DNA from: Bryobacteraceae bacterium
Lineage (GTDB): Bacteria > Acidobacteriota > Terriglobia > Bryobacterales > Bryobacteraceae
NCBI GenBank assembly: GCA_023384675.1
Contig: JAHDVK010000028.1
Location: forward strand, 1-64,000
Reading direction: 5' to 3'
Length of the DNA stretch: 64,000 nucleotides
Position numbers and translations under genes: made by a program. A model generated the notes under the pieces. That model searched no databases, was not told the DNA's origin, and was given only the letters and a program-made list of their open reading frames with translations. The number at the start of each line of letters is the position of its first letter. Within the stretch, counting starts at the first letter, position 1. Positions 1 to 64,000 of the stretch are shown here, piece after piece.

Positions 1-125
1 ATCACTCGACCCTCAGTCCCGATTCCGGGACAAACGGCAGATCTGCCGAGGTAAGTTCGACCGCCTTCAGGTTGTCAAAGCGACTTTCACCCCCAAGCTG
101 TCGAACATGCTCGGCACACAAAGAG

Positions 126-151
126 AAGCCCCCGCCGCGGCGGGGGCTTTC
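126..151 (-). terminator. Rho-independent terminator of gap
   Basis: A perfect GC-rich inverted repeat (AAGCCCCCGCC / GGCGGGGGCTT) lies about 23 bp beyond the gap stop codon. Read on the minus strand it is followed by a pyrimidine-rich, T-containing tail. It should end gap transcription toward the left edge. The 120 bp further left hold no gene I can support. Confidence 0.8.
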
Positions 152-173
152 GCTATTGGAGCGGATGGGTTCT

Positions 174-1742
<1,569 letters not shown>

Positions 1743-2456
1743 ATGATGAAGCGGAACTTGGCCCCGTTACTCGGAGTGGCGCTGGTGGCAGCGCTGGTGG
1801 CGACAGGCTTTTTCTATGGGCTATTGATTCCCCGGTTGCGCGGAGGGGGAGAGGGCGTGGATGGGAACCGGGTGGTGGTGGTGTCGAAGGAAGCCGATCG
1901 AGGAACGCGCCTGACGGCGCAGCACCTGGAGCTTGCGCCCGTCAGCTCCGAGAAGGCGCCGGAGGAGGCCCTCCGCAGCATCGAGGAGGCAGTGGGACTA
2001 ACTCTGCTGGAGCGCGCTACGGCGCGGCAAGTGCTTACGGCAGGGATGGTGACACGGCATGGGCTCGCCGGCGGCGTTTCGCGGGTGATTCCGGCGGGGA
2101 TGCGGGCGGTGAGCGTGCATCCACAGGATTCCACGGGCGTGGTGGCGATGCTGCAATCGGGCAGCCGGGTGGACGTGCAGGTATTGAGCCCGGGGCCGGG
2201 AGGCACGCGGCTGATCCGCGCGCTGGAGAATGTAGAGGTCTTGAACGCGGGAACGAGCGACGGAACTCGCGCGAGCCGGCCGGTGGTGACTTTGGTGGTC
2301 TCGCCCCACGACGCTGACCGGCTGAGCCTGGCGGATGCATCGCTGAACATCCGGCTGGTGCTGCGAAACCCTGAGGACAGCGAGACCGGAGGGCCGGTGA
2401 CGGTGACCGCGGCTTCTCTGTCCGAGGTCCGGAGCGGCGCGGCGCGCCAGAACTAG
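1743..2456 (+). CDS. cpaB: Flp pilus assembly protein CpaB/RcpC
   Basis: CpaB is an inner-membrane-anchored periplasmic component of tad (Flp) pilus machines and is thought to work with the secretin. The 237-residue product has one N-terminal membrane segment (residues 8-28), a SAF-like region (about 45-110) and the RcpC/CpaB core with SVHPQDSTGVV and GSRVDVQV near residues 125-150. A strong SD precedes the ATG. It lies only 7 bp before tadB, so the two are cotranscribed. The secretin and ATPase genes usually found between cpaB and tadB are missing here. Confidence 0.88.
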   Translation: MMKRNLAPLLGVALVAALVATGFFYGLLIPRLRGGGEGVDGNRVVVVSKEADRGTRLTAQHLELAPVSSEKAPEEALRSIEEAVGLTLLERATARQVLTAGMVTRHGLAGGVSRVIPAGMRAVSVHPQDSTGVVAMLQSGSRVDVQVLSPGPGGTRLIRALENVEVLNAGTSDGTRASRPVVTLVVSPHDADRLSLADASLNIRLVLRNPEDSETGGPVTVTAASLSEVRSGAARQN

Positions 2457-2463
2457 ACCTGCG

Positions 2464-3432
2464 ATGCGGGGGCTTCTGATCTTCCTGGCGATGTTCGCTG
2501 CGGCTTTCGTGGCGGCAGGGCTTGCAGTGTCGTTCGTCACTGCCCTGTCTTATGTCCGGGTGCAGCGCGGCGGCCGCCCCCTGCTGCCGGGCGAGCCAGA
2601 GATCGAGACACTGCCGCCGCTGCTGAAGGAGCAGGAGAATCTGAGCACCATCCGCATCTGGGGGAAATTGCTGGCGCGCGTCAGTCATGTGCACACGCTC
2701 AAGAAGCACATTGAGGAGGCGAACCTGAGCTGGTCCCCCGGGCGGGTGACGCTCGCCATGCTGCTGGCCGGCGCCACAACGGGTTCGTTGCTGGCGGTTC
2801 CGGATTGGATTCCGGGATGGCTGGCGGCTCTCGCCGGGCTGGCGGCAACCCTGGGTCCATATCTGTACATACTCCGCCGCCGCGCCGAGCGCTTCCAGAA
2901 GTTCGCCGCGCTCTTTCCGGAGGCCCTCGACACGCTGACCCGCGCGCTCAAAGCGGGATACCCGCTTTCGGCCGCCATCGAACTGCTGGGGAACGAGCAA
3001 CCCGAGCCGCTGGCCGGGGAGATGCGCCGGACGCGCGATGAGTGGAAGCTCGGCACGAGTTGGGATCACGCGCTCGACAACCTCGCCTCGCGCATCCCGA
3101 TTCCGGAGGTGCGCTTGTTTGCCGCCGCCGTGAAGATGCAGAACCGGATCGGCGGCAGGCTGAACGATGTCCTGGCCAGGGTGGGTGAAGGTATGCGCGA
3201 CGCCGCGGTGCTGGAAAGTGAAGTGCGCGCCATCTCCGTGCATAGCCGCATGACCGGCATGGTGCTGACGTTTCTCCCCCTCGGCATTGTCATCATGATG
3301 ATGCTGGTGAATCCCGGTTATGTGATGACGCTGACCTACAGTTCCACCGGCCGGACACTGATCCTGGTTGCGATCATCGCGAATGTCACTGCTCACTTTC
3401 TCATCCGGCACCTTTCGAGGGTGCGCATGTAA
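2464..3432 (+). CDS. tadB: TadB-like inner-membrane platform protein (type II secretion F family)
   Basis: TadB is one of two integral-membrane platform proteins of tad pili, on which the pilus ATPase acts. The 322-residue product begins with a membrane segment (residues 2-29) and has further hydrophobic pairs at about 95-140. The T2SSF domain, with FPEALDTLTRALKAGYPL, lies near 150-170 and a final hairpin occupies about 265-315. It sits in a tight operon (7 bp after cpaB, 9 bp before tadC). The two consecutive T2SSF proteins support the TadB/TadC assignment over a type II secretion or type IVa pilus GspF/PilC. Confidence 0.88.
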   Translation: MRGLLIFLAMFAAAFVAAGLAVSFVTALSYVRVQRGGRPLLPGEPEIETLPPLLKEQENLSTIRIWGKLLARVSHVHTLKKHIEEANLSWSPGRVTLAMLLAGATTGSLLAVPDWIPGWLAALAGLAATLGPYLYILRRRAERFQKFAALFPEALDTLTRALKAGYPLSAAIELLGNEQPEPLAGEMRRTRDEWKLGTSWDHALDNLASRIPIPEVRLFAAAVKMQNRIGGRLNDVLARVGEGMRDAAVLESEVRAISVHSRMTGMVLTFLPLGIVIMMMLVNPGYVMTLTYSSTGRTLILVAIIANVTAHFLIRHLSRVRM

Positions 3433-3441
3433 GGCGACGCT

Positions 3442-4338
3442 ATGAGCGAACTTGCCCTCACCTTCCTTTTCTTCCTGTTTGTGATGGCCTCGGTGGGTGC
3501 TGTGCTGCTACTGCTGCGTTGGCGCATCGCATCGCAACCGGTCTCGGACGCGCCGGGAGCAGACGGCTGGGGCCCATTTCTGCGGTCCATGCTTTTCATC
3601 GGCGAAATCGCTCCGGCGCCGAAACGGCGGGACCGCACGGTACGTGAGCAGTTGATCGCCGCCGGTTACCGGAGCCCGCTCGCGGTCAGCCTGTTTCATG
3701 GCATAAAGTCCGCGGCGGCGATAGCGCTCGCCATTGTCGCCGGCTGGGCCGCTCTACTGGTGCGCGAGGACCCGTTCACTGCCCTTTTGGCCGCGGTCTG
3801 CGCCGGTGGATTCGGATTCCTGCTGCCGGAACGGGTGCTGGATTACCGGATTCGCGAACGTGCCGGGAGCATCGACGCGTCGCTTGCGCCGGCCATCGAT
3901 CTGATGCTGCTCAGCGTGGAGGCCGGACAGGCTCTGGACAGCGCTCTGGTGGAAACCAGCCGGGAATTGCGCGACCTGTACCCGGAAATCAGTTCCGAAC
4001 TCCAGCAGGTTCAACTCGAACTGCGCGCCGGCCGGTCCCGCGCGGAGGTGCTCTACGAGCTGGGGCGCAGGACCGATTCGGCGGAACTGAAGAAACTCGC
4101 GCTCATGCTGGTGGACGCCGATCGCTTCGGCAGCAGCCTGGGACCAACGCTCCGCGCGCACGCCCGCTACATCCGCACGCGCAGAAAACTCGCCGCACAG
4201 GAAACGGCTCGCAAACTTGGGGTGAAGCTCATCTTTCCGGTCTTCTTCCTCGTGATGCCTTCAGTTTTCCTGGTCACTCTCGGACCGGCGCTGATTCAGA
4301 TCTTCGAGACGCTGAAGCCGATGATGGAAGGAAATTAA
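3442..4338 (+). CDS. tadC: TadC-like inner-membrane platform protein (type II secretion F family)
   Basis: This is the second platform subunit of the tad pilus, expected to partner TadB. The 298-residue product has an N-terminal membrane segment (residues 3-26), a hydrophobic pair near 95-135 and the T2SSF motif APAIDLMLLSVEAGQALD around 150-170. A C-terminal membrane segment lies near 265-290. It is last in the cpaB-tadB-tadC operon and converges on a minus-strand GNAT gene 7 bp away. I see no terminator hairpin between them. Confidence 0.87.
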   Translation: MSELALTFLFFLFVMASVGAVLLLLRWRIASQPVSDAPGADGWGPFLRSMLFIGEIAPAPKRRDRTVREQLIAAGYRSPLAVSLFHGIKSAAAIALAIVAGWAALLVREDPFTALLAAVCAGGFGFLLPERVLDYRIRERAGSIDASLAPAIDLMLLSVEAGQALDSALVETSRELRDLYPEISSELQQVQLELRAGRSRAEVLYELGRRTDSAELKKLALMLVDADRFGSSLGPTLRAHARYIRTRRKLAAQETARKLGVKLIFPVFFLVMPSVFLVTLGPALIQIFETLKPMMEGN

Positions 4339-4345
4339 GCGCGCC

Positions 4346-5305
4346 CTACTCCCACACCAGCGCCTCGAAGCGATGGATCGGATGAAAGCCCATTATTTCG
4401 TAGAGCGACACGGCGCGGCTGTTCTGTTCCGTGACGGTCAGCGTGGTTTCGCGCAGTCCCGCTGACTGCAGGCAATCCAGCGAGCGCCGGAGAAGCTCGT
4501 GCGCCAGCCCGCTGCCCCTCCACTCCGTCCGCACGCAGAGTTGTGCGATATGCCCTGTGTCGTCGGCCACGCGCGTGGACAGAGACAACCCTGCGACCGC
4601 ACCGCTACGGTCATGCGCGAGCCACGATGCCGCGGGCAGGAAGATGCCGCAGCCGGGATACTGAATGATGTTTTGCAGAAATCGCCCCGAGCCCTCCACG
4701 CTGCGGTATTGATCATTGATCTCGCTATCCACGTGGCCGGCGTAGACCTCCGCGATCAACCGCGCCGCGGCCGGCTGAAACGGCATCGACCAGGGCGTGA
4801 ATCGCAGCCCCTCCCAGGCGCCGCGCAAAGCCGGCGCCGCCAATCCAGTCCACGGCCTCAGCATAAACAACCGGGGGAAGGCGCGGGGCCGGGGACCTTC
4901 GGGCAGCAGCGCAGAGGCCCGAGTGGCCAGTTGCATGAGTTGCGCCTCGATTCGCCGCGCGCCGAATCCGGGCAGGCGGGACTGGCGCAGGCCCTCAATG
5001 ACGCCGGCGAGCAGGAGGTTCTCAATGGCAGCGCCACGCCACCGCTCGCGCACGAACAGGTCGCCCAGCAGGGTCTTTTCGCCTTCGTGAACCCAGTAGC
5101 AGTAGCCGGCGAGTTCGGCGCCGGCAATCAACGCAAGACCGTCGAGAGCGCGCATGGCGACATAGCTGCGGATCAATTCCGCCGTGGCGCGGAAGTCCCA
5201 GTGAAGCCGGCGCAGCCACGCCTCGCTTGCTTCCCTCAAGGCGGGTTCGAGTTGCGCCGGGGTCAACTCGTTCAAAGCTGCGAGAATGACGCGGCCGGGT
5301 GCCAT
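4346..5305 (-). CDS. Tandem GNAT-family N-acetyltransferase
   Basis: The 319-residue product contains two GNAT folds. The N-terminal one (about 1-160) has a degenerate acetyl-CoA loop, RWRGAAIENLLL. The C-terminal one (about 175-319) keeps a good loop, RTEWRGSGLAHELL, and the typical ending with SLYEIMGF. This layout resembles mycothiol-synthase-like or MshD-type double GNATs, in which one half is catalytically dead, but the substrate cannot be read from sequence. It lies 14 bp downstream of an aminotransferase gene on the same strand, so the two are probably cotranscribed and may act on related amino compounds (inference). Confidence 0.82.
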   Translation of the reverse strand: MAPGRVILAALNELTPAQLEPALREASEAWLRRLHWDFRATAELIRSYVAMRALDGLALIAGAELAGYCYWVHEGEKTLLGDLFVRERWRGAAIENLLLAGVIEGLRQSRLPGFGARRIEAQLMQLATRASALLPEGPRPRAFPRLFMLRPWTGLAAPALRGAWEGLRFTPWSMPFQPAAARLIAEVYAGHVDSEINDQYRSVEGSGRFLQNIIQYPGCGIFLPAASWLAHDRSGAVAGLSLSTRVADDTGHIAQLCVRTEWRGSGLAHELLRRSLDCLQSAGLRETTLTVTEQNSRAVSLYEIMGFHPIHRFEALVWE

Positions 5306-5319
5306 CGCGAGGGGCGCTC

Positions 5320-6516
5320 TCAGCCGCGGCGATGGTCGCGGAGAAACTGTTTGATACGGCGCAGGGCCTGGCGGGAGCGGTGATGGTTCTCGATGAGCGC
5401 GAAGCGCACGTGGCCGTCGCCCGCCTCGCCGAATCCGATACCAGGTGAGACGGCGACGAGGGCGTTTTCGAGCAGCATTTTGGCGAATTCGAGCGATCCG
5501 GCGGCGCGGAACGGCTCCGGAATGGCCGCCCAGACGAACATCGAGGCTTTCGGCTTTTCAACGGCCCAGCCGGCCTGGGCGAGTCCCTCCACCAGAACGT
5601 CGCGGCGGCGCTCATAGACGTGACAGATCTTGCCCACCTCCTCCTCGCATTCGCGCAGGGCGATGATCGAGGCGATCTGAATCGGCTGAAAATTGCCGTA
5701 GTCCAGGTAGCTCTTGATGCGCGCCAAGGCGTGAATCATCTTCGGGTTGCCCAGGCAGAAGCCGACTCGCCAGCCGGCCATGTTGTAGCTCTTGGTCATC
5801 GAGAAGATCTCGACGGCCACGTCCTTGGCGCCTTCCACCTGGAGGATGCTGGGCGGCCGGTAGCCATCGAAATAGAGATCCGCGTACGCGAAATCGTGTA
5901 CGATCATGGTCCCGTGCCGGCGGGCGAGCGCGACGACCTTCTCAAAGAAGTCCAAATCCACGCAGGCGGTGGTGGGGTTGTGGGGGTAGTTGATCAGGAT
6001 CAGCTTGGGCGGGTTGTTGCCTTTGCGGAAGAGCGATTCGAGCCGGTTGAGGAACTCCGGCGGGTCCGACACGGGCAGGGGGACGGCCTCGCCTTCGGCC
6101 ATGATCACGCCCCACTGGTGGATGGGGTAACACGGGGCGGGCGTAACGACGCGGTCGCCCGGGCCGACGACGGCGAACAGCAGATGGGCCAGAGCGTCCT
6201 TCGAGCCGATGGTGACGATGGCCTCAGCTTCCGGGTCGAGATCCACATTGTAGTTGCGCTTGTACCGGCGGCAGATCTCGTGGCGGAGGTTCGGAATGCC
6301 GCGGGAGACCGAATAGCGGTGATTGCGCGGGTTGCGGGCGGCCTCGGCCAGTTTGGAGACGATGGGCCGGGGCGTGGCGCCGTCGGGATTGCCCATCCCG
6401 AAATCGACCACATCATACTGCGCGGCGCGCAGCTTGGCCTTCATCTCATTCACCACCGCGAACACGTAGGGCGGCAGTTTCCCGATCCGGTAAAACTCAT
6501 CTGGCAAAGAACTCAT
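5320..6516 (-). CDS. Class I/II pyridoxal-phosphate aminotransferase (AlaC / LL-DAP-AT-like)
   Basis: This is a fold-type I PLP aminotransferase of 398 residues. The Schiff-base lysine sits in SMTKSYNMAGWR near residue 240. NYPHNPT near 180 and the carboxylate-binding region near the C terminus (VRFALIEN) also fit. It most resembles glutamate-pyruvate aminotransferase AlaC or the related LL-diaminopimelate aminotransferase group; I cannot separate the two. I chose the ATG at 6516 over one 27 bp upstream because GGAGAGAT lies just before it. The promoter lies in the short gap to the divergent rhodanese gene. Confidence 0.92.
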   Translation of the reverse strand: MSSLPDEFYRIGKLPPYVFAVVNEMKAKLRAAQYDVVDFGMGNPDGATPRPIVSKLAEAARNPRNHRYSVSRGIPNLRHEICRRYKRNYNVDLDPEAEAIVTIGSKDALAHLLFAVVGPGDRVVTPAPCYPIHQWGVIMAEGEAVPLPVSDPPEFLNRLESLFRKGNNPPKLILINYPHNPTTACVDLDFFEKVVALARRHGTMIVHDFAYADLYFDGYRPPSILQVEGAKDVAVEIFSMTKSYNMAGWRVGFCLGNPKMIHALARIKSYLDYGNFQPIQIASIIALRECEEEVGKICHVYERRRDVLVEGLAQAGWAVEKPKASMFVWAAIPEPFRAAGSLEFAKMLLENALVAVSPGIGFGEAGDGHVRFALIENHHRSRQALRRIKQFLRDHRRG

Positions 6517-6541
6517 ATCTCTCCATGCTACACTTTGGGGC

Positions 6542-6946
6542 ATGAGAGCTTACTGCTGGGCATGCATTTTAGCCTCGACTCTGCTGTTCGGTATCGCCTG
6601 CGGCCAGGCGCCGAAGGCGGCCACCACCAAGACGCTTGCTCCCGAAGAACTCGCGGCGCTGCTGGAACAGCCGGATAAGGTCTTCTTTCTCGACGTGCGG
6701 ACAAAGGCAGAGATTGAGAGGCTGGGTTCGGTGAAAGGCTATACGCACATTCCAGTCAACGAATTGGCGGGGCGGCTAAACGAAGTCCCGAAAGACAAGC
6801 TGATCGTCACCCTTTGAAGCCAGGGCGGACGGGCTGCCCGTGCGGCGGCCTTACTGGCGGAAAAGGGCTTCCAAACCGTGGGATCGTGCGGGCTGGAAGA
6901 CATTAAGAAGAAAGGCCGCGATTTCACGCAAAGGTCTGGCGGTTAG
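6542..6946 (+). CDS. Exported single-domain rhodanese with in-frame TGA at the catalytic Cys (candidate selenoprotein)
   Basis: Up to the TGA at 6815-6817 the frame encodes 91 residues: a signal peptide (residues 1-20, possible lipid-attachment Cys20) and the first part of a rhodanese fold with FLDVRTKAEIE and HIPVNELAGRL. Beyond the TGA the same frame continues to a TAG at 6944-6946 with the expected second part: SQGGRAARAAALLAEKGF, then QTVGSCGLEDIKKKG. The rhodanese active-site loop is C-x-x-G-x-R, and the TGA falls exactly on the C. Read as selenocysteine (residue 92), the protein has 134 residues and a complete fold. A hairpin follows the TGA at once. Alternatives are a nonsense mutation or a sequencing error. 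Rhodanese-type selenoproteins have been predicted in bacteria, but no sel gene lies in this window. Confidence 0.72.
6818..6858 (+). promoter_or_regulatory. SECIS-like hairpin after the TGA codon
   Basis: Directly after the TGA a stem-loop can be drawn. A lower stem pairs GCCAG (6819-6823) with CTGGC (6854-6858) and GGC (6824-6826) with GCC (6848-6850). An upper stem pairs ACGGG (6829-6833) with CCCGT (6837-6841) around a CTG loop. Bacterial SECIS elements sit just 3' of the UGA, with the apical loop about 16-37 nt downstream and a G near the loop start. Here the loop begins 16 nt after the TGA. GC-rich coding DNA forms hairpins easily, so this supports the idea but does not prove it. Confidence 0.45.
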
Positions 6947-6973
6947 GCGGGTTGGGGTAAGCTAGCTCATGCA

Positions 6974-7636
6974 ATGCCCCCTTCCTCATTCGCCCCGTTG
7001 AACTTCACCCGGTATCCGGAGGAGGAGATGCGCCGCCGTGCGCGCGCGTTTCTGGAGATGATCCGGACGCGGCGCAGCGTGCGCCACTTCTCGTCCGAAC
7101 CGGTTCCGTTGGACGTGGTCGAGACCGCGATTGAAGCCGCCTCCCGCGCGCCCTCAGGCGCAAATCAGCAGCCCTGGCGCTTCGTTCTGGTCACCGATCC
7201 GGAAATCAAGGCAAAAATCAGGATCGCGGCGGAGGCTGAGGAGCGGGAGAACTACGAACGCCGGTTCCCGGATGAATGGCTTCACGCGCTGGAGCCCTTT
7301 GGCACGGACTGGCGCAAGGAGTTCCTCGAAACCGCACCCTGCCTGATCATTGTTTTCCGCATCGACTACGGCTTCGAGAATGGCCAGAAACGAAAGCACT
7401 ATTACGTGCAGGAAAGCGTCGGCCTGGCGTGCGGATTTCTGCTCGCCGCGTTACATTTCTCCGGACTGGCCACGTTGACCCATACTCCCAGTCCAATGGG
7501 ATTCCTGACGCAATTACTGAACCGGCCGCCGAATGAGCGGCCGTTTCTGCTGATTCCAGCCGGCTGGCCGGCGGAGGGCGCGTGCGTTCCTGTGCTGGCA
7601 AAGAAGGGGCTGGATGAAGTCCTGGTCAGAGCGTGA
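6974..7636 (+). CDS. Nitroreductase-family FMN flavoprotein
   Basis: The 220-residue product belongs to the nitroreductase/FMN reductase superfamily, whose members reduce nitro groups, quinones or iodotyrosine-like substrates with NAD(P)H. The N-terminal FMN phosphate-binding motif RTRRSVRHFSSEPVP is near residues 33-47, and APSGANQQPW, the second FMN contact, is near 58-67. GLACGFLLAALHFSGL near 150-165 is the usual helix. It resembles the iodotyrosine deiodinase/BluB-like branch in length and motif pattern, but I cannot assign the substrate. It starts 27 bp after the rhodanese stop, so the two may be cotranscribed. Confidence 0.87.
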   Translation: MPPSSFAPLNFTRYPEEEMRRRARAFLEMIRTRRSVRHFSSEPVPLDVVETAIEAASRAPSGANQQPWRFVLVTDPEIKAKIRIAAEAEERENYERRFPDEWLHALEPFGTDWRKEFLETAPCLIIVFRIDYGFENGQKRKHYYVQESVGLACGFLLAALHFSGLATLTHTPSPMGFLTQLLNRPPNERPFLLIPAGWPAEGACVPVLAKKGLDEVLVRA

Positions 7637-7940
7637 TGCCTTCCGGGCGGCGAATCGGCCCGGCTGCCGAATTGCCAAAAGATAGTATCGGAAAGAAATA
7701 TATAGCTGACGAAGGTATCTTTTGATATTCGGCCATTTCCTCGAATAGCTTCTCTCTTGCTGATTATTCATGGTAGTCTGGCCTTAGTTGCTTCAGTTCA
7801 ATATGGGAGATGTATTTGAGGGTTAGTTGAAGCCTGGGCCATTCCGTGGTCTTGAGGTTTCCCTCACTTATTCCCGCTGTCGCAGCCATTTCCCGCAGAG
7901 ATCGGTTCATCGATCTTTGGATGGAGAAGACGAGAGCAAA
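7637..7940 (+). promoter_or_regulatory. AT-rich leader of the first TonB-dependent receptor gene
   Basis: This 304-bp stretch is clearly more AT-rich than its surroundings and contains no supported gene. It holds a perfect 9-bp inverted repeat, CAAAAGATA (7676-7684) and TATCTTTTG (7716-7724), separated by 31 bp. The motif AAAGATAG-N5-GAAA (7678-7694) recurs upstream of the third receptor gene. Promoter and operator functions are inferred; no -10/-35 pair was assigned. The ribosome-binding site before 7941 is weak. Confidence 0.45.
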
Positions 7941-10900
7941 ATGAACACTCACATTCTGAAATCCTTGAAGGAATTAACATGGGTGCTGACGTTCGCGTTG
8001 CTGGCCGTTGTGGCCATGCAGCCGGCGCAGGCCCAGGTCTTGTACGGATCCGTCGTCGGCACCGTGGAGGACCCTTCGGGGTCCATGGTGCCTGGCGCCA
8101 ACATCACGCTCGTGAACAATGCCACGGGCGTCTCTCGCGAAACCCAGGCCGATGCTCAGGGCCGTTTCAACATCGTCAGCGTGCCCGCGGCCGCCTATTC
8201 GCTGACCGTGACGGCTCCGGGCTTCCGCGCCCTGACGCGCACTGGCGTCGAAGTCACCATCAACAACGTTACCCGTGTCACCACCCGGCTGGAAGTCGGC
8301 CAGGTGAGCGAGCAGGTGACCGTGTCGGCCTCGGCCGCCGCCCTGCAGACCGACCGTTCCGACACCCGCGCGGAGATCCAGAACCGTACAGTCGTGGAAC
8401 TCCCGCTGCCCGCCTACCGCAACTTCCAGAGCATGATCAACCTTGTGCCCGGCGCCACGCCAGCCACATTCCAGAACGCAGTGGTGGATTCGCCGGCGCG
8501 CTCGCTGCGCACCCAGATTAACGGTACAAACCCGAACAACAACAACACCCGTGTGGATGGCGCTACGAACGTCTTCCTCTGGCTGCCACACCACACGCTG
8601 TACAACCCGCCCGTGGAATCGATCGAGACGGTCAACATTTCGACCTCCTCGTTCGACGCCGAACAGGGCATGGCCGGCGGCGCCGCCGTCACGGTGGCCA
8701 CCAAGTCGGGCACCAACGATATTAGAGGTTCCGCCTTCTGGTACCACGACCGCGATAGCATGTACGCCCGTCCTTACTTCTACCGCCTGTACGCGGGTGA
8801 GGCCAACCCGGCGCTGCCGCAATCGCGCATCAACATCCCCGGCGGCACCATCGGCGGTCCGATCGTGAAGAACAAGCTGTTCTACTTCTTCAGCTACGAA
8901 CGCACGATGGAGCGCACAGGCCAGTTCGGTAACTTCACCGTGCCCAACCCCGATATGCGCCAGGGCAACTTCGCCGCGTACTCGGCGCTGGGCCAGATCT
9001 ATGATCCGCTGTCGGGCGGACCGAATGGCGAGAACCGGGTTCCGTTTGCCAACAACCAGGTCCCGTCTTCGCGGTTCTTCCCCGGATGGCTGCGGATGCA
9101 GGAATTGGCCCCGCTGCCGAACCAGCAAGGGACTGATGCCTTCAACCTCGCGAACAACTTTGCCGCGGAGGGCACGCAGTCGCTGACGCGCGACCAGTAC
9201 GACTTCAAGACCAACTACAACGTGAACCAGAACCTGATGATCTGGGGCAAGTACAGCTACATGAACGCGCCCGTCACCGGCATCGGCGCTCTCGGCGAGC
9301 TCACCGGCCCGGGCCTCGGTACGCTGGGCACGGGCGACACGAAGGTGTATATCCCGTCGGTGGGCTTTAACCTGACGCTCTCGCCGACGTTCCTGATCGA
9401 CGGCGTGTTCGGCTACTCGCGGTTCGACCAGACCGTGCAGGGTCCGGACTTCGGCCGCAACTGGGGCACGGAAGTCTGGGGCATCCCCGGCACCAACGGC
9501 GGCGCCGGCCAGTTCGCCAGCGACGACCGCTACTCCGGCCAGCCCTGCATCAACAACGGCCTCACCGCCTGGGGCAACTGCAACGGCTGGATGCCCTTGT
9601 TCCGCAACGACCGCAGCTACACCTACACGATGAACTTCTCGAAGGTGAAGGGCGCGCACGAAATGCGTTGGGGCGTGGACATCGTCCGGCACGCCATGAA
9701 CCACTGGCAGCCGGAAGTCAGCGGCGGTCCCCGCGGCAACCTGAGCCCCGGCTCGAACGGCATGGTGCTGCAGGGCCAGGTGGCGCGCAACATCCACACT
9801 TACGCCGCCGGTCTCCACGGCATTCTCGGCAGCGCCACGAAGGCTGTGCAGCTTTTCGAGATGCAGACCCGCGAGTGGCAGCAGGGCTTCTACTTCCGCG
9901 ACCGCTGGCAGGTGACCCGCAACTTCACGCTGAATCTGGGCGCGCGCTATGAGTTCTACCCGCTGATCAACCGCGGCGACCGCGGCATCGAGCGATGGGA
10001 CCCGCAGACCAACATCGTCACCCTCGGCGGTATTGGCAACGTGCCGTTCAACAACGACATCACGGTGTCGAAGAAACTGCTCGCTCCGCGCGTCGGTTTC
10101 GCCTGGCGTTTGAACGACAAGACCGTCATCCGCTCGGGCTACGGGATCACCTTCAACCCGCTGCCTGTCTCGCGCCCGCTGCGCGGCCTGTATCCGTCCA
10201 CCATCGGCGCAACCTATGAGGCTCCCACGCAGTTCGGCTACTTCGGCACGTTCGCGCAGGGCCTGCCCGAAGTGCCGGTGCCGGATACCAGCACGGGTCG
10301 CATCAACCTGCCGCGCACCGTGGACATGGGTCCCCGCAGCCCCTGGGCGGGACAGTTGAACCGTGGCTACATCCAGAGCTGGAACTTCACGGTGGAGCGT
10401 CAACTCCCCGCCGACTTCCTGCTCTCGGTCGGCTACGTCGGCAACCAGACGGTCCGGCAGTTTGCCGACCGCGACATCAATGCCGCGCCCGTGGGCACTG
10501 GCCCTCAGGGCCGGCCGCTGGCCGCCACCCAGGGCCGCATCATCGGCGCCCTCATGTGGGACGGCTGGGCGAATGCGAACTACCACGCGTTGCAGGTCGC
10601 CCTCAACAAGAACCTCTCGCGCGGCCTGTTCATGAAGGGCGCATACACCTGGTCCAAGGCCATCAATATGACCGACGAAGACGGTTGGGCCGGCATGCCC
10701 ATTACCAACCTCGATGCGGCGCTCCACCGCAACCGCGGCGTGGCGGGTTACGACCGCACCCAGATGTTCGTCATGAGCTGGGTGTACGAACTGCCGTGGG
10801 GCAAGGGCCAGCCGATTCCGCTGCGCGGCTTCGCCGACACTCTGCTCGGCGGCTGGCGCATCAATGGCATCTACTCGGCCTACACGGGCCTGCCGTTTAC

Positions 10901-11348
10901 GGTGTCCGCTGGCGGCGCTTCGCTCAATGCGCCCGGTTCCAACAACCAGGCCGATCAGGTCGCCGACTTCCAGAAGCTGGGCGATAAGGGCCTCGGCACC
11001 CGGTACTACTCGCCGGGCGCTTTCCGCGACCCGAACGTCCTGCGCCCCGCCGGCGTTTTCCGCTTCGGTACCACCGGCCGCAACTCGATGCGCGGTCCGG
11101 GCTTCCAGAAGGCCGACCTCGCCATGTTCAAGGACTTCCGCATCACTGAGCGTTTCGTGGCTCAATTCAAGGCGGAAGCCTTCAACTTCACCAATACGCC
11201 GATTTTCAGCAACCCGAACGGCAACGTGAGCCAGATGGCTTGGGACGCGGCAGGGAATATCACCAACCCGGTGAATTTCATGTCGATCCTGGATACGGCC
11301 GCGGCCTCCGAGCGCCGCTTCCGCCTCGGCGTGCGCGTATCGTTCTAA
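7941..11348 (+). CDS. TonB-dependent receptor, Oar-like, with carboxypeptidase-regulatory-like domain (tandem copy 1)
   Basis: The product is an outer-membrane TonB-coupled transporter of 1135 residues. A signal peptide ends near AQAQ (about residue 33). A carboxypeptidase-regulatory-like beta-sandwich follows (about 34-125, with GTVEDPSGSMVPGANITL). Next come a plug domain (about 130-250) and a long beta-barrel that ends in the outer-membrane signature GVRVSF with C-terminal Phe. No substrate can be read. I placed the start at 7941, immediately before the signal peptide, because the longer frame adds 38 non-signal residues. The second copy begins 377 bp downstream; positions 8727-9503 are identical to that copy at every base. 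Confidence 0.93.
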   Translation: MNTHILKSLKELTWVLTFALLAVVAMQPAQAQVLYGSVVGTVEDPSGSMVPGANITLVNNATGVSRETQADAQGRFNIVSVPAAAYSLTVTAPGFRALTRTGVEVTINNVTRVTTRLEVGQVSEQVTVSASAAALQTDRSDTRAEIQNRTVVELPLPAYRNFQSMINLVPGATPATFQNAVVDSPARSLRTQINGTNPNNNNTRVDGATNVFLWLPHHTLYNPPVESIETVNISTSSFDAEQGMAGGAAVTVATKSGTNDIRGSAFWYHDRDSMYARPYFYRLYAGEANPALPQSRINIPGGTIGGPIVKNKLFYFFSYERTMERTGQFGNFTVPNPDMRQGNFAAYSALGQIYDPLSGGPNGENRVPFANNQVPSSRFFPGWLRMQELAPLPNQQGTDAFNLANNFAAEGTQSLTRDQYDFKTNYNVNQNLMIWGKYSYMNAPVTGIGALGELTGPGLGTLGTGDTKVYIPSVGFNLTLSPTFLIDGVFGYSRFDQTVQGPDFGRNWGTEVWGIPGTNGGAGQFASDDRYSGQPCINNGLTAWGNCNGWMPLFRNDRSYTYTMNFSKVKGAHEMRWGVDIVRHAMNHWQPEVSGGPRGNLSPGSNGMVLQGQVARNIHTYAAGLHGILGSATKAVQLFEMQTREWQQGFYFRDRWQVTRNFTLNLGARYEFYPLINRGDRGIERWDPQTNIVTLGGIGNVPFNNDITVSKKLLAPRVGFAWRLNDKTVIRSGYGITFNPLPVSRPLRGLYPSTIGATYEAPTQFGYFGTFAQGLPEVPVPDTSTGRINLPRTVDMGPRSPWAGQLNRGYIQSWNFTVERQLPADFLLSVGYVGNQTVRQFADRDINAAPVGTGPQGRPLAATQGRIIGALMWDGWANANYHALQVALNKNLSRGLFMKGAYTWSKAINMTDEDGWAGMPITNLDAALHRNRGVAGYDRTQMFVMSWVYELPWGKGQPIPLRGFADTLLGGWRINGIYSAYTGLPFTVSAGGASLNAPGSNNQADQVADFQKLGDKGLGTRYYSPGAFRDPNVLRPAGVFRFGTTGRNSMRGPGFQKADLAMFKDFRITERFVAQFKAEAFNFTNTPIFSNPNGNVSQMAWDAAGNITNPVNFMSILDTAAASERRFRLGVRVSF
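8295..8387 (+). repeat. 93-bp tract identical between receptor copies 1 and 2
   Basis: This segment matches 12086-12178 in the second copy without a difference, including all third codon positions, while flanking codons differ synonymously. It covers the start of the plug domain. It could be a short conversion tract or chance conservation. Confidence 0.7.
8727..9503 (+). repeat. 777-bp tract identical to 12518-13294 in the second receptor gene
   Basis: Line-by-line comparison at a constant offset of 3791 bp shows no mismatch over 777 bp. Just outside, codons differ freely: GATATTAGA against GACGTGCGT on the left, and GCCGGC against CGCGGG on the right. The tract encodes the end of the plug region and the first barrel strands. 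Sharp borders to synonymous divergence are the mark of recent gene conversion. Confidence 0.95.
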
Positions 11349-11373
11349 CGGTTCCTTCAGTCCGGAACCCAAC

Positions 11374-11410
11374 AAGGCGGCCCCTCGATCGGGGGGCCGC
11401 CTTTCTTTTT
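11374..11410 (+). terminator. Rho-independent terminator after receptor copy 1
   Basis: An 11-bp perfect stem (AAGGCGGCCCC / GGGGCCGCCTT) with an 8-nt loop is followed by the T-rich tail TTTCTTTTT, 25 bp after the stop codon. It should separate the transcripts of the two tandem receptor genes. Confidence 0.9.
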
Positions 11411-11725
11411 GCCCGATCCTCGGCCAGAGGAGCAGTCATGTGGCGTATCACTGGGACCTGTGATGCCGGCACCCTGCATCCATTGCCAATATGGCCATAC
11501 GGAAGCATCCAGATGCGTGGTTCCTAGGAGGCTATCTATAGGCTTCCCTTTCATCTCCCAGCGTGCTAGGCTAACTGGTGTCGCTTTAGTCGTTCAGGGG
11601 TGTCCATTGAAGCACGGCGTTTTCATCCAGTTGCAGATGGCCGGCAGGCACAAGCCTGATCCCTGTTCAATCTAAGCGGCGGGTCGGATTGGAGCTGTAA
11701 GTCGGTTCCAGTCCATTGGAGATGA
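11411..11725 (+). other. Intergenic leader of the second receptor gene
   Basis: About 315 bp between the terminator of copy 1 and the start of copy 2. I see no supported gene. It does not resemble the leader of copy 1, although the coding regions are close paralogues, so the two receptors probably respond to different signals. A Shine-Dalgarno-like TGGAG at 11717-11721 precedes the start. Confidence 0.4.
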
Positions 11726-14700
11726 ATGCTCATGAAAACCAAATCCAATCAATCTTTTACGGGGATCGCCTGGGTTCTGGCGTTGGTGCTGCTGGCCCTT
11801 ATGGTTCAGCAGCCGGCGCAGGCCCAGGTCTTGTACGGATCAGTCGTCGGCACGGTCGAGGACCCTTCGGGGTCCGTGGTGCCTGGCGCCAACATCACCC
11901 TGACTAGCAGCGCAACTGGCGTATCACGAGAAACGCAGGCTGATGACCAGGGCCGTTTCAATATCGTCAGTGTGCCTGCGGGCACGTATTCGCTGGCCGT
12001 GACGGCTCCGGGCTTCCGCGCCCTGACCCGCACTGGCCTCGAAATTACCATCAACAACGTCACGCGCGTCACCACCCGTCTTGAGGTCGGCCAGGTGAGC
12101 GAGCAGGTGACCGTGTCGGCCTCGGCCGCCGCCCTGCAGACCGACCGTTCCGACACCCGCGCGGAGATTCAGAGCCGCACGGTCGTGGAACTGCCGCTGC
12201 CTGCCTACCGCAACTTCCAGAGCATGATCAACCTGGTGCCCGGCGCCACCCCGGCGGGCTTCCAGAACGCCGTCGTGGACTCGCCCGCGCGGTCGCTGAC
12301 CACCAACATCAACGGCACCAACCGCAACAACAACAACACCCGCGTCGATGGCGCGATCAACGTGTTTATTTGGCTGCCGCACCACACGCTGCTCAACCCG
12401 CCGGTGGAATCGATCGAGACCGTGAACATTTCCACCTCCTCGTTCGACGCCGAACAGGGCATGGCCGGCGGCGCCGCCGTCACGGTCGCCACCAAGTCGG
12501 GCACCAACGACGTGCGTGGTTCCGCCTTCTGGTACCACGACCGCGATAGCATGTACGCCCGTCCTTACTTCTACCGCCTGTACGCGGGTGAGGCCAACCC
12601 GGCGCTGCCGCAATCGCGCATCAACATCCCCGGCGGCACCATCGGCGGTCCGATCGTGAAGAACAAGCTGTTCTACTTCTTCAGCTACGAACGCACGATG
12701 GAGCGCACAGGCCAGTTCGGTAACTTCACCGTGCCCAACCCCGATATGCGCCAGGGCAACTTCGCCGCGTACTCGGCGCTGGGCCAGATCTATGATCCGC
12801 TGTCGGGCGGACCGAATGGCGAGAACCGGGTTCCGTTTGCCAACAACCAGGTCCCGTCTTCGCGGTTCTTCCCCGGATGGCTGCGGATGCAGGAATTGGC
12901 CCCGCTGCCGAACCAGCAAGGGACTGATGCCTTCAACCTCGCGAACAACTTTGCCGCGGAGGGCACGCAGTCGCTGACGCGCGACCAGTACGACTTCAAG
13001 ACCAACTACAACGTGAACCAGAACCTGATGATCTGGGGCAAGTACAGCTACATGAACGCGCCCGTCACCGGCATCGGCGCTCTCGGCGAGCTCACCGGCC
13101 CGGGCCTCGGTACGCTGGGCACGGGCGACACGAAGGTGTATATCCCGTCGGTGGGCTTTAACCTGACGCTCTCGCCGACGTTCCTGATCGACGGCGTGTT
13201 CGGCTACTCGCGGTTCGACCAGACCGTGCAGGGTCCGGACTTCGGCCGCAACTGGGGCACGGAAGTCTGGGGCATCCCCGGCACCAACGGCGGCCGCGGG
13301 CAGTTCGCCAGCGACGACCGCTACTCCGGCCAGCCCTGCATCGGCAACGGCCTCACCGCCTGGGGCAACTGCTCCGGCTGGATGCCCTTGTTCCGCAACG
13401 ACCGCAGCTACACCTACACCATGAACTTCTCGAAGGTGAAGGGCGCGCACGAGTTGCGCTGGGGCGTCGACACCGTCCGCCACGCCATGAACCACTGGCA
13501 GCCTGAAGTCAGCGGCGGCCCGCGCGGCAACCTCTCGCCCGGCTCGAACGGCATGGTGTCGCAGGGCCAGGTCTCCCGCGCGACTCACACCTATGCCGCC
13601 GGCCTCCACGGCATCCTGGGCAGCGCCACCAAAGCCGTCCAACTCTTCGAAATGCAGACCCGCGAGTGGCAGCACGGCTTCTACTTCCGTGACCGCTGGC
13701 AGGTGACGCGCAACTTCACCCTCAACCTCGGCGCCCGCTACGAGTTCTATCCGCTGATCAACCGCGGCGACCGCGGCATCGAGCGCTGGGACCCCGCCAC
13801 CAACATCGTGACGATGGGCGGCGTCGGCAACGTGCCGTTCAACAACGACATCACGGTGTCGAAGAAACTGCTCGCCCCGCGCGTCGGCTTCGCCTGGCGC
13901 CTGGATGACAAGACCGTCGTCCGCTCGGGCTATGGCATCACCTTTAACCCGCTCCCGGTGTCGCGCCCGTTGCGCGGCCTGTATCCGTCCACCATCGGCG
14001 CGAGCTACGTGGCGCCGACGCAGTTTGGCTACTTCGGCACGTTCGCGCAGGGCCTGCCCGAAGTTCCGGTGCCGGATACCAGCACGGGCCGCATCGAACT
14101 GCCGCGCACCGTGGACATGGGCCCACGCAGCCCCTGGGCCGGCCAGCTGAACCGTGGCTACATCCAGAGCTGGAACTTCACCGTGGAGCGTCAACTCCCG
14201 GCGGAATTCCTGCTGTCAGTCGGCTACGTCGGCAACCAGACCGTCCGGCAGTTTGCTGACCGCGACATCAACGCCGCCCCGGTGGGCACTGGTCCGCAGG
14301 GCCGCCCCTTCAACGCCACGCAGGGCCGCATCATCGGCGCCAACATGTGGGACGGCTGGGCGAACGCCAACTACCACTCGATGCAGCTTTCCTTGAACAA
14401 GAACTTTAGCCGAGGCTTGTTCATGAAGGGCGCCTACACCTGGTCGAAGGCCATCAATATGACCGACGACGACGGCTGGGCGGGCATGCCGATCTCGAAC
14501 CTCGACTCCGCGCTGCACCGCAACCGCGCCGTCGCCAGCTATGACCGCACCCAGATGTTCATCATGAGCTGGGTGTACGAGTTGCCCTGGGGCGCGGGCC
14601 GGCCGATTCCGCTCCGCGGCTTCGCCGACACCCTGCTCGGCGGCTGGCGCCTGAACGGTATCTACTCGGCCTACAGCGGCCTGCCGTTCACGGTCACCGC

Positions 14701-15133
14701 GGGCGGCGCTTCGCTGAACGCCCCCGGTTCCAACAACCAGGCCGATCAAGTCGCCGACTTCCAGAAGCTCGGCGAAGTCGGACTCGGCACCCGCTTCTAC
14801 TCGCCCGGCGCCTTCCGCGACCCGAACGTCCTGCGCCCCGCCGGCGTGTTCCGTTTCGGCACCAGCGGCCGCAACTCCATGCGCGGTCCTGGCTTCCAGA
14901 AGGCCGACCTGGCGCTGTTCAAGGACTTCCGCATCACCGAGCGCTTCGTCGCTCAGTTCAAGGCCGAAGCCTTCAACTTCACCAACACCCCCCGCTTCGG
15001 CCAGCCGAGCGGCAACGTGAGCCAGATGGCTTGGGACGCCGCCGGCAACATCACCAACCCGGTGAACTTCATGTCGGTCCTGAGCGCGGCGGACGAGCGG
15101 CGCTTCCGCATCGGCGTCCGCGTGTCGTTCTAA
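11726..15133 (+). CDS. TonB-dependent receptor, Oar-like (tandem copy 2)
   Basis: This is a close paralogue of the preceding gene with the same architecture and the same length of 1135 residues: signal peptide to about residue 33, carboxypeptidase-regulatory-like domain, plug, and barrel ending in GVRVSF. Differences are scattered over the N-terminal domain and the C-terminal half, while 12518-13294 is base-for-base identical to copy 1. The start could be the ATG at 11726 or the one at 11732 (MKTKSNQS); spacing from TGGAG favours neither strongly. Outer-membrane location and TonB coupling are family knowledge; the ligand is unknown. Confidence 0.93.
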   Translation: MLMKTKSNQSFTGIAWVLALVLLALMVQQPAQAQVLYGSVVGTVEDPSGSVVPGANITLTSSATGVSRETQADDQGRFNIVSVPAGTYSLAVTAPGFRALTRTGLEITINNVTRVTTRLEVGQVSEQVTVSASAAALQTDRSDTRAEIQSRTVVELPLPAYRNFQSMINLVPGATPAGFQNAVVDSPARSLTTNINGTNRNNNNTRVDGAINVFIWLPHHTLLNPPVESIETVNISTSSFDAEQGMAGGAAVTVATKSGTNDVRGSAFWYHDRDSMYARPYFYRLYAGEANPALPQSRINIPGGTIGGPIVKNKLFYFFSYERTMERTGQFGNFTVPNPDMRQGNFAAYSALGQIYDPLSGGPNGENRVPFANNQVPSSRFFPGWLRMQELAPLPNQQGTDAFNLANNFAAEGTQSLTRDQYDFKTNYNVNQNLMIWGKYSYMNAPVTGIGALGELTGPGLGTLGTGDTKVYIPSVGFNLTLSPTFLIDGVFGYSRFDQTVQGPDFGRNWGTEVWGIPGTNGGRGQFASDDRYSGQPCIGNGLTAWGNCSGWMPLFRNDRSYTYTMNFSKVKGAHELRWGVDTVRHAMNHWQPEVSGGPRGNLSPGSNGMVSQGQVSRATHTYAAGLHGILGSATKAVQLFEMQTREWQHGFYFRDRWQVTRNFTLNLGARYEFYPLINRGDRGIERWDPATNIVTMGGVGNVPFNNDITVSKKLLAPRVGFAWRLDDKTVVRSGYGITFNPLPVSRPLRGLYPSTIGASYVAPTQFGYFGTFAQGLPEVPVPDTSTGRIELPRTVDMGPRSPWAGQLNRGYIQSWNFTVERQLPAEFLLSVGYVGNQTVRQFADRDINAAPVGTGPQGRPFNATQGRIIGANMWDGWANANYHSMQLSLNKNFSRGLFMKGAYTWSKAINMTDDDGWAGMPISNLDSALHRNRAVASYDRTQMFIMSWVYELPWGAGRPIPLRGFADTLLGGWRLNGIYSAYSGLPFTVTAGGASLNAPGSNNQADQVADFQKLGEVGLGTRFYSPGAFRDPNVLRPAGVFRFGTSGRNSMRGPGFQKADLALFKDFRITERFVAQFKAEAFNFTNTPRFGQPSGNVSQMAWDAAGNITNPVNFMSVLSAADERRFRIGVRVSF
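12518..13294 (+). repeat. 777-bp tract identical to 8727-9503 in the first receptor gene
   Basis: This is the partner of the identical tract in copy 1. It encodes the same amino acids with the same codons throughout, and the neighbouring codons on both sides differ. Confidence 0.95.
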
Positions 15134-15156
15134 GCGGCACTCAACCCGAAGTAACC

Positions 15157-15184
15157 AGGGCGGCCTCCTCCGGGGGGCCGCCCT
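15157..15184 (+). terminator. Terminator-like hairpin after receptor copy 2
   Basis: The inverted repeat AGGGCGGCC / GGCCGCCCT lies 23 bp after the stop codon. Its sequence resembles the terminator of copy 1, so the duplicated unit probably included it. The T-tract that follows is weak (TTCC), so termination may be less efficient here. Confidence 0.65.
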
Positions 15185-15366
15185 TCCTGCTGGGTCCGGT
15201 TCGTTTTCAGGAACACGCCGCCGCCCGATCCACCTAAGGCGATCCTCCTACCTCTATCCGCAAACCTACTGACCGGCTTCGGGTTTCTTCCGGCAGTCCT
15301 AAGCAAATTGCTCGATTGTTTGTCTCCTGTGTTCCCCTCTACTCTGGGGATGGAGAACGAAGCGAA

Positions 15367-16563
15367 ATGCTGCGTGGTCTTATCATTTGCCCCAATGCGG
15401 AACTCGCCGCGGGCCTGCAAGAAGTGTTGCAGGAGACCCGTCAGGTCGAAGTGGTCCGCGATCTTGACCGCTACCCGGAGAATCTCGAACTGGTGCGCAG
15501 TTTGCGCGCCCATACTCCGGACGTGCTCTTGCTGAGCACCGAGGAGGTGGACAAAGCGCTCGCCGCGGTCCAGCTTGTGAGCGAACACCAGCCGGACCTG
15601 CCCATCGTGGCCATGAGCACCCACGCCGACGCGAATGTCCTGATCCAGCTCGTGCGGAGTGGCGTCCGCGAGTTTCTTACCGCGCCCTTTCAGATGCCGG
15701 TGGTCTTCGAGGCGCTGGGCCGGATCGAGGAGATGGTGGCGAAACGGCCGCCCGCGCCCGCCGAGGTGGGCACCATCTACACCTTCCTGCCCTCCAAGCA
15801 GGGTGTAGGGACCACTACCGTCGCCGTGAACTCCGCCACGGCCATGGCGCGCCTGAATACCGCGGGCAGAAAGAGCTTGCTTCTGGACATGGATCTCAGC
15901 TCGGGCATTGTGGGGTTCATGCTGAAGATCACGAACCTGCACAGCGTGGTCGAGGCGGCCGAGAACGCGCATCATATCGACCAATCCCTGTGGGAGCGGC
16001 TGGTGACCATTCGCGGCAACCTCGCGATCCTTCATTCCGGCAGGCTGAACCCCGATTTCCGCATCAACAGCGCCCAGGTACAAGGGCTGATGGAATTCTC
16101 CCGCAACCGCTATTCCTCCGTGTGCGTGGACATCTCGGGCAACCTCGAGCGGTACTCGCTGGAAGTGATGCAGGAATCGAAGCAGATTTTTCTTATCGTG
16201 ACCCCCGAGATCCCCTCGCTGCACCTGGCCCGCGAGAAGCTCACCTTCCTGCAGCAACTGGACTTGGCCGACCGCGTCTCCGTGCTGTTGAACCGGATGC
16301 ACCGCCGCGCCGTGGTCTCCACCGATCAGATTGAGAATCTGCTCGGCGTGCCGGTCTATATGTCCTTCCCGAACGACTATCAGGGTGTGCACCGGGCACT
16401 GCAGGCCGGACGCGCCGTCGAGCCCGACAGCGATCTCGGCAAGCAATTCGCGGTCTTCGCCAACCGCACACTCGGACGCAAGGGCGATATCTCGAAGAAG
16501 TCGAAGTCGGATTCCAAGAAGCGGCTGGCCGAGTATTTCTCGATCCTGCCCGGGCGCGGTTGA
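15367..16563 (+). CDS. cpaE: CpaE/TadZ-like pilus localisation ATPase
   Basis: The 398-residue product has an N-terminal receiver-like domain (about 1-125) and a C-terminal ParA/MinD-type ATPase. Its deviant Walker A, SKQGVGTTT, lies at residues 143-151; the usual second lysine is replaced by Thr, as is common in CpaE/TadZ. In known systems this protein positions the tad pilus at the pole. I chose the ATG at 15367, which has GGAG upstream and begins the domain, over an upstream ATG that adds 17 residues. It stands alone, 11 kb from cpaB-tadB-tadC, but probably serves the same machine. Confidence 0.85.
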   Translation: MLRGLIICPNAELAAGLQEVLQETRQVEVVRDLDRYPENLELVRSLRAHTPDVLLLSTEEVDKALAAVQLVSEHQPDLPIVAMSTHADANVLIQLVRSGVREFLTAPFQMPVVFEALGRIEEMVAKRPPAPAEVGTIYTFLPSKQGVGTTTVAVNSATAMARLNTAGRKSLLLDMDLSSGIVGFMLKITNLHSVVEAAENAHHIDQSLWERLVTIRGNLAILHSGRLNPDFRINSAQVQGLMEFSRNRYSSVCVDISGNLERYSLEVMQESKQIFLIVTPEIPSLHLAREKLTFLQQLDLADRVSVLLNRMHRRAVVSTDQIENLLGVPVYMSFPNDYQGVHRALQAGRAVEPDSDLGKQFAVFANRTLGRKGDISKKSKSDSKKRLAEYFSILPGRG

Positions 16564-16570
16564 GCCGCCC

Positions 16571-17305
16571 TTACATATACATCCCGCCGTTCACGCGCAG
16601 CACCGAACCCGTGATGTAGTTGGCGTCCTCGCTGGCGAGGAATTTCACCGCGTTGGCGATGTCGGAGGGCTTGCCGAATCGCTTCAGCGGGATGGTAGCC
16701 ATCATCTGGTCCTTCACTTCCTGCGGCAGCACTCCGGTCATGTCGGTCTCGATGAAGCCCGGAGCGATGGCATTCACGGTGATGTTGCGGCTGGCAAGTT
16801 CTTTTGCCAGACACTTCGTGAGCCCGATCAGGCCCGACTTTGAGGCGACATAATTGGCCTGCCCGGCATTGCCCATCTCGCCCACCACCGAAGCGATGTT
16901 CACGATCCGTCCCCAGCGCTCCTTGATCATTGCCGGAATCACCGCCTGCGACACGAGAAACGCGCCGGTCAGATTGATCTGCAGCACCAGGTTCCAGTCC
17001 GCCGCCTTCATGCGCATGGCGAGGCCGTCGCGCGTGATCCCGGCGTTGTTCACCAGGACATCGATGCGCCCCATCTGCTTCAGCGCGGCGGCCACCCCGC
17101 TCTTAACGGACTCCTCGGAGCTGACGTCCAGATTCAGCGTCATCGCATCGCCGCCACACTGCCGGATCGTCTCGGCCACCGCTTCGTTGTTTTCGATTTC
17201 CGGAGAGGCCACGACGATGTCGAAGTTACTGCGGCAGAGGGTGAGGGCGATCTCACGGCCGATTCCCCGGCTTGCTCCGGTCACCAACGCAACGCGATGA
17301 AACAT
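16571..17305 (-). CDS. fabG: 3-oxoacyl-[acyl-carrier-protein] reductase
   Basis: This NADPH-dependent short-chain dehydrogenase would carry out the first reduction of fatty-acid elongation. The 244-residue product shows the cofactor motif TGASRGIG (9-16), NNAG (86-89), and the catalytic Ser139, Tyr152 and Lys156 in NYVASKSG. The C terminus GSVLRVNGGMYM fits FabG. The ATG at 17305 has AAGGAG six bases upstream, so longer upstream starts are unlikely. It is divergent from the UbiD gene. A generic SDR role cannot be excluded, but length and motifs fit FabG well. Confidence 0.9.
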   Translation of the reverse strand: MFHRVALVTGASRGIGREIALTLCRSNFDIVVASPEIENNEAVAETIRQCGGDAMTLNLDVSSEESVKSGVAAALKQMGRIDVLVNNAGITRDGLAMRMKAADWNLVLQINLTGAFLVSQAVIPAMIKERWGRIVNIASVVGEMGNAGQANYVASKSGLIGLTKCLAKELASRNITVNAIAPGFIETDMTGVLPQEVKDQMMATIPLKRFGKPSDIANAVKFLASEDANYITGSVLRVNGGMYM

Positions 17306-17372
17306 GAAGGCTCCTTGCTTCTGAACGATTTCAGACTTCATCATAGTAAATGAAAGGGGGGACCTGCCCGGC

Positions 17373-18827
17373 ATGGCCTACCAGGATCTTCGCGAGTTCA
17401 TTCAAGCTCTTGATAAACAAGGAGAACTGAAGCGAATCCGCTTCGAAGTCGACCCTCACCTCGAGATCACCGAGTTCGCCGACCGCGCCGTCAAGACGGG
17501 CGGCCCGGCCTTGCTGTTCGAGATGCCCAAAGGATCCAACATCCCCCTGCTCATCAACGCCTTCGCCTCCGAACGCCGGATGCGGATCGCTTTGGGCGTG
17601 GACGATGTCCGCGAGATCGCCGCGCGCATCACCGAAATGCTCGAGATGCGCATGCCGCAGGGGTTGATCAACAAGCTGAAAATGCTGCCAAAACTGGCCG
17701 ATATGGCCGGTTTTTTCCCGAAAATGGTGACATCCGCGCCCTGCCAGGAGGTAGTGCGCCGCGAGGGCTTCTCGCTCGAGGAGTTCCCCGTGCTCACCTG
17801 CTGGCCCGGCGACGGGGGCCCCTTCATCACCCTGCCGATGGTGTTCTCGAAGAACCCCGAAACCGGCAAACGCAACTGCGGCATGTACCGCATGCAGGTC
17901 TATGACGGCCAGACCACCGGCATGCACTGGCAGACCCAGAAACAGGGCGCCGAACACTACCGCCGCCTGTTGAAAGAGGGCAAGGTGGAGAAGATGCCCG
18001 TGGCCGTGGCCCTGGGCGCCGACCCCGCCACCATGTATTCGGCTATCCTGCCGCTGCCGCCCGATCTCGACGAGATGATGATCGCCGGCTTCCTCCGTAA
18101 CAAGCCCGTCGAGATGGTGAAGTGCATCACCAGCGACCTGGAAGTGCCCGCGCACGCCGAAATCGTGCTCGAAGGCCATGTGAAACTCGGCGAATTGCGC
18201 CGCGAAGGCCCCTTCGGCGACCACACCGGCTTCTATTCGCTCGACGACGACTATCCGGTGTTCCACGTCGATTGCATCACGATGCGCAAGGACCCCATCT
18301 ACCCGACGACCATCGTCGGCCCCCCGCCCATGGAGGATTACTACATGGGCCGGGCTATCGAGCGCATCTTCCTGCCCCTGATGAGGATGCAGATCCCCGA
18401 GATCCGCGACATGGCCATGCCCGCCGAAGGCGTGTTCCATAACCTGATGCTGCTCTCGATCCGCAAATCCTACCCCGGGCAGGCCCGCAAGGTGATGCAC
18501 GCCATCTGGGGCCTCGGCCAGGCCATGTTCACCAAGGTGATCGTGGTGGTGGACGAGGACGTGGACGTGCAAAACTACAGCGAAGTGGCATGGCGGGCGC
18601 TCAACAACATCGACCCGGAACGCGACATCGAGTTCGTCCATGGGCCGGTGGATACGCTCGATCACGCGTCCAGATTGCAGGATTTCGGCTCAAAAATGGG
18701 CATCGATGCCACGAAAAAGTGGCCCCAGGAAGGCTTTTCGCGGCGCTGGCCCGAGGTGCTGAAGATGGACGAGGATGTGCGCCGCCGTGTGGACGAAATG
18801 TGGAAGAAGGCGGGATTGCCGGGCTAG
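17373..18827 (+). CDS. UbiD-family prenylated-FMN-dependent decarboxylase
   Basis: UbiD enzymes reversibly decarboxylate aromatic or unsaturated acids using prenylated FMN made by UbiX. The 484-residue product is of normal length and contains the family region NCGMYRMQVYDGQ (about 168-180). The catalytic acidic segment LRREGPFGDHTGFYS lies near 274-288, and a typical multimerisation domain follows. It could be the ubiquinone or menaquinone-pathway enzyme, or a degradative decarboxylase; acidobacteria commonly use menaquinone, so a UbiD role proper is uncertain. The SD (AAAGGGGGGA) is strong. No ubiX lies beside it. Confidence 0.9.
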   Translation: MAYQDLREFIQALDKQGELKRIRFEVDPHLEITEFADRAVKTGGPALLFEMPKGSNIPLLINAFASERRMRIALGVDDVREIAARITEMLEMRMPQGLINKLKMLPKLADMAGFFPKMVTSAPCQEVVRREGFSLEEFPVLTCWPGDGGPFITLPMVFSKNPETGKRNCGMYRMQVYDGQTTGMHWQTQKQGAEHYRRLLKEGKVEKMPVAVALGADPATMYSAILPLPPDLDEMMIAGFLRNKPVEMVKCITSDLEVPAHAEIVLEGHVKLGELRREGPFGDHTGFYSLDDDYPVFHVDCITMRKDPIYPTTIVGPPPMEDYYMGRAIERIFLPLMRMQIPEIRDMAMPAEGVFHNLMLLSIRKSYPGQARKVMHAIWGLGQAMFTKVIVVVDEDVDVQNYSEVAWRALNNIDPERDIEFVHGPVDTLDHASRLQDFGSKMGIDATKKWPQEGFSRRWPEVLKMDEDVRRRVDEMWKKAGLPG

Positions 18828-18855
18828 GGCATCGCTGCTAGAATAAAGAGGTTGC

Positions 18856-18933
18856 GGCGCCTGTAGCTCAGCCGGTAGTAGCGCCAGATTGTGGTTCTGG
18901 ATGTCATGGGTTCGAATCCCATCAGGCGCCCCA
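18856..18933 (+). tRNA. tRNA-His (GTG)
   Basis: The cloverleaf has acceptor stem GCGCCTG/CAGGCGC, anticodon stem CCAGA/TCTGG with loop TTGTGGT (anticodon GTG), and T arm ATGGG/CCCAT with loop TTCGAAT. The histidine identity pair is present as the extra G at -1 (18856) facing C73 (18930), and CCA is encoded (18931-18933). The D arm is slightly irregular: GCTC faces TAGC instead of GAGC, which leaves a C-T mismatch and one extra loop base. Confidence 0.95.
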
Positions 18934-18958
18934 TCCCGCAATTCAATCCGTTCGCATG

Positions 18959-18990
18959 AGGCCCATGTCCATCGGCAATGGGCCTTTTTT
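18959..18990 (+). terminator. Rho-independent terminator after tRNA-His
   Basis: A perfect 8-bp stem (AGGCCCAT / ATGGGCCT) is followed by a run of T at 18985-18990, 25 bp after the tRNA. It is the natural end of the tRNA transcript. Confidence 0.88.
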
Positions 18991-19251
18991 ATGCCGCACG
19001 GATGAATCCATTCATCGCCGTTTCACGCAGCGGCAATCTTCCTGAAAAAGTACTCTGCTAGTTTAGGGCAGAACCACGAGGTTCTTCGCTTCATCAACCT
19101 ATCGAAAGATAGCCATTGAAACGATTTTCACTTGTGATATACGTGGAGCTAACCTATCGAATTAACCAGATCGTAAGATAGAAACGATTGGTGTATGTGG
19201 TGGACTGTGTAAGCCAGTTGAGGTCCACCGAGTAAGAGAGTGGAGGTTTCG
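18991..19251 (+). promoter_or_regulatory. Leader of the third receptor gene with repeated palindromic motif
   Basis: The region holds two related blocks. The first has AACCTATCGAA (19096-19106), AAGATAG and GAAACGATT (19118-19126). The second repeats AACCTATCGAA (19151-19161), AAGATAG (19175-19181) and GAAACGATT (19181-19189). The first block contains the perfect inverted repeat CTATC-GAAA-GATAG (19099-19112). Paired direct repeats before a start codon suggest an operator for a dimeric regulator (inference). A clear SD, GGAGG, lies at 19242-19246. Confidence 0.5.
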
Positions 19252-22200
19252 ATGCGCTTTTCCATGACGGCAGCCCGTTTGATCGCGGCCGCCCTTCTGT
19301 TCGCGGTTCCCGGTTTGACCCAGTCCTTTACCGGGCGTATTGTCGGGACGGTGACGGACGCGAGCGGCGGCGTGGTGGCCGGCGCCGATGTCCGCATCAG
19401 CAACGTGGCCACGGGCTGGTCGACGGCCGCCAGCACCAACGAAGACGGCAACTATACGGCCACTGAGCTGCCGCGCGGCGAATATCAGATCGAAGTCTCC
19501 TCGGCAGGCTTCAAGCAATTCGTGCGCCGCGGCATTCAGCTTTCCATCGGGCAGCAGGCGCGCGTGGACGTGCGCCTGGAGGTGGGCAGCGTATCGGAAT
19601 CCGTGGAAGTGACGGCGGACGCCTCGCTGCTTGAGACCGTGGACTCGGTGCTCGGCAAAGTGGTGGACAACAAGCGCATCATCGAACTGCCGCTGAACAC
19701 GCGCAACGTCTATTCCCTGCTCTACCTGACGCCCGGCGTCACAGGCAGCGTCAGCACCACGTACGGCACCGGCTTCGGCATCAACGGCGCGCGCAACTCG
19801 ATGCTCGACATCCTGGTGGATGGCGTCAGCACGGCGCATCCCACCGTGAACGGCTTCTCGGGCAACTCCACCTTCCCGCCGGTGGAGGCCATCGCCGAGT
19901 TCAAGGTGATGGGCTCGAACTACTCGGCTGAGTTCGGCCGCAGCAACGGCGGCATGGTGAACGTGGTTTACAAATCCGGTGCGAACCAGTTCCATGGCAG
20001 CCTGTTCAATTTCCTGCGCAATTCACAGCTGGACGCGAACAACTTCTTCGCGAACCGTGCAGGCATCCCGCTGGGCAGCTTCAAGCGGAATCAGTTCGGC
20101 GCGATGGTAAATGGCCCCATCATCAAGAACAAGACCTTCTTCCTCGGCAGCTATGAAGGCTTGCGTGAGCGCACGCTGGCCAACACGATCTTCACCGTGC
20201 CCACGGAATTGCAGCGCCAGGGCGATTTCAGCGACACCCGCGTCGCCAACGGTTCATTGATCCGCATCTTCGATCCCTTCTCAACGCGCGCCCAGGGAAG
20301 CGGCTTCGTACGCGACCAGTTTCCGGGCAATGTGATCCCGCAGTCGATGATCGACTCCGTGGCGCGCAACGTGCTCCGCTACTATCCGCAAGCGAACACG
20401 GTGACCAATGCGGTCACCAACGTGAACAACTTCATCAATACCGGGGCGCGGAGCTTCGATCAGGATCAGATTGACGGACGCATCGACCACAACATCACGG
20501 ACACCCAGCGCATTTTCGGGCGGATGTCGTGGCGCGACAACGTGAATGCGCCGCCGGCGTTCTTCCCCGGCGACCTCACCATCGCAGAGGGCCGCGTGAT
20601 TCAGGGCGTGCGCCAGCCGTCGGCCTCGATCGACTACTCGAATACGCTCTCGCCCACCACCGTGTGGACCACCCGCTTCGGCGTGTCCCGCTCGATCTTC
20701 GACTTCAACAATCAAGGCCTCGGCTTCGTTCCTTCCAGCCTCGGCCTGCCCTCGGCGATCGACAGCGTTGTGGACCGCCAGATGTTCCCCCGCTTCGGCG
20801 CCTCCGGTTTCGTGAACATCGGCGGCAGCGACCACCGCTTCAGCACCTTCAACACGTTCACTCTGCTTTCGAACATGTCGATGGTGAAGGGCAATCACAA
20901 CCTGAAGTTCGGCTGGGAAGGCCGGCTGATCCGCGTCAATGTTTGGGAAGCGCGTTCGGCGGGTACATTCAATTTCGCGGCGGGCTTCACACAGGGACCG
21001 AACCCGAACCAGGCGAGTTCCACGGCGGGCAACGGCATGGCATCGCTGCTGCTCGGCACCGGCACCACGGGCAACGTGCTGATCCGCAACTGGAAGAATG
21101 TGGCCTCGCAAAGCCCTTATCACGGCTTTTACTTCCAGGACGACTGGCGCATCACCTCCAAGCTGACTCTGAATCTCGGCCTGCGCTACGAACTTGATTT
21201 GCCGCGCACCGAACGTTACAACCGCTTCAACTGGTTCGAGGAAGAGGCTGCTTCGCCGCTGGCGGGCGTCGTGCCCGGCTTCCCGAACCTGCGGGGCGGC
21301 GTGCGATTCGTCGGTGTGGACGGAAACCCCCGCACGCAGTTCAACAAGGACCTGAACAACTGGGCGCCGCGCATCGGCTTCGCCTATCAGGCCGACTCCA
21401 AGACCGTCGTCCGGGGCGCGTTCGGCCTGTTCTATGGTCCTTCGCGGCAAGCCGCACAGGGTACCGTCGGTCCCTTCGGCTTCCGCGTCGAGTACCCCTG
21501 GATCACCACCACCGATGGCATCACGCCATTCAACCGCCTCTCGAACCCCTATCCCGAGGGCTTCCGGGGCGTTCCCGGCTCCGCCGATGGCCTTCTGACC
21601 CAGGCGGGCGCCAACCTGCAGGCCTTCTGGCCCGATTCGCCCTCGCCAATGAACCGGATGTGGAACATCACGATTCAGCGTGAGCTACCCAGCGGCATTC
21701 TGCTCGAGACCGCGTATGTTGGCAACCAGGGCCGCAACTTGAGCAGCAGTTCGGAAGGCGGAATGAACTTCAACCAGCTTGATCCACAGTTTTTGTCGCT
21801 CGGTTCGGCTCTGAACCAACGCGTCGAGAATCCCTTCTTCGGCATTGTGAACAACGGCGTGCACCTATCGCCGACAATCGCCCGCGGCCAGTTGCTGCGG
21901 CCCTACCCTCAGTTCACCAACGTTGTCCCGCTGTTTTTCCCCGGCTCGGTCTCCAGCTACCACGCCTGGCAGAACACCTTCAAGCGCCGCTTCGCCCAGG
22001 GTCTGATGTTTGAGGGCAATTACACGTGGGCCAAGCTGATTGACACGGGCGACAGCCATCAGAATACCTATGACCTGATGGCCAGCCGCGCCCTAGCCGG
22101 ACATGACATCGCGCACCGGTTCGTGTTTAGCGGCATTTACGACGTGCCCATCGGCCGCGGCCGCGCGCTGGATACCGGCGACAACCGCTTCGCCAACTGG

Positions 22201-22659
22201 GTCCTCGGCGGCTGGCAGATCAACAGCATCCTCACCTACCAGTCCGGCACTCCTCTGGCGCTCTCGGCCAGTAACACCTCCGGACTCTTTGCGGCCCGAA
22301 CCCAGCCAAACAACAATGGCCAGAGCGGCCTCAAAACCGGGCGCGTTCAGGACCGCCTGAACGCCTACCTCGACACCTCTGCCTACAGCCAGCCCACCGC
22401 CTTCACGTTCGGCAACCTGGCCCGCTTCCTGCCCGACGTGCGCGGCGACAGCGTTCGCAACTGGGACCTCTCCCTGTTCAAGCAGTTCCAGGTAACCGAA
22501 GGCTCGGTGGTGCAGTTCCGCGCTGAGTACTTCAACGCCTTCAACACGCCCCGGTTCGGCAACCCGAACACGAGCGTGACCGCCGCCGCCTTTGGCGTGA
22601 TCAACGGCCAGGCGAATGCGCCCCGGCAGATTCAGTTCGCGCTGAAGTTCCTGTTCTAA
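19252..22659 (+). CDS. TonB-dependent receptor, Oar-like, with carboxypeptidase-regulatory-like domain (third, divergent)
   Basis: This 1135-residue outer-membrane transporter has a signal peptide (to about residue 25), a carboxypeptidase-regulatory-like domain (about 30-115, with [16 protein letters not shown]), a plug, and a barrel ending in FALKFLF with terminal Phe. It shares the fold but little exact sequence with the tandem pair, so it is an older paralogue. The ATG at 19252 is chosen because GGAGG lies five bases upstream; an in-frame GTG 12 bp earlier overlaps that SD. The substrate is unknown; related receptors import oligosaccharides or metal chelates. Confidence 0.93.
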
Positions 22660-22669
22660 CCTGACCCTG

Positions 22670-22702
22670 ACGGCCGCCTCCGGCTTGCCTGGAGGCGGCC
22701 GT
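22670..22702 (+). terminator. Terminator hairpin after the third receptor gene
   Basis: A perfect 12-bp inverted repeat (ACGGCCGCCTCC / GGAGGCGGCCGT) with a 9-nt loop lies 10 bp after the stop codon. The following CCTCTATT is only moderately T-rich. Confidence 0.8.
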
Positions 22703-22721
22703 CCTCTATTAGATAAGAGTC

Positions 22722-23552
22722 ATGCGAATCAAAACGGTCTTCTGCGCGCTTCTTCTTTGCGCGCTGCCCACACTCGCGGAGACCCTGCGGGTGATGAGCT
22801 TCAATGTCCGCTACCCCGCCAAAGGCGACGCAGCGAACCGCTGGGAAGTGCGTCAGGACACGCTCGTCCGCACCATCCGCCTCAAGAACCCCGACCTGCT
22901 CGGCACGCAGGAGCTTTTTTACATCCAGGGCGAGTACATCGCCCAAAACCTGCCCGAATACGAATGGTTCGGCAACAGCCGCCGCGGTAACCGCGAAGAC
23001 GAGCATATGGGCGTGTTCTACAAGCGCAGCAAGCTGCGGGTGATCGAATCCGGCAATTTCTGGCTCTCGGAAACGCCGGACGTCCCCGGTTCGCAGGCTT
23101 GGGGCGCTACCCTGCCGCGCATGGTCACATGGGCTCTGTTCGAAGTCCGCGCCAGCGGGAAGCGCTTCTACTTCTACAACACCCACTTCCAGCACACGGC
23201 GCAGGCCAATGAAGCGCGCGTCAATTCAGCCAAGCTGATTGCGGAGCGGGCCGGCAAACTGCCCGCCGATGTGCCCTTCATCATGACCGGCGATTTCAAC
23301 GCCGCGGCCCCCTCCGCCGATCCGTACAAGATCCTGACCGCCAACCTCAAGGACGCCTGGACCACCGCCGCGCGAACCATCGGCCCCGAGGGCACATCGA
23401 GCGGCTTCTCCGGACGCGTCTCGGACCGCCGCATCGACTGGATTCTCTACCGCGGCCCCTTCACCGTGCTCGAGGCCGAAACGGTCACCTACAACGAGGA
23501 CGGGCGCTACCCCTCGGACCACTACCCCGTCTTCGCCGTGCTCGAGTTCTGA
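22722..23552 (+). CDS. Exported endonuclease/exonuclease/phosphatase-family hydrolase
   Basis: This is a secreted member of the EEP superfamily, metal-dependent phosphodiesterases that act on nucleic acids, phosphoinositides or sphingomyelin. The 276-residue product has a signal peptide (about 1-20, ending near LAE) and the family motifs MSFNVRYP (24-31), GTQELF (about 60), GDFNA (about 188-192) and the final SDHYPV near the C terminus. Asp-Asn-His and metal-binding Glu/Asp are present. Its closest look is to the small exported bacterial EEP proteins often annotated as sphingomyelinase-like. The real substrate is unknown. Confidence 0.87.
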   Translation: MRIKTVFCALLLCALPTLAETLRVMSFNVRYPAKGDAANRWEVRQDTLVRTIRLKNPDLLGTQELFYIQGEYIAQNLPEYEWFGNSRRGNREDEHMGVFYKRSKLRVIESGNFWLSETPDVPGSQAWGATLPRMVTWALFEVRASGKRFYFYNTHFQHTAQANEARVNSAKLIAERAGKLPADVPFIMTGDFNAAAPSADPYKILTANLKDAWTTAARTIGPEGTSSGFSGRVSDRRIDWILYRGPFTVLEAETVTYNEDGRYPSDHYPVFAVLEF

Positions 23553-23644
23553 TGCGCCACTCCAGCCGGTCTTCTCCTTCCAGGGGTTGATGCGCGCGCC
23601 CCCGGACTATCCGGAAGCATCAAAATAGATAGGAGAGGACCCGG

Positions 23645-24985
23645 ATGCAAAACCAACACACTGAGTGCGCTGTGCCCCATGTGGTGATCGTGGGCGGAGG
23701 CTTTGGCGGGCTGGCCGTGGCCCGTTCTCTCCGCAGGGCGCCGGTCCGAATCACGTTGATCGACCGCACCAATCACCACTTGTTCCAGCCGCTGTTGTAT
23801 CAGGTGGCGACGGCGGTGCTGACGCCCGGCCAGATCGCCGCGCCGATCCGGCAGGTGCTGGGACGGCAGGAAAACGCCGCCGTGATTATGGGCGAGGTCA
23901 CCGGCGTGGATACCGCGCACCGGGAGGTGATCGTGCGCACCCACGACCGCGAGGACCACCGCATCGCCTTCGACTATCTGGTGCTCGCCACGGGCGTGCA
24001 GCACAGCTATTTCGGCCGCGACGATTTCGCGAAGTTCGCACCCGGCCTGAAGACCATGGCCGATGCAACCGACGTGCGCAACAAGGTGCTCCAGGCGTTT
24101 GAAACGGCGGAAGTCGAAACGAACGAAAAGCATCGCGACGAACTGCTCACCTTCGTGCTGGTGGGCGGCGGCCCGACAGGCGTGGAGATGGCGGGCGCGA
24201 TCGCGGAGCTTGCGAATCTCACCATGCGGCGCGATTTCCGCCGGATCGATCCCGGGCGCGCGCGGATCGTCCTGGTGGAGGCCGGTCCTCGTGTGCTATC
24301 GGCCTTCGATGAGTCGCTTTCGCTGAAGACCCAGGAGCGTCTGCGGCGCAAGGGCGTGGAACTGCGTCTGGGCCAGCCCGTGGAGCATATCGACGAGGAA
24401 GGCGTGATCGTGGGCGGCGAGCGTATTTTCTCCCGCACCGTAATCTGGACGGCCGGTGTCACACCTTCGCCCGCCGCCGAATGGCTTGGAGCCCAGGCCG
24501 ACCGCCTGGGCCGCGTACGCGTGAACGGCGACCTGAGCGTCGGGCGCATGGCGAATGTCTTTGTGATCGGCGACGTGGCGTATTACGAGCAGAATGGCCG
24601 CCCGGTGCCGGGCGTTGCCCCGGTGGCGATTCAGCAGGGCAAGTATGTGGGCCGCGTGATCGCGGCGCGCGCCGCGCGCGGACCGGTGGCCTTGCCTGTG
24701 TTCCGTTACAACGATAAGGGCGCGATGGCGGTGGTGGGCCGCAACTATGCCGTGATGCAATTCCGCGGCTGGAAACTCGCCGGCTATCTGGCGTGGCTTG
24801 TGTGGTCAGGCGTCCATGTGCTCTTCCTGGCGCTGCCCAACCTGCGCATTTCGGTGTTCCTGCAATGGATCTGGAGCTATCTCAGCAAGCAGCGCGGCTC
24901 GCGGCTGATCGTGGTGCCGCACAAGGCGGCAGCGGCCGAACCGGTCGCCGCTTATCACGCTGCGGAAACGCAGGCGCGCAGGTAG
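23645..24985 (+). CDS. ndh: Type II NADH:quinone dehydrogenase (NDH-2 family)
   Basis: NDH-2 is a monotopic flavoprotein that passes electrons from NADH to quinone without pumping protons. The 446-residue product shows the FAD-binding GGGFGGLAVARSL (17-29), then HHLFQPLLYQVAT (about 47-59). The NADH-binding VLVGGGPTGVEMAG is near 173-186, and the second FAD segment FVIGDVAYY is near 305. A hydrophobic amphipathic C-terminal region (about 378-420) would bind the membrane. AGGAGAGGA precedes the start. It probably forms its own transcript; the next gene is convergent. Confidence 0.92.
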   Translation: MQNQHTECAVPHVVIVGGGFGGLAVARSLRRAPVRITLIDRTNHHLFQPLLYQVATAVLTPGQIAAPIRQVLGRQENAAVIMGEVTGVDTAHREVIVRTHDREDHRIAFDYLVLATGVQHSYFGRDDFAKFAPGLKTMADATDVRNKVLQAFETAEVETNEKHRDELLTFVLVGGGPTGVEMAGAIAELANLTMRRDFRRIDPGRARIVLVEAGPRVLSAFDESLSLKTQERLRRKGVELRLGQPVEHIDEEGVIVGGERIFSRTVIWTAGVTPSPAAEWLGAQADRLGRVRVNGDLSVGRMANVFVIGDVAYYEQNGRPVPGVAPVAIQQGKYVGRVIAARAARGPVALPVFRYNDKGAMAVVGRNYAVMQFRGWKLAGYLAWLVWSGVHVLFLALPNLRISVFLQWIWSYLSKQRGSRLIVVPHKAAAAEPVAAYHAAETQARR

Positions 24986-25000
24986 CATGCCCCGCAACGG

Positions 25001-25918
25001 CTATTTGATCCAGCCCAGCTTTTCGAGTTGCGCCTCGTCGGCGGCAGGGTCGAGGAAGGCCAGCGGCACGATCTGGCGGCCGTGCTCAAGAACCACTCCG
25101 TAAGGCGGGTCGGTGAATTTGAAAACCTCTCGCAGCGCGGCGGCGCTGGTGGAGACATCGGCCGGGAAGCCCGCCGCTTCCAAAAACTCCTTACCCCAGT
25201 GCGGATTCACGGTGGGCAAGGCGATGAGCTTGACGTTCTGCCACTCGCGCTTGCCGAGCCGCATGGCCACGATGTGGCAGTGAGAGCATTCGGGGTCGAA
25301 GAAGTAAAGCAGCACGCGGCCGTGGCGAATGGAGACGGGCGCGCCGTCGACAATCACCTCGGCAGGCGCTTCCAGACCCTTTTGCGAAGTAATTGCGTAT
25401 GCGTAGAACCCGCCCGCCATCAGCGTGAACACGGCCAGCGGCGCAAGCGTGAGCTTCCAGTCGCGCGATGGCACAGCCCAAATCCAGGCGCCGAGCGCGA
25501 GCAGAAGCATGATGCCGTCGCCGATGAAGAACTCGGGGCCGACCACGCGCTCGAGCCAGGGGAAGCAGGTGCAGTCCTCGCCTTTGAGCCGTTCGTAGAA
25601 AACGGCGAAATAGACCATGAAAACGACGAGCATCGCGGCGCACAAAAGCGCGCCCCAGCGCCGCCATTTGGGGATGAGGATGAGCAGGCCCGCCCAGGCT
25701 TCGACGATGCCGGCCGCAAAGGCGGCGGGCAGGGCGAGGGAGACCGGTACCAGCGCCTGCACCATGCGGGCGGTGGTGGAGAGCGGGTCGCTCATCTTCC
25801 ACAGCCCCGCCACGATGAACAGAATCGCAAGCAAGACGGCGCACACCGTGCCCGCCCACCAGCGCCAGCCTTCGAGGCGCGGAGGGCGTACAGCGGCCTG
25901 TGCCATACTGAGTTCCAT
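25001..25918 (-). CDS. MauE/DoxX-like membrane protein fused to a thioredoxin-like domain
   Basis: The 305-residue product has about four membrane segments (roughly 22-42, 62-83, 88-106, 130-150), typical of MauE/DoxX redox proteins, with a CTC cysteine pair at 116-118 in GEDCTCFPW. A further membrane segment (about 158-176) leads into a soluble domain with CSHC at 211-214, a CxxC motif in thioredoxin-like context (YFFDPECSHCH). I infer a membrane relay that moves electrons to or from periplasmic thiols. The start may be 25918 or the ATG at 25906. It overlaps head-to-head with the next gene. The function is unproven. Confidence 0.75.
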   Translation of the reverse strand: MELSMAQAAVRPPRLEGWRWWAGTVCAVLLAILFIVAGLWKMSDPLSTTARMVQALVPVSLALPAAFAAGIVEAWAGLLILIPKWRRWGALLCAAMLVVFMVYFAVFYERLKGEDCTCFPWLERVVGPEFFIGDGIMLLLALGAWIWAVPSRDWKLTLAPLAVFTLMAGGFYAYAITSQKGLEAPAEVIVDGAPVSIRHGRVLLYFFDPECSHCHIVAMRLGKREWQNVKLIALPTVNPHWGKEFLEAAGFPADVSTSAAALREVFKFTDPPYGVVLEHGRQIVPLAFLDPAADEAQLEKLGWIK

Positions 25919-27548
25919 GTCCGTTATTGTAGTCCTTCTGGCGCTGCTGGCCGTGCCCGCCGCAAGGGCGCAGACGGCCGATCTGCTCGTTGAAAACGCC
26001 GTTGTTTACACCGTAAATCCCGCGCAACCGCGCGCAAAATCCATTGCTATTTCAAAAAGCCGGATTCTCGCCGTAGGCGACGATTTATCCCGATACGCCG
26101 ATGCCCGCACGCGCCGGATCGATGCCAAAGGAGCGGCGGTAATCCCAGGGTTGATCGACGCGCACGTCCATATGCGCGGACTGGGTGAACTGCTGGAGTC
26201 GCAGGATCTGCGCCACGTGCCAACCACCGCCGCAGTCGCGGACATCATCCGCCGCGAAGCCGCGCGCCGCGGTCCCGGTGAATGGATCGTCATGCGCAAT
26301 TGGGACCAGACCAATTGGGGAGGCGCCTTCCCGAAGGCCCGGGATCTGGACGAAGCCTCCGGCGGCCGCCCGGTGTTCCTCAGCCGCGTGGACGGGCACG
26401 CCGGATGGGTCAATACGCGGGCGCTCGAGCTGGCAGGCGTGACGAAGGAGTCGCGCGACCCGCCCGGCGGCAAGATCATCCGCGACGCCGGCGGCAATCC
26501 CACGGGCGTGTTGATCGACCGGGCCATGGGGCTCGTGCGGGCGCACATTCCGCCCGCCGGCGCCACTCAGGTCAAACGCCAACTCGAACTCGCGGCGCGC
26601 GAGTGTGCCCGCCTGGGCCTGACCAGCGTGCATGACGCCGGAGTTTCTTCTCGCGAATTGTCCGCCTACCGCGAGTTGATCCGCGAAGACAAGCTGCCCG
26701 TGCGTGTGTATGCCATGATTGGCGGCGAAGGTGAATTATGGCGGGAATATTTGAAAAAGGGACCGGAAACCGGCGAATATTTGACGGTCCGCTCCATCAA
26801 GCTTTTCTCCGACGGCGCCCTGGGTTCGAGCGGCGCGGCGCTGTGGCAGGACTATAGCGACGAGCCGGGCAACCAGGGGCTGCTACTGATTACGCCGGAG
26901 GCCCTGGAGCGCGTGGCGCGCGACGGAGCCGCGAAGGGCTTCCAGGTCTGCACACACGCCATTGGCGACCGGGCCAACCGCCTCGTGCTCGACGCCTATG
27001 CCGCGGTGCTCGGCGGCCGCAACGATAAGCGCTTCCGCATCGAGCACGCACAAGTCGTGAGCCTGCCCGACTTCCAGCGCTTCGCGGACTTCTCCCTAAT
27101 CGCTTCGATGCAGGCGACACACGCCACGAGCGACATGCGATGGGCCGCGCGGCGGCTGGGTCCGGATCGCGTGACCGGCGCCTATGCGTGGCAGCGTTTC
27201 CTGAAGATCGGCGTGCCGGTCGCAAACGGTTCCGATTTCCCCGTGGAGGAGGCGAACCCGATGCTGGGCCTCTACGCCGCCATCACCCGGCAGGACTTGA
27301 AAGGCGAACCAGCGGGGGGCTGGCACCCGGACCAGCGCATGACGCGTGAGCAAGCCCTCAAAAGCTGGACGCTCGACGGCGCTTATGCGGCTTTCGAGGA
27401 GAAGGACAAGGGCTCTCTGGAACCAGGCAAAATGGCGGATCTGCTGATCCTCGATCGCGACATCATGACCGCGCCGGCGGCGGAAATCCCTCGCACTCAA
27501 GTTAAGACGACCATCCTCGGCGGGCGCGTGGTTCATCAAGCGCCATGA
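25917..27548 (+). CDS. Exported amidohydrolase family 3 (YtcJ-like)
   Basis: The 543-residue metal-dependent hydrolase has a signal peptide (about 1-18, ending ARAQ), the beta-sandwich start DLLVENAVVYTVNP, the metal motif DAHVHM near residue 82, ICTHAIGDRAN-like His near 345, and the ending PGKMADLLILDRD with HQAP. YtcJ-type enzymes hydrolyse amide or carbamate bonds of small molecules; the substrate is not known. I place the start at 25917, directly at the signal peptide. It overlaps the next gene by the ATGA at 27545-27548, so the two are translationally coupled. Confidence 0.87.
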   Translation: MSVIVVLLALLAVPAARAQTADLLVENAVVYTVNPAQPRAKSIAISKSRILAVGDDLSRYADARTRRIDAKGAAVIPGLIDAHVHMRGLGELLESQDLRHVPTTAAVADIIRREAARRGPGEWIVMRNWDQTNWGGAFPKARDLDEASGGRPVFLSRVDGHAGWVNTRALELAGVTKESRDPPGGKIIRDAGGNPTGVLIDRAMGLVRAHIPPAGATQVKRQLELAARECARLGLTSVHDAGVSSRELSAYRELIREDKLPVRVYAMIGGEGELWREYLKKGPETGEYLTVRSIKLFSDGALGSSGAALWQDYSDEPGNQGLLLITPEALERVARDGAAKGFQVCTHAIGDRANRLVLDAYAAVLGGRNDKRFRIEHAQVVSLPDFQRFADFSLIASMQATHATSDMRWAARRLGPDRVTGAYAWQRFLKIGVPVANGSDFPVEEANPMLGLYAAITRQDLKGEPAGGWHPDQRMTREQALKSWTLDGAYAAFEEKDKGSLEPGKMADLLILDRDIMTAPAAEIPRTQVKTTILGGRVVHQAP

Positions 27549-28102
27549 CGCGGATGATCCTCGCCTTCCTGTTGAGCGCCGCTGCCTTCGCGCATGAGGC
27601 CGAGCCGCGCCTGGAGACTGTGCTCGATGAGTTGGTGGGCGTGGGACCCCTGAAGATCCGCACGCTCGACCTGCCGCTCAAAGAGCCGGGCATGCGCGTG
27701 ATCGTGCAGTTTGACATGGTGGAGGGGCTCACCGGAGTGCGGCTCCTGCTGATGACCGTGGAGGACGCCGAACGCTGGTTCCGGGGCGAACCGCACAGCG
27801 TGCTGGCCGGGAGCCACTACGGTTTCAGCGGCTCGCTCACACGAAGGCTCCCCGAGGCTGGCCACTACCGCCTGGTGCTCGACAACCAATCGGAGAGCCG
27901 CGCCGGCGCGCAGGTGCGGCTGCGCGTGCGATTGCTACGCAATGGGGCGAATGCGCTGCCGTACTACCCGGATCGCTGGCGCGCCCGCACCGTCGTCTGG
28001 ACCTCAGCGGGGCTGTTCATCTTCATCCTGCTGTTCGCGGGGCTGCGCCTGAAGCGCGCGTACGAAGAGCGCCAGGATCGCCTGCGGGCCTACTATCTCT
28101 GA
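27545..28102 (+). CDS. Hypothetical exported protein with C-terminal membrane anchor
   Basis: I do not recognise a family. The 185-residue product has a signal peptide (about 1-16, MTRMILAFLLSAAAFA), a region of about 120 residues rich in alternating hydrophobic residues (predicted beta structure), and one membrane segment (about 148-168) followed by a positively charged tail (KRAYEERQDR). This predicts a periplasmic domain anchored by a C-terminal helix. Translation is coupled to the amidohydrolase through a 4-base overlap, so the two products probably act together at the membrane. Confidence 0.7.
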   Translation: MTRMILAFLLSAAAFAHEAEPRLETVLDELVGVGPLKIRTLDLPLKEPGMRVIVQFDMVEGLTGVRLLLMTVEDAERWFRGEPHSVLAGSHYGFSGSLTRRLPEAGHYRLVLDNQSESRAGAQVRLRVRLLRNGANALPYYPDRWRARTVVWTSAGLFIFILLFAGLRLKRAYEERQDRLRAYYL

Positions 28103-29613
28103 CGCGGATCGCGCTGCAGTTCCGGCGGAAATCCGGCGCCCTTCGAACGGCCGCGGTGACGCAGGTTGCTGGTGCCGCCCCGGTCGGGGTAGATGGGCAT
28201 CTGCATTCCGCCGGTCTCTTCCAGCACCTGGAACAGCCGGGCGCGCATCTGCTCGGCGATGGGCCGGTGCTTTTCGCTGAAGATCAGATTGCGGGATTCA
28301 AGCGGGTCGTCCGCGAGGTCGTACAGCTCATCGACATCCCAGATGCCGTGGACGCGGATGAACTTGTAGCGGTCGCCGCGCAGGGCGTGAATAGTGGGGG
28401 TGTGCGGATAGTTGCGCTCCCAATAGTATTCGTACAGAAGCTCCTTGCGCCATTCGGCGGAGCGTCCCTGCGCGAGCGGCAGAAAGCTGGCGCCATCGCC
28501 GCCCGCCGGAGCATTGAGCCCGGCCGCCGCCATCACCGAAGGCATGACGTCGAGGTTGGCGACCACCTGATTCACGGTACGGCCGCCGCCGCCGAACAAT
28601 TCGGGACACCGCGCCAGCATCGGCACCCGCATCGACTCTTCGTAAGCGGTGCGCTTGTCGATCAGCCCATGTTCGCCGAATGCGAAGCCATTGTCGCCCA
28701 TGTAGATGATCAGCGTGGAGTCGAGTTCGCCGCGCTTCTGCAGCGCATCCATGACGCGGCCGAGCGAATCGTCCACCGCGCACAGCGATTCGGCGTAGCG
28801 CTGGTAATACTCCGCGACATCGAGGTCGGAGTGATACGGAAATTCCACGCCATGCCAGGAATTCCGCTGATTGTGAACCCACATCGGGCGCCCCTGCGCC
28901 ATTTCTCCGGTCGCGGCCATGGTGGCGGGAAACTTGAATTGCTTTCCGTTGTATTTCCCTTTATGCCGCTCGGCGGGCACGAAATCGGCGTGCACAGCTT
29001 TATGCGAAAGGTAGAGAAAATACGGCTGCTCTTTGGGATGCCCGCCTAGCCAGTCGAGGGCGTAATCCGTGAGTTCGTCGGTGATGTAGCCCTTCTGCGG
29101 AACGCGCTTCCCGTTCACGTTCAGGCCATTTTTCGAGGGCAGATAGGTGCCCTGGCCGCGGAAGCTCACCCAGTGGTGGAATCCCGGCTGGGGCGCGTCG
29201 TCCTCGTGGCCCATGTGCCATTTGCCGACGAATGCCGTGCGGTAGCCCGCCTGCTGCAAGTGTTGCGGGAAAAAGGTTGTGCCGGGGGGAATGGGCGTAT
29301 TGTTATCGACGATTCTATGATTGTGCGCGTACTTCCCGGTAAGAATTGTGGCGCGGCTCGGGCTGCAAAGCGAAGTGGTGACAAACGCGTTTTTGAAATA
29401 CACGCCTTCGCGCGCCATGCGGTCCATCTGCGGCGTTTCCAGCCATTCCTGGCCCTTGAGGAAACCCATCGCGTCGTAGCGGTGGTCGTCGGTGAGAACA
29501 AAAATCACGTTGCGCGGTTTTTCGCCAGTCTTGCGGAGAGGCGTCTGGGCCCTTTGCGCGAGCGCCGACGCGGCACCGCCGAGAAGCCCGCCGAGGGCGT
29601 GTCTTCGGTTCAT
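28093..29613 (-). CDS. Exported sulfatase (type I, formylglycine-dependent)
   Basis: This 506-residue sulfatase has a short N-terminal export signal with paired arginines (NRRHALGGLLGG, possibly Tat). The metal-binding VLTDDHR is at 39-45, the formylglycine motif CSPSR at 83-87 with Cys83 to be oxidised, GKYAHNH follows, and the second metal motif is YMGDNGFAFGEHG. The overall pattern is close to N-acetylglucosamine-6-sulfatases and heparan/mucin sulfatases of soil bacteria, so sulfated glycan use is likely (inference). Activity needs a formylglycine-generating enzyme encoded elsewhere. Its 3' end overlaps the preceding plus-strand gene by 10 bp. Confidence 0.9.
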   Translation of the reverse strand: MNRRHALGGLLGGAASALAQRAQTPLRKTGEKPRNVIFVLTDDHRYDAMGFLKGQEWLETPQMDRMAREGVYFKNAFVTTSLCSPSRATILTGKYAHNHRIVDNNTPIPPGTTFFPQHLQQAGYRTAFVGKWHMGHEDDAPQPGFHHWVSFRGQGTYLPSKNGLNVNGKRVPQKGYITDELTDYALDWLGGHPKEQPYFLYLSHKAVHADFVPAERHKGKYNGKQFKFPATMAATGEMAQGRPMWVHNQRNSWHGVEFPYHSDLDVAEYYQRYAESLCAVDDSLGRVMDALQKRGELDSTLIIYMGDNGFAFGEHGLIDKRTAYEESMRVPMLARCPELFGGGGRTVNQVVANLDVMPSVMAAAGLNAPAGGDGASFLPLAQGRSAEWRKELLYEYYWERNYPHTPTIHALRGDRYKFIRVHGIWDVDELYDLADDPLESRNLIFSEKHRPIAEQMRARLFQVLEETGGMQMPIYPDRGGTSNLRHRGRSKGAGFPPELQRDPRQR

Positions 29614-29628
29614 GATGCGGTCATCTTA

Positions 29629-30897
29629 TCAGGCCGCAAAGAACTCGGCGATAGCGCTGGCCGTCGTGTCCACGGCCTCTTCGTCATGCGCGGCTGACAA
29701 AAACGCCGCCTCATATTGCGAGGGCGGGAAGTAAATGCCGCGCTCGAGCAGATGACGGTGGAAAGCCTTGAAGCCCTCCGTGTCGCATCGCTTCGCGTCA
29801 TCCCAGGAGTTCACCGGTCCAGGGTGGAAGAAGTACGTGAACATGGAACCCACGCGATTGATCGTGACGCCTTCCACGCCCCCGCCCGCGGCGCAGATGC
29901 GAGCGGCGGCTTCGTCCAGTTGATTGTAGATTTCCGGATGCGCCTTCAGATGGCGCACCATGGCGAGGCCCGCGCTCACGGCCAGCGGGTTGCCTGACAG
30001 CGTACCGGCCTGATACACGTTGCCCACCGGCGCGACCCGGCTCATGATGTCCGCGCGTCCGCCGTAGGCGCCGATCGGCAATCCGCCGCCGATCACTTTG
30101 CCGAACGTGGTCATGTCGGGACGGATGTTGAACAGTTCCTGAGCGCCGCCCAGCGCCAACCGGAAGCCGGTCATCACCTCATCAAAGATGAGCACTGCGC
30201 CGTGTTTTTCGGTGAGCAAGCGCAGCGCGGTGAGGAACTCGCGGGTGGGAATCACGCAGCCCATGTTGCCAACCACGGGTTCCAGGATCACGGCGGCAAT
30301 TTGATCGCCGCGCTCGCGGAATGCGGCTTCCAGCGCTTCCACCGAATTGTAGGGCAGCGCGAGCGTGGTGTTGGCAAAGCCCGGCGGTACGCCCGCCGTA
30401 TCCGCGATGCCGAGCGTGGCCATGCCGCTGCCCGCTTTCACGAGCAGCGAATCCACATGCCCGTGGTAGCAACCCTCGAACTTGATGGTGAGCTCGCGTC
30501 CGGTAAACCCGCGGGCGACGCGCAGCGCGCTCATCGTCGCCTCGGTGCCTGAATTCACCAGCCGGACCATCTCACAAGACGGCGCGGCGGCGCGGATCTC
30601 CTCCGCGAGTTCAATCTCGCGTTCAGTGGGCGCGCCAAAACTCGTGCCCACCTCGAGCACTTCGCGGATCGCCTCCAGCACAGGCGGAAATCGGTGGCCG
30701 AGAATCAGCGGACCCCACGAGCAGATGTAATCGATATAGGCATTGCCGTCCACGTCATACAGGCGGCAGCCGTCGCCGCGCTCGATGAACGGCGGCGTTC
30801 CGCCGACGCTGCGGAACGCGCGCACGGGCGAGTTCACGCCGCCGGGGATGATCTGCTGGGCGCGCGCTAGCAGCGCCGCGCTCTTGTCGAGCGTCAT
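29629..30897 (-). CDS. hemL: Glutamate-1-semialdehyde 2,1-aminomutase
   Basis: This PLP enzyme makes 5-aminolevulinate in the C5 route of tetrapyrrole synthesis. The 422-residue product has the family's full length, with [15 protein letters not shown] (19-33), [15 protein letters not shown] (about 117-131), FDEVMTGFR (about 240) and the PLP lysine in [14 protein letters not shown] (about 262-275). Its start overlaps the upstream flavoprotein gene by four bases (ATGA at 30894-30897), so the two are translationally coupled. Confidence 0.97.
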
Positions 30898-32075
30898 GCT
30901 TCACCTTCCTTCACGACCCGCCTGCTGAGGATTGCGCCCATGACCGCTTCAAGCATGGTGCCGTTGAGGCTGTTCAGCAGGCGGCTTTTCAAAGCCAGAT
31001 AATTCTGCGTACCGGCGAAGAGATCCTGCACGATCGCCGTCATGCTGGGGCTGCGGCGCATGAACTCGATCATGCGGCCCGGCACCGAAGACATCAGCAC
31101 TTGCTGCAGGAAGAACCGCTTGGCCAGGCCCGCGGCGAAGGCGAGGTCCTCGATGAAGTCCTGGTGGAGCAGCGAACGGTAAACGGCGTGTTTGGCCGAG
31201 GGCGCGTGCGCCTCGTCGAGCAGGGTCTGCGCGGCAAGGTCGCCGGAACGGACCGCGTAGTAGATGCCTTCTCCCGTGACGGGGTCCACGAGGCCCGCCG
31301 CGTCGCCGACCGCCGCCCAGCCCTCGCCCGAAACGCGGTTGGAGCGCCAGGACGGGCGTTCCAGCGCCGGGATCATGTGTCCATAGAAGACGGCGTCGCG
31401 CCGGGAAATGCCGCGCTCGTCCATCCAATCCTCCAGGCGCTGCCTCATCGCGGCCGAGGCCTGATTCTTGCCGCAGATGCCCGCGGAGAGATGTCCGCAT
31501 CGCGGAAACACCCAAATATAGCCCTCAAAACCGGGAAAAAACTGGATTTCAACGTGGTTTTGCTCCACCGGAACGTAGTAGCCAAGAGCACACATCGAAT
31601 CCCGCGCGGTGTACTGCGTGCCCACCTCGCGCAGCGAATTGCGCGCGCCGGTGGCCACGATCAGGTAGTCGGCTTCGATCGCGCCGCAACGGGTCCGCAC
31701 ACGCCAACCCCCGTTGCGGCGCTCGAGGCTCAGGGCGCGCTCTTTCTCGATGCGCGCGCCCATGCGGGCCGCGCGTTCGAGCAGCATGCCGTTCAGGTCC
31801 TTGCGGGCGTAAATCAACAGGGGTTCGGTCAGCTCCAGAGTCGCCGTACCTGCCCTGGTCTCGGTCAGCAGCGTGCGGCGAATCACCTTGCGCGGAGCAT
31901 CGTTGTCGATCAGAAACGGATACTGCGAATAGGCCTTCCAGGTGATGCCGCCGCCGCAGGGCTTCTCCCAGGCGAGTTTTTCATCGAGCAGGATCGTGTC
32001 GAGGCCGGCTTCAGCCAGCCGCGCGGCGGCCACCGAACCGGCGGGGCCTCCGCCGAGTACGGCGACCCGCTTCAC
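30894..32075 (-). CDS. Geranylgeranyl-reductase-family FAD oxidoreductase
   Basis: The 393-residue flavoprotein shows the N-terminal FAD motif [14 protein letters not shown] (8-21), the family-typical EKPCGGGI (about 37-44) and the second FAD motif [19 protein letters not shown] (about 255-275). Relatives reduce prenyl chains of lipids, quinones or chlorophylls, and others are general monooxygenase-like enzymes. The coupling to hemL downstream and to a small lipoprotein gene upstream (four-base overlaps on both sides) is striking. Possible roles are menaquinone side-chain or polyprenyl saturation, or a tetrapyrrole-linked step. I cannot choose between them. Confidence 0.85.
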
Positions 32076-32470
32076 TTCTCCTGGCCGGGTGTGCGGCCTG
32101 GGTTGGTAGGCGGGTGATCCGGGGGCAACTGCATTCCTTCGGTGGAGGGGGGCATCGTGGCGTGACCCTCACCGCCTTCGGTCTTGCCCTTCACCACCCA
32201 TTCGTTGCCTTTGCGCTCGAGCGTGTAGCGCATCGCCATGCCCTGGTCGGCAGGCATGTCCTTCGGCTTGAAACTGATGAGCGCGTCGGCTTCGTTGTCG
32301 CGGAAAGTCACCGACTGCACCTCGATCTGCATCGAGGCCAGCGAAAGGCTGGAATTCCGGGAGAGATGGTCGATCACACCCTGGCGCACCGCCTCATTCG
32401 TCTGGACATTCTTCGCACACGCGAACAGGCCTAGCAGCGATACTGCAAGAAACAAACGGCTGGTTTTCAC
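32072..32470 (-). CDS. Small putative lipoprotein
   Basis: The 132-residue product begins with a lipoprotein signal (KTSRLFLAVSLLGLFAC; lipobox LFAC, Cys18) from a GTG start at 32470. The longer open frame upstream adds 67 residues with no signal and is rejected. The mature part has an alpha/beta pattern (LSLASMQIEVQSVTF, MRYTLERKGNEWVVKG) and a proline-rich, disordered C-terminal tail. No family is recognised with certainty. Its stop overlaps the start of the downstream flavoprotein gene (ATGA at 32072-32075). Confidence 0.72.
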   Translation of the reverse strand: MKTSRLFLAVSLLGLFACAKNVQTNEAVRQGVIDHLSRNSSLSLASMQIEVQSVTFRDNEADALISFKPKDMPADQGMAMRYTLERKGNEWVVKGKTEGGEGHATMPPSTEGMQLPPDHPPTNPGRTPGQEK

Positions 32471-32539
32471 ATTCCGATTATAGCCGCCGGGCAACCTATT
32501 TGTGCCCTCAGATGTCACACTAGAAAGAGACCAAACCGA

Positions 32540-33238
32540 ATGAACGGGCAGTCGAGACTTCGCTACATTCACATCGCTCTCGCCGTAGTGGTGATCGCGC
32601 TGTTCCTGCGTTTGCTGCCGCAGATGCCCTGGAACCAGCCCGCCGGGCCTTCGCCCGAGCCGGTCGAACACCAGGAGGCGTTCGATTGGGTGGATCCCGC
32701 CAAGGGGCTGAAGATCATCATGTTCTATGCGACACCCGCCGTCATCGAGCGCGGCGAGACGGCGATCCTCTGCTACGGTGTGGCCAATGCGGATCGCGTT
32801 GCGCTCGACCCGCCGGCTGCTCCGCTCTCCCCTTCGCTCAACCGCTGCATCGAAGTGAAGCCTACGGCGACCACCACGTACACGCTGACCGCCGAAAACG
32901 ATCGCGGCGAGAATCAGTCGCAGGGATTGGAACTGACGGTCACCGGCACACGTTCCGCGCAGCCTTCACCCGCCGCTTCGCCCGAGCCTTCCGCCGCCCC
33001 CAGCATCGCCTACTTCCGCCTGGACGAGACGAAGCGTGAAGGCGATATCACATTCCACACGCTTTGTTTCCGCGTGTGGAACGCCGAACAGGTGGAAGTG
33101 CAGCCCGCCGCGTTCCCGGCCTCGAAGGTCTTTCAGGGCTGCTTTGCGGTTGCCCCACGGCGTGAAACCACCTACACGCTGACCGCCCGCGGCAAGGACG
33201 GCGCCGAGGTCACCAAGCAACTCACGCTGGCGCCCTAA
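32540..33238 (+). CDS. Membrane-anchored protein with two Ig-like/beta-sandwich modules
   Basis: The 232-residue product has an N-terminal membrane anchor (about 9-31) and a linker. Two similar modules follow: one at about 57-138, with a LCYGV...NRCIEVKPTATTTYTLTA pattern, and one at about 160-232, with LCFRVWNAE...GCFAVAPRRETTYTLTA. Each module has two cysteines and ends in a TTYTLTA-type strand. A Pro/Ser/Ala-rich spacer separates them. Such modules are common in acidobacterial surface proteins. I predict a periplasmic or surface binding role but cannot name a ligand. It is divergent from the lipoprotein gene across 69 bp. Confidence 0.72.
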   Translation: MNGQSRLRYIHIALAVVVIALFLRLLPQMPWNQPAGPSPEPVEHQEAFDWVDPAKGLKIIMFYATPAVIERGETAILCYGVANADRVALDPPAAPLSPSLNRCIEVKPTATTTYTLTAENDRGENQSQGLELTVTGTRSAQPSPAASPEPSAAPSIAYFRLDETKREGDITFHTLCFRVWNAEQVEVQPAAFPASKVFQGCFAVAPRRETTYTLTARGKDGAEVTKQLTLAP

Positions 33239-33243
33239 CCTCC

Positions 33244-34191
33244 TTACCCGGCCGCAGCGAGAAATCGCTCCGGCAGCAGCAGCCGCAGCTTCGCCCCGCC
33301 CACGCCGACTCGCACCGGAGCCAGCCCGGCGTATTCGCCGTCCAACTGCACATCGACGGGACGCCCGTTCAGCGGCACAAGTTCCGCTTCCCGACCGTGC
33401 AGGACATGCACGCCGCCCATGCCGGCAAGCCGGTTGATCAGCACGCCGGCGAAGTATTTCAGATAGCGGAAGGTGCTTTCGCCTTCAAACAGCACCACGC
33501 CCAAGTCGTCGCGCAACAATCCCGCATGGCGGGCGATTTCCAGGTCGCCGCCATAGTTCTTCACCCGGCTGAACAGCGCGTAGCTGGCACGGTACTCGCG
33601 GCCGTCCAGCCGCACGGCGAACTCGGGCAGCCGCTGCCCCACCGTGCCGAAACCCGCCACCCAGTAGCTTAGCTTACCGAGGCGGCGCTTCACGCCCGGT
33701 TTCACCTGGCGGACAATGCGGGCATCCAGACCCACGCCCGCCATCGCCACGAACCAGCGCGGCGGCTCATCGCCCGCGCTCAGGCTCCCCAGCGCGACCT
33801 CCGCCGGACGCCAAGCCGGCAACTCGCGCGCGGCGCGGAGCGGTCTGCCGCCGATACCGGTCTCCATCGCGAGCACGTTCGCGGTGCCGCACGGCAGAAT
33901 CGCGAGCGTGGCTTCAGTCCCCACCAGGCCCTGCACGGCTTCGTTGATGGTCCCATCCCCGCCGAGCACCACCACGAGATCCGTGCCGCCGGAAACGGCG
34001 CTCGCCGCCAGCGAACCGGCGCTGCCTGGACCCGTGGTCGCAAGGATCTCCCACCCCGCGGCGGCCGGCTCGATCAGCTTTTGCGCCGCGGCCAACAGAT
34101 GAGGTTGATTGCGAATCCGGCCCGCGTACGGGTTATGGATCAGGCAGGCTTTGCGATACTGGGCGATACGGGCGAACCCCCAAGTTAACAT
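33244..34191 (-). CDS. Diacylglycerol kinase / YegS-family lipid kinase
   Basis: The 315-residue product belongs to the DagK_cat superfamily. The start ACLIHNPYAGRI (about 14-25), the ATP-binding GGDGTINEAVQGL (about 75-87) and LPCGTANVLAMETG (about 98-111) are all present, as is the C-terminal beta domain ending in LPERFLAAAG. Members phosphorylate diacylglycerol or undecaprenol-like lipids, or act on sphingoid bases. The ATG at 34191 is chosen because a longer in-frame start adds a segment overlapping the ligA leader; no strong SD is visible. It is divergent from ligA with almost no gap. Confidence 0.85.
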   Translation of the reverse strand: MLTWGFARIAQYRKACLIHNPYAGRIRNQPHLLAAAQKLIEPAAAGWEILATTGPGSAGSLAASAVSGGTDLVVVLGGDGTINEAVQGLVGTEATLAILPCGTANVLAMETGIGGRPLRAARELPAWRPAEVALGSLSAGDEPPRWFVAMAGVGLDARIVRQVKPGVKRRLGKLSYWVAGFGTVGQRLPEFAVRLDGREYRASYALFSRVKNYGGDLEIARHAGLLRDDLGVVLFEGESTFRYLKYFAGVLINRLAGMGGVHVLHGREAELVPLNGRPVDVQLDGEYAGLAPVRVGVGGAKLRLLLPERFLAAAG

Positions 34192-34196
34192 TATAG

Positions 34197-36835
<2,639 letters not shown>

Positions 36836-36843
36836 GGGCAATC

Positions 36844-38292
36844 ATGGCTACCCCGAACCGGCTTTCGCGCCGCTCCTTCCTGTTCTCCGCCGCCGCCGCC
36901 ACGCTCGCCTGCGGCGCGCCCAATCTCTCGCGCACGAACCCGAACGATGTCCGGATCGAGGGCGTAGATATCGAAGAGGAGTTCTATCTCTACCGCTCGC
37001 CGATCAAATTCGGCGGCACCGAGGTGGACCGCGTCACGCTGCTGAACGTGCGCGTGCGCATCCGCAACCGCGGGGGGCAGACCGCCGAGGGCTTCGGCTC
37101 GATGCCGCTCGGCAACGTCTGGAGTTTCCCCTCGCGCGTGATGAAGTACGAAGAGACGCTCGCCGCCATGCAGGGCCTGTCGAAGCGGCTCGAAAAGATC
37201 ATGGCCGCCTACACGGACTTCGGCCATCCCGTCGAGATCAATCACCACCTCGAGCCCGCCTGGCTCGCCGCCGCGGACGAGGTGAGCCAGCAGATGAAGC
37301 TGGCCGAGCCGATCCCGAAGCTCTGCACGCTGACCACGGCCAGCCCCTTCGATGCCGCCCTGCATGACGCCTACGGCAAGCTCTACAACCGCAGCACGTA
37401 CCACTGCTACACGCAGGAATTTCTGAAAGAGGACCTGAGCCGGTATTTGGGGGCGGAGTACAAGGGGCTGTACCTCGATCAGTATGTCTCGAAGGAACCG
37501 AAGCCGCGGATGCCCTTGTATCATCTGGTGGGCGCGGTGGACCCCATTACGGCCAAAGACATCGCGGTGAAGCTCGACGACGGCATGCCGCAAGCCTTGC
37601 CCGATTGGATCGAATACAACGGGCTGACGAACATCAAGATCAAACTCAACGGCGAAGACCTGAACTGGGACCGCGACCGCGTGCTGGCGGTGGAGCGCGC
37701 CTCGGCCGAGGCAATGAAGAAGCGGGGCACATCGGAATGGCACTATTCGCTCGACTTCAACGAAAAATGCCCGAACGTGGATTACCTGCTCGATATGCTC
37801 CGGCAGGTACAGAAGCGCTCACCGGCAGGCTTCGAGCGGATCCAGTACATTGAACAGCCGACCAAGCGCGACCTGAAGGCGGACAAGGCGAACGTGATGC
37901 ATGAAGCCGCGAAGCTGCGCCCGGTGGTGATCGACGAATCGCTGGTGGACCTGGAATCGTTGATGCTGGCCCGGGAGATGGGCTACAGCGGCGCGGCGCT
38001 CAAGGCGTGCAAGGGCCAGGCGCAGGCGCTGCTGATGGCCGCCGCTGCGCAGAAGCACAAGATGTTCCTGTGCGTGCAGGACCTGACGTGTCCGGGGGCT
38101 TCGCTGATCCATTCGGCGGGGCTGGCGGCGCACGTGCCAGGCGTGGCGGCGATCGAAGCCAACGCGCGGCAGTACGTCCCCGCCGCCAACGCCGGTTGGG
38201 AGAAAACGCACCCGGGCATCTTCGTCATCAAGGACGGCTATATGCAGACGGGCGAACTGACCGGCGTGGGCCTGAGCGCGAAGCCGGCATAG
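36844..38292 (+). CDS. Exported enolase-superfamily enzyme (mandelate racemase/muconate lactonizing-like)
   Basis: The 482-residue product has a Tat-like signal (SRRSFLFSAAAA, 8-19) and a possible lipobox Cys at 23 (TLAC). It keeps the enolase-superfamily catalytic layout: NIKIKL (KxK, near 264), LDFNEKC (metal Asp, near 303), YIEQP (metal Glu, near 339), IDESL (near 365) and ALKACKG (terminal Lys, near 387). It probably abstracts an alpha-proton from a sugar acid or dipeptide. Export is unusual for the superfamily. The start is 8 bp after the DedA-like gene, so cotranscription is likely. The substrate is unknown. Confidence 0.83.
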   Translation: MATPNRLSRRSFLFSAAAATLACGAPNLSRTNPNDVRIEGVDIEEEFYLYRSPIKFGGTEVDRVTLLNVRVRIRNRGGQTAEGFGSMPLGNVWSFPSRVMKYEETLAAMQGLSKRLEKIMAAYTDFGHPVEINHHLEPAWLAAADEVSQQMKLAEPIPKLCTLTTASPFDAALHDAYGKLYNRSTYHCYTQEFLKEDLSRYLGAEYKGLYLDQYVSKEPKPRMPLYHLVGAVDPITAKDIAVKLDDGMPQALPDWIEYNGLTNIKIKLNGEDLNWDRDRVLAVERASAEAMKKRGTSEWHYSLDFNEKCPNVDYLLDMLRQVQKRSPAGFERIQYIEQPTKRDLKADKANVMHEAAKLRPVVIDESLVDLESLMLAREMGYSGAALKACKGQAQALLMAAAAQKHKMFLCVQDLTCPGASLIHSAGLAAHVPGVAAIEANARQYVPAANAGWEKTHPGIFVIKDGYMQTGELTGVGLSAKPA

Positions 38293-38311
38293 AGAACTGA
38301 ATTCGTCCTGC

Positions 38312-41300
38312 TCATCTTCCGGCGGCGGCGCGCCGCAAATACACGTTCAGCTTCACCGCTTCGTCGAAGTCGCGCTGCGCGCCGTCTGAATCGCTGAGGC
38401 CAAGCCGGCCAAGACCGCGGACGTGATAGGCCTCGGCCCGGCGCATCTGCGGCGATTGCCGGTCGCCGAACTTTGCGAAGAAATCCTCGCCCGAGCCGCG
38501 CTTCAGGGCTTCGTCGCCCGCTTCCACCAAGGCCTGGAAGATCTTGCGGGCCCGCTCGGGGTTGTTCAACTTCTCAAGCGAGCGGCCCTGGAAGTAAAGC
38601 AGCACCGCGCCGCTGCCGACCCCTGGCCGGGGATTGTCCTCGGTGCCCAGCAGTTCCGCGGCGGACTCGCGCCACGCGCGGCGGGCGTTCTCGGGCTGGC
38701 GCAGCGCCTCATATGCCAGGCCAGCGTAATACAGCGTTTCGGGCGCACGCGAACCACGGTAAGCGCGCGTGGCCTCGAGGTTCGCCGGATAATCGATGGC
38801 CCGCTCGAAATCGGCGAGCGCACCCTTGTAGTCGCGCGCCGCCAGCCGCTGGCGGCCTCGTTCGACATGGGCGTCGGTCCACGAATCATGGCCATTGAAG
38901 CGCACCCCACCCTCCCACAGATGGAAGTGGCGTTTTTCCATCAGGCCGATGGCCTCGTCGAGTTGGCCCGCCTGAACGAGCAGCCCCGCATACCGCGCCA
39001 TCGCATCGTCGCGCTTCGCCACAGTCTCGGGATGCTTGCGGAACAGCCCGAGCCTCTCCTCCACCGGCCGCTGCGCCCATTCCTTCAACAGATCGATCTC
39101 GAAGAAGTAGAGCGCGTCGCCGGAGTTGAGCCTAATCGCCTTCTCCAGCGCGGCGATGGCTTCGGGCACACGGTTCTCGAGCGCGTGGCCAACGGCAAGA
39201 TTGCGATGGACGATCGCGAGCGAGGGATCCAGTCCGGCGGCGCGCTCAAACAGCTTCATCGCCTCCTCGCGCTGCCGGTCAAAGAGAAAAAGGCCCAGAG
39301 AGTAGGGCGGGCGCGGGTCCTCGGGCCGCAACTTCATGGCTTCGCGCAGCACTTCGATCGACTCGAACTGGAACGGGAACACCCGCGTCAGCGGCATCTT
39401 TGACGCCCGCTCGAAGTGAGCCTTGGCCGTCGCTTCCTGGCCGTTCTTCAATGCCAGCCAGCCGCGGTAATATGCCACCATCGGCGACTGCACGGGCATC
39501 TGGTCGAGCAGCAGCTCAGCCTCGCGGTATAGCCCGCCGTTCAGGCAACTGGCGACCGTCTCCAGCCCTTCGTCAGGAAATTCAGTGAAGATCGAAACCA
39601 GTTCCCGCGCATTGCGGAAGCCCCGCGGATCCAGCGGATCAATCGCCCCAAGCTGCCGCCGCACCTCCGAGGCCTCGCCGCCGCGCCCTTCGCGCAGCAG
39701 CAGAATGCCCTTCAGGAACAGCGCCCGCGTATTCCAGGCGTTGGTGACCAGCGCGCGATCCGCCAGCGCGAGCGCGTCCGCCAACCGGCCCTGCCGGCCC
39801 GCGATTTCGGCTAGATGAAAGTACGCGGGCGACTGCCAAGCGTAAGTCCAGACGGCCCGCTGCAGGATGGTTTCGGCCTCCTCCAACTTGCCCTGGAATT
39901 TGAGCGCCAGGCCCAGATAATAGAGCGCCTCGCCATCCTTCGCGCGCGTGTGATTGTGTTCCACACGCGCTACCGCCGCGCGCAGGTGCCGCTCCGCATC
40001 GGCGTAGCGCGCCTTCTTCAGCAGCCGCAGCCCGAGCGCCGTGTTGGCGCGCGCATCGCCAGCGTCGCGCTTCAGCGCCTCCTCGTAATACGGCTCCGGC
40101 TCGCGCGCCGGGTTATGCAATTGTTCGAGCCGCTGACCCGCCAGCAGCAATTCCTCGGTGGTCTTGATTGACTCCGGCGCGCCGGGCGGCACCACGGCGG
40201 GCGGCATGGGCTCCGCGGGCGCCTTTTCCGGCTGATAGGCCGCCAACTCGCGCGAACTTTGCAGCAATGCCACGCGCACATCCATCGCATTCACGCCGGC
40301 GGGCAGCGGCATCGTGTGAACCAGCGGCGCGGCCGGGTCCAGGTCCTTCGTCTCGGACCAGATCTCCTTGCCCGCCGCCGTCAGCACGGCGCGCGCGCCC
40401 GCCTTCGGCGAGGTGACATAGAAACCCGCGTGAATGCGCCCGTCCTTCACATCCAGGTTGACCGCCGCCTCCACCGTGGCGTGCTTCACGCCGCCGATGC
40501 CGCGGAACGGATACCAGTACTGCTTCACGGTCTTTGTCTCGTAGGGCATCATCCACGAGTAATCGGGCTGATTGTCGCTCCAGGCGCCCACCATCAGTTC
40601 GAGATACGGCCCGTCGGTATCGCTCAGAATGTTGTCCCACATGCGCCCGGAAGGGCCCGTGCCCCAGGCGAAAAACTTCTTGCCGGGCGCCTGATGGCGG
40701 TCCGCCACGTGCATCGTGCCCGCCTGCTTGCCGTGGTCGTATCCGGCCAGGAAGTCGTCGCTGTCGTTCCAGGCGAACATCGACACCGAACTCGGATGGT
40801 TCTTCCACATCGTGAGATCCACACCCTTCGTGTAGTCGATGCCGTTGTAGATCCGCCGTCCGATGGGCCATTCGATGAACTCGCGCTTGGCGTGCTGCGT
40901 AGCCCACTGCGTCCGCGGCGGGAACAGGATCTGGTAGTCGTCGTTCGTGTGTACGGCCACGTTGGCAAAATAGAGCAGCGAATTCGCGAACGGCGACGTG
41001 TTCAGCGCCGTCACCTGCGCTTCCAGCACGCTCGACCGCGGGCGCAGCGTCAGCCCCACAGCCCAGCGCATCCGGTCGCGCAACTCCATCTCGCCAATCC
41101 AGATCGTGCGCGCGCCATCGGCCTGCTCTTCGGTCTTCACGCGCACCGGCAGCAGGCTGGAAGCGCGATGGTGATGCGGAATGTTCCACTCCACGCCGCC
41201 CGAAATCCAGGCGCCGATCATGCCGATCAGCGCGGGCTTGATCACGCTCTGCTTGTAGAAGAAGTCGTATCCGTTCGTCTTGTCCTTCGCTTCGAAGATG

Positions 41301-41602
41301 CGCCCGCCGAGTTCGGGCAGCACACACACCTTCACGTATTCGTTTTCGAGACAGACCTGCCGGTATTCCTTGTCCACCTTGTCGTTGGTCAGGTTGTCGT
41401 ACATCGCATAGGGGTACACCTCGCCGCGGGCGCCCTGGTAGGTGCGGCCGGTGTAGAAGAAAGGATTGTCGTCGGGAGGTCCGGTGACGTAGGTAGGGAT
41501 GATGACTTTCTCTTCCCAGACGCGAACAGGCGCGGCCTCCTGGGCACAGGCGATGAAGGCGCAGGTCAGACCGGCGGCGGCGAGGCGGGCAAAAGCGGAC
41601 AC
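38312..41602 (-). CDS. Exported DUF5107 domain protein with TPR C-terminal half
   Basis: The 1096-residue product starts at GTG (41602), preceded by GGAAGGAG. It has a signal peptide ending near residue 20 (AFIACAQ). The DUF5107-type domain (about 35-440) contains PELGGRIFEAKDKTNGYDFFYKQ and GVEWNIPHHH, and resembles the galactose-mutarotase-like fold of this family. A helical half built from tetratricopeptide repeats (about 490-1090) follows. DUF5107 proteins occur with polysaccharide utilisation genes. The function is unproven; a carbohydrate-binding or mutarotase-like role is inferred. It shares strand with the sugar genes upstream. Confidence 0.87.
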   Translation of the reverse strand: MSAFARLAAAGLTCAFIACAQEAAPVRVWEEKVIIPTYVTGPPDDNPFFYTGRTYQGARGEVYPYAMYDNLTNDKVDKEYRQVCLENEYVKVCVLPELGGRIFEAKDKTNGYDFFYKQSVIKPALIGMIGAWISGGVEWNIPHHHRASSLLPVRVKTEEQADGARTIWIGEMELRDRMRWAVGLTLRPRSSVLEAQVTALNTSPFANSLLYFANVAVHTNDDYQILFPPRTQWATQHAKREFIEWPIGRRIYNGIDYTKGVDLTMWKNHPSSVSMFAWNDSDDFLAGYDHGKQAGTMHVADRHQAPGKKFFAWGTGPSGRMWDNILSDTDGPYLELMVGAWSDNQPDYSWMMPYETKTVKQYWYPFRGIGGVKHATVEAAVNLDVKDGRIHAGFYVTSPKAGARAVLTAAGKEIWSETKDLDPAAPLVHTMPLPAGVNAMDVRVALLQSSRELAAYQPEKAPAEPMPPAVVPPGAPESIKTTEELLLAGQRLEQLHNPAREPEPYYEEALKRDAGDARANTALGLRLLKKARYADAERHLRAAVARVEHNHTRAKDGEALYYLGLALKFQGKLEEAETILQRAVWTYAWQSPAYFHLAEIAGRQGRLADALALADRALVTNAWNTRALFLKGILLLREGRGGEASEVRRQLGAIDPLDPRGFRNARELVSIFTEFPDEGLETVASCLNGGLYREAELLLDQMPVQSPMVAYYRGWLALKNGQEATAKAHFERASKMPLTRVFPFQFESIEVLREAMKLRPEDPRPPYSLGLFLFDRQREEAMKLFERAAGLDPSLAIVHRNLAVGHALENRVPEAIAALEKAIRLNSGDALYFFEIDLLKEWAQRPVEERLGLFRKHPETVAKRDDAMARYAGLLVQAGQLDEAIGLMEKRHFHLWEGGVRFNGHDSWTDAHVERGRQRLAARDYKGALADFERAIDYPANLEATRAYRGSRAPETLYYAGLAYEALRQPENARRAWRESAAELLGTEDNPRPGVGSGAVLLYFQGRSLEKLNNPERARKIFQALVEAGDEALKRGSGEDFFAKFGDRQSPQMRRAEAYHVRGLGRLGLSDSDGAQRDFDEAVKLNVYLRRAAAGR

Positions 41603-41791
41603 AAGGCTCTCCTTCCGCTGGCTATTATTTCAGAGTTGGTGCGGAAGAGCGGGCGGATAAATGCTCCCGATCGTTTGCCGGAACCGGCATGGAGCAGGCG
41701 CAGCCATGCTCCCCGGAGGCCCTTGCGTTCGTGAACGAACTGAGAAACTGTCGTCGCGTGGCGCGACTTCCCTCCCGCCAAGATTCCCGCG
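41603..41791 (-). other. Intergenic region with several short hairpins
   Basis: These 189 bp between two minus-strand genes include the inverted repeats GCATGG/CCATGC (around 41688-41713) and GTCGCG/CGCGAC (around 41752-41766). The latter may end the upstream sugar operon, but no T-tract follows on the minus strand. A possible promoter for the DUF5107 gene would also lie here. No gene is seen. Confidence 0.35.
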
Positions 41792-42994
41792 CTACGCCGA
41801 GCGCATCATCTCATCCCACGTGATTTCGCGCTTCTGATGCACCGCCATCCGGCCCATGATGGCCGTCAGCGTGCTCTCGCCCGCGCTCTTCCACATGTGG
41901 ATCGGCTTTTTCTCGACGATCGATTTGAAGAACGCCTCCACGGCGTCGATCGTGATTTCGCGCGGCGAATCCCGGCGCTCGATCAGGCTGCGGTCGCGCA
42001 GATCGTCCGCGTTCGGAAACCGCCAGTCGCCCTCGGGGCCGTGCAGCTTGTAATACTTGCGCGATGTCTCCAGCAGGCCCAGCGACCCGTACAACTGCTC
42101 CTTCACGTCGCGGTAGCCTGCCGTGTGCTTGATACTGATCAGCCAGCCTTCAAGCCCGTTCGGGTAATAAAACGCGATGTTGTGATAGTCGGTCTTCCAG
42201 TCGCCGCCGGCCAGCGGGTAGCGCCGCCCGGCGGTGCCCCAGGCCTTTGTGGGAGTCGCATCCATAGCGAACCAGTTCAGCGTGTCGACGCCGTGGCAGT
42301 CCTGTTCGACAATCGGCCCGCCGGAAGTTTCCTCCCAGCGGCCCCACGTGCGGATCTTCTCATCTTCGCTGGCGGGCGCGCCAGGCAGCGGTTTCTCCGG
42401 CGCCTTCGGCGGCACGCCGCCCAGCACCCAGTAGCTCATCATGAGCTTCATTTCGCCGATGCGCCCCGTCTTCAGGTACTCCATCGCCGTCAGATATTCG
42501 GGACTGAACCGCTGCTGGTAGCCGAATTGAATCGTCTTCTGTTTATTGGCCTTTTCGCCCGCGCGCAGCAGGCGTTTGCAGCCCGCCACGTCGGCGCCCG
42601 CGGGCTTTTCGCAATAGATGTGCTTGTCGGCCTGCACCGCCGCTTCGAAGTGCTCGGGATGCAGATAGACCGGCGTGGCGATCAACACAGCGTCGATATC
42701 CCGCTTGCTGAGCACGTCCTGATAGTCGCGATAGGCGGGGACGGTATCGGCGCCCGGGATGTGCGTCTTACCGAGGTCGATCCGGTCCGGGTATTTGTCG
42801 CAGATCGCCGCGAGGCGCGTCCCTGGCGTCTTCACCATGAAATCGCCCACGTAGCGGCCGCGGCCGCCGGTGCCGATCACGCCGAAGCTTACCGCCGAAT
42901 TCGCCTGCGCCGAAAACGCGGTCTTCGGCTTCACGATCAGCAGGCCGGCGCCCGCGCCCGCGAGCGCGCCGCGCCTTGTCATTTTCTTTTCCAT
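41792..42994 (-). CDS. Tat-exported Gfo/Idh/MocA-family oxidoreductase
   Basis: This 400-residue NAD(P)-dependent oxidoreductase carries a Tat signal (TRRGALAGAGAGLLIV, 6-21). The Rossmann motif GVIGTGGRGRYVGDF lies near 37-51, and EKP of the family's catalytic motif (YCEKPAGADV) near 131-140. I chose the ATG at 42994, with GAGGCGAAT upstream. Exported Gfo/Idh/MocA proteins with tightly bound cofactor act on glycosides in the periplasm in known 3-keto-glycoside routes. It lies 16 bp downstream of a second, cytosolic member. Confidence 0.9.
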   Translation of the reverse strand: MEKKMTRRGALAGAGAGLLIVKPKTAFSAQANSAVSFGVIGTGGRGRYVGDFMVKTPGTRLAAICDKYPDRIDLGKTHIPGADTVPAYRDYQDVLSKRDIDAVLIATPVYLHPEHFEAAVQADKHIYCEKPAGADVAGCKRLLRAGEKANKQKTIQFGYQQRFSPEYLTAMEYLKTGRIGEMKLMMSYWVLGGVPPKAPEKPLPGAPASEDEKIRTWGRWEETSGGPIVEQDCHGVDTLNWFAMDATPTKAWGTAGRRYPLAGGDWKTDYHNIAFYYPNGLEGWLISIKHTAGYRDVKEQLYGSLGLLETSRKYYKLHGPEGDWRFPNADDLRDRSLIERRDSPREITIDAVEAFFKSIVEKKPIHMWKSAGESTLTAIMGRMAVHQKREITWDEMMRSA

Positions 42995-43010
42995 ATTCGC
43001 CTCGTATTGA

Positions 43011-44177
43011 CTAGACTTCAACACCGGTTTCTACCCACGCGCCGGACTTGGCCGATTCCAGCACCGCGTCGCACACCCGCTGGGTCTGCAGGCCGCTACG
43101 GAAATCGGGCTGGGTCCGCTCGCCGCGTTCGATCGCCATGACGAAATCCGCCAGGGCGTTCAGGAAGGTATGTTCGTAGCCGATGCACGTCCCCGGCACC
43201 CAGTAGCGGTCCATATAGGGGTGCTCCGAGTTCGTGGTGTGAATTTTGCGCCAGCCGGTGGTGTGCGATTCCAGCTTTTTGCCCGACTGTTTCTGCATAT
43301 ACTCGAAAAATTGCAGATATTCCGGCTCTTCGAGATCGAAATAGAGGCTTCCATCAGCCCCATTCATTTCGAAGGTATTGAAGTTCTTCCGGCCGCGCGC
43401 GTAGCGGGTGGATTCGAACGTGCCGATCGATCCGTTGGCGAACTCGGCCAGAAACATGCAGGCGTCGTCGATCGTCACCGGCTGTACTTTGCCGGTCACG
43501 GCGTGCTGCCGCTGGGTGACGAACGTCTTCGTTTTGGCGGTGACGCGCGCGATTGGACCGTTCAGCCACATCGCGGTGTCGATGGAATGCGCCAGCAGAT
43601 CGCCGGTCACGCCCGACCCCGCCACCGCCGCATCCAACCGCCAGAGCGCGTCACCGCCCTGCGGCACGTCCGGCGAGATCGTCCAGTCCTGCAGGTACGT
43701 CGCGCGGTAGTGGAAGGTTTTGCCGATGCGGCCCTCATCGATCAATTGCTTCGCCAGCGAGATCGCGGGCACGCGCCGGTAGTTGTACCACACCATGTTC
43801 GGCACGCCGGCCTCTTCCACCGCGCGCACCATCTCCTCGGCCTGCGCCACATTCAGGGCCAGCGGCTTTTCCGAGAACACCATCTTGCCCGCTTTCGCCG
43901 CGGCCAAAGCGATCTCGTGATGCACCGAATTCGGCGCGGCGATATCGATCACGTCGATGCCCGGATCATCCACCAGCTTGCGCCAGTCGGTTTCGGAGCG
44001 CTCGTAGCCCCAGTTGGCGGCGAATGCCTGCGCCTTCTCGGGGTCGATTCCGCAGATGGCCTTCAATACCGGCCGGTGCTCGCAGGGGAAGAAGTCGTTC
44101 AATCGCTTGTATGCATTCGAGTGCGTCCGGCCCATGAAGCCGTAGCCGATTAATCCAATCCGCAATTCCTTAGCCAT
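43011..44177 (-). CDS. Gfo/Idh/MocA-family sugar oxidoreductase (cytosolic)
   Basis: The 388-residue NAD(P)-binding oxidoreductase begins with the Rossmann motif [17 protein letters not shown] (about 7-23) and keeps the EKPLA motif (about 95-99). Members oxidise hydroxyl groups of sugars, inositol or sugar acids. No export signal is present, unlike its neighbour. The ATG at 44177 is chosen over an in-frame start 18 bp upstream because GAGAGAGACC precedes it. It lies between a sugar-phosphate isomerase/epimerase and the exported paralogue, in one operon. Confidence 0.92.
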
Positions 44178-44191
44178 GGTGGTCTCTCTCC

Positions 44192-45139
44192 TCAACCGTA
44201 TTTCTCGATCAGCCCGTCCAGCGCTTTTTTACACGTCTCCGTGGCCGCCCACGCGTCCGGGTAGAAGCACAGGTCGATGGTCCACCAGTCGTGCGGCAGG
44301 CGCGCGGCCTTGATGAGTTCGGGCATGATTTCATCGAAATTCAAAACACCGGCGCCAAACGGCGGGTGCGCCGACGTTTCATCCGCGCCGTTCGCGTCCT
44401 TGTGGCAGGTGTTGTCGGAATCGATCAGGTGGACATGATTGATGCGCCCCGAGAGCAGCCGGATCAGTTCCACCTGGCTCGCGAACACCTCTTTCTGGCC
44501 CTCCTGCCGCGCGCCCACCACGCCCACCATCTGGCCGTGGCAGGTGTCGTAGAGGATCCCGAAATTGGGCTTGTTGACCGCGTCAAGTACCTTTACGATC
44601 TCGCTGGGCTTGTTGAAGGCGAAGCCCGGTTCAAACTCCCAGGTCACGCTCAGCCCATGATCGGAGGCGATGTCGCAGCAGGTCTTCCAGGTCTTCGCTA
44701 CCCGGTCGAGCGCGGTCGCGGCGTCCACTTCGCGCAGGATTGTGGGCGGCTGGACGGTATCCACGCGCACGCCGCCGATGGCCAGGTCGCGCGCAAATTC
44801 GCAGTTTTTCTTGAATTCCGCGATGTATTTCGACTGATCGTCCGTATTGATCAGTTTCTCGCCCCACAGGTTCGCGGCCATGCCGCTGAAGCCGAGGCCT
44901 CGTTCGCGCATCCGCGCCGCCACTTCCTCGCGCTGCGATTTCTCCGGCATCGCGCCGCCCCAGCCCTCGTCGGAACCGTTGGGGTTGCCCGGATTCGGGT
45001 GCGGCGGAAAGGCGCCCAACTCGACGCCGTCAAAGCCAAGCTCCTTCAGCCGCGTGCAGACCGTGTCAAAGTCAATGGGATTCTCCGCGTAGGGGCCAAT
45101 CGTGTAGGCCCACGTGCCGATCGAACTGCGCTTGCTCAT
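44192..45139 (-). CDS. Sugar phosphate isomerase/epimerase-like TIM-barrel protein
   Basis: The 315-residue product belongs to the AP-endonuclease-2/xylose-isomerase-like TIM-barrel superfamily. It shows [13 protein letters not shown] near the N terminus, VDTVQPPT near 125, [10 protein letters not shown] near 170, a metal-site segment DTCHGQM near 205, and [10 protein letters not shown] (about 240-249). In sugar operons such proteins isomerise, epimerise or cleave keto-sugars. The ATG at 45139 has GGAGAGGA upstream; a longer frame is rejected. It leads the operon with the two Gfo/Idh/MocA genes. Confidence 0.9.
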
Positions 45140-45217
45140 AATCCTCTCCACATGATTTCGAATCCGCGGCATGGGCCGCGTCTTTCCCGTGACAATATCA
45201 GGAACCGCGCCGCCGCG

Positions 45218-45820
45218 CTATTCCAGCGCCTTGATCCGGATGTTGCGGAACCGCGCCTCCATCTCGGGGCCCACGTGTAACTGCAGCGCGATCACGCCCT
45301 TCAGCTTCGCGTCGTCCTCGAGTTCCGACGTCACCATCCCGTTCACCGTCACCCGGATCCGGTTGCCCTGGCAGTGGACCGAGACGTCGTTCCAGCCCGG
45401 ATGCACCACGTACTGCGCCTTGCCCTTCCAGCCGTTCACCATCACGCCGCGCTTGCCCTTTTCGTCGTAAATGCTGCCCCACCAGTTGTTGTGAGCCATG
45501 TCGGCCTGGTAGCCGTGAACGACATAATCGTCCAGCGCCGTGCTGCGGAACTGAATGCCGCTGTTACCGTTACGCAGCTTCACCTCGGCCCGCAACACGA
45601 AATCGCCAAACTCGGCCTTGCGGTAGATCAGAAACGTGTTGTGCGTGATCTTTACCCCGTCGGTGGAGCCGACGATCTCGCCGTTCTCCACGCGCCAGAG
45701 GCGTGAGTCGCCCTCCCAACCACTAAGGGTCTTCCCATCGAAGAGCGGCTCGAAGCCGTCCTGGGCGCAAAGCGCGCCGCCGAAACACAGAAGTGCGCAA
45801 AAAACTGTCAAAAAGCGCAT
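45218..45820 (-). CDS. Exported DUF1080 protein (3-keto-glycoside hydrolase-like)
   Basis: The 200-residue product has a signal peptide (about 1-19, ending LCAQ) and a single DUF1080 domain (LamG/concanavalin-like beta-sandwich) with LFDGKTLSGWEG (about 24-35), GNSGIQFRS (about 85-93) and GYQADM (about 103). Known members cleave 3-keto-disaccharides or 3-keto-glycosides after an oxidoreductase makes the keto group. The SD (AAAGGAG) is clear. It lies 78 bp upstream of the isomerase-oxidoreductase operon on the same strand, which fits this pathway. Confidence 0.9.
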   Translation of the reverse strand: MRFLTVFCALLCFGGALCAQDGFEPLFDGKTLSGWEGDSRLWRVENGEIVGSTDGVKITHNTFLIYRKAEFGDFVLRAEVKLRNGNSGIQFRSTALDDYVVHGYQADMAHNNWWGSIYDEKGKRGVMVNGWKGKAQYVVHPGWNDVSVHCQGNRIRVTVNGMVTSELEDDAKLKGVIALQLHVGPEMEARFRNIRIKALE

Positions 45821-45833
45821 TCAAACGCTCCTT

Positions 45834-46340
45834 TCAGGGCCTCAGCGTATCACTTTTGGCCACAAAACGCAGCGGCAGGCCGCGGCTCCGGCGGATGCCG
45901 ACTCGCGGCGTCACGACGATCTCTGCCGGTGAAGCCGCCGCATGCACCGTCAGCGGCCCGCGCGTCAGGTCCGCGCCATTGAACTCGAGCGTGATCCCCG
46001 CATGGCGCGTGAGTTTTCCAGGACCGTCGCCCCAGCCTTCCACGGCGCGGATCAACACGCAGCCCGGCACGCCTTCCGGCTCGCAGGCCACGTTCAGGCA
46101 GTAGTGAACCCCGTAATTCAGAAAGACATAGGCGTGTCCCGGCGGTCCGAACAGCACCTCGGTGCGCGGCGTACGCCCGCACCAGGCGTGCGCTGCCTCG
46201 TCGCCTTCAGGCAGGTAGGCTTCGGTTTCGATGATGGTTCCGGCGTGCGGGCCCAGGCGAAGGATGCAGCCAAGCAGCGCCCGCGCCACTTCCACGGTCG
46301 GGCGCGCATAGAAGCTCCGGGGCAATACGTTTGCGGGCAT
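45834..46340 (-). CDS. Alkyladenine (3-methyladenine) DNA glycosylase, AAG/MPG family
   Basis: This base-excision repair enzyme removes alkylated purines. The 168-residue product shows SFYARPTVEVARALLG (9-24), the catalytic-region ETEAYLP (38-44), AAHAWCGRTPR (about 49-59), FGPPGHAYVFLNYG (about 64-77) and GPGKLTRHAGI (about 107-117). The stretch between VLIRAVEG and GPGKL is only about three residues, where the family normally has roughly 15-25 more, so the protein is short. The fold core is kept; activity is likely but not assured. It is divergent from thpR. Confidence 0.9.
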   Translation of the reverse strand: MPANVLPRSFYARPTVEVARALLGCILRLGPHAGTIIETEAYLPEGDEAAHAWCGRTPRTEVLFGPPGHAYVFLNYGVHYCLNVACEPEGVPGCVLIRAVEGWGDGPGKLTRHAGITLEFNGADLTRGPLTVHAAASPAEIVVTPRVGIRRSRGLPLRFVAKSDTLRP

Positions 46341-46377
46341 CGGCGGTGGGGTACGCTATGTGAGAGTAGCACGACCC

Positions 46378-46925
46378 ATGCGCCTGTTCGTTGGAATCGA
46401 TGTGCCCTATCAAATGCGGCGGAATCTCGAGCTTCTGCTCGAACTGCTGAAGCCCAAAGCGCGGATCTCCTGGAGCCCGCTGACCAACCTGCACGTCACC
46501 ACGAAATTCATCGGTGAATGGCCCGAACAGAGGCTTGAGGAGATCAAGAACGCGCTGCGCGCCGTAACCCCGCCCGCGCCGCTGAAACTGGGCATTCGCG
46601 GCCTGGGCTGGTTCCCGAATCCGCATAACCCGCGCGTTTTTTACGTGGCCGTCCAGGCGGGGCCGGAGTTGGCGGCGCTGGCAAAGGCGGCGGACGAAGC
46701 CTGCGCCGCTCTGGGCATCGAACCGGAAACGCGCGCATACCACCCGCACCTGACCCTCGCGCGGATTCGCGAACCGCAGCCGCTCACTGAACTGAAGCAG
46801 GCCATCGCGCAATTGCCCAACGACGACTTCGGCGGCTGGACCGCCAGCGCCTTTCACCTCTACCAGAGCCAGTTGCGCCCAGGCGGCTCGATTTACACCA
46901 AACTGGAAAGCTACCCCTTTTCCGC

Positions 46926-46929
<4 letters not shown>
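46378..46929 (+). CDS. thpR: RNA 2',3'-cyclic phosphodiesterase
   Basis: This 2H-phosphoesterase opens 2',3'-cyclic phosphates of RNA. The 183-residue product shows both signature HxTx motifs: HVTT at 39-42 and HLTL at 124-127. MRLFVGIDVP at the start and the final YQSQLRPGGSIYTKL near the C terminus are also typical. The ATG at 46378 is chosen over an in-frame GTG 18 bp earlier. Its stop overlaps the plsY start by four bases, so expression is coupled to phospholipid genes. Confidence 0.92.
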
Positions 46930-47527
<598 letters not shown>

Positions 47528-47531
<4 letters not shown>

Positions 47532-48517
47532 AGCGATTGGCGGTTATCGGCGGCGGCAGTTGGGGCACCGCGCTGGCGATCGTGCTTGCGCCCCGGTTCG
47601 AGCGCGTCCGGATGTGGATTTTTGAGCAGGAATTGGCCGTTTTGATGCAAAAAACACTTCAGAACGACGCGTTTTTGCCCGGTTTTACGCTTCCGGAAAA
47701 CGTCGAAACCGGCTCCGCGCTGCCCTGGGCGGTGGAGGAGGCCGAAATCGTGCTGGGTGTGATGCCCTCGCATCACGCGCGCGCCGTTTATACGGCCCTG
47801 AAGCCCGCCGCGCCGCCCGCCGCGCTCTTCGTAAGTGCAACAAAAGGCTTGGAAAACGGCACACTCCGGCGCATGTCGGAAGTGATGGCGGAGGTACTGG
47901 AAACGCCGCGCGTGGGCGTGCTGAGCGGCCCGACGTTCGCCAAGGAGGTGGCGCGCGGCGAGCCCGCCGCGCTTGTGATCGCGTCGCACGACGCCGAACT
48001 CGCGCGAACGGTGCAAGCCGCGTTCAATGGGCCTACTTTCCGGCTGTATACGAACCCCGACCCGGTGGGCGTGGAGCTGGGGGCGTCGCTCAAGAACGTG
48101 ATTGCGATCGCGGCGGGCGTGTGCGCGGGGCTTGGGTTGGGCGCGAACACGATGGCAGCGCTGATTACGCGCGGGTTAGCTGAGATCACACGGCTCGCCG
48201 TGGCGGCGGGCGGACAGGAGCGCACGCTGGCCGGGTTGGCCGGGCTGGGGGATCTGGTGCTGACGTGCAACGGCGAGTTGAGCCGCAACCGGACCGTGGG
48301 CTTTCAACTGGGACAGGGGCGCAGGCTTGCGGAGATCCTTGGCGGGATGACGATGGTGGCCGAGGGGGTGAAGACCACGGCCGCCGCGATCGAGTTGGCC
48401 GCCAGGCTCGGCGTGGAGGTGCCGATCACCGCGCAGATGCACGCGGTGCTCAATGAAGGCAAAAGCCCGGCCGTGGCGCTGAGAGAGTTGATGGAGCGGC
48501 CGGTGCGGGGGGAGTGA
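47528..48517 (+). CDS. gpsA: NAD(P)-dependent glycerol-3-phosphate dehydrogenase
   Basis: GpsA reduces dihydroxyacetone phosphate to sn-glycerol-3-phosphate, the substrate of PlsY. The 329-residue product begins with KRLAVIGGGSWGTALA (Rossmann motif near 8-14). It contains SATKGLENGTLRRMSE (about 105-120), the catalytic-lysine segment GASLKNVIAIAAG (about 181-193) and the substrate-loop GLGDLVLTCNGELSRNRTVG (about 240-259). I place the start at the TTG that overlaps the plsY stop; the longer frame adds out-of-family residues. Length and motifs are typical. Confidence 0.96.
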
Positions 48518-48523
48518 GCAGTC

Positions 48524-49666
48524 TCAGTTGCCCGTATTGAGGTACACGCGAACATTGCCCGTCGAGGCGCCGGAGCAGGCGAGGTCGGGGCGGCGGTCGC
48601 CATTGAGGTCGGCGATCTGGCAGTCGGCGGCGGCGATGGTGTCATCGAGCAGGTGGCGGGTCCAGTTGCGGCCCGTATCATCGGCGGCCTGATACAGCGA
48701 CAGGTGGAAGCCCTTGCCGCGGAAGCCCACCACGATCTCGTCGCGCCCGTCGCCGGTGAAGTCGCCCACGGCGAGGGCGTGGCCGTTGAGCATTTTGTCG
48801 TCCAGCACCAGACGTTCCACGGGGCGGCCGTGGAGGGCGGCTTCGGGGTCGGGGTAAACCACAAGCTGGTTGCCGTGCCAGGGTTCGATGGCGGCCAGGA
48901 AGCGGCGGCCGTGGATGTGACCCGCGCGGACCTCGCTGCTGCCGCAGAGCGGACATTCGCGCGGATCGCCCGGGGAAAGGCGCCGGGCGGTCCAGACGCC
49001 TTCGGGGTGTTCTTTCAGGAGGTGAATGCCGCCAAAGCTGGAGGTGACGATTTCGTCATGGCCGTCGCCATCCCAATCCATGGGATGGACGCTGTGGACG
49101 ATGCCGGTGAGACCGTCGAACAGCGGGAGGCGCTTCCATTCGCCGGGGCGGTGGGCGTAGACGGGCGTGGGGCTGGCGAACGCGGGCGGTTCCGCCTCCA
49201 GGCCGAGCATCGGCGAGACCAGCAGCAGGCGCCCGGTGCGCGTGTTCGCCCAGCGGAGGCGGTGAATCGTAGGCACCTGATCGATCTCGCGCGCCTGCCA
49301 GGGTTGGCGGACGTCATCCCCGGGAGTGAGCCGGAGCACGGTGCCGCGCGAGCGTGCCGGGGCGCTTTCGAAGTGGTGGCCGAGGATGATTTCGCCGGGA
49401 GAGCAAACCAGATTGATGGTGCGGGGGACGTCGCGGGCGAGCAGATGCCGGGTCCAGACTGCGTCCGCGCCGGGATTCTCGAACCAGGCCAGTTCGGTGG
49501 AGCGCTCGTCCACCACGATCAGGTCCGGACGCTCGTCCTGGTTCACGTCGCAGACGGTGAGTTGATAGCCGAACTTGAGCTGATCGGTGACGGTGACCGC
49601 ATGGAAGCGGGGTGGCTGCGCCGTGAGCGGCAGGGCCACGAGCAGGAGCAGACAGGAGCGCATCAT
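48524..49666 (-). CDS. Exported FG-GAP/VCBS-repeat protein
   Basis: The 380-residue product has a signal peptide (about 1-17, LLLLVALPLTAQ) and repeated FG-GAP/VCBS-type motifs with Asp-rich, calcium-binding loops: VNQDERPDLIVVDE, DWDGDGHDEIVTSS, DFTGDGRDEIVVGF and DLNGDRRPDLACSG. The repeats suggest a seven-bladed beta-propeller. One loop carries CPLCGS. Acidobacteria have many such exported propellers; binding of glycans or proteins is possible but unproven. It precedes, in the direction of transcription, no gene of its strand nearby. Confidence 0.82.
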   Translation of the reverse strand: MMRSCLLLLVALPLTAQPPRFHAVTVTDQLKFGYQLTVCDVNQDERPDLIVVDERSTELAWFENPGADAVWTRHLLARDVPRTINLVCSPGEIILGHHFESAPARSRGTVLRLTPGDDVRQPWQAREIDQVPTIHRLRWANTRTGRLLLVSPMLGLEAEPPAFASPTPVYAHRPGEWKRLPLFDGLTGIVHSVHPMDWDGDGHDEIVTSSFGGIHLLKEHPEGVWTARRLSPGDPRECPLCGSSEVRAGHIHGRRFLAAIEPWHGNQLVVYPDPEAALHGRPVERLVLDDKMLNGHALAVGDFTGDGRDEIVVGFRGKGFHLSLYQAADDTGRNWTRHLLDDTIAAADCQIADLNGDRRPDLACSGASTGNVRVYLNTGN

Positions 49667-49752
49667 CACTTTCGAGTTTGCAGGAAATGCACCGGGCCAT
49701 GTGCATAGCCCGCCGGTTGGCGGCGGCCTGCTCCGGTGCCTCTGTCAAGCTC

Positions 49753-50376
49753 TTACGGCAGGGGGTGGACGCTGACTTCCCGGAAGAGGACGCGGGAGTG
49801 CGGGTCGTGGTTTTGCAGGCCGATGTAGCCGCGTTCGGGGCGGGGACCGCGGACGGGCTCGTACCAGATCTTGCGTTCGGGCACTTCCTGGCCTTCGGTG
49901 TATTCGTTGACGAGCTTGCCATTCACGCGCACGCGGGTGAGTTTGCCGCGCAGTTCGATCTCCATCGTGTTCCATTCGCCGCGCGGCTTCTGCTCGCGGG
50001 AAGTGACTTTCGAGATGGAATAGATGGCGCCCGTGGAGTGCCAGTCGTCGCCGCCGGCGTCGATCTGGACTTCGTAGCCGTTGTTTACGCCGTACCAGGG
50101 ATCGGTGGGCGGCTCGGGCAGCCGGATGATGACGCCCGAGTTGGCGCGCTCGCTATCTGTCATGTACACGACGCGGATCATGGAATCGCCGAAGGACTCC
50201 CGCTCGTAGTAGAGCAGGCCCATGCCGCCCTCGGTGACCATCTGGCCCTTTTCGACGACGAAGCGGCCGGGGCCGGTCATCTGCCAGCCGTCGAGGTTCT
50301 TTCCGTTGAACAATTGCTTGCCGGCACCCAGCAAAGGCGCGGCGACGATGAGAGCGGCGAGGATGAGTTTGTGCAT
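49753..50376 (-). CDS. Second exported DUF1080 protein (3-keto-glycoside hydrolase-like)
   Basis: The 207-residue product has a signal peptide (about 1-18) and one DUF1080 domain. Motifs are LFNGKNLDGWQMTGPG (about 22-37), NSGVIIRLP (about 79-87), NGYEVQID (about 99-106) and WNTMEIELRGKLTRVRVNGKLV (about 134-155). It is clearly a different subtype from the DUF1080 protein at 45218-45820 and lies in a separate transcription unit, directly after the HtrA-like gene. A role in keto-glycoside cleavage is inferred from the family. Confidence 0.88.
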   Translation of the reverse strand: MHKLILAALIVAAPLLGAGKQLFNGKNLDGWQMTGPGRFVVEKGQMVTEGGMGLLYYERESFGDSMIRVVYMTDSERANSGVIIRLPEPPTDPWYGVNNGYEVQIDAGGDDWHSTGAIYSISKVTSREQKPRGEWNTMEIELRGKLTRVRVNGKLVNEYTEGQEVPERKIWYEPVRGPRPERGYIGLQNHDPHSRVLFREVSVHPLP

Positions 50377-50400
50377 GATGAGACCGAACCTCCTTGAGGA

Positions 50401-51567
50401 TTAGATGTTGCCTTCCAATTCACCGAGCGTCACGGTGACTTCCACTTTTGAGTCGTTCCGGAACAGCGTGAGCTTGAGGGGGTCGCCGGGACGCTTTTTC
50501 TGCATGGCGCGGCTCAAAACGTCGGCGCGGCTGGCCGCTTCGCCGTCGATGGCCATGATGAGGTCGCCGCCGATGTTGAGCTGGAAGTTGCCGGCGATCA
50601 CCGTGCGGCGGGGGCCGCGGATGCCCGCCTCTTCGGCCGCGGAACCGCGGATGACGCGCTGCACGAGCAGGCCGCCCGAGGCGGGCAGGCCCAATTCGAC
50701 GGCGAGATCGCCCTGTACGAGCGCCACCTCGACGCCGAGCCACGGGCGCCCGTAACGCTTACCGCTCTCATAGGCGGTCAGCATGAGCTTGGCGCGGTTG
50801 ATGGGCATGGCGAAGCCGATGCCGATGTTGTTACCAGGTCCATAAATCGCGGTATTGATGCCGATGACGTTGCCCTGCGAATCGAAGAGCGGTCCACCCG
50901 AGTTGCCGGGGTTGATGGCGGCGTCGGTCTGGATCAGCCCGTCCAGTTTCTGATCGTTCTCGGCGGCGATCTCGCGTCCGAGTGAACTGATGATGCCCGT
51001 GGTCAGCGTGTGGTCGAGGCCAAACGGGTTGCCGATGGCGAGCACTTTCTGGCCCACTTGCAGCTTGTCCGAGTCGCCCAGCGGCAATACCTGCATGTCC
51101 TTCCTGGGGTCGATCTTCAGCAGCGCCAGATCGTTGGCGGGGTCGCGGTAGATGACTTTGGCTGTGTGCTGCGAGGCATCGGCAAGCGTGACCGTGATGC
51201 GGGGCGCCTGGCCGGAGACGACGTGGTTGTTGGTCAGAATCAGTCCGTCCTTGCGGATGACGAAGCCGGAACCCGCGCCGCGCTGCGGATAGATCTCGAA
51301 GAACCAGTTCTGGCGGTAGACGATGGAGGTGATGTTGACGGTCGCCTCCTTGTTCCGCTTGTAGATCTCGATATTGTTGAGCTCATCCTGGCTGAGGCCG
51401 GCTCCGTGCACGCTGGCAGGCTCGCTCCACAGGGCGGCGGGCGTGGCTTCAGGAGCTTTGGTGGAGCGCGGTTCGAACAGGCGCCCGAAAGTCTGGTGGC
51501 GCAGGCTGGTGGCGGCGACAAAGGCGGCCACGAGGAAGGCGGCAAGGAAGGCGATTCTCATCTTCAT
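50401..51567 (-). CDS. HtrA/DegP-like membrane-anchored serine protease with PDZ domain
   Basis: The 388-residue periplasmic protease has an N-terminal membrane anchor (about 4-19) and a trypsin-like domain with the full catalytic triad: His115 (NNHVV), Asp146 (NDLALL) and Ser223 (GNSGGPL). A single PDZ domain follows (about 285-380). One PDZ and a membrane anchor make it closer to DegS-type proteases than to DegP. It probably deals with misfolded envelope proteins. Its start overlaps the coaE stop by four bases (51564-51567). Confidence 0.93.
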   Translation of the reverse strand: MKMRIAFLAAFLVAAFVAATSLRHQTFGRLFEPRSTKAPEATPAALWSEPASVHGAGLSQDELNNIEIYKRNKEATVNITSIVYRQNWFFEIYPQRGAGSGFVIRKDGLILTNNHVVSGQAPRITVTLADASQHTAKVIYRDPANDLALLKIDPRKDMQVLPLGDSDKLQVGQKVLAIGNPFGLDHTLTTGIISSLGREIAAENDQKLDGLIQTDAAINPGNSGGPLFDSQGNVIGINTAIYGPGNNIGIGFAMPINRAKLMLTAYESGKRYGRPWLGVEVALVQGDLAVELGLPASGGLLVQRVIRGSAAEEAGIRGPRRTVIAGNFQLNIGGDLIMAIDGEAASRADVLSRAMQKKRPGDPLKLTLFRNDSKVEVTVTLGELEGNI

Positions 51568-52169
51568 GGTTCGAGGCTCCGCAGCGTATCGTACAGACGG
51601 GCGACCTGGGCCAACGTGGCAGACTTTTCACCCGATGTATCTATGACGTAGTCGGCGTAACGGCGTTTCTCTTCGAGCGGCATTTGACGTTCCAGCCGGC
51701 GCAGCACCTCCTCGCGCGAAAGCCCGTCGCGTTTCATGGCCCGTTCGATCTGCTGGACTGGGTCGCACACGGTCAGAATGAGCTTTGAAAAGCGGCGGTA
51801 GCTGCCCGTCTCTATCAGGATAGCGGCTTCCACGACGCCGATGGCCCGGGGATCGCGGCGTTCGAGTTCGTCGAACCAGACCTGCTGTTGAGCGATGACA
51901 ATGGGGTGGACCAGTTCGTTGAGCCGTTCGAGATCCTGGGGGTTGGCGAAGACGCGCGAGCCGAGCAGGCGGCGGTCGATGCGGCCGTCCGGAGCGAGGA
52001 TTTCGCGGCCGAAGGCCTCGATGACGGTGTCGTAGGCGCCTCCGCCGGGTTCGAGCGCCTCATGGCCGAGTTCGTCGGCCTGCAGCAAGTGGCAGCCATG
52101 GGAAGCGAGGGCGCGGCCCACAAGGGACTTGCCGGTGGCGAGACCGCCGGTGAGGCCGACGCGCAGCAT
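51564..52169 (-). CDS. coaE: Dephospho-CoA kinase
   Basis: CoaE phosphorylates dephospho-CoA in the last step of coenzyme A synthesis. The 201-residue product has the P-loop GLTGGLATGKS (5-15), the CoA-binding region HPIVIAQQQVWFDELE (about 87-102) and the lid arginines in MKRDGLSREEVLRRL (about 144-158). It overlaps the HtrA-like gene by ATGA at 51564-51567 and follows folD by 9 bp, so folD, coaE and the protease share an operon. Confidence 0.96.
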   Translation of the reverse strand: MLRVGLTGGLATGKSLVGRALASHGCHLLQADELGHEALEPGGGAYDTVIEAFGREILAPDGRIDRRLLGSRVFANPQDLERLNELVHPIVIAQQQVWFDELERRDPRAIGVVEAAILIETGSYRRFSKLILTVCDPVQQIERAMKRDGLSREEVLRRLERQMPLEEKRRYADYVIDTSGEKSATLAQVARLYDTLRSLEP

Positions 52170-52178
52170 TGGCTGATT

Positions 52179-53096
52179 TTACAGCAACCGCCGTTCCGCC
52201 GCCTCTAAGGTGTTCGACATCAGCATGGCGATGGTCAGCGGGCCGACGCCGCCGGGCACGGGGGTGTAGGCGGAAGCGAGCCGCGCCATGTCGGCGGGGT
52301 GGACGTCGCCGACCACGATGGAGCCGCGCTTGTCGAAGCCGGCCATGCGTGCGGGGTCGTTGGCGGTGAGGCGCGCGGCTTCATCGCGGTCCGTAACGCG
52401 GTTGATGCCGACGTCGATGACGACGGCGCCGGGCGCGATGAAATCCTCGGTGATCATGCCGGTGCGTCCAATGGCGGCGACGAGGATTTCGGCGCGGCGG
52501 CTTTCGCCGGGCAGGTCCGCCGTGCGCGAATGACAGAGGGTGACAGTGGCGTGCTGATGGAGCAGCAGCATGGCCATGGGCTTGCCGACGATATCGCTGC
52601 GGCCGACGATCACGGCGCGTTTGCCCTTCACTTCGATGCCGTTGCGGCGCAGAAGTTCCATGACGCCGGCGGGCGTGCAGGGCCGGGGACCGGGCAGGTT
52701 GGCGACGAGGCGGCCGACGTTGACGGGGTGAAAGCCGTCAACGTCTTTGCCGGGGTCGATCGCATCGAGCACGGCGCGGCTGTCCACATGCTTCGGCAGC
52801 GGCATCTGGACGAGGATGCCATCGATGGCGGGGTCCGCGTTGAGGGCCTGGACGCGGGAGAGAAGTTCGCCGGTGGTGATGGAATCGGGCAGGCGCAATT
52901 CCTCGGAGTGCATGCCGAGCTCGCGGCAGGTGCGGACCTTCGAGCCGACGTAGATCTCGCTGGCCGGATCGTTGCCGACGAGGACAACGGCGAGGCCGGG
53001 CGCGCGGCGCGCGGCGGCCAGTTGCGCGATGCGCGGCTTCAGTTCGTCGAGGATCTGCTGATTGGCGGCTTTGCCGTCGAGGATGCGGGCGGGCAT
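52179..53096 (-). CDS. folD: Bifunctional methylenetetrahydrofolate dehydrogenase/cyclohydrolase
   Basis: FolD interconverts 5,10-methylene- and 10-formyl-tetrahydrofolate using NADP. The 305-residue product contains the active-site segment SEIYVGSKVRTCRELG (about 50-65), QMPLPKHV (about 97-104), the NADP-binding GRSDIVGKPMAMLLL (about 165-179) and GDVHPADMARLASAYTPVPGGVGPLT (about 262-287). All diagnostic motifs are intact. It is cotranscribed with coaE downstream. Confidence 0.97.
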   Translation of the reverse strand: MPARILDGKAANQQILDELKPRIAQLAAARRAPGLAVVLVGNDPASEIYVGSKVRTCRELGMHSEELRLPDSITTGELLSRVQALNADPAIDGILVQMPLPKHVDSRAVLDAIDPGKDVDGFHPVNVGRLVANLPGPRPCTPAGVMELLRRNGIEVKGKRAVIVGRSDIVGKPMAMLLLHQHATVTLCHSRTADLPGESRRAEILVAAIGRTGMITEDFIAPGAVVIDVGINRVTDRDEAARLTANDPARMAGFDKRGSIVVGDVHPADMARLASAYTPVPGGVGPLTIAMLMSNTLEAAERRLL

Positions 53097-53112
53097 GACA
53101 ATCCCAACGATA

Positions 53113-54498
53113 TCAGACGGCTGCGTCCGTTCCGGCGCTCGGACGGATTTTGAAGTGATAGACCAGCGCGCCGGCGGCGAGCGTGAGCGCCGAGGCGATC
53201 GAGATCGCGGGCGCCAGCAGCGCGCCGTAGATCGTCATCCAGATGCCCGGCAGCACGAACAGCGCAGGCATCAGCGGCCAGGCGAAGCTCACCACGCCGA
53301 GCTTCTGCCAGCCTTCGCGGCGGCGGAACTTGATGAGGCTCGCCACGGCCAGCAACGCGAAGAAGTTCAGCAGGAAGCCGATGTAGACGATCAGCAGGCC
53401 GAAGCTGAACAGCGTCATCAGCATGGCGCAGGCGCCCTGGAACAGGATGGCGGGCACGGGCGTCCGCCATTCCGGATGGATGCGGCCAGCGATCGGCAGG
53501 AACGCCTTGTTCTTGGCCATCGCGTAGTAGAGGCGCGGGCCGATGGTGACCATCGCGTTCACGGTGGACATGAGCGAGATGGCGAGCAGTCCGGAAAAGA
53601 TGCCCGCCACCTCGGAGCCCCACAACGCCTTGGCGGTGAGCGAGCCGATGGCGAGCACGTCCTTCATGTCCGACAGCGGCACGGCGTAGATGAAGACGAC
53701 ATTAAACAGCAGGTAGAGCACGGCCACCAGCGCGGTGCCGGCGGTGAGCGCCAGCGGCAGATTGCGCTCGGGACGGCGCAACTCCTCGGCGACATAGGTG
53801 GCGGCGTTCCAGCCCGAATAGGCGACGTAGATCCAAAAGAGGCTGATGGCGAACTGCGCGGGAATCGAGGTGGTGACGGTGCGCTCAGTGGTTTGCGAAA
53901 GGTGGCTCCAGTCGCCTGTGCCGATGGTGAAGCCCATGGCGATGAAGGCCACCATCACCAGCACTTTCACGCTGGTGAGCGCGTTCTGGATGCGGGCGAT
54001 GAACTGCACGCCGAACAGGTTGAGGATGGTGAACAGCAAGACGAGGCCCGCGGCGCAGATCTGCGCGCCGCCGAATTGCATGCCGAGATCGCCCCATTGG
54101 ACGCGCCACCAGGCGCTTTCCTGGCGCAGGGCGGGAAAGAAGTAGCCGAGGTAATCGGAGAAGGCGAGCGCGGCGGCGGCGATGGGCGCCGAGAAGCCGG
54201 CGAAGAAGCTGACCCAGCCGCTCATGAAGCCCCAGGTGGGGCCGTAGGCGCGAGTCAGATAGACATATTCGCCGCCCGAGGCCGGAAAGTTGATGCCGAG
54301 TTCGGAGTAGCAGAACGCGCCGGCGAGGGCGAAGCACGCACCCACGACCCAGATGATCAGCACGAGGTCCGGCGCGCCCAACTGACCGGCGAGGAAACCG
54401 GTGGTGGTGAAGATGCCGGTGCCGATCATGTTGGACACCACCAGCGCAATGGCGCTGAACAGGCCCAACTGGCGCAGTAAGGAAGGCGTGGAGGACAT
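53113..54498 (-). CDS. APC-family amino acid permease
   Basis: The 461-residue inner-membrane transporter has about twelve hydrophobic segments and the APC-superfamily hallmarks: SNMIGTGIFTTTGFLA in segment 1 (about 22-37), EYVYLTRAYGPTWGFMSGW near 85-103 and NAATYVAEELRRPERNLP (about 225-242) before segment 6. It resembles the APA/LAT branch. The substrate is probably an amino acid, exact type unknown. I start at the ATG at 54498, right before the first membrane segment; the longer frame upstream is antisense to the next gene. It heads the folD-coaE operon. Confidence 0.9.
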   Translation of the reverse strand: MSSTPSLLRQLGLFSAIALVVSNMIGTGIFTTTGFLAGQLGAPDLVLIIWVVGACFALAGAFCYSELGINFPASGGEYVYLTRAYGPTWGFMSGWVSFFAGFSAPIAAAALAFSDYLGYFFPALRQESAWWRVQWGDLGMQFGGAQICAAGLVLLFTILNLFGVQFIARIQNALTSVKVLVMVAFIAMGFTIGTGDWSHLSQTTERTVTTSIPAQFAISLFWIYVAYSGWNAATYVAEELRRPERNLPLALTAGTALVAVLYLLFNVVFIYAVPLSDMKDVLAIGSLTAKALWGSEVAGIFSGLLAISLMSTVNAMVTIGPRLYYAMAKNKAFLPIAGRIHPEWRTPVPAILFQGACAMLMTLFSFGLLIVYIGFLLNFFALLAVASLIKFRRREGWQKLGVVSFAWPLMPALFVLPGIWMTIYGALLAPAISIASALTLAAGALVYHFKIRPSAGTDAAV

Positions 54499-54525
54499 TG
54501 ATCTGCTATTGTACTTGGGATCGTC

Positions 54526-55059
54526 ATGGACAAGCTGGCAAGCGTCTCGGACGCGAAGGTGAAGGAGAAGACCGGGCGGGGCTGGGCCGCATGGGTCGAG
54601 GAACTGGACCGCGCGGGCGCGGGGTCGCTCACGCACAAGCAGATCGCCGTGCTTTTGCAGGAACGGTATGGGCTTGACGACTGGTGGGCGCAGACGGTGA
54701 CCGTGGGCTACGAACAGGCCAAGGGCCGGCGCGCGGAGCGCCAGAAGGCGGACGGTTTCGCGGCCGGCGCGAGCCGCACCGTGGCGATGCCTATCGAGCA
54801 GGTCCACGCGGCGTGGGCGGCGGGCGCGTGGCTGAAGCGCGTGCCCGGCGCGGAGATCACCAAGGCCACCCCGCCCAAGTCGATTCGGATCAAACTGGCG
54901 GATGGCACGCGTGCGGCTGTGTACCTGACGGCCAAGCCGGGCGGCAAGACCGTGGTGCAGGTGGAGCACGAGAAGCTGGCTTCGGCAGCGGACGTGGAGC
55001 CGGCCAAGGCGCTATGGCGCGAGGTGATCGCGATGGTCACCGGCGCCGGCGAAGAGTAG
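54526..55059 (+). CDS. DUF4287-domain protein with SRPBCC-like C-terminal part
   Basis: The 177-residue product has an N-terminal DUF4287 domain (about 6-72; KEKTGRGWAAWVEELDRAG, LTHKQIAVLLQERYGLDDWWAQTVTVGYEQAKG). A C-terminal half of about 85 residues (SRTVAMPIEQVHAAWA...) looks like a shortened START/SRPBCC lipid-binding fold. DUF4287 often sits beside AHSA1-like domains, which supports this reading. No catalytic residues can be proposed. It is divergent from the APC permease across 27 bp. Confidence 0.8.
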   Translation: MDKLASVSDAKVKEKTGRGWAAWVEELDRAGAGSLTHKQIAVLLQERYGLDDWWAQTVTVGYEQAKGRRAERQKADGFAAGASRTVAMPIEQVHAAWAAGAWLKRVPGAEITKATPPKSIRIKLADGTRAAVYLTAKPGGKTVVQVEHEKLASAADVEPAKALWREVIAMVTGAGEE

Positions 55060-55068
55060 AATTTCTTC

Positions 55069-55917
55069 ATGAGCTTGATTTCCCGCCGCCGGTTCGCGGC
55101 CGCCGCCGCGTTGTTGCCCGCCCTGCGTCTTCAAGGCGCGCGCCTGGAACGAATCGGCGCGCAGCTTTACACGCTGCGCACGGTGCTGCCGCAGAAGCCG
55201 CTGGAGACTCTGCGCGCGCTGGAACAGATCGGCTATGCCGAAGTCGAGGTGGTGGGCGGCGACCTGCCGAAGATCTGGGATGCGCTGAAGCAGACGCGGC
55301 TGAAGCCGGTGGGCCTGCACTTCGACGCGATGATCTTCACGCGTGACGCGGCGAAGCTCGATGGCGCGCTGGACGAGGCGCGCGAGAAGGGATTCGGTTA
55401 TGTCCTGTGTCCGTGGGTGCCGCCCGATCAGCGAACGCCGGAGGCGATGCAGCGGCTCGGGGCGGCGCTGAACGAGGCCGGGAGGAAGGCGCGGGCGCGC
55501 GGGCTGACGCTGTGCTACCACAACCACGCCTTCGAATTCGCGCCCATGAACGGCGGCACGATGTTCGACCGGCTGCTGAGCGAGACCGATCCGCAGCTGG
55601 TCCAGATCGAATTCGACATGATGTGGAGCCAGGTGGCGGGCGTCGATCCGGTCAGCGTGCTCGAGAAATATAAAGGCCGCGTGCCGCTGATCCACTTGAA
55701 GAACGTGAAGGACGGCGTGGGTCCGCAGTTCAACGAAAAAGTGGGTCGCGACGCCTTCAAGGAAGTGGGCGCGGGCGTGATCGATGTCGCGCGCGTGCTG
55801 CGGGCGGCGGCCGCGGCGGGCGTGAAGCACTATTTCGTCGAACAGGACCAGACGCCGGGCGAGCCGCTCGACAGCCTGCGTGAGAGCTTCGAGTACCTGC
55901 GGCGGCTGGAATACTGA
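55069..55917 (+). CDS. Exported sugar phosphate isomerase/epimerase-like TIM-barrel protein
   Basis: The 282-residue product has a Tat-like N terminus (SRRRFAAAAALLPAL, 5-19) and a xylose-isomerase-like TIM-barrel with GAQLYTLRTVLPQKP (about 28-42), CYHNHAFEF (about 149-157), metal-site segments EFDMMWSQ (about 183-190) and PLIHLKNVK (about 205-213). It differs from the cytosolic relative at 44192-45139. Exported members are common in Acidobacteriota and Planctomycetota, where they associate with sugar oxidoreductases. The substrate is unknown. Confidence 0.87.
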   Translation: MSLISRRRFAAAAALLPALRLQGARLERIGAQLYTLRTVLPQKPLETLRALEQIGYAEVEVVGGDLPKIWDALKQTRLKPVGLHFDAMIFTRDAAKLDGALDEAREKGFGYVLCPWVPPDQRTPEAMQRLGAALNEAGRKARARGLTLCYHNHAFEFAPMNGGTMFDRLLSETDPQLVQIEFDMMWSQVAGVDPVSVLEKYKGRVPLIHLKNVKDGVGPQFNEKVGRDAFKEVGAGVIDVARVLRAAAAAGVKHYFVEQDQTPGEPLDSLRESFEYLRRLEY

Positions 55918-56038
55918 CCGCTCCAAATTTCCCGTTCGATTTACTCAAGCGCGGGCCTCCCCGTCCGAAAAGACACTCGACTCCGGTTTCTCCGCCGCCG
56001 GCGGCAATTCCAGCCCGGAGCGAGGAGTGTATTCGGCA

Positions 56039-56407
56039 ATGCAAGGGAAGAAGCATTCGACGATAAAGGTTCTGGTTCTGTCGGCGGTGCTGGCGATGCT
56101 GGGCGCCGCGGGTTTGGCCTTCGCGCAGGAAACGGTGCCGACTTCGGTGGCGATGGCGCGGGCGACCAAGAAGGTGGCCCCGGATTTCCCGGCCGCCGCG
56201 CGGCAATTGAATCTCACCGGCACGAGCGAAGTGCAGATCCATGTGGATGAGAGTGGCGGCGTGACCGAGGCGAAAGTCCTGAAGGGCAACGCCATCTTTT
56301 CAGCCAACGCAATGGCGGCGGCCAGGCAGTGGAAGTTTCAGCCGATCAACAAGGAAGGCGCGGCGCAGAAATTCACCACCGTCCTGATCTTCAACTTCGC
56401 GAAATAA
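56039..56407 (+). CDS. TonB C-terminal domain protein (exported, no long linker)
   Basis: The 122-residue product has a signal or anchor segment (about 9-30) and one TonB C-terminal fold, with PDFPAAARQLNLTGTSEVQIHV (about 46-67), KVLKGNAIF and AAARQWKFQPINKEG (about 92-106). It lacks the proline-rich spacer and ExbD-facing residues of classical TonB, so it is probably a small energy-transducer-like protein or a periplasmic partner, not a full TonB. A GAGGAG sequence lies 12 bp upstream. Three TonB-dependent receptors are in the same window, but no direct link is shown. Confidence 0.8.
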   Translation: MQGKKHSTIKVLVLSAVLAMLGAAGLAFAQETVPTSVAMARATKKVAPDFPAAARQLNLTGTSEVQIHVDESGGVTEAKVLKGNAIFSANAMAAARQWKFQPINKEGAAQKFTTVLIFNFAK

Positions 56408-56434
56408 CTGCGCGGGCTCGCCTAAGATGAGGAG

Positions 56435-56908
56435 ATGGGTTGGCGGTTGCTTCTGCTGGCGGCCGCCGTGCTCTCTTCGTGTGTGGCGCAGCAGTGGACC
56501 GGGCGGGTGGTCCGGGTGAGTGACGGCGACACGCTCGAGGTGCTGCGCGGCCGCGAAACCGTGCGCATCCGGCTGCACGGTATCGACTGCCCGGAACTTG
56601 GGCAGCCCTTCGGGCAGCGCGCGCGCCAGCGGACCGGCGATCTGGCGATGGGGAAGACCGTGACCGTTCGACCAGTAGAGGACGACCGCTTCGGGCGCGT
56701 CGTCGCGGAAATCCTGCTGCCCGGCGGCGCGTCGCTCAACCGCAAACTGGTCGAGGAAGGGCTGGCGTGGTGGTTCCGGCAGTATGCACCGCGTGACGTC
56801 GAGTTGCGGCTGCTCGAGGAAAAGGCGCGCGATGCCCGCCGCGGCCTCTGGGCCGACCGCCATCCAGTGCCGCCCTGGAAGTGGCGCAGCGCAAGTAAGC
56901 GAAAATAG
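56435..56908 (+). CDS. Thermonuclease-family (SNase-like) nuclease, exported
   Basis: The 157-residue product has a short signal with a lipobox-like LSSC (about 13-16) and one staphylococcal-nuclease fold: [10 protein letters not shown] (about 27-36), [18 protein letters not shown] (about 42-59), the catalytic-region [11 protein letters not shown] and GLAWWFRQY. Arg and Glu residues expected in the active site ([11 protein letters not shown]) are present. It would cut DNA or RNA in the periplasm. It stands between a TonB-domain gene and a YjbQ gene. Confidence 0.87.
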
Positions 56909-56913
56909 GCTCC

Positions 56914-57319
<406 letters not shown>

Positions 57320-57333
<14 letters not shown>

Positions 57334-58654
57334 CCGGCATCTTCTTGCCGCCCTGCTCGAGCACGAGCCCGGTCACTTTGCCCTCGCCGTCCACCTGAAA
57401 CTCGATCACCGCATCCACCACCTTCGGAAAGAAGCGCCGCTCGGTTTCGGCGAAGATGGGAATCTTCGGCTGATTGGTGGCCTGCGTGATCAGTTGACCG
57501 TCTTCGAGCGTGACGGTCATGGCAAAGGCGGGGGAGAATTCGTAAACGCCGAGGTAGCGGCTCAGCACTTCGGCCGTCAGTTGAATCTCCTTGCGAACAG
57601 CGGGTTTCGGCACGTCCTTGCCAAGCGAGAGCTGCAGCAGATCCGTGGCCAGGCGCCCTGCCTGGCTGTTCTCGATGTTGGCCAGGGCGACGATCAGCAG
57701 CTTCTCGCCGGGCACGCGGGTGATCACCGTCGAGAAGCCTTCGATGCCGCCCCCGTGCTGATGCACCGTGAGGCCACTCTGTTCGCGCACCAGCCAGCCG
57801 TAAGCGTAGCCGTCTTTTTCGGGCGTGAAGTACTTCGCGTAGCCGGCCACACTGATGAGCTTGCCGTCGCGCAGCGCCGCATCCCACTTCATCAGGTCGA
57901 GCGTCGTCGAATACAGCGACCCCGCGGCGTGCGGGATCGACATGTCGATGTGCGAGGCGTGAATCAGGCCCTTTGGCCCGCGCGCATAGCCCGAAGCAAA
58001 TCGCGGCAGAATTGTTTTCTGATCCTGATAGCCCGTGTCCTTCATCCCGAGCGGCTCGAAGATGTACTTCCGGACGAAAGCCGCGTACTCCATGCCCGAT
58101 GCGCGTTCAATGATCAGGCCAAGCAGCGTATAGCCCGTGTTCGAATACTTGAAGCGCGCGCCGGGCTCGAACTCGAGAGGCATGCCGGCGACGCGCTTCA
58201 TCGTCTCGGCGGGCGGCGCCGGCAGCGCGTTGGTCTTCTGATAATCGGGCAGGCTGGTGAAGCTGGGGATGCCCGAGGTGTGCGTCAGCAGGTGGTGGAT
58301 GGTGACCTTGGCCCACGCTTCCGGCGCTTCAGGAATGTGTTTGCTCAACCGGTCGTTGACCGAGAGCTTGCCCTGCTCCTCCAGCATCAGCACCGCCATG
58401 CCGGTGAACTGCTTCGTGACCGACCCCAGACGGAACTTGGTGTCCGGCGCGTTCTCAACGTCCCACTCTACGCTCGCTTTGCCAAAGCCGCGGCTCAGGA
58501 TGGGCTTGCCATCGCGGGCCACCAGCACCGCCCCCTGAAACGTGCCAGCCTCGAAATAAGCCTGAGCCTGCCCGGCAAGCCTCGCCGGGCTGACCTCCGC
58601 GGCGGCCGCGGCGGCAAGTGTCAGAATCGTAAAAAATGCGCGAAAAAGCTGCAC
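57320..58654 (-). CDS. Exported class C beta-lactamase-like serine hydrolase
   Basis: The 444-residue product has a signal peptide (about 1-19) and the serine beta-lactamase/DD-peptidase fold with SxxK at Ser78-Lys81 (GSVTKQF), YSN at 170-172 and the third motif HQHGGG near 280. A C-terminal domain of about 120 residues follows, as in Lactamase_B-like esterases and D-aminopeptidases. It could be a peptidase or esterase; antibiotic resistance is not implied. The GTG at 58654 has GGAGG upstream and begins the signal peptide. Confidence 0.88.
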
Positions 58655-58732
58655 GGAATGCCCTCCATACCCGCTATACGCGGAAAAATCGGGAATGTTC
58701 GCCCGGTTGCCGGTAAAATTAGATAGAAGATC

Positions 58733-59695
58733 ATGAGTCAATCGTTGTTTGGGAGCGTGCCGCCCTCGGGCTCCTCCGGGCTAAGCCTGCTTGAGCGCCT
58801 GAAACAGGGCGTGCAGAAAACGCGCGCGGGATTCGTCGATAAAGTCGAAGACGTCATCCACGGCAAGAAGGAGATCGACGCCGATCTTCTGGAGGAACTC
58901 GAGTACACGCTCATCACGGCGGACATCGGCGTCCGCACGGCCACGGACATCCTCGAGTCCATCCGGCAGCGTGTGGACCGCAAGCTCGTCAGCGATGCGG
59001 GCGAGATCCGCAACCTGATCCGCGAGCATCTGCTGGGGGTATTGGAGGCCACCGAGCGGCCCGTGCAGCGGCCTGCCGCGCCGCCGATGGTGGTGCTGAT
59101 GGTGGGCGTGAACGGCGCCGGCAAGACCACCACCATCGGCAAGCTCGCCAGCCGGTTCAAGGCCGAAGGCCGCTCCGTGCTGCTATGCGCGGCCGACACC
59201 TTCCGCGCGGCGGCCATCGAGCAACTCGAGGTGTGGGGCCAGCGGAGCGGCGTGGAAGTGATCCGGCAAGGCCAGGGCGCGGACCCGAGCGCCGTGATGT
59301 TCGACGCACTGCAGTCGGCCAGGGCGCGGGGCATCGACACGCTGATCGTCGATACCGCCGGGCGGCTTCATACGAAAGACAATCTCATGGCGGAACTCGA
59401 GAAGATGCGCCGCACCGCCGCGCGCGTGGTGCCCGAGGCGCCGCACGAGGTGTGGCTGGTGATGGACGCCACCACGGGCCAGAACGGCCTCGAGCAGGCC
59501 CGCAAGTTCACCGAAAGCGCGGGCGTCACGGGCATCGTCCTCACCAAGCTCGATGGAACCGCGAAGGGCGGCATTGTCGTGGCTATCGCGCGGGAACTGA
59601 ATCTTCCGATCCGCTTCGTCGGCGTCGGCGAGCAAACCGGCGATCTGCTGCCGTTCGAGCCGGAACGTTTTATCGCCTCGTTGTTTGAAACGTAA
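58733..59695 (+). CDS. ftsY: Signal recognition particle receptor FtsY
   Basis: FtsY docks ribosome-SRP complexes at the membrane. The 320-residue product has the N-terminal helical domain (about 20-105) and the GTPase domain with P-loop GVNGAGKTT (125-133), [11 protein letters not shown] (about 147-157), DTAGR (about 204-208) and [10 protein letters not shown] (about 263-272). The acidic N-terminal region of enterobacterial FtsY is absent, as in many bacteria. ribD follows after 10 bp and is probably cotranscribed. Confidence 0.97.
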
Positions 59696-59705
59696 GGAGC
59701 CAGGC

Positions 59706-60806
59706 ATGGATTACCTGCGCGAAGCGCTCGAACTGGCCCGGCAGGGCCTGGGCCGCACGTCGCCCAACCCGGCGGTGGGCGCTGTGCTGGTGCGCGGCGG
59801 CGAAGTGGTGGGCCGCGGCGTGCATACCTGGGCGGGGGTGAAGCACGCCGAGAGGCTGGCGCTCGAGCAGGCGGGCGAACACGCACGCGGCGCCACCCTG
59901 TATATCAACCTGGAACCTTGTGCGCACGAAGGCCGTACGAGTCCATGCGCGGAGGCGCTGATCGAAGCGGGCGTCGCGAAGGTGGTGGCGGCCACCGAAG
60001 ATCCGAATCCGCGCGTCGCCGGACGCGGTTTTGCGCTGCTGCGCGAGGCGGGCGTCGAGGTGGAAATCGACCCTCGCCACCGCGCCGAGGCCGAGGAGAT
60101 CAACATGGCCTTCTTCCACTTCATGCGCACCGGGCTGCCGCTGGTGACGCTGAAGTCGGCCGTCACGCTCGACGGCAAGATCGCCGCGCCCGAGGACAAT
60201 TCCGGCTGGATCACCTCCGAGCAGGCGCGCGCCCATGTCCAAATCATTCGCCACCAGCACGACGCCATCCTGAGCGGCATCGGCACGGTGGCCGCGGACA
60301 ACCCGATGTTGAACGACCGCTCGGGCCTCGAGCGTTCACGGCCCCTGCTGCGCATCGTGGCCGATTCCCAGCTTCGGCTGCCGCTGGACTCGCGCATCGT
60401 GGAGAGCTGCGAGAACGATGTGCTCGTCTTCTGCACGTCCATCGCCCCGCCCGCGCGGCGCGCCGCGCTGGAAGGGATGGGCGTGGAAGTGATTGTCGCC
60501 GACGGTCCCGGCGGACGGCCCGACTTGCGCCGCATCGTCCAGGTGCTGGCCGAGCGCCAATATCTGTCGCTGATGATCGAGGCGGGCAGCAAATTGAACT
60601 GGGCCGCGCTCGAGGCGGGCATCGTGGACCGCATCTTTTTCTACTACGCGCCGAAGATCCTGGGCGGCATGCAGTCGCTGCCTGTTGCCGGCGGCCTGGG
60701 AAGGCGCAGCCGGACGGACGCGATTCACCTCGAGCGCGTCCGCCTGCATCAAATTACCGAGACGGAATTCGCCGTCGAGGCATGGACGCCACGGGAGGCC
60801 GGCTGA
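59706..60806 (+). CDS. ribD: Riboflavin biosynthesis deaminase/reductase RibD
   Basis: RibD carries out the second and third steps of riboflavin synthesis. The 366-residue product has a zinc deaminase domain with SPNPAVGAVLV (19-29), the catalytic His47-Glu49 in KHAER, and zinc Cys72 and Cys81 (PCAHEGRTSPC). A reductase domain (about 148-360) follows, with LKSAVTLDGKIA. I chose the ATG at 59706, with GGAGCCAGG upstream; the longer frame begins inside ftsY. Its stop and the ribE start share one base. Confidence 0.96.
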   Translation: MDYLREALELARQGLGRTSPNPAVGAVLVRGGEVVGRGVHTWAGVKHAERLALEQAGEHARGATLYINLEPCAHEGRTSPCAEALIEAGVAKVVAATEDPNPRVAGRGFALLREAGVEVEIDPRHRAEAEEINMAFFHFMRTGLPLVTLKSAVTLDGKIAAPEDNSGWITSEQARAHVQIIRHQHDAILSGIGTVAADNPMLNDRSGLERSRPLLRIVADSQLRLPLDSRIVESCENDVLVFCTSIAPPARRAALEGMGVEVIVADGPGGRPDLRRIVQVLAERQYLSLMIEAGSKLNWAALEAGIVDRIFFYYAPKILGGMQSLPVAGGLGRRSRTDAIHLERVRLHQITETEFAVEAWTPREAG

Positions 60807-61453
60807 TGTTCACGGGATTGATCGAAGAAGCCGGCACGGTGGAAGCAATGGAGCCTCGTCCGGCGGGCAGCCGGCTGCGCCTCCGCGCCTCCGTTGTTGC
60901 CGCGGATCTGCGCGAGGGCGACAGCGTTTCGGTCAGCGGCGTTTGCCTGACGGCAGTGGACGTGCGCGCGGGCGGCTTCAGCGCGGACGTCGCGCCCGAG
61001 ACTCTAAAGCGCTCGAGCCTCGGCGCGCTGCGCGCGGGTTCGCTCGTGAATCTCGAGCGCGCCCTGCGGCCGTCGTCGCGGCTGGGAGGGCATATCGTGC
61101 AGGGGCATGTGGACGGCACCGGCACGATCGAATCCCTCGATCGGATCGGCGGCGGCAACTGGTGGCTGCGCGTGGCGGTCCCCGCAGAACTGGACCGCTA
61201 CCTCGTCTTCAAGGGCTCCATCGCGATCGACGGCATCAGCCTCACCGTGGCTGCGATTGAGAATCGCGTCGTCTCGGTGACCATCATCCCGCACACTTAC
61301 GAGAACACCACGCTGCGCACGCGGCGCGCCGGCGACATTGTGAACATCGAGACCGACGTGCTCGCCAAGTATGTCGAAAAGATGCTGGGGGCGCTCGATC
61401 TGCGGGGCGGGCGCGGCCTCACCGAGGAGCGCCTGCGCGAAGAGGGCTGGTAA
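60806..61453 (+). CDS. ribE: Riboflavin synthase alpha chain
   Basis: The enzyme dismutates two 6,7-dimethyl-8-ribityllumazine molecules to riboflavin. The 215-residue product has the two lumazine-binding repeats: MFTGLIEEAGTVEAM (1-15) with VSVSGVCLTAV, and GGHIVQGHVDGTGTI (about 93-107) with SIAIDGISLTVAAI. The start overlaps the ribD stop by one base (TGATG), so the genes are translationally coupled. Length is typical. Confidence 0.97.
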   Translation: MFTGLIEEAGTVEAMEPRPAGSRLRLRASVVAADLREGDSVSVSGVCLTAVDVRAGGFSADVAPETLKRSSLGALRAGSLVNLERALRPSSRLGGHIVQGHVDGTGTIESLDRIGGGNWWLRVAVPAELDRYLVFKGSIAIDGISLTVAAIENRVVSVTIIPHTYENTTLRTRRAGDIVNIETDVLAKYVEKMLGALDLRGGRGLTEERLREEGW

Positions 61454-61456
61454 ACG

Positions 61457-62386
61457 ATGGCTGATCCCACACGACGCGTTTTCTTGTGCGCGTTGGCGGC
61501 GGCGGCGCAGGAGCCGACGTTCACCACGGGCGTTACCCTGATCCGCGTCGATGCCGAAGTGCTGGTGGACGGCCGCATGGTGGAAGGGCTCACGGCCGAG
61601 GATTTCGAAGTCATCGACGAGGGTCAGCCGCAACGCGTGCGCAACGTAGGCCGCGATCTCGAGCCGCTCGATATCGTCCTGCTGTTCGACATCAGCGGGT
61701 CCATGGAATGGGTCGCCCGGAAAGTGGCCGACGGGGCCGAGCGCGCCCTCGCCGCGCTGCGTGAAGGCGACCGCGCGGCAGTAATGACCTTCCACACCTG
61801 GCAGGAACTGGTGGAAACCCTCACCGACGAAATGCCGCATGTGGTGGAGGCGGTGCGCAAAAAAGTGCTGCGCTCGCGCTTCGGCGGCGGCACGTATCTC
61901 ACCGCTGCGGCGGGCGAAGCCGTCAAAGTGCTGGCCGGAACCGAGGGTGGGCGGCGCCGCGCCGTCATTGCCATCACCGACAACCGCGGCACGGCAAGCC
62001 GCCGCGAAGATCGTGTCCTGCGCGAGTACTGGGAAGCCGACGCGCTGCTGTGCGGCGTCCTCACGCCGCAGGATCCCAGCCAGTTCGCCGAATGGAAAAG
62101 CCGGATGATCGGCCCGCAGATGGCGCTTCCAGAGCAGGGGCTCGGCGGCCTGATTCAACAGACTGGCGGCTCCGCGGTGACCACCGACGAGCCAGGCACT
62201 GCGCTCGAAGACATGCTGCGGCGCTTACGCTCCCGCTACACCCTTTATTACGCCATGCCCGCCGCAGCACGGCCGGGACGAACACGCAAGGTGGAGGTAA
62301 GGCTGCGCGGCGCGGCGGCAGCGAGATATCCGAATGCGCAAATTCGCGCGCGCGGCGGTTATGTAGCGCCGCGCGCAGTCGAATAA
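61457..62386 (+). CDS. VWA-domain protein of the acidobacterial VWFA-related type
   Basis: The 309-residue product has a short hydrophobic N terminus (about 8-18), then VTLIRVDAEVLVDGR and LTAEDFEVIDEGQPQ (about 25-60), the typical pre-VWA region of the acidobacterial VWFA-related family. A VWA domain follows with MIDAS motif DISGS (78-82). The second metal residues lie in GGTYLTAA (about 145). An additional beta segment ends in YVAPRA. The family is widespread in acidobacteria and its role is unknown. It starts 3 bp after ribE, so it is probably on the riboflavin transcript. Confidence 0.87.
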   Translation: MADPTRRVFLCALAAAAQEPTFTTGVTLIRVDAEVLVDGRMVEGLTAEDFEVIDEGQPQRVRNVGRDLEPLDIVLLFDISGSMEWVARKVADGAERALAALREGDRAAVMTFHTWQELVETLTDEMPHVVEAVRKKVLRSRFGGGTYLTAAAGEAVKVLAGTEGGRRRAVIAITDNRGTASRREDRVLREYWEADALLCGVLTPQDPSQFAEWKSRMIGPQMALPEQGLGGLIQQTGGSAVTTDEPGTALEDMLRRLRSRYTLYYAMPAAARPGRTRKVEVRLRGAAAARYPNAQIRARGGYVAPRAVE

Positions 62387-62402
62387 CGCCCCGAACGCCG
62401 GG

Positions 62403-64000
<1,598 letters not shown>

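Follow-up and report, generated by a model that had tools for sequence, protein, structure and literature searches.

A gene at positions 6542-6946 of the window, the 64,000-nucleotide stretch of Bryobacteraceae DNA analysed here, in all likelihood codes for a genuine selenoprotein, a small exported rhodanese, either periplasmic or lipid-anchored, in which selenocysteine (Sec) would replace the nucleophilic Cys of the active loop. This reading is supported by a UGA at the catalytic column, a full decoding machinery, a covarying hairpin, coding that is conserved past the UGA in dozens of genomes and a signal-like N-terminus. Judged from its sequence and those of its relatives, the gene is very probably real and unbroken, and the same layout is kept in many related genomes. 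The features discussed below are as follows:

6529-6534, + strand: TACACT, a -10-like box starting 13 nt upstream of the ATG (TANNNT count in homologous genes)
6542-6946, + strand: selenoprotein gene as read here, for a putatively exported single-domain rhodanese of 134 residues with Sec at 92 (frame reading, PF00581, homologue comparison)
6542-6601, + strand: signal-peptide-like N-terminus, residues 1-20, with a lipobox-like GIAC at its end (hydropathy and pattern only)
6641-6880, + strand: rhodanese domain PF00581 (profile search, predicted model, fold matches)
6815-6817, + strand: TGA read as Sec92 at the catalytic position, in the active loop U-S-Q-G-G-R (translation, alignment of homologues)
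6831-6851, + strand: bSECIS-like hairpin of 8 bp with a 5-nt loop, CGUGC, at 6839-6843; loop 21 nt past the UGA, -13.9 kcal/mol (folding, covariation)
6887-6889, + strand: codon of Cys116 (GSCGL), a conserved second Cys and proposed resolving partner of Sec92 (alignment, model)

Reading frame, fold and homologues

The frame opens at the ATG at 6542 with MRAYCWACILASTLLFGIACGQ... and reaches KLIVTL before the TGA at 6815-6817. Past this codon it resumes as SQGGRAARAAALLAEKGF (also given as SQGGRAARAAALLAEKGFQTVGSCGLEDIKKKGRDFTQRSGG) and ends at the TAG at 6944-6946, with no other in-frame stop within 6542-6946. Translation thus returns the frame set out in the preliminary description of this DNA, from the ATG at 6542 through the TGA after IVTL to the resumption and the TAG at 6944.

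When the TGA is read as a residue, PF00581 matches residues 34-113 of the window protein at 46 bits (cut-off 22.2), with the motif UxxG present inside the domain as U-S-Q-G. A rhodanese search of the organism's own genome gave a domain at 6641-6880 that runs across the TGA (one TGA inside); among the nine rhodanese places in that genome, two contain a TGA, namely the window gene and the locus L007. The predicted model of the protein has a mean pLDDT of 80.1, with 59 of its 134 residues at or above 90, and places residue 92 at the end of a strand (87-92) and residue 116 within another (111-117). Rhodanese domains were the best matches in a fold search with this model (best 50 of 73 PDB matches, E <= 0.001). 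The leading solved relatives in the profile and fold searches are the rhodanese domains of CoA-disulfide reductase, persulfide dioxygenase and persulfide reductase proteins, and Sud (1qxn) and PspE (2jtq) come lower down the profile list.

Some match to the window protein was found in 194 of 201 genomes, its own included. Thirty places among these genomes were given loci, and 24 of them contain one TGA and six none; L029, counted without a TGA, is interrupted by a stretch of N, and the TGA appears in the second of its pieces. When GTDB species genomes were scanned, 390 related stretches came up; the best 80 were used, and 76 of these have acidobacterial titles. A profile search on 111 loci then gave 114 domains and 85 distinct sites (L007 had no match among those listed). 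The Sec column at these 85 sites holds TGA in 64, Cys in 18 (17 TGC and one TGT) and Ser in three. Judged by this alignment, TGA at the catalytic column is far beyond chance. The placing of the TGA at the catalytic Cys of a rhodanese, as originally claimed, is borne out by a domain that spans it and by the TGA, Cys and Ser codons of the homologues; shared with so many relatives, the TGA is no lone error.

A quick tree was built from 79 rows, of which 60 have Sec, 16 Cys and 3 Ser; on it, these states need 7 changes, against a shuffled mean of 17.8. Sec is spread across the tree, which is unrooted and has many unresolved forks. Three domains (L064, L100 and L119) lie outside this tree, as well as outside the 62-sequence hairpin alignment and the pN/pS, resampling, export and -10-box counts given below. 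The window sequence differs from its homologues at positions that are near-invariant among them. The Ser forms, L120, L127 and L138 (two of them named Granulicella), lack the second Cys and make up one starred group on a long branch.

Tandem copies occur at L090 (2351-3118), where two TGA copies share one reading frame, and at L038 (1477-2269), where a TGA copy stands beside a Cys copy. TGA rhodanese members were also found in records titled Arcobacter or Acidimicrobiia (L061, L092 and L124); the title of L061 is probably wrong, since the acidobacterial gene order is kept there and the aminotransferase is 82% identical. The Sec rhodanese is a small exported enzyme of soil and groundwater bacteria in which a stop codon appears to be read as the rare amino acid Sec, right at the catalytic position.

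Decoding machinery, hairpin and constraint

The preliminary description had proposed looking for selA, selB, selD and tRNA-Sec, and would have taken absence of selA, selB or selC as refuting the Sec reading; all are found in the same genome (assembly of 5.73 Mb in 60 contigs, 97.4% complete). All four score above curated cut-offs: selC at 74.7 bits, with the anticodon tca given by ARAGORN, selB at 358 bits (cut-off 242.25), selA at 493 (cut-off 267.9) and selD at 350.9 (cut-off 125). The selD gene (L058, G000:C42:114913-115809) itself has one TGA inside, in frame within AAGUASKLG, and the RNA after it folds to a hairpin with the loop AGGUA. Across the 201 genomes, selB is above its cut-off in 172 and hardly separates TGA carriers from carriers of Cys or other forms. 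By a rough hand tally, about 5 of 57 TGA genomes are without a clear selB, as are 3 of 19 others; it covers genomes with a match of at least 60 bits to the protein, takes the best E-value per genome among the matches listed and has the TGA column checked solely for rows having a locus.

The bSECIS model, as given in section 5 of PMC13188914, has a loop of 3-9 nt with a G in its first two positions, a stem of 4-16 bp, a place 16-37 nt past the UGA and an MFE of -7.5 kcal/mol or lower. The hairpin at 6831-6851 lies within these limits on loop, stem, spacing and energy, and so sits where the published bacterial model places a SECIS, the region in which the preliminary description had suggested looking for one. 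Across the TGA genes, 36 of 64 fall within the limits at -7.5 kcal/mol and 59 of 64 at -6, as opposed to 3 of 21 non-TGA forms at either energy. Synonymous resampling of 62 genes, with a codon pool drawn mainly from TGA genes, gave 198 passes in 620 at -7.5 and 270 in 620 at -6 kcal/mol. In a minor group of the homologues the stem has a different register and the loop is GGA or GGC.

In an alignment of 62 sequences (58 distinct), the seven named pairs are formed in 79.6% of cells, compared with 69.3 when shuffled. Double-sided changes occur in 37 cells, against 14.1 +/- 2.7 in shuffles, none of which reached 37 in 500, and versions of the pairs slid by 1-3 columns have only 0-9 such cells. The closing pair is G-C in 29 sequences, C-G in 21 and G-U in three. 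Two of the five measures gave no excess: pairs with a change on both sides (3, shuffled 3.0) and further pair types (7, shuffled 7.3). RNAalifold returned zero consensus pairs on the 62-row alignment, the 54-nt RNA of the window is no better folded than its shuffles (z -0.05), and energy z-scores over six 54-nt stretches, from -2.42 to 0.99, are uninformative. Within the loop, Arg is encoded by CGT in 55 of the 64 TGA genes (63 have Arg there), whereas the invariant Arg that lies three codons upstream has CGT in two of 64. On these comparisons, the hairpin loop is constrained and the stem carries compensatory changes.

Constraint on the protein extends past the TGA as well. Over 66 near-orthologue pairs, pN/pS (as a ratio of means) is 0.29 for the 40 codons before the TGA and 0.33 for the 26 after it, values by which purifying selection is alike on both sides and which agree with the earlier statement that the downstream part shows no decay. 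Mean pS is lower after the TGA (0.44, compared with 0.59 before), as expected for an RNA element inside a coding sequence.

These results bear on the other ways in which the TGA might be read. Under the standard code the ORF opening at 6542 stops at 6817, and on the quick tree the end branch of the window protein is long (0.66). Both would suit a pseudogene or nonsense allele, with the TGA an ordinary stop and the sequence downstream of it decaying, but a lone nonsense mutation is contradicted by the TGA at the same column in 64 of the 85 distinct sites and by the constrained coding past it; we reject this explanation as extremely improbable. Had a Cys codon become TGA through a mistake in sequencing or assembly, a single base change from TGC, the codon at 17 of the 85 distinct sites, would be enough. 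For the homologues as a group the chance of this is vanishingly small, and it too is rejected: the TGA is common to many other assemblies, including those of near orthologues that keep the neighbouring aminotransferase gene, and the hairpin is mostly absent from non-TGA forms (3 of 21 pass at -6 kcal/mol). In bacteria, the decoding of Sec is in competition with termination, which would leave room for readthrough of the UGA by a route other than Sec or for a truncated product that is also made and used. This we consider highly improbable, given a column that has only Sec, Cys or Ser codons, a complete Sec machinery and a covarying hairpin; a product ending at residue 91 would, moreover, be without the catalytic residue.

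Probable export and possible chemistry of the Sec rhodanese

The window protein begins with a strongly hydrophobic N-terminus, as do the products of 56 of the 58 TGA genes whose start could be assigned, although the starts were chosen by hydropathy, which favours hydrophobic segments. A lipobox-like end was seen in 10 of the TGA genes examined (n = 58). The N-termini are support for export from the cytoplasm, not proof of it. The suggestion of an envelope selenoprotein made in the preliminary description stands insofar as the signal-like N-terminus recurs among the relatives by this pattern-based count; the view that such a protein is unusual has to be softened. Membrane fractions were reported to contain ExtKL, a cytochrome c of Geobacter for which Sec has been proposed (PMC5877670), so that a selenoprotein outside the cytoplasm would be no novelty.

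Upstream of the gene, a TANNNT box was found within -17 to -5 in 51 of 77 homologous genes, compared with a mean of 7.86 and a maximum of 17 in 200 shuffles; the count is restricted to homologous genes, 77 being judged of 82 sites. The box, often TATACT or TACACT, begins 12-13 nt before the ATG in 48 of the 77, and SD-like motifs occur in 20. This pattern suggests leaderless mRNAs for the window gene and many of its homologues.

A second Cys, at position 116, is found in 58 of 64 TGA sites, 12 of 18 Cys sites and none of the three Ser sites. The profile aligned five other rhodaneses of the same genome; two of them extend to this column, where each has GG. Because the second Cys is missing in six of the 64 TGA sites and present in 12 of the 18 Cys sites, it is, by this alignment, not tied to Sec; an independent-pairs test on the 79-row tree had too few pairs. 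In the rhodanese fold, the strands corresponding to 87-92 and 111-117 are neighbours, which, on what is generally known of the fold, makes a Sec92-Cys116 bond plausible in the predicted model.

We infer the chemistry to be that of either a Sec-Cys redox pair or a selenopersulfide sulfurtransferase. For the redox pair, to which we give somewhat less than an even chance, a Sec92-Cys116 selenylsulfide would turn the sulfurtransferase fold into an envelope thiol/selenol oxidoreductase, acting for example on persulfides, polysulfides or peroxides, that is widespread in Acidobacteriota. In the envelope, the Sec92 selenolate would attack an oxidant or a sulfane sulfur. Cys116, close to where the strand after the active-loop helix ends, would close the Sec-Cys selenylsulfide, and a thioredoxin-like envelope protein would re-reduce it. 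The product would be an envelope oxidoreductase or a handler of persulfide or polysulfide rather than a plain thiosulfate sulfurtransferase.

A strong rival, doubtful on balance but with a substantial probability, is a single-nucleophile envelope sulfurtransferase that, like Sud or PspE, would act as a sulfur carrier, here through a selenopersulfide on Sec92; the role of Cys116 would then be structural or accessory. The rhodanese fold with its active loop, the presence of Sud (1qxn) and PspE (2jtq) among the solved relatives and the six TGA sites without the second Cys all speak for it. Against it are the second Cys in the other 58 TGA sites, the GG of the two ordinary rhodaneses of this genome that can be aligned there and the mostly redox chemistry of known Sec enzymes.

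Known relatives, neighbourhood and significance

Earlier predictions of Sec rhodaneses in bacteria, to which the preliminary description had alluded, can be found in the passages of PMC13188914 and PMC9312934. The former, a catalogue of 2026, describes in those passages five rhodanese selenoprotein forms: UxxG marks forms 2 and 4, CxU form 3 (NF041203), and TsoB is form 5. Forms 2 and 4 (MBM9537886.1 and MCY3690685.1) have PF00581, Sec and UxxG, as in the window protein, a likeness drawn from the motif descriptions in the catalogue. The words "periplasm", "signal peptide", "secreted", "exported" and "lipoprotein" are absent from the main text of PMC13188914.

Eight NCBIfam models match the window protein at E <= 0.001, and none reaches its cut-off. 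NF041203 (rhodanese_LYCAU), a rhodanese-related (seleno)protein, likewise has Sec in its active loop, but the window protein scores only 30.6 bits to it (cut-off 115), and in place of its C-x-U has L-U, with the second Cys 24 residues later. L007, the second in-frame TGA rhodanese of the genome (1501-1788; G000:C40:50177-50464), appears to be a DedA-rhodanese fusion whose active loop reads C-T-U-P-N-E. It is nearer to NF041203 than the window protein is, at 86.9 bits, still below the cut-off. TsoB (NF045694), described in the catalogue as a rhodanese/DsbD fusion selenoprotein, shares Sec in a rhodanese-like protein, but its model spans 572 positions and has no match at E <= 0.001 to the window protein with its 134 residues.

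Among rhodaneses with Cys, PspE and Sud are small single-domain proteins and profile relatives of the window protein, Sud also being a fold match. Both are located in the envelope and use a Cys nucleophile, without Sec. The closest solved folds, also among the best profile matches, are the rhodanese domains of 3icr, 3nta, 8a56 and 5ve5 (CoA-disulfide/persulfide reductases and persulfide dioxygenase), which we take to lie inside larger proteins and to have Cys, whereas the window protein is not part of a larger one and has a signal-like N-terminus.

For acidobacteria, the passages of PMC1794560 give three selenoprotein families with four proteins as of 2006, and those of PMC12013277 include an acidobacterium with three known selenoprotein genes in a test set of 2025. 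No description of an exported acidobacterial Sec rhodanese was found in the literature searched, which comprised titles, starts of abstracts and passages outside subscription papers and preprints, including passages of PMC13188914, PMC9312934, PMC1088965, PMC2398784, PMC1794560, PMC5029168, PMC5877670 and PMC12013277. The safe verdict is that rhodanese selenoproteins, including those with UxxG, are already catalogued (PMC13188914) and that the acidobacterial protein, widespread and probably exported, is probably a new member of this kind.

Aminotransferase and GNAT genes are kept beside the rhodanese at 12 of 80 named loci, and the other 68 have no match to seven neighbour proteins of the window. 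Clustering of the flanking ORFs gave much overlapping-frame noise and no functionally assignable partner. Further along the window, two very similar tandem ORFs of 1173 and 1135 aa (7827-11348 and 11726-15133, + strand) resemble, on inspection by eye, large receptors of the outer membrane whose N-terminal domain is carboxypeptidase-regulatory-like.

Selenoprotein genes are easily truncated in annotation, where the UGA is taken for a stop. In the present case, codon, RNA-structure and phylogenetic evidence backs an exported Sec rhodanese in a major phylum of soil bacteria. Its Sec, Cys and Ser forms make up a natural series on one tree, in which the benefit of Sec to the enzyme could be tested, and the protein suggests that the acidobacterial cell envelope hosts sulfur or redox chemistry that depends on selenium.
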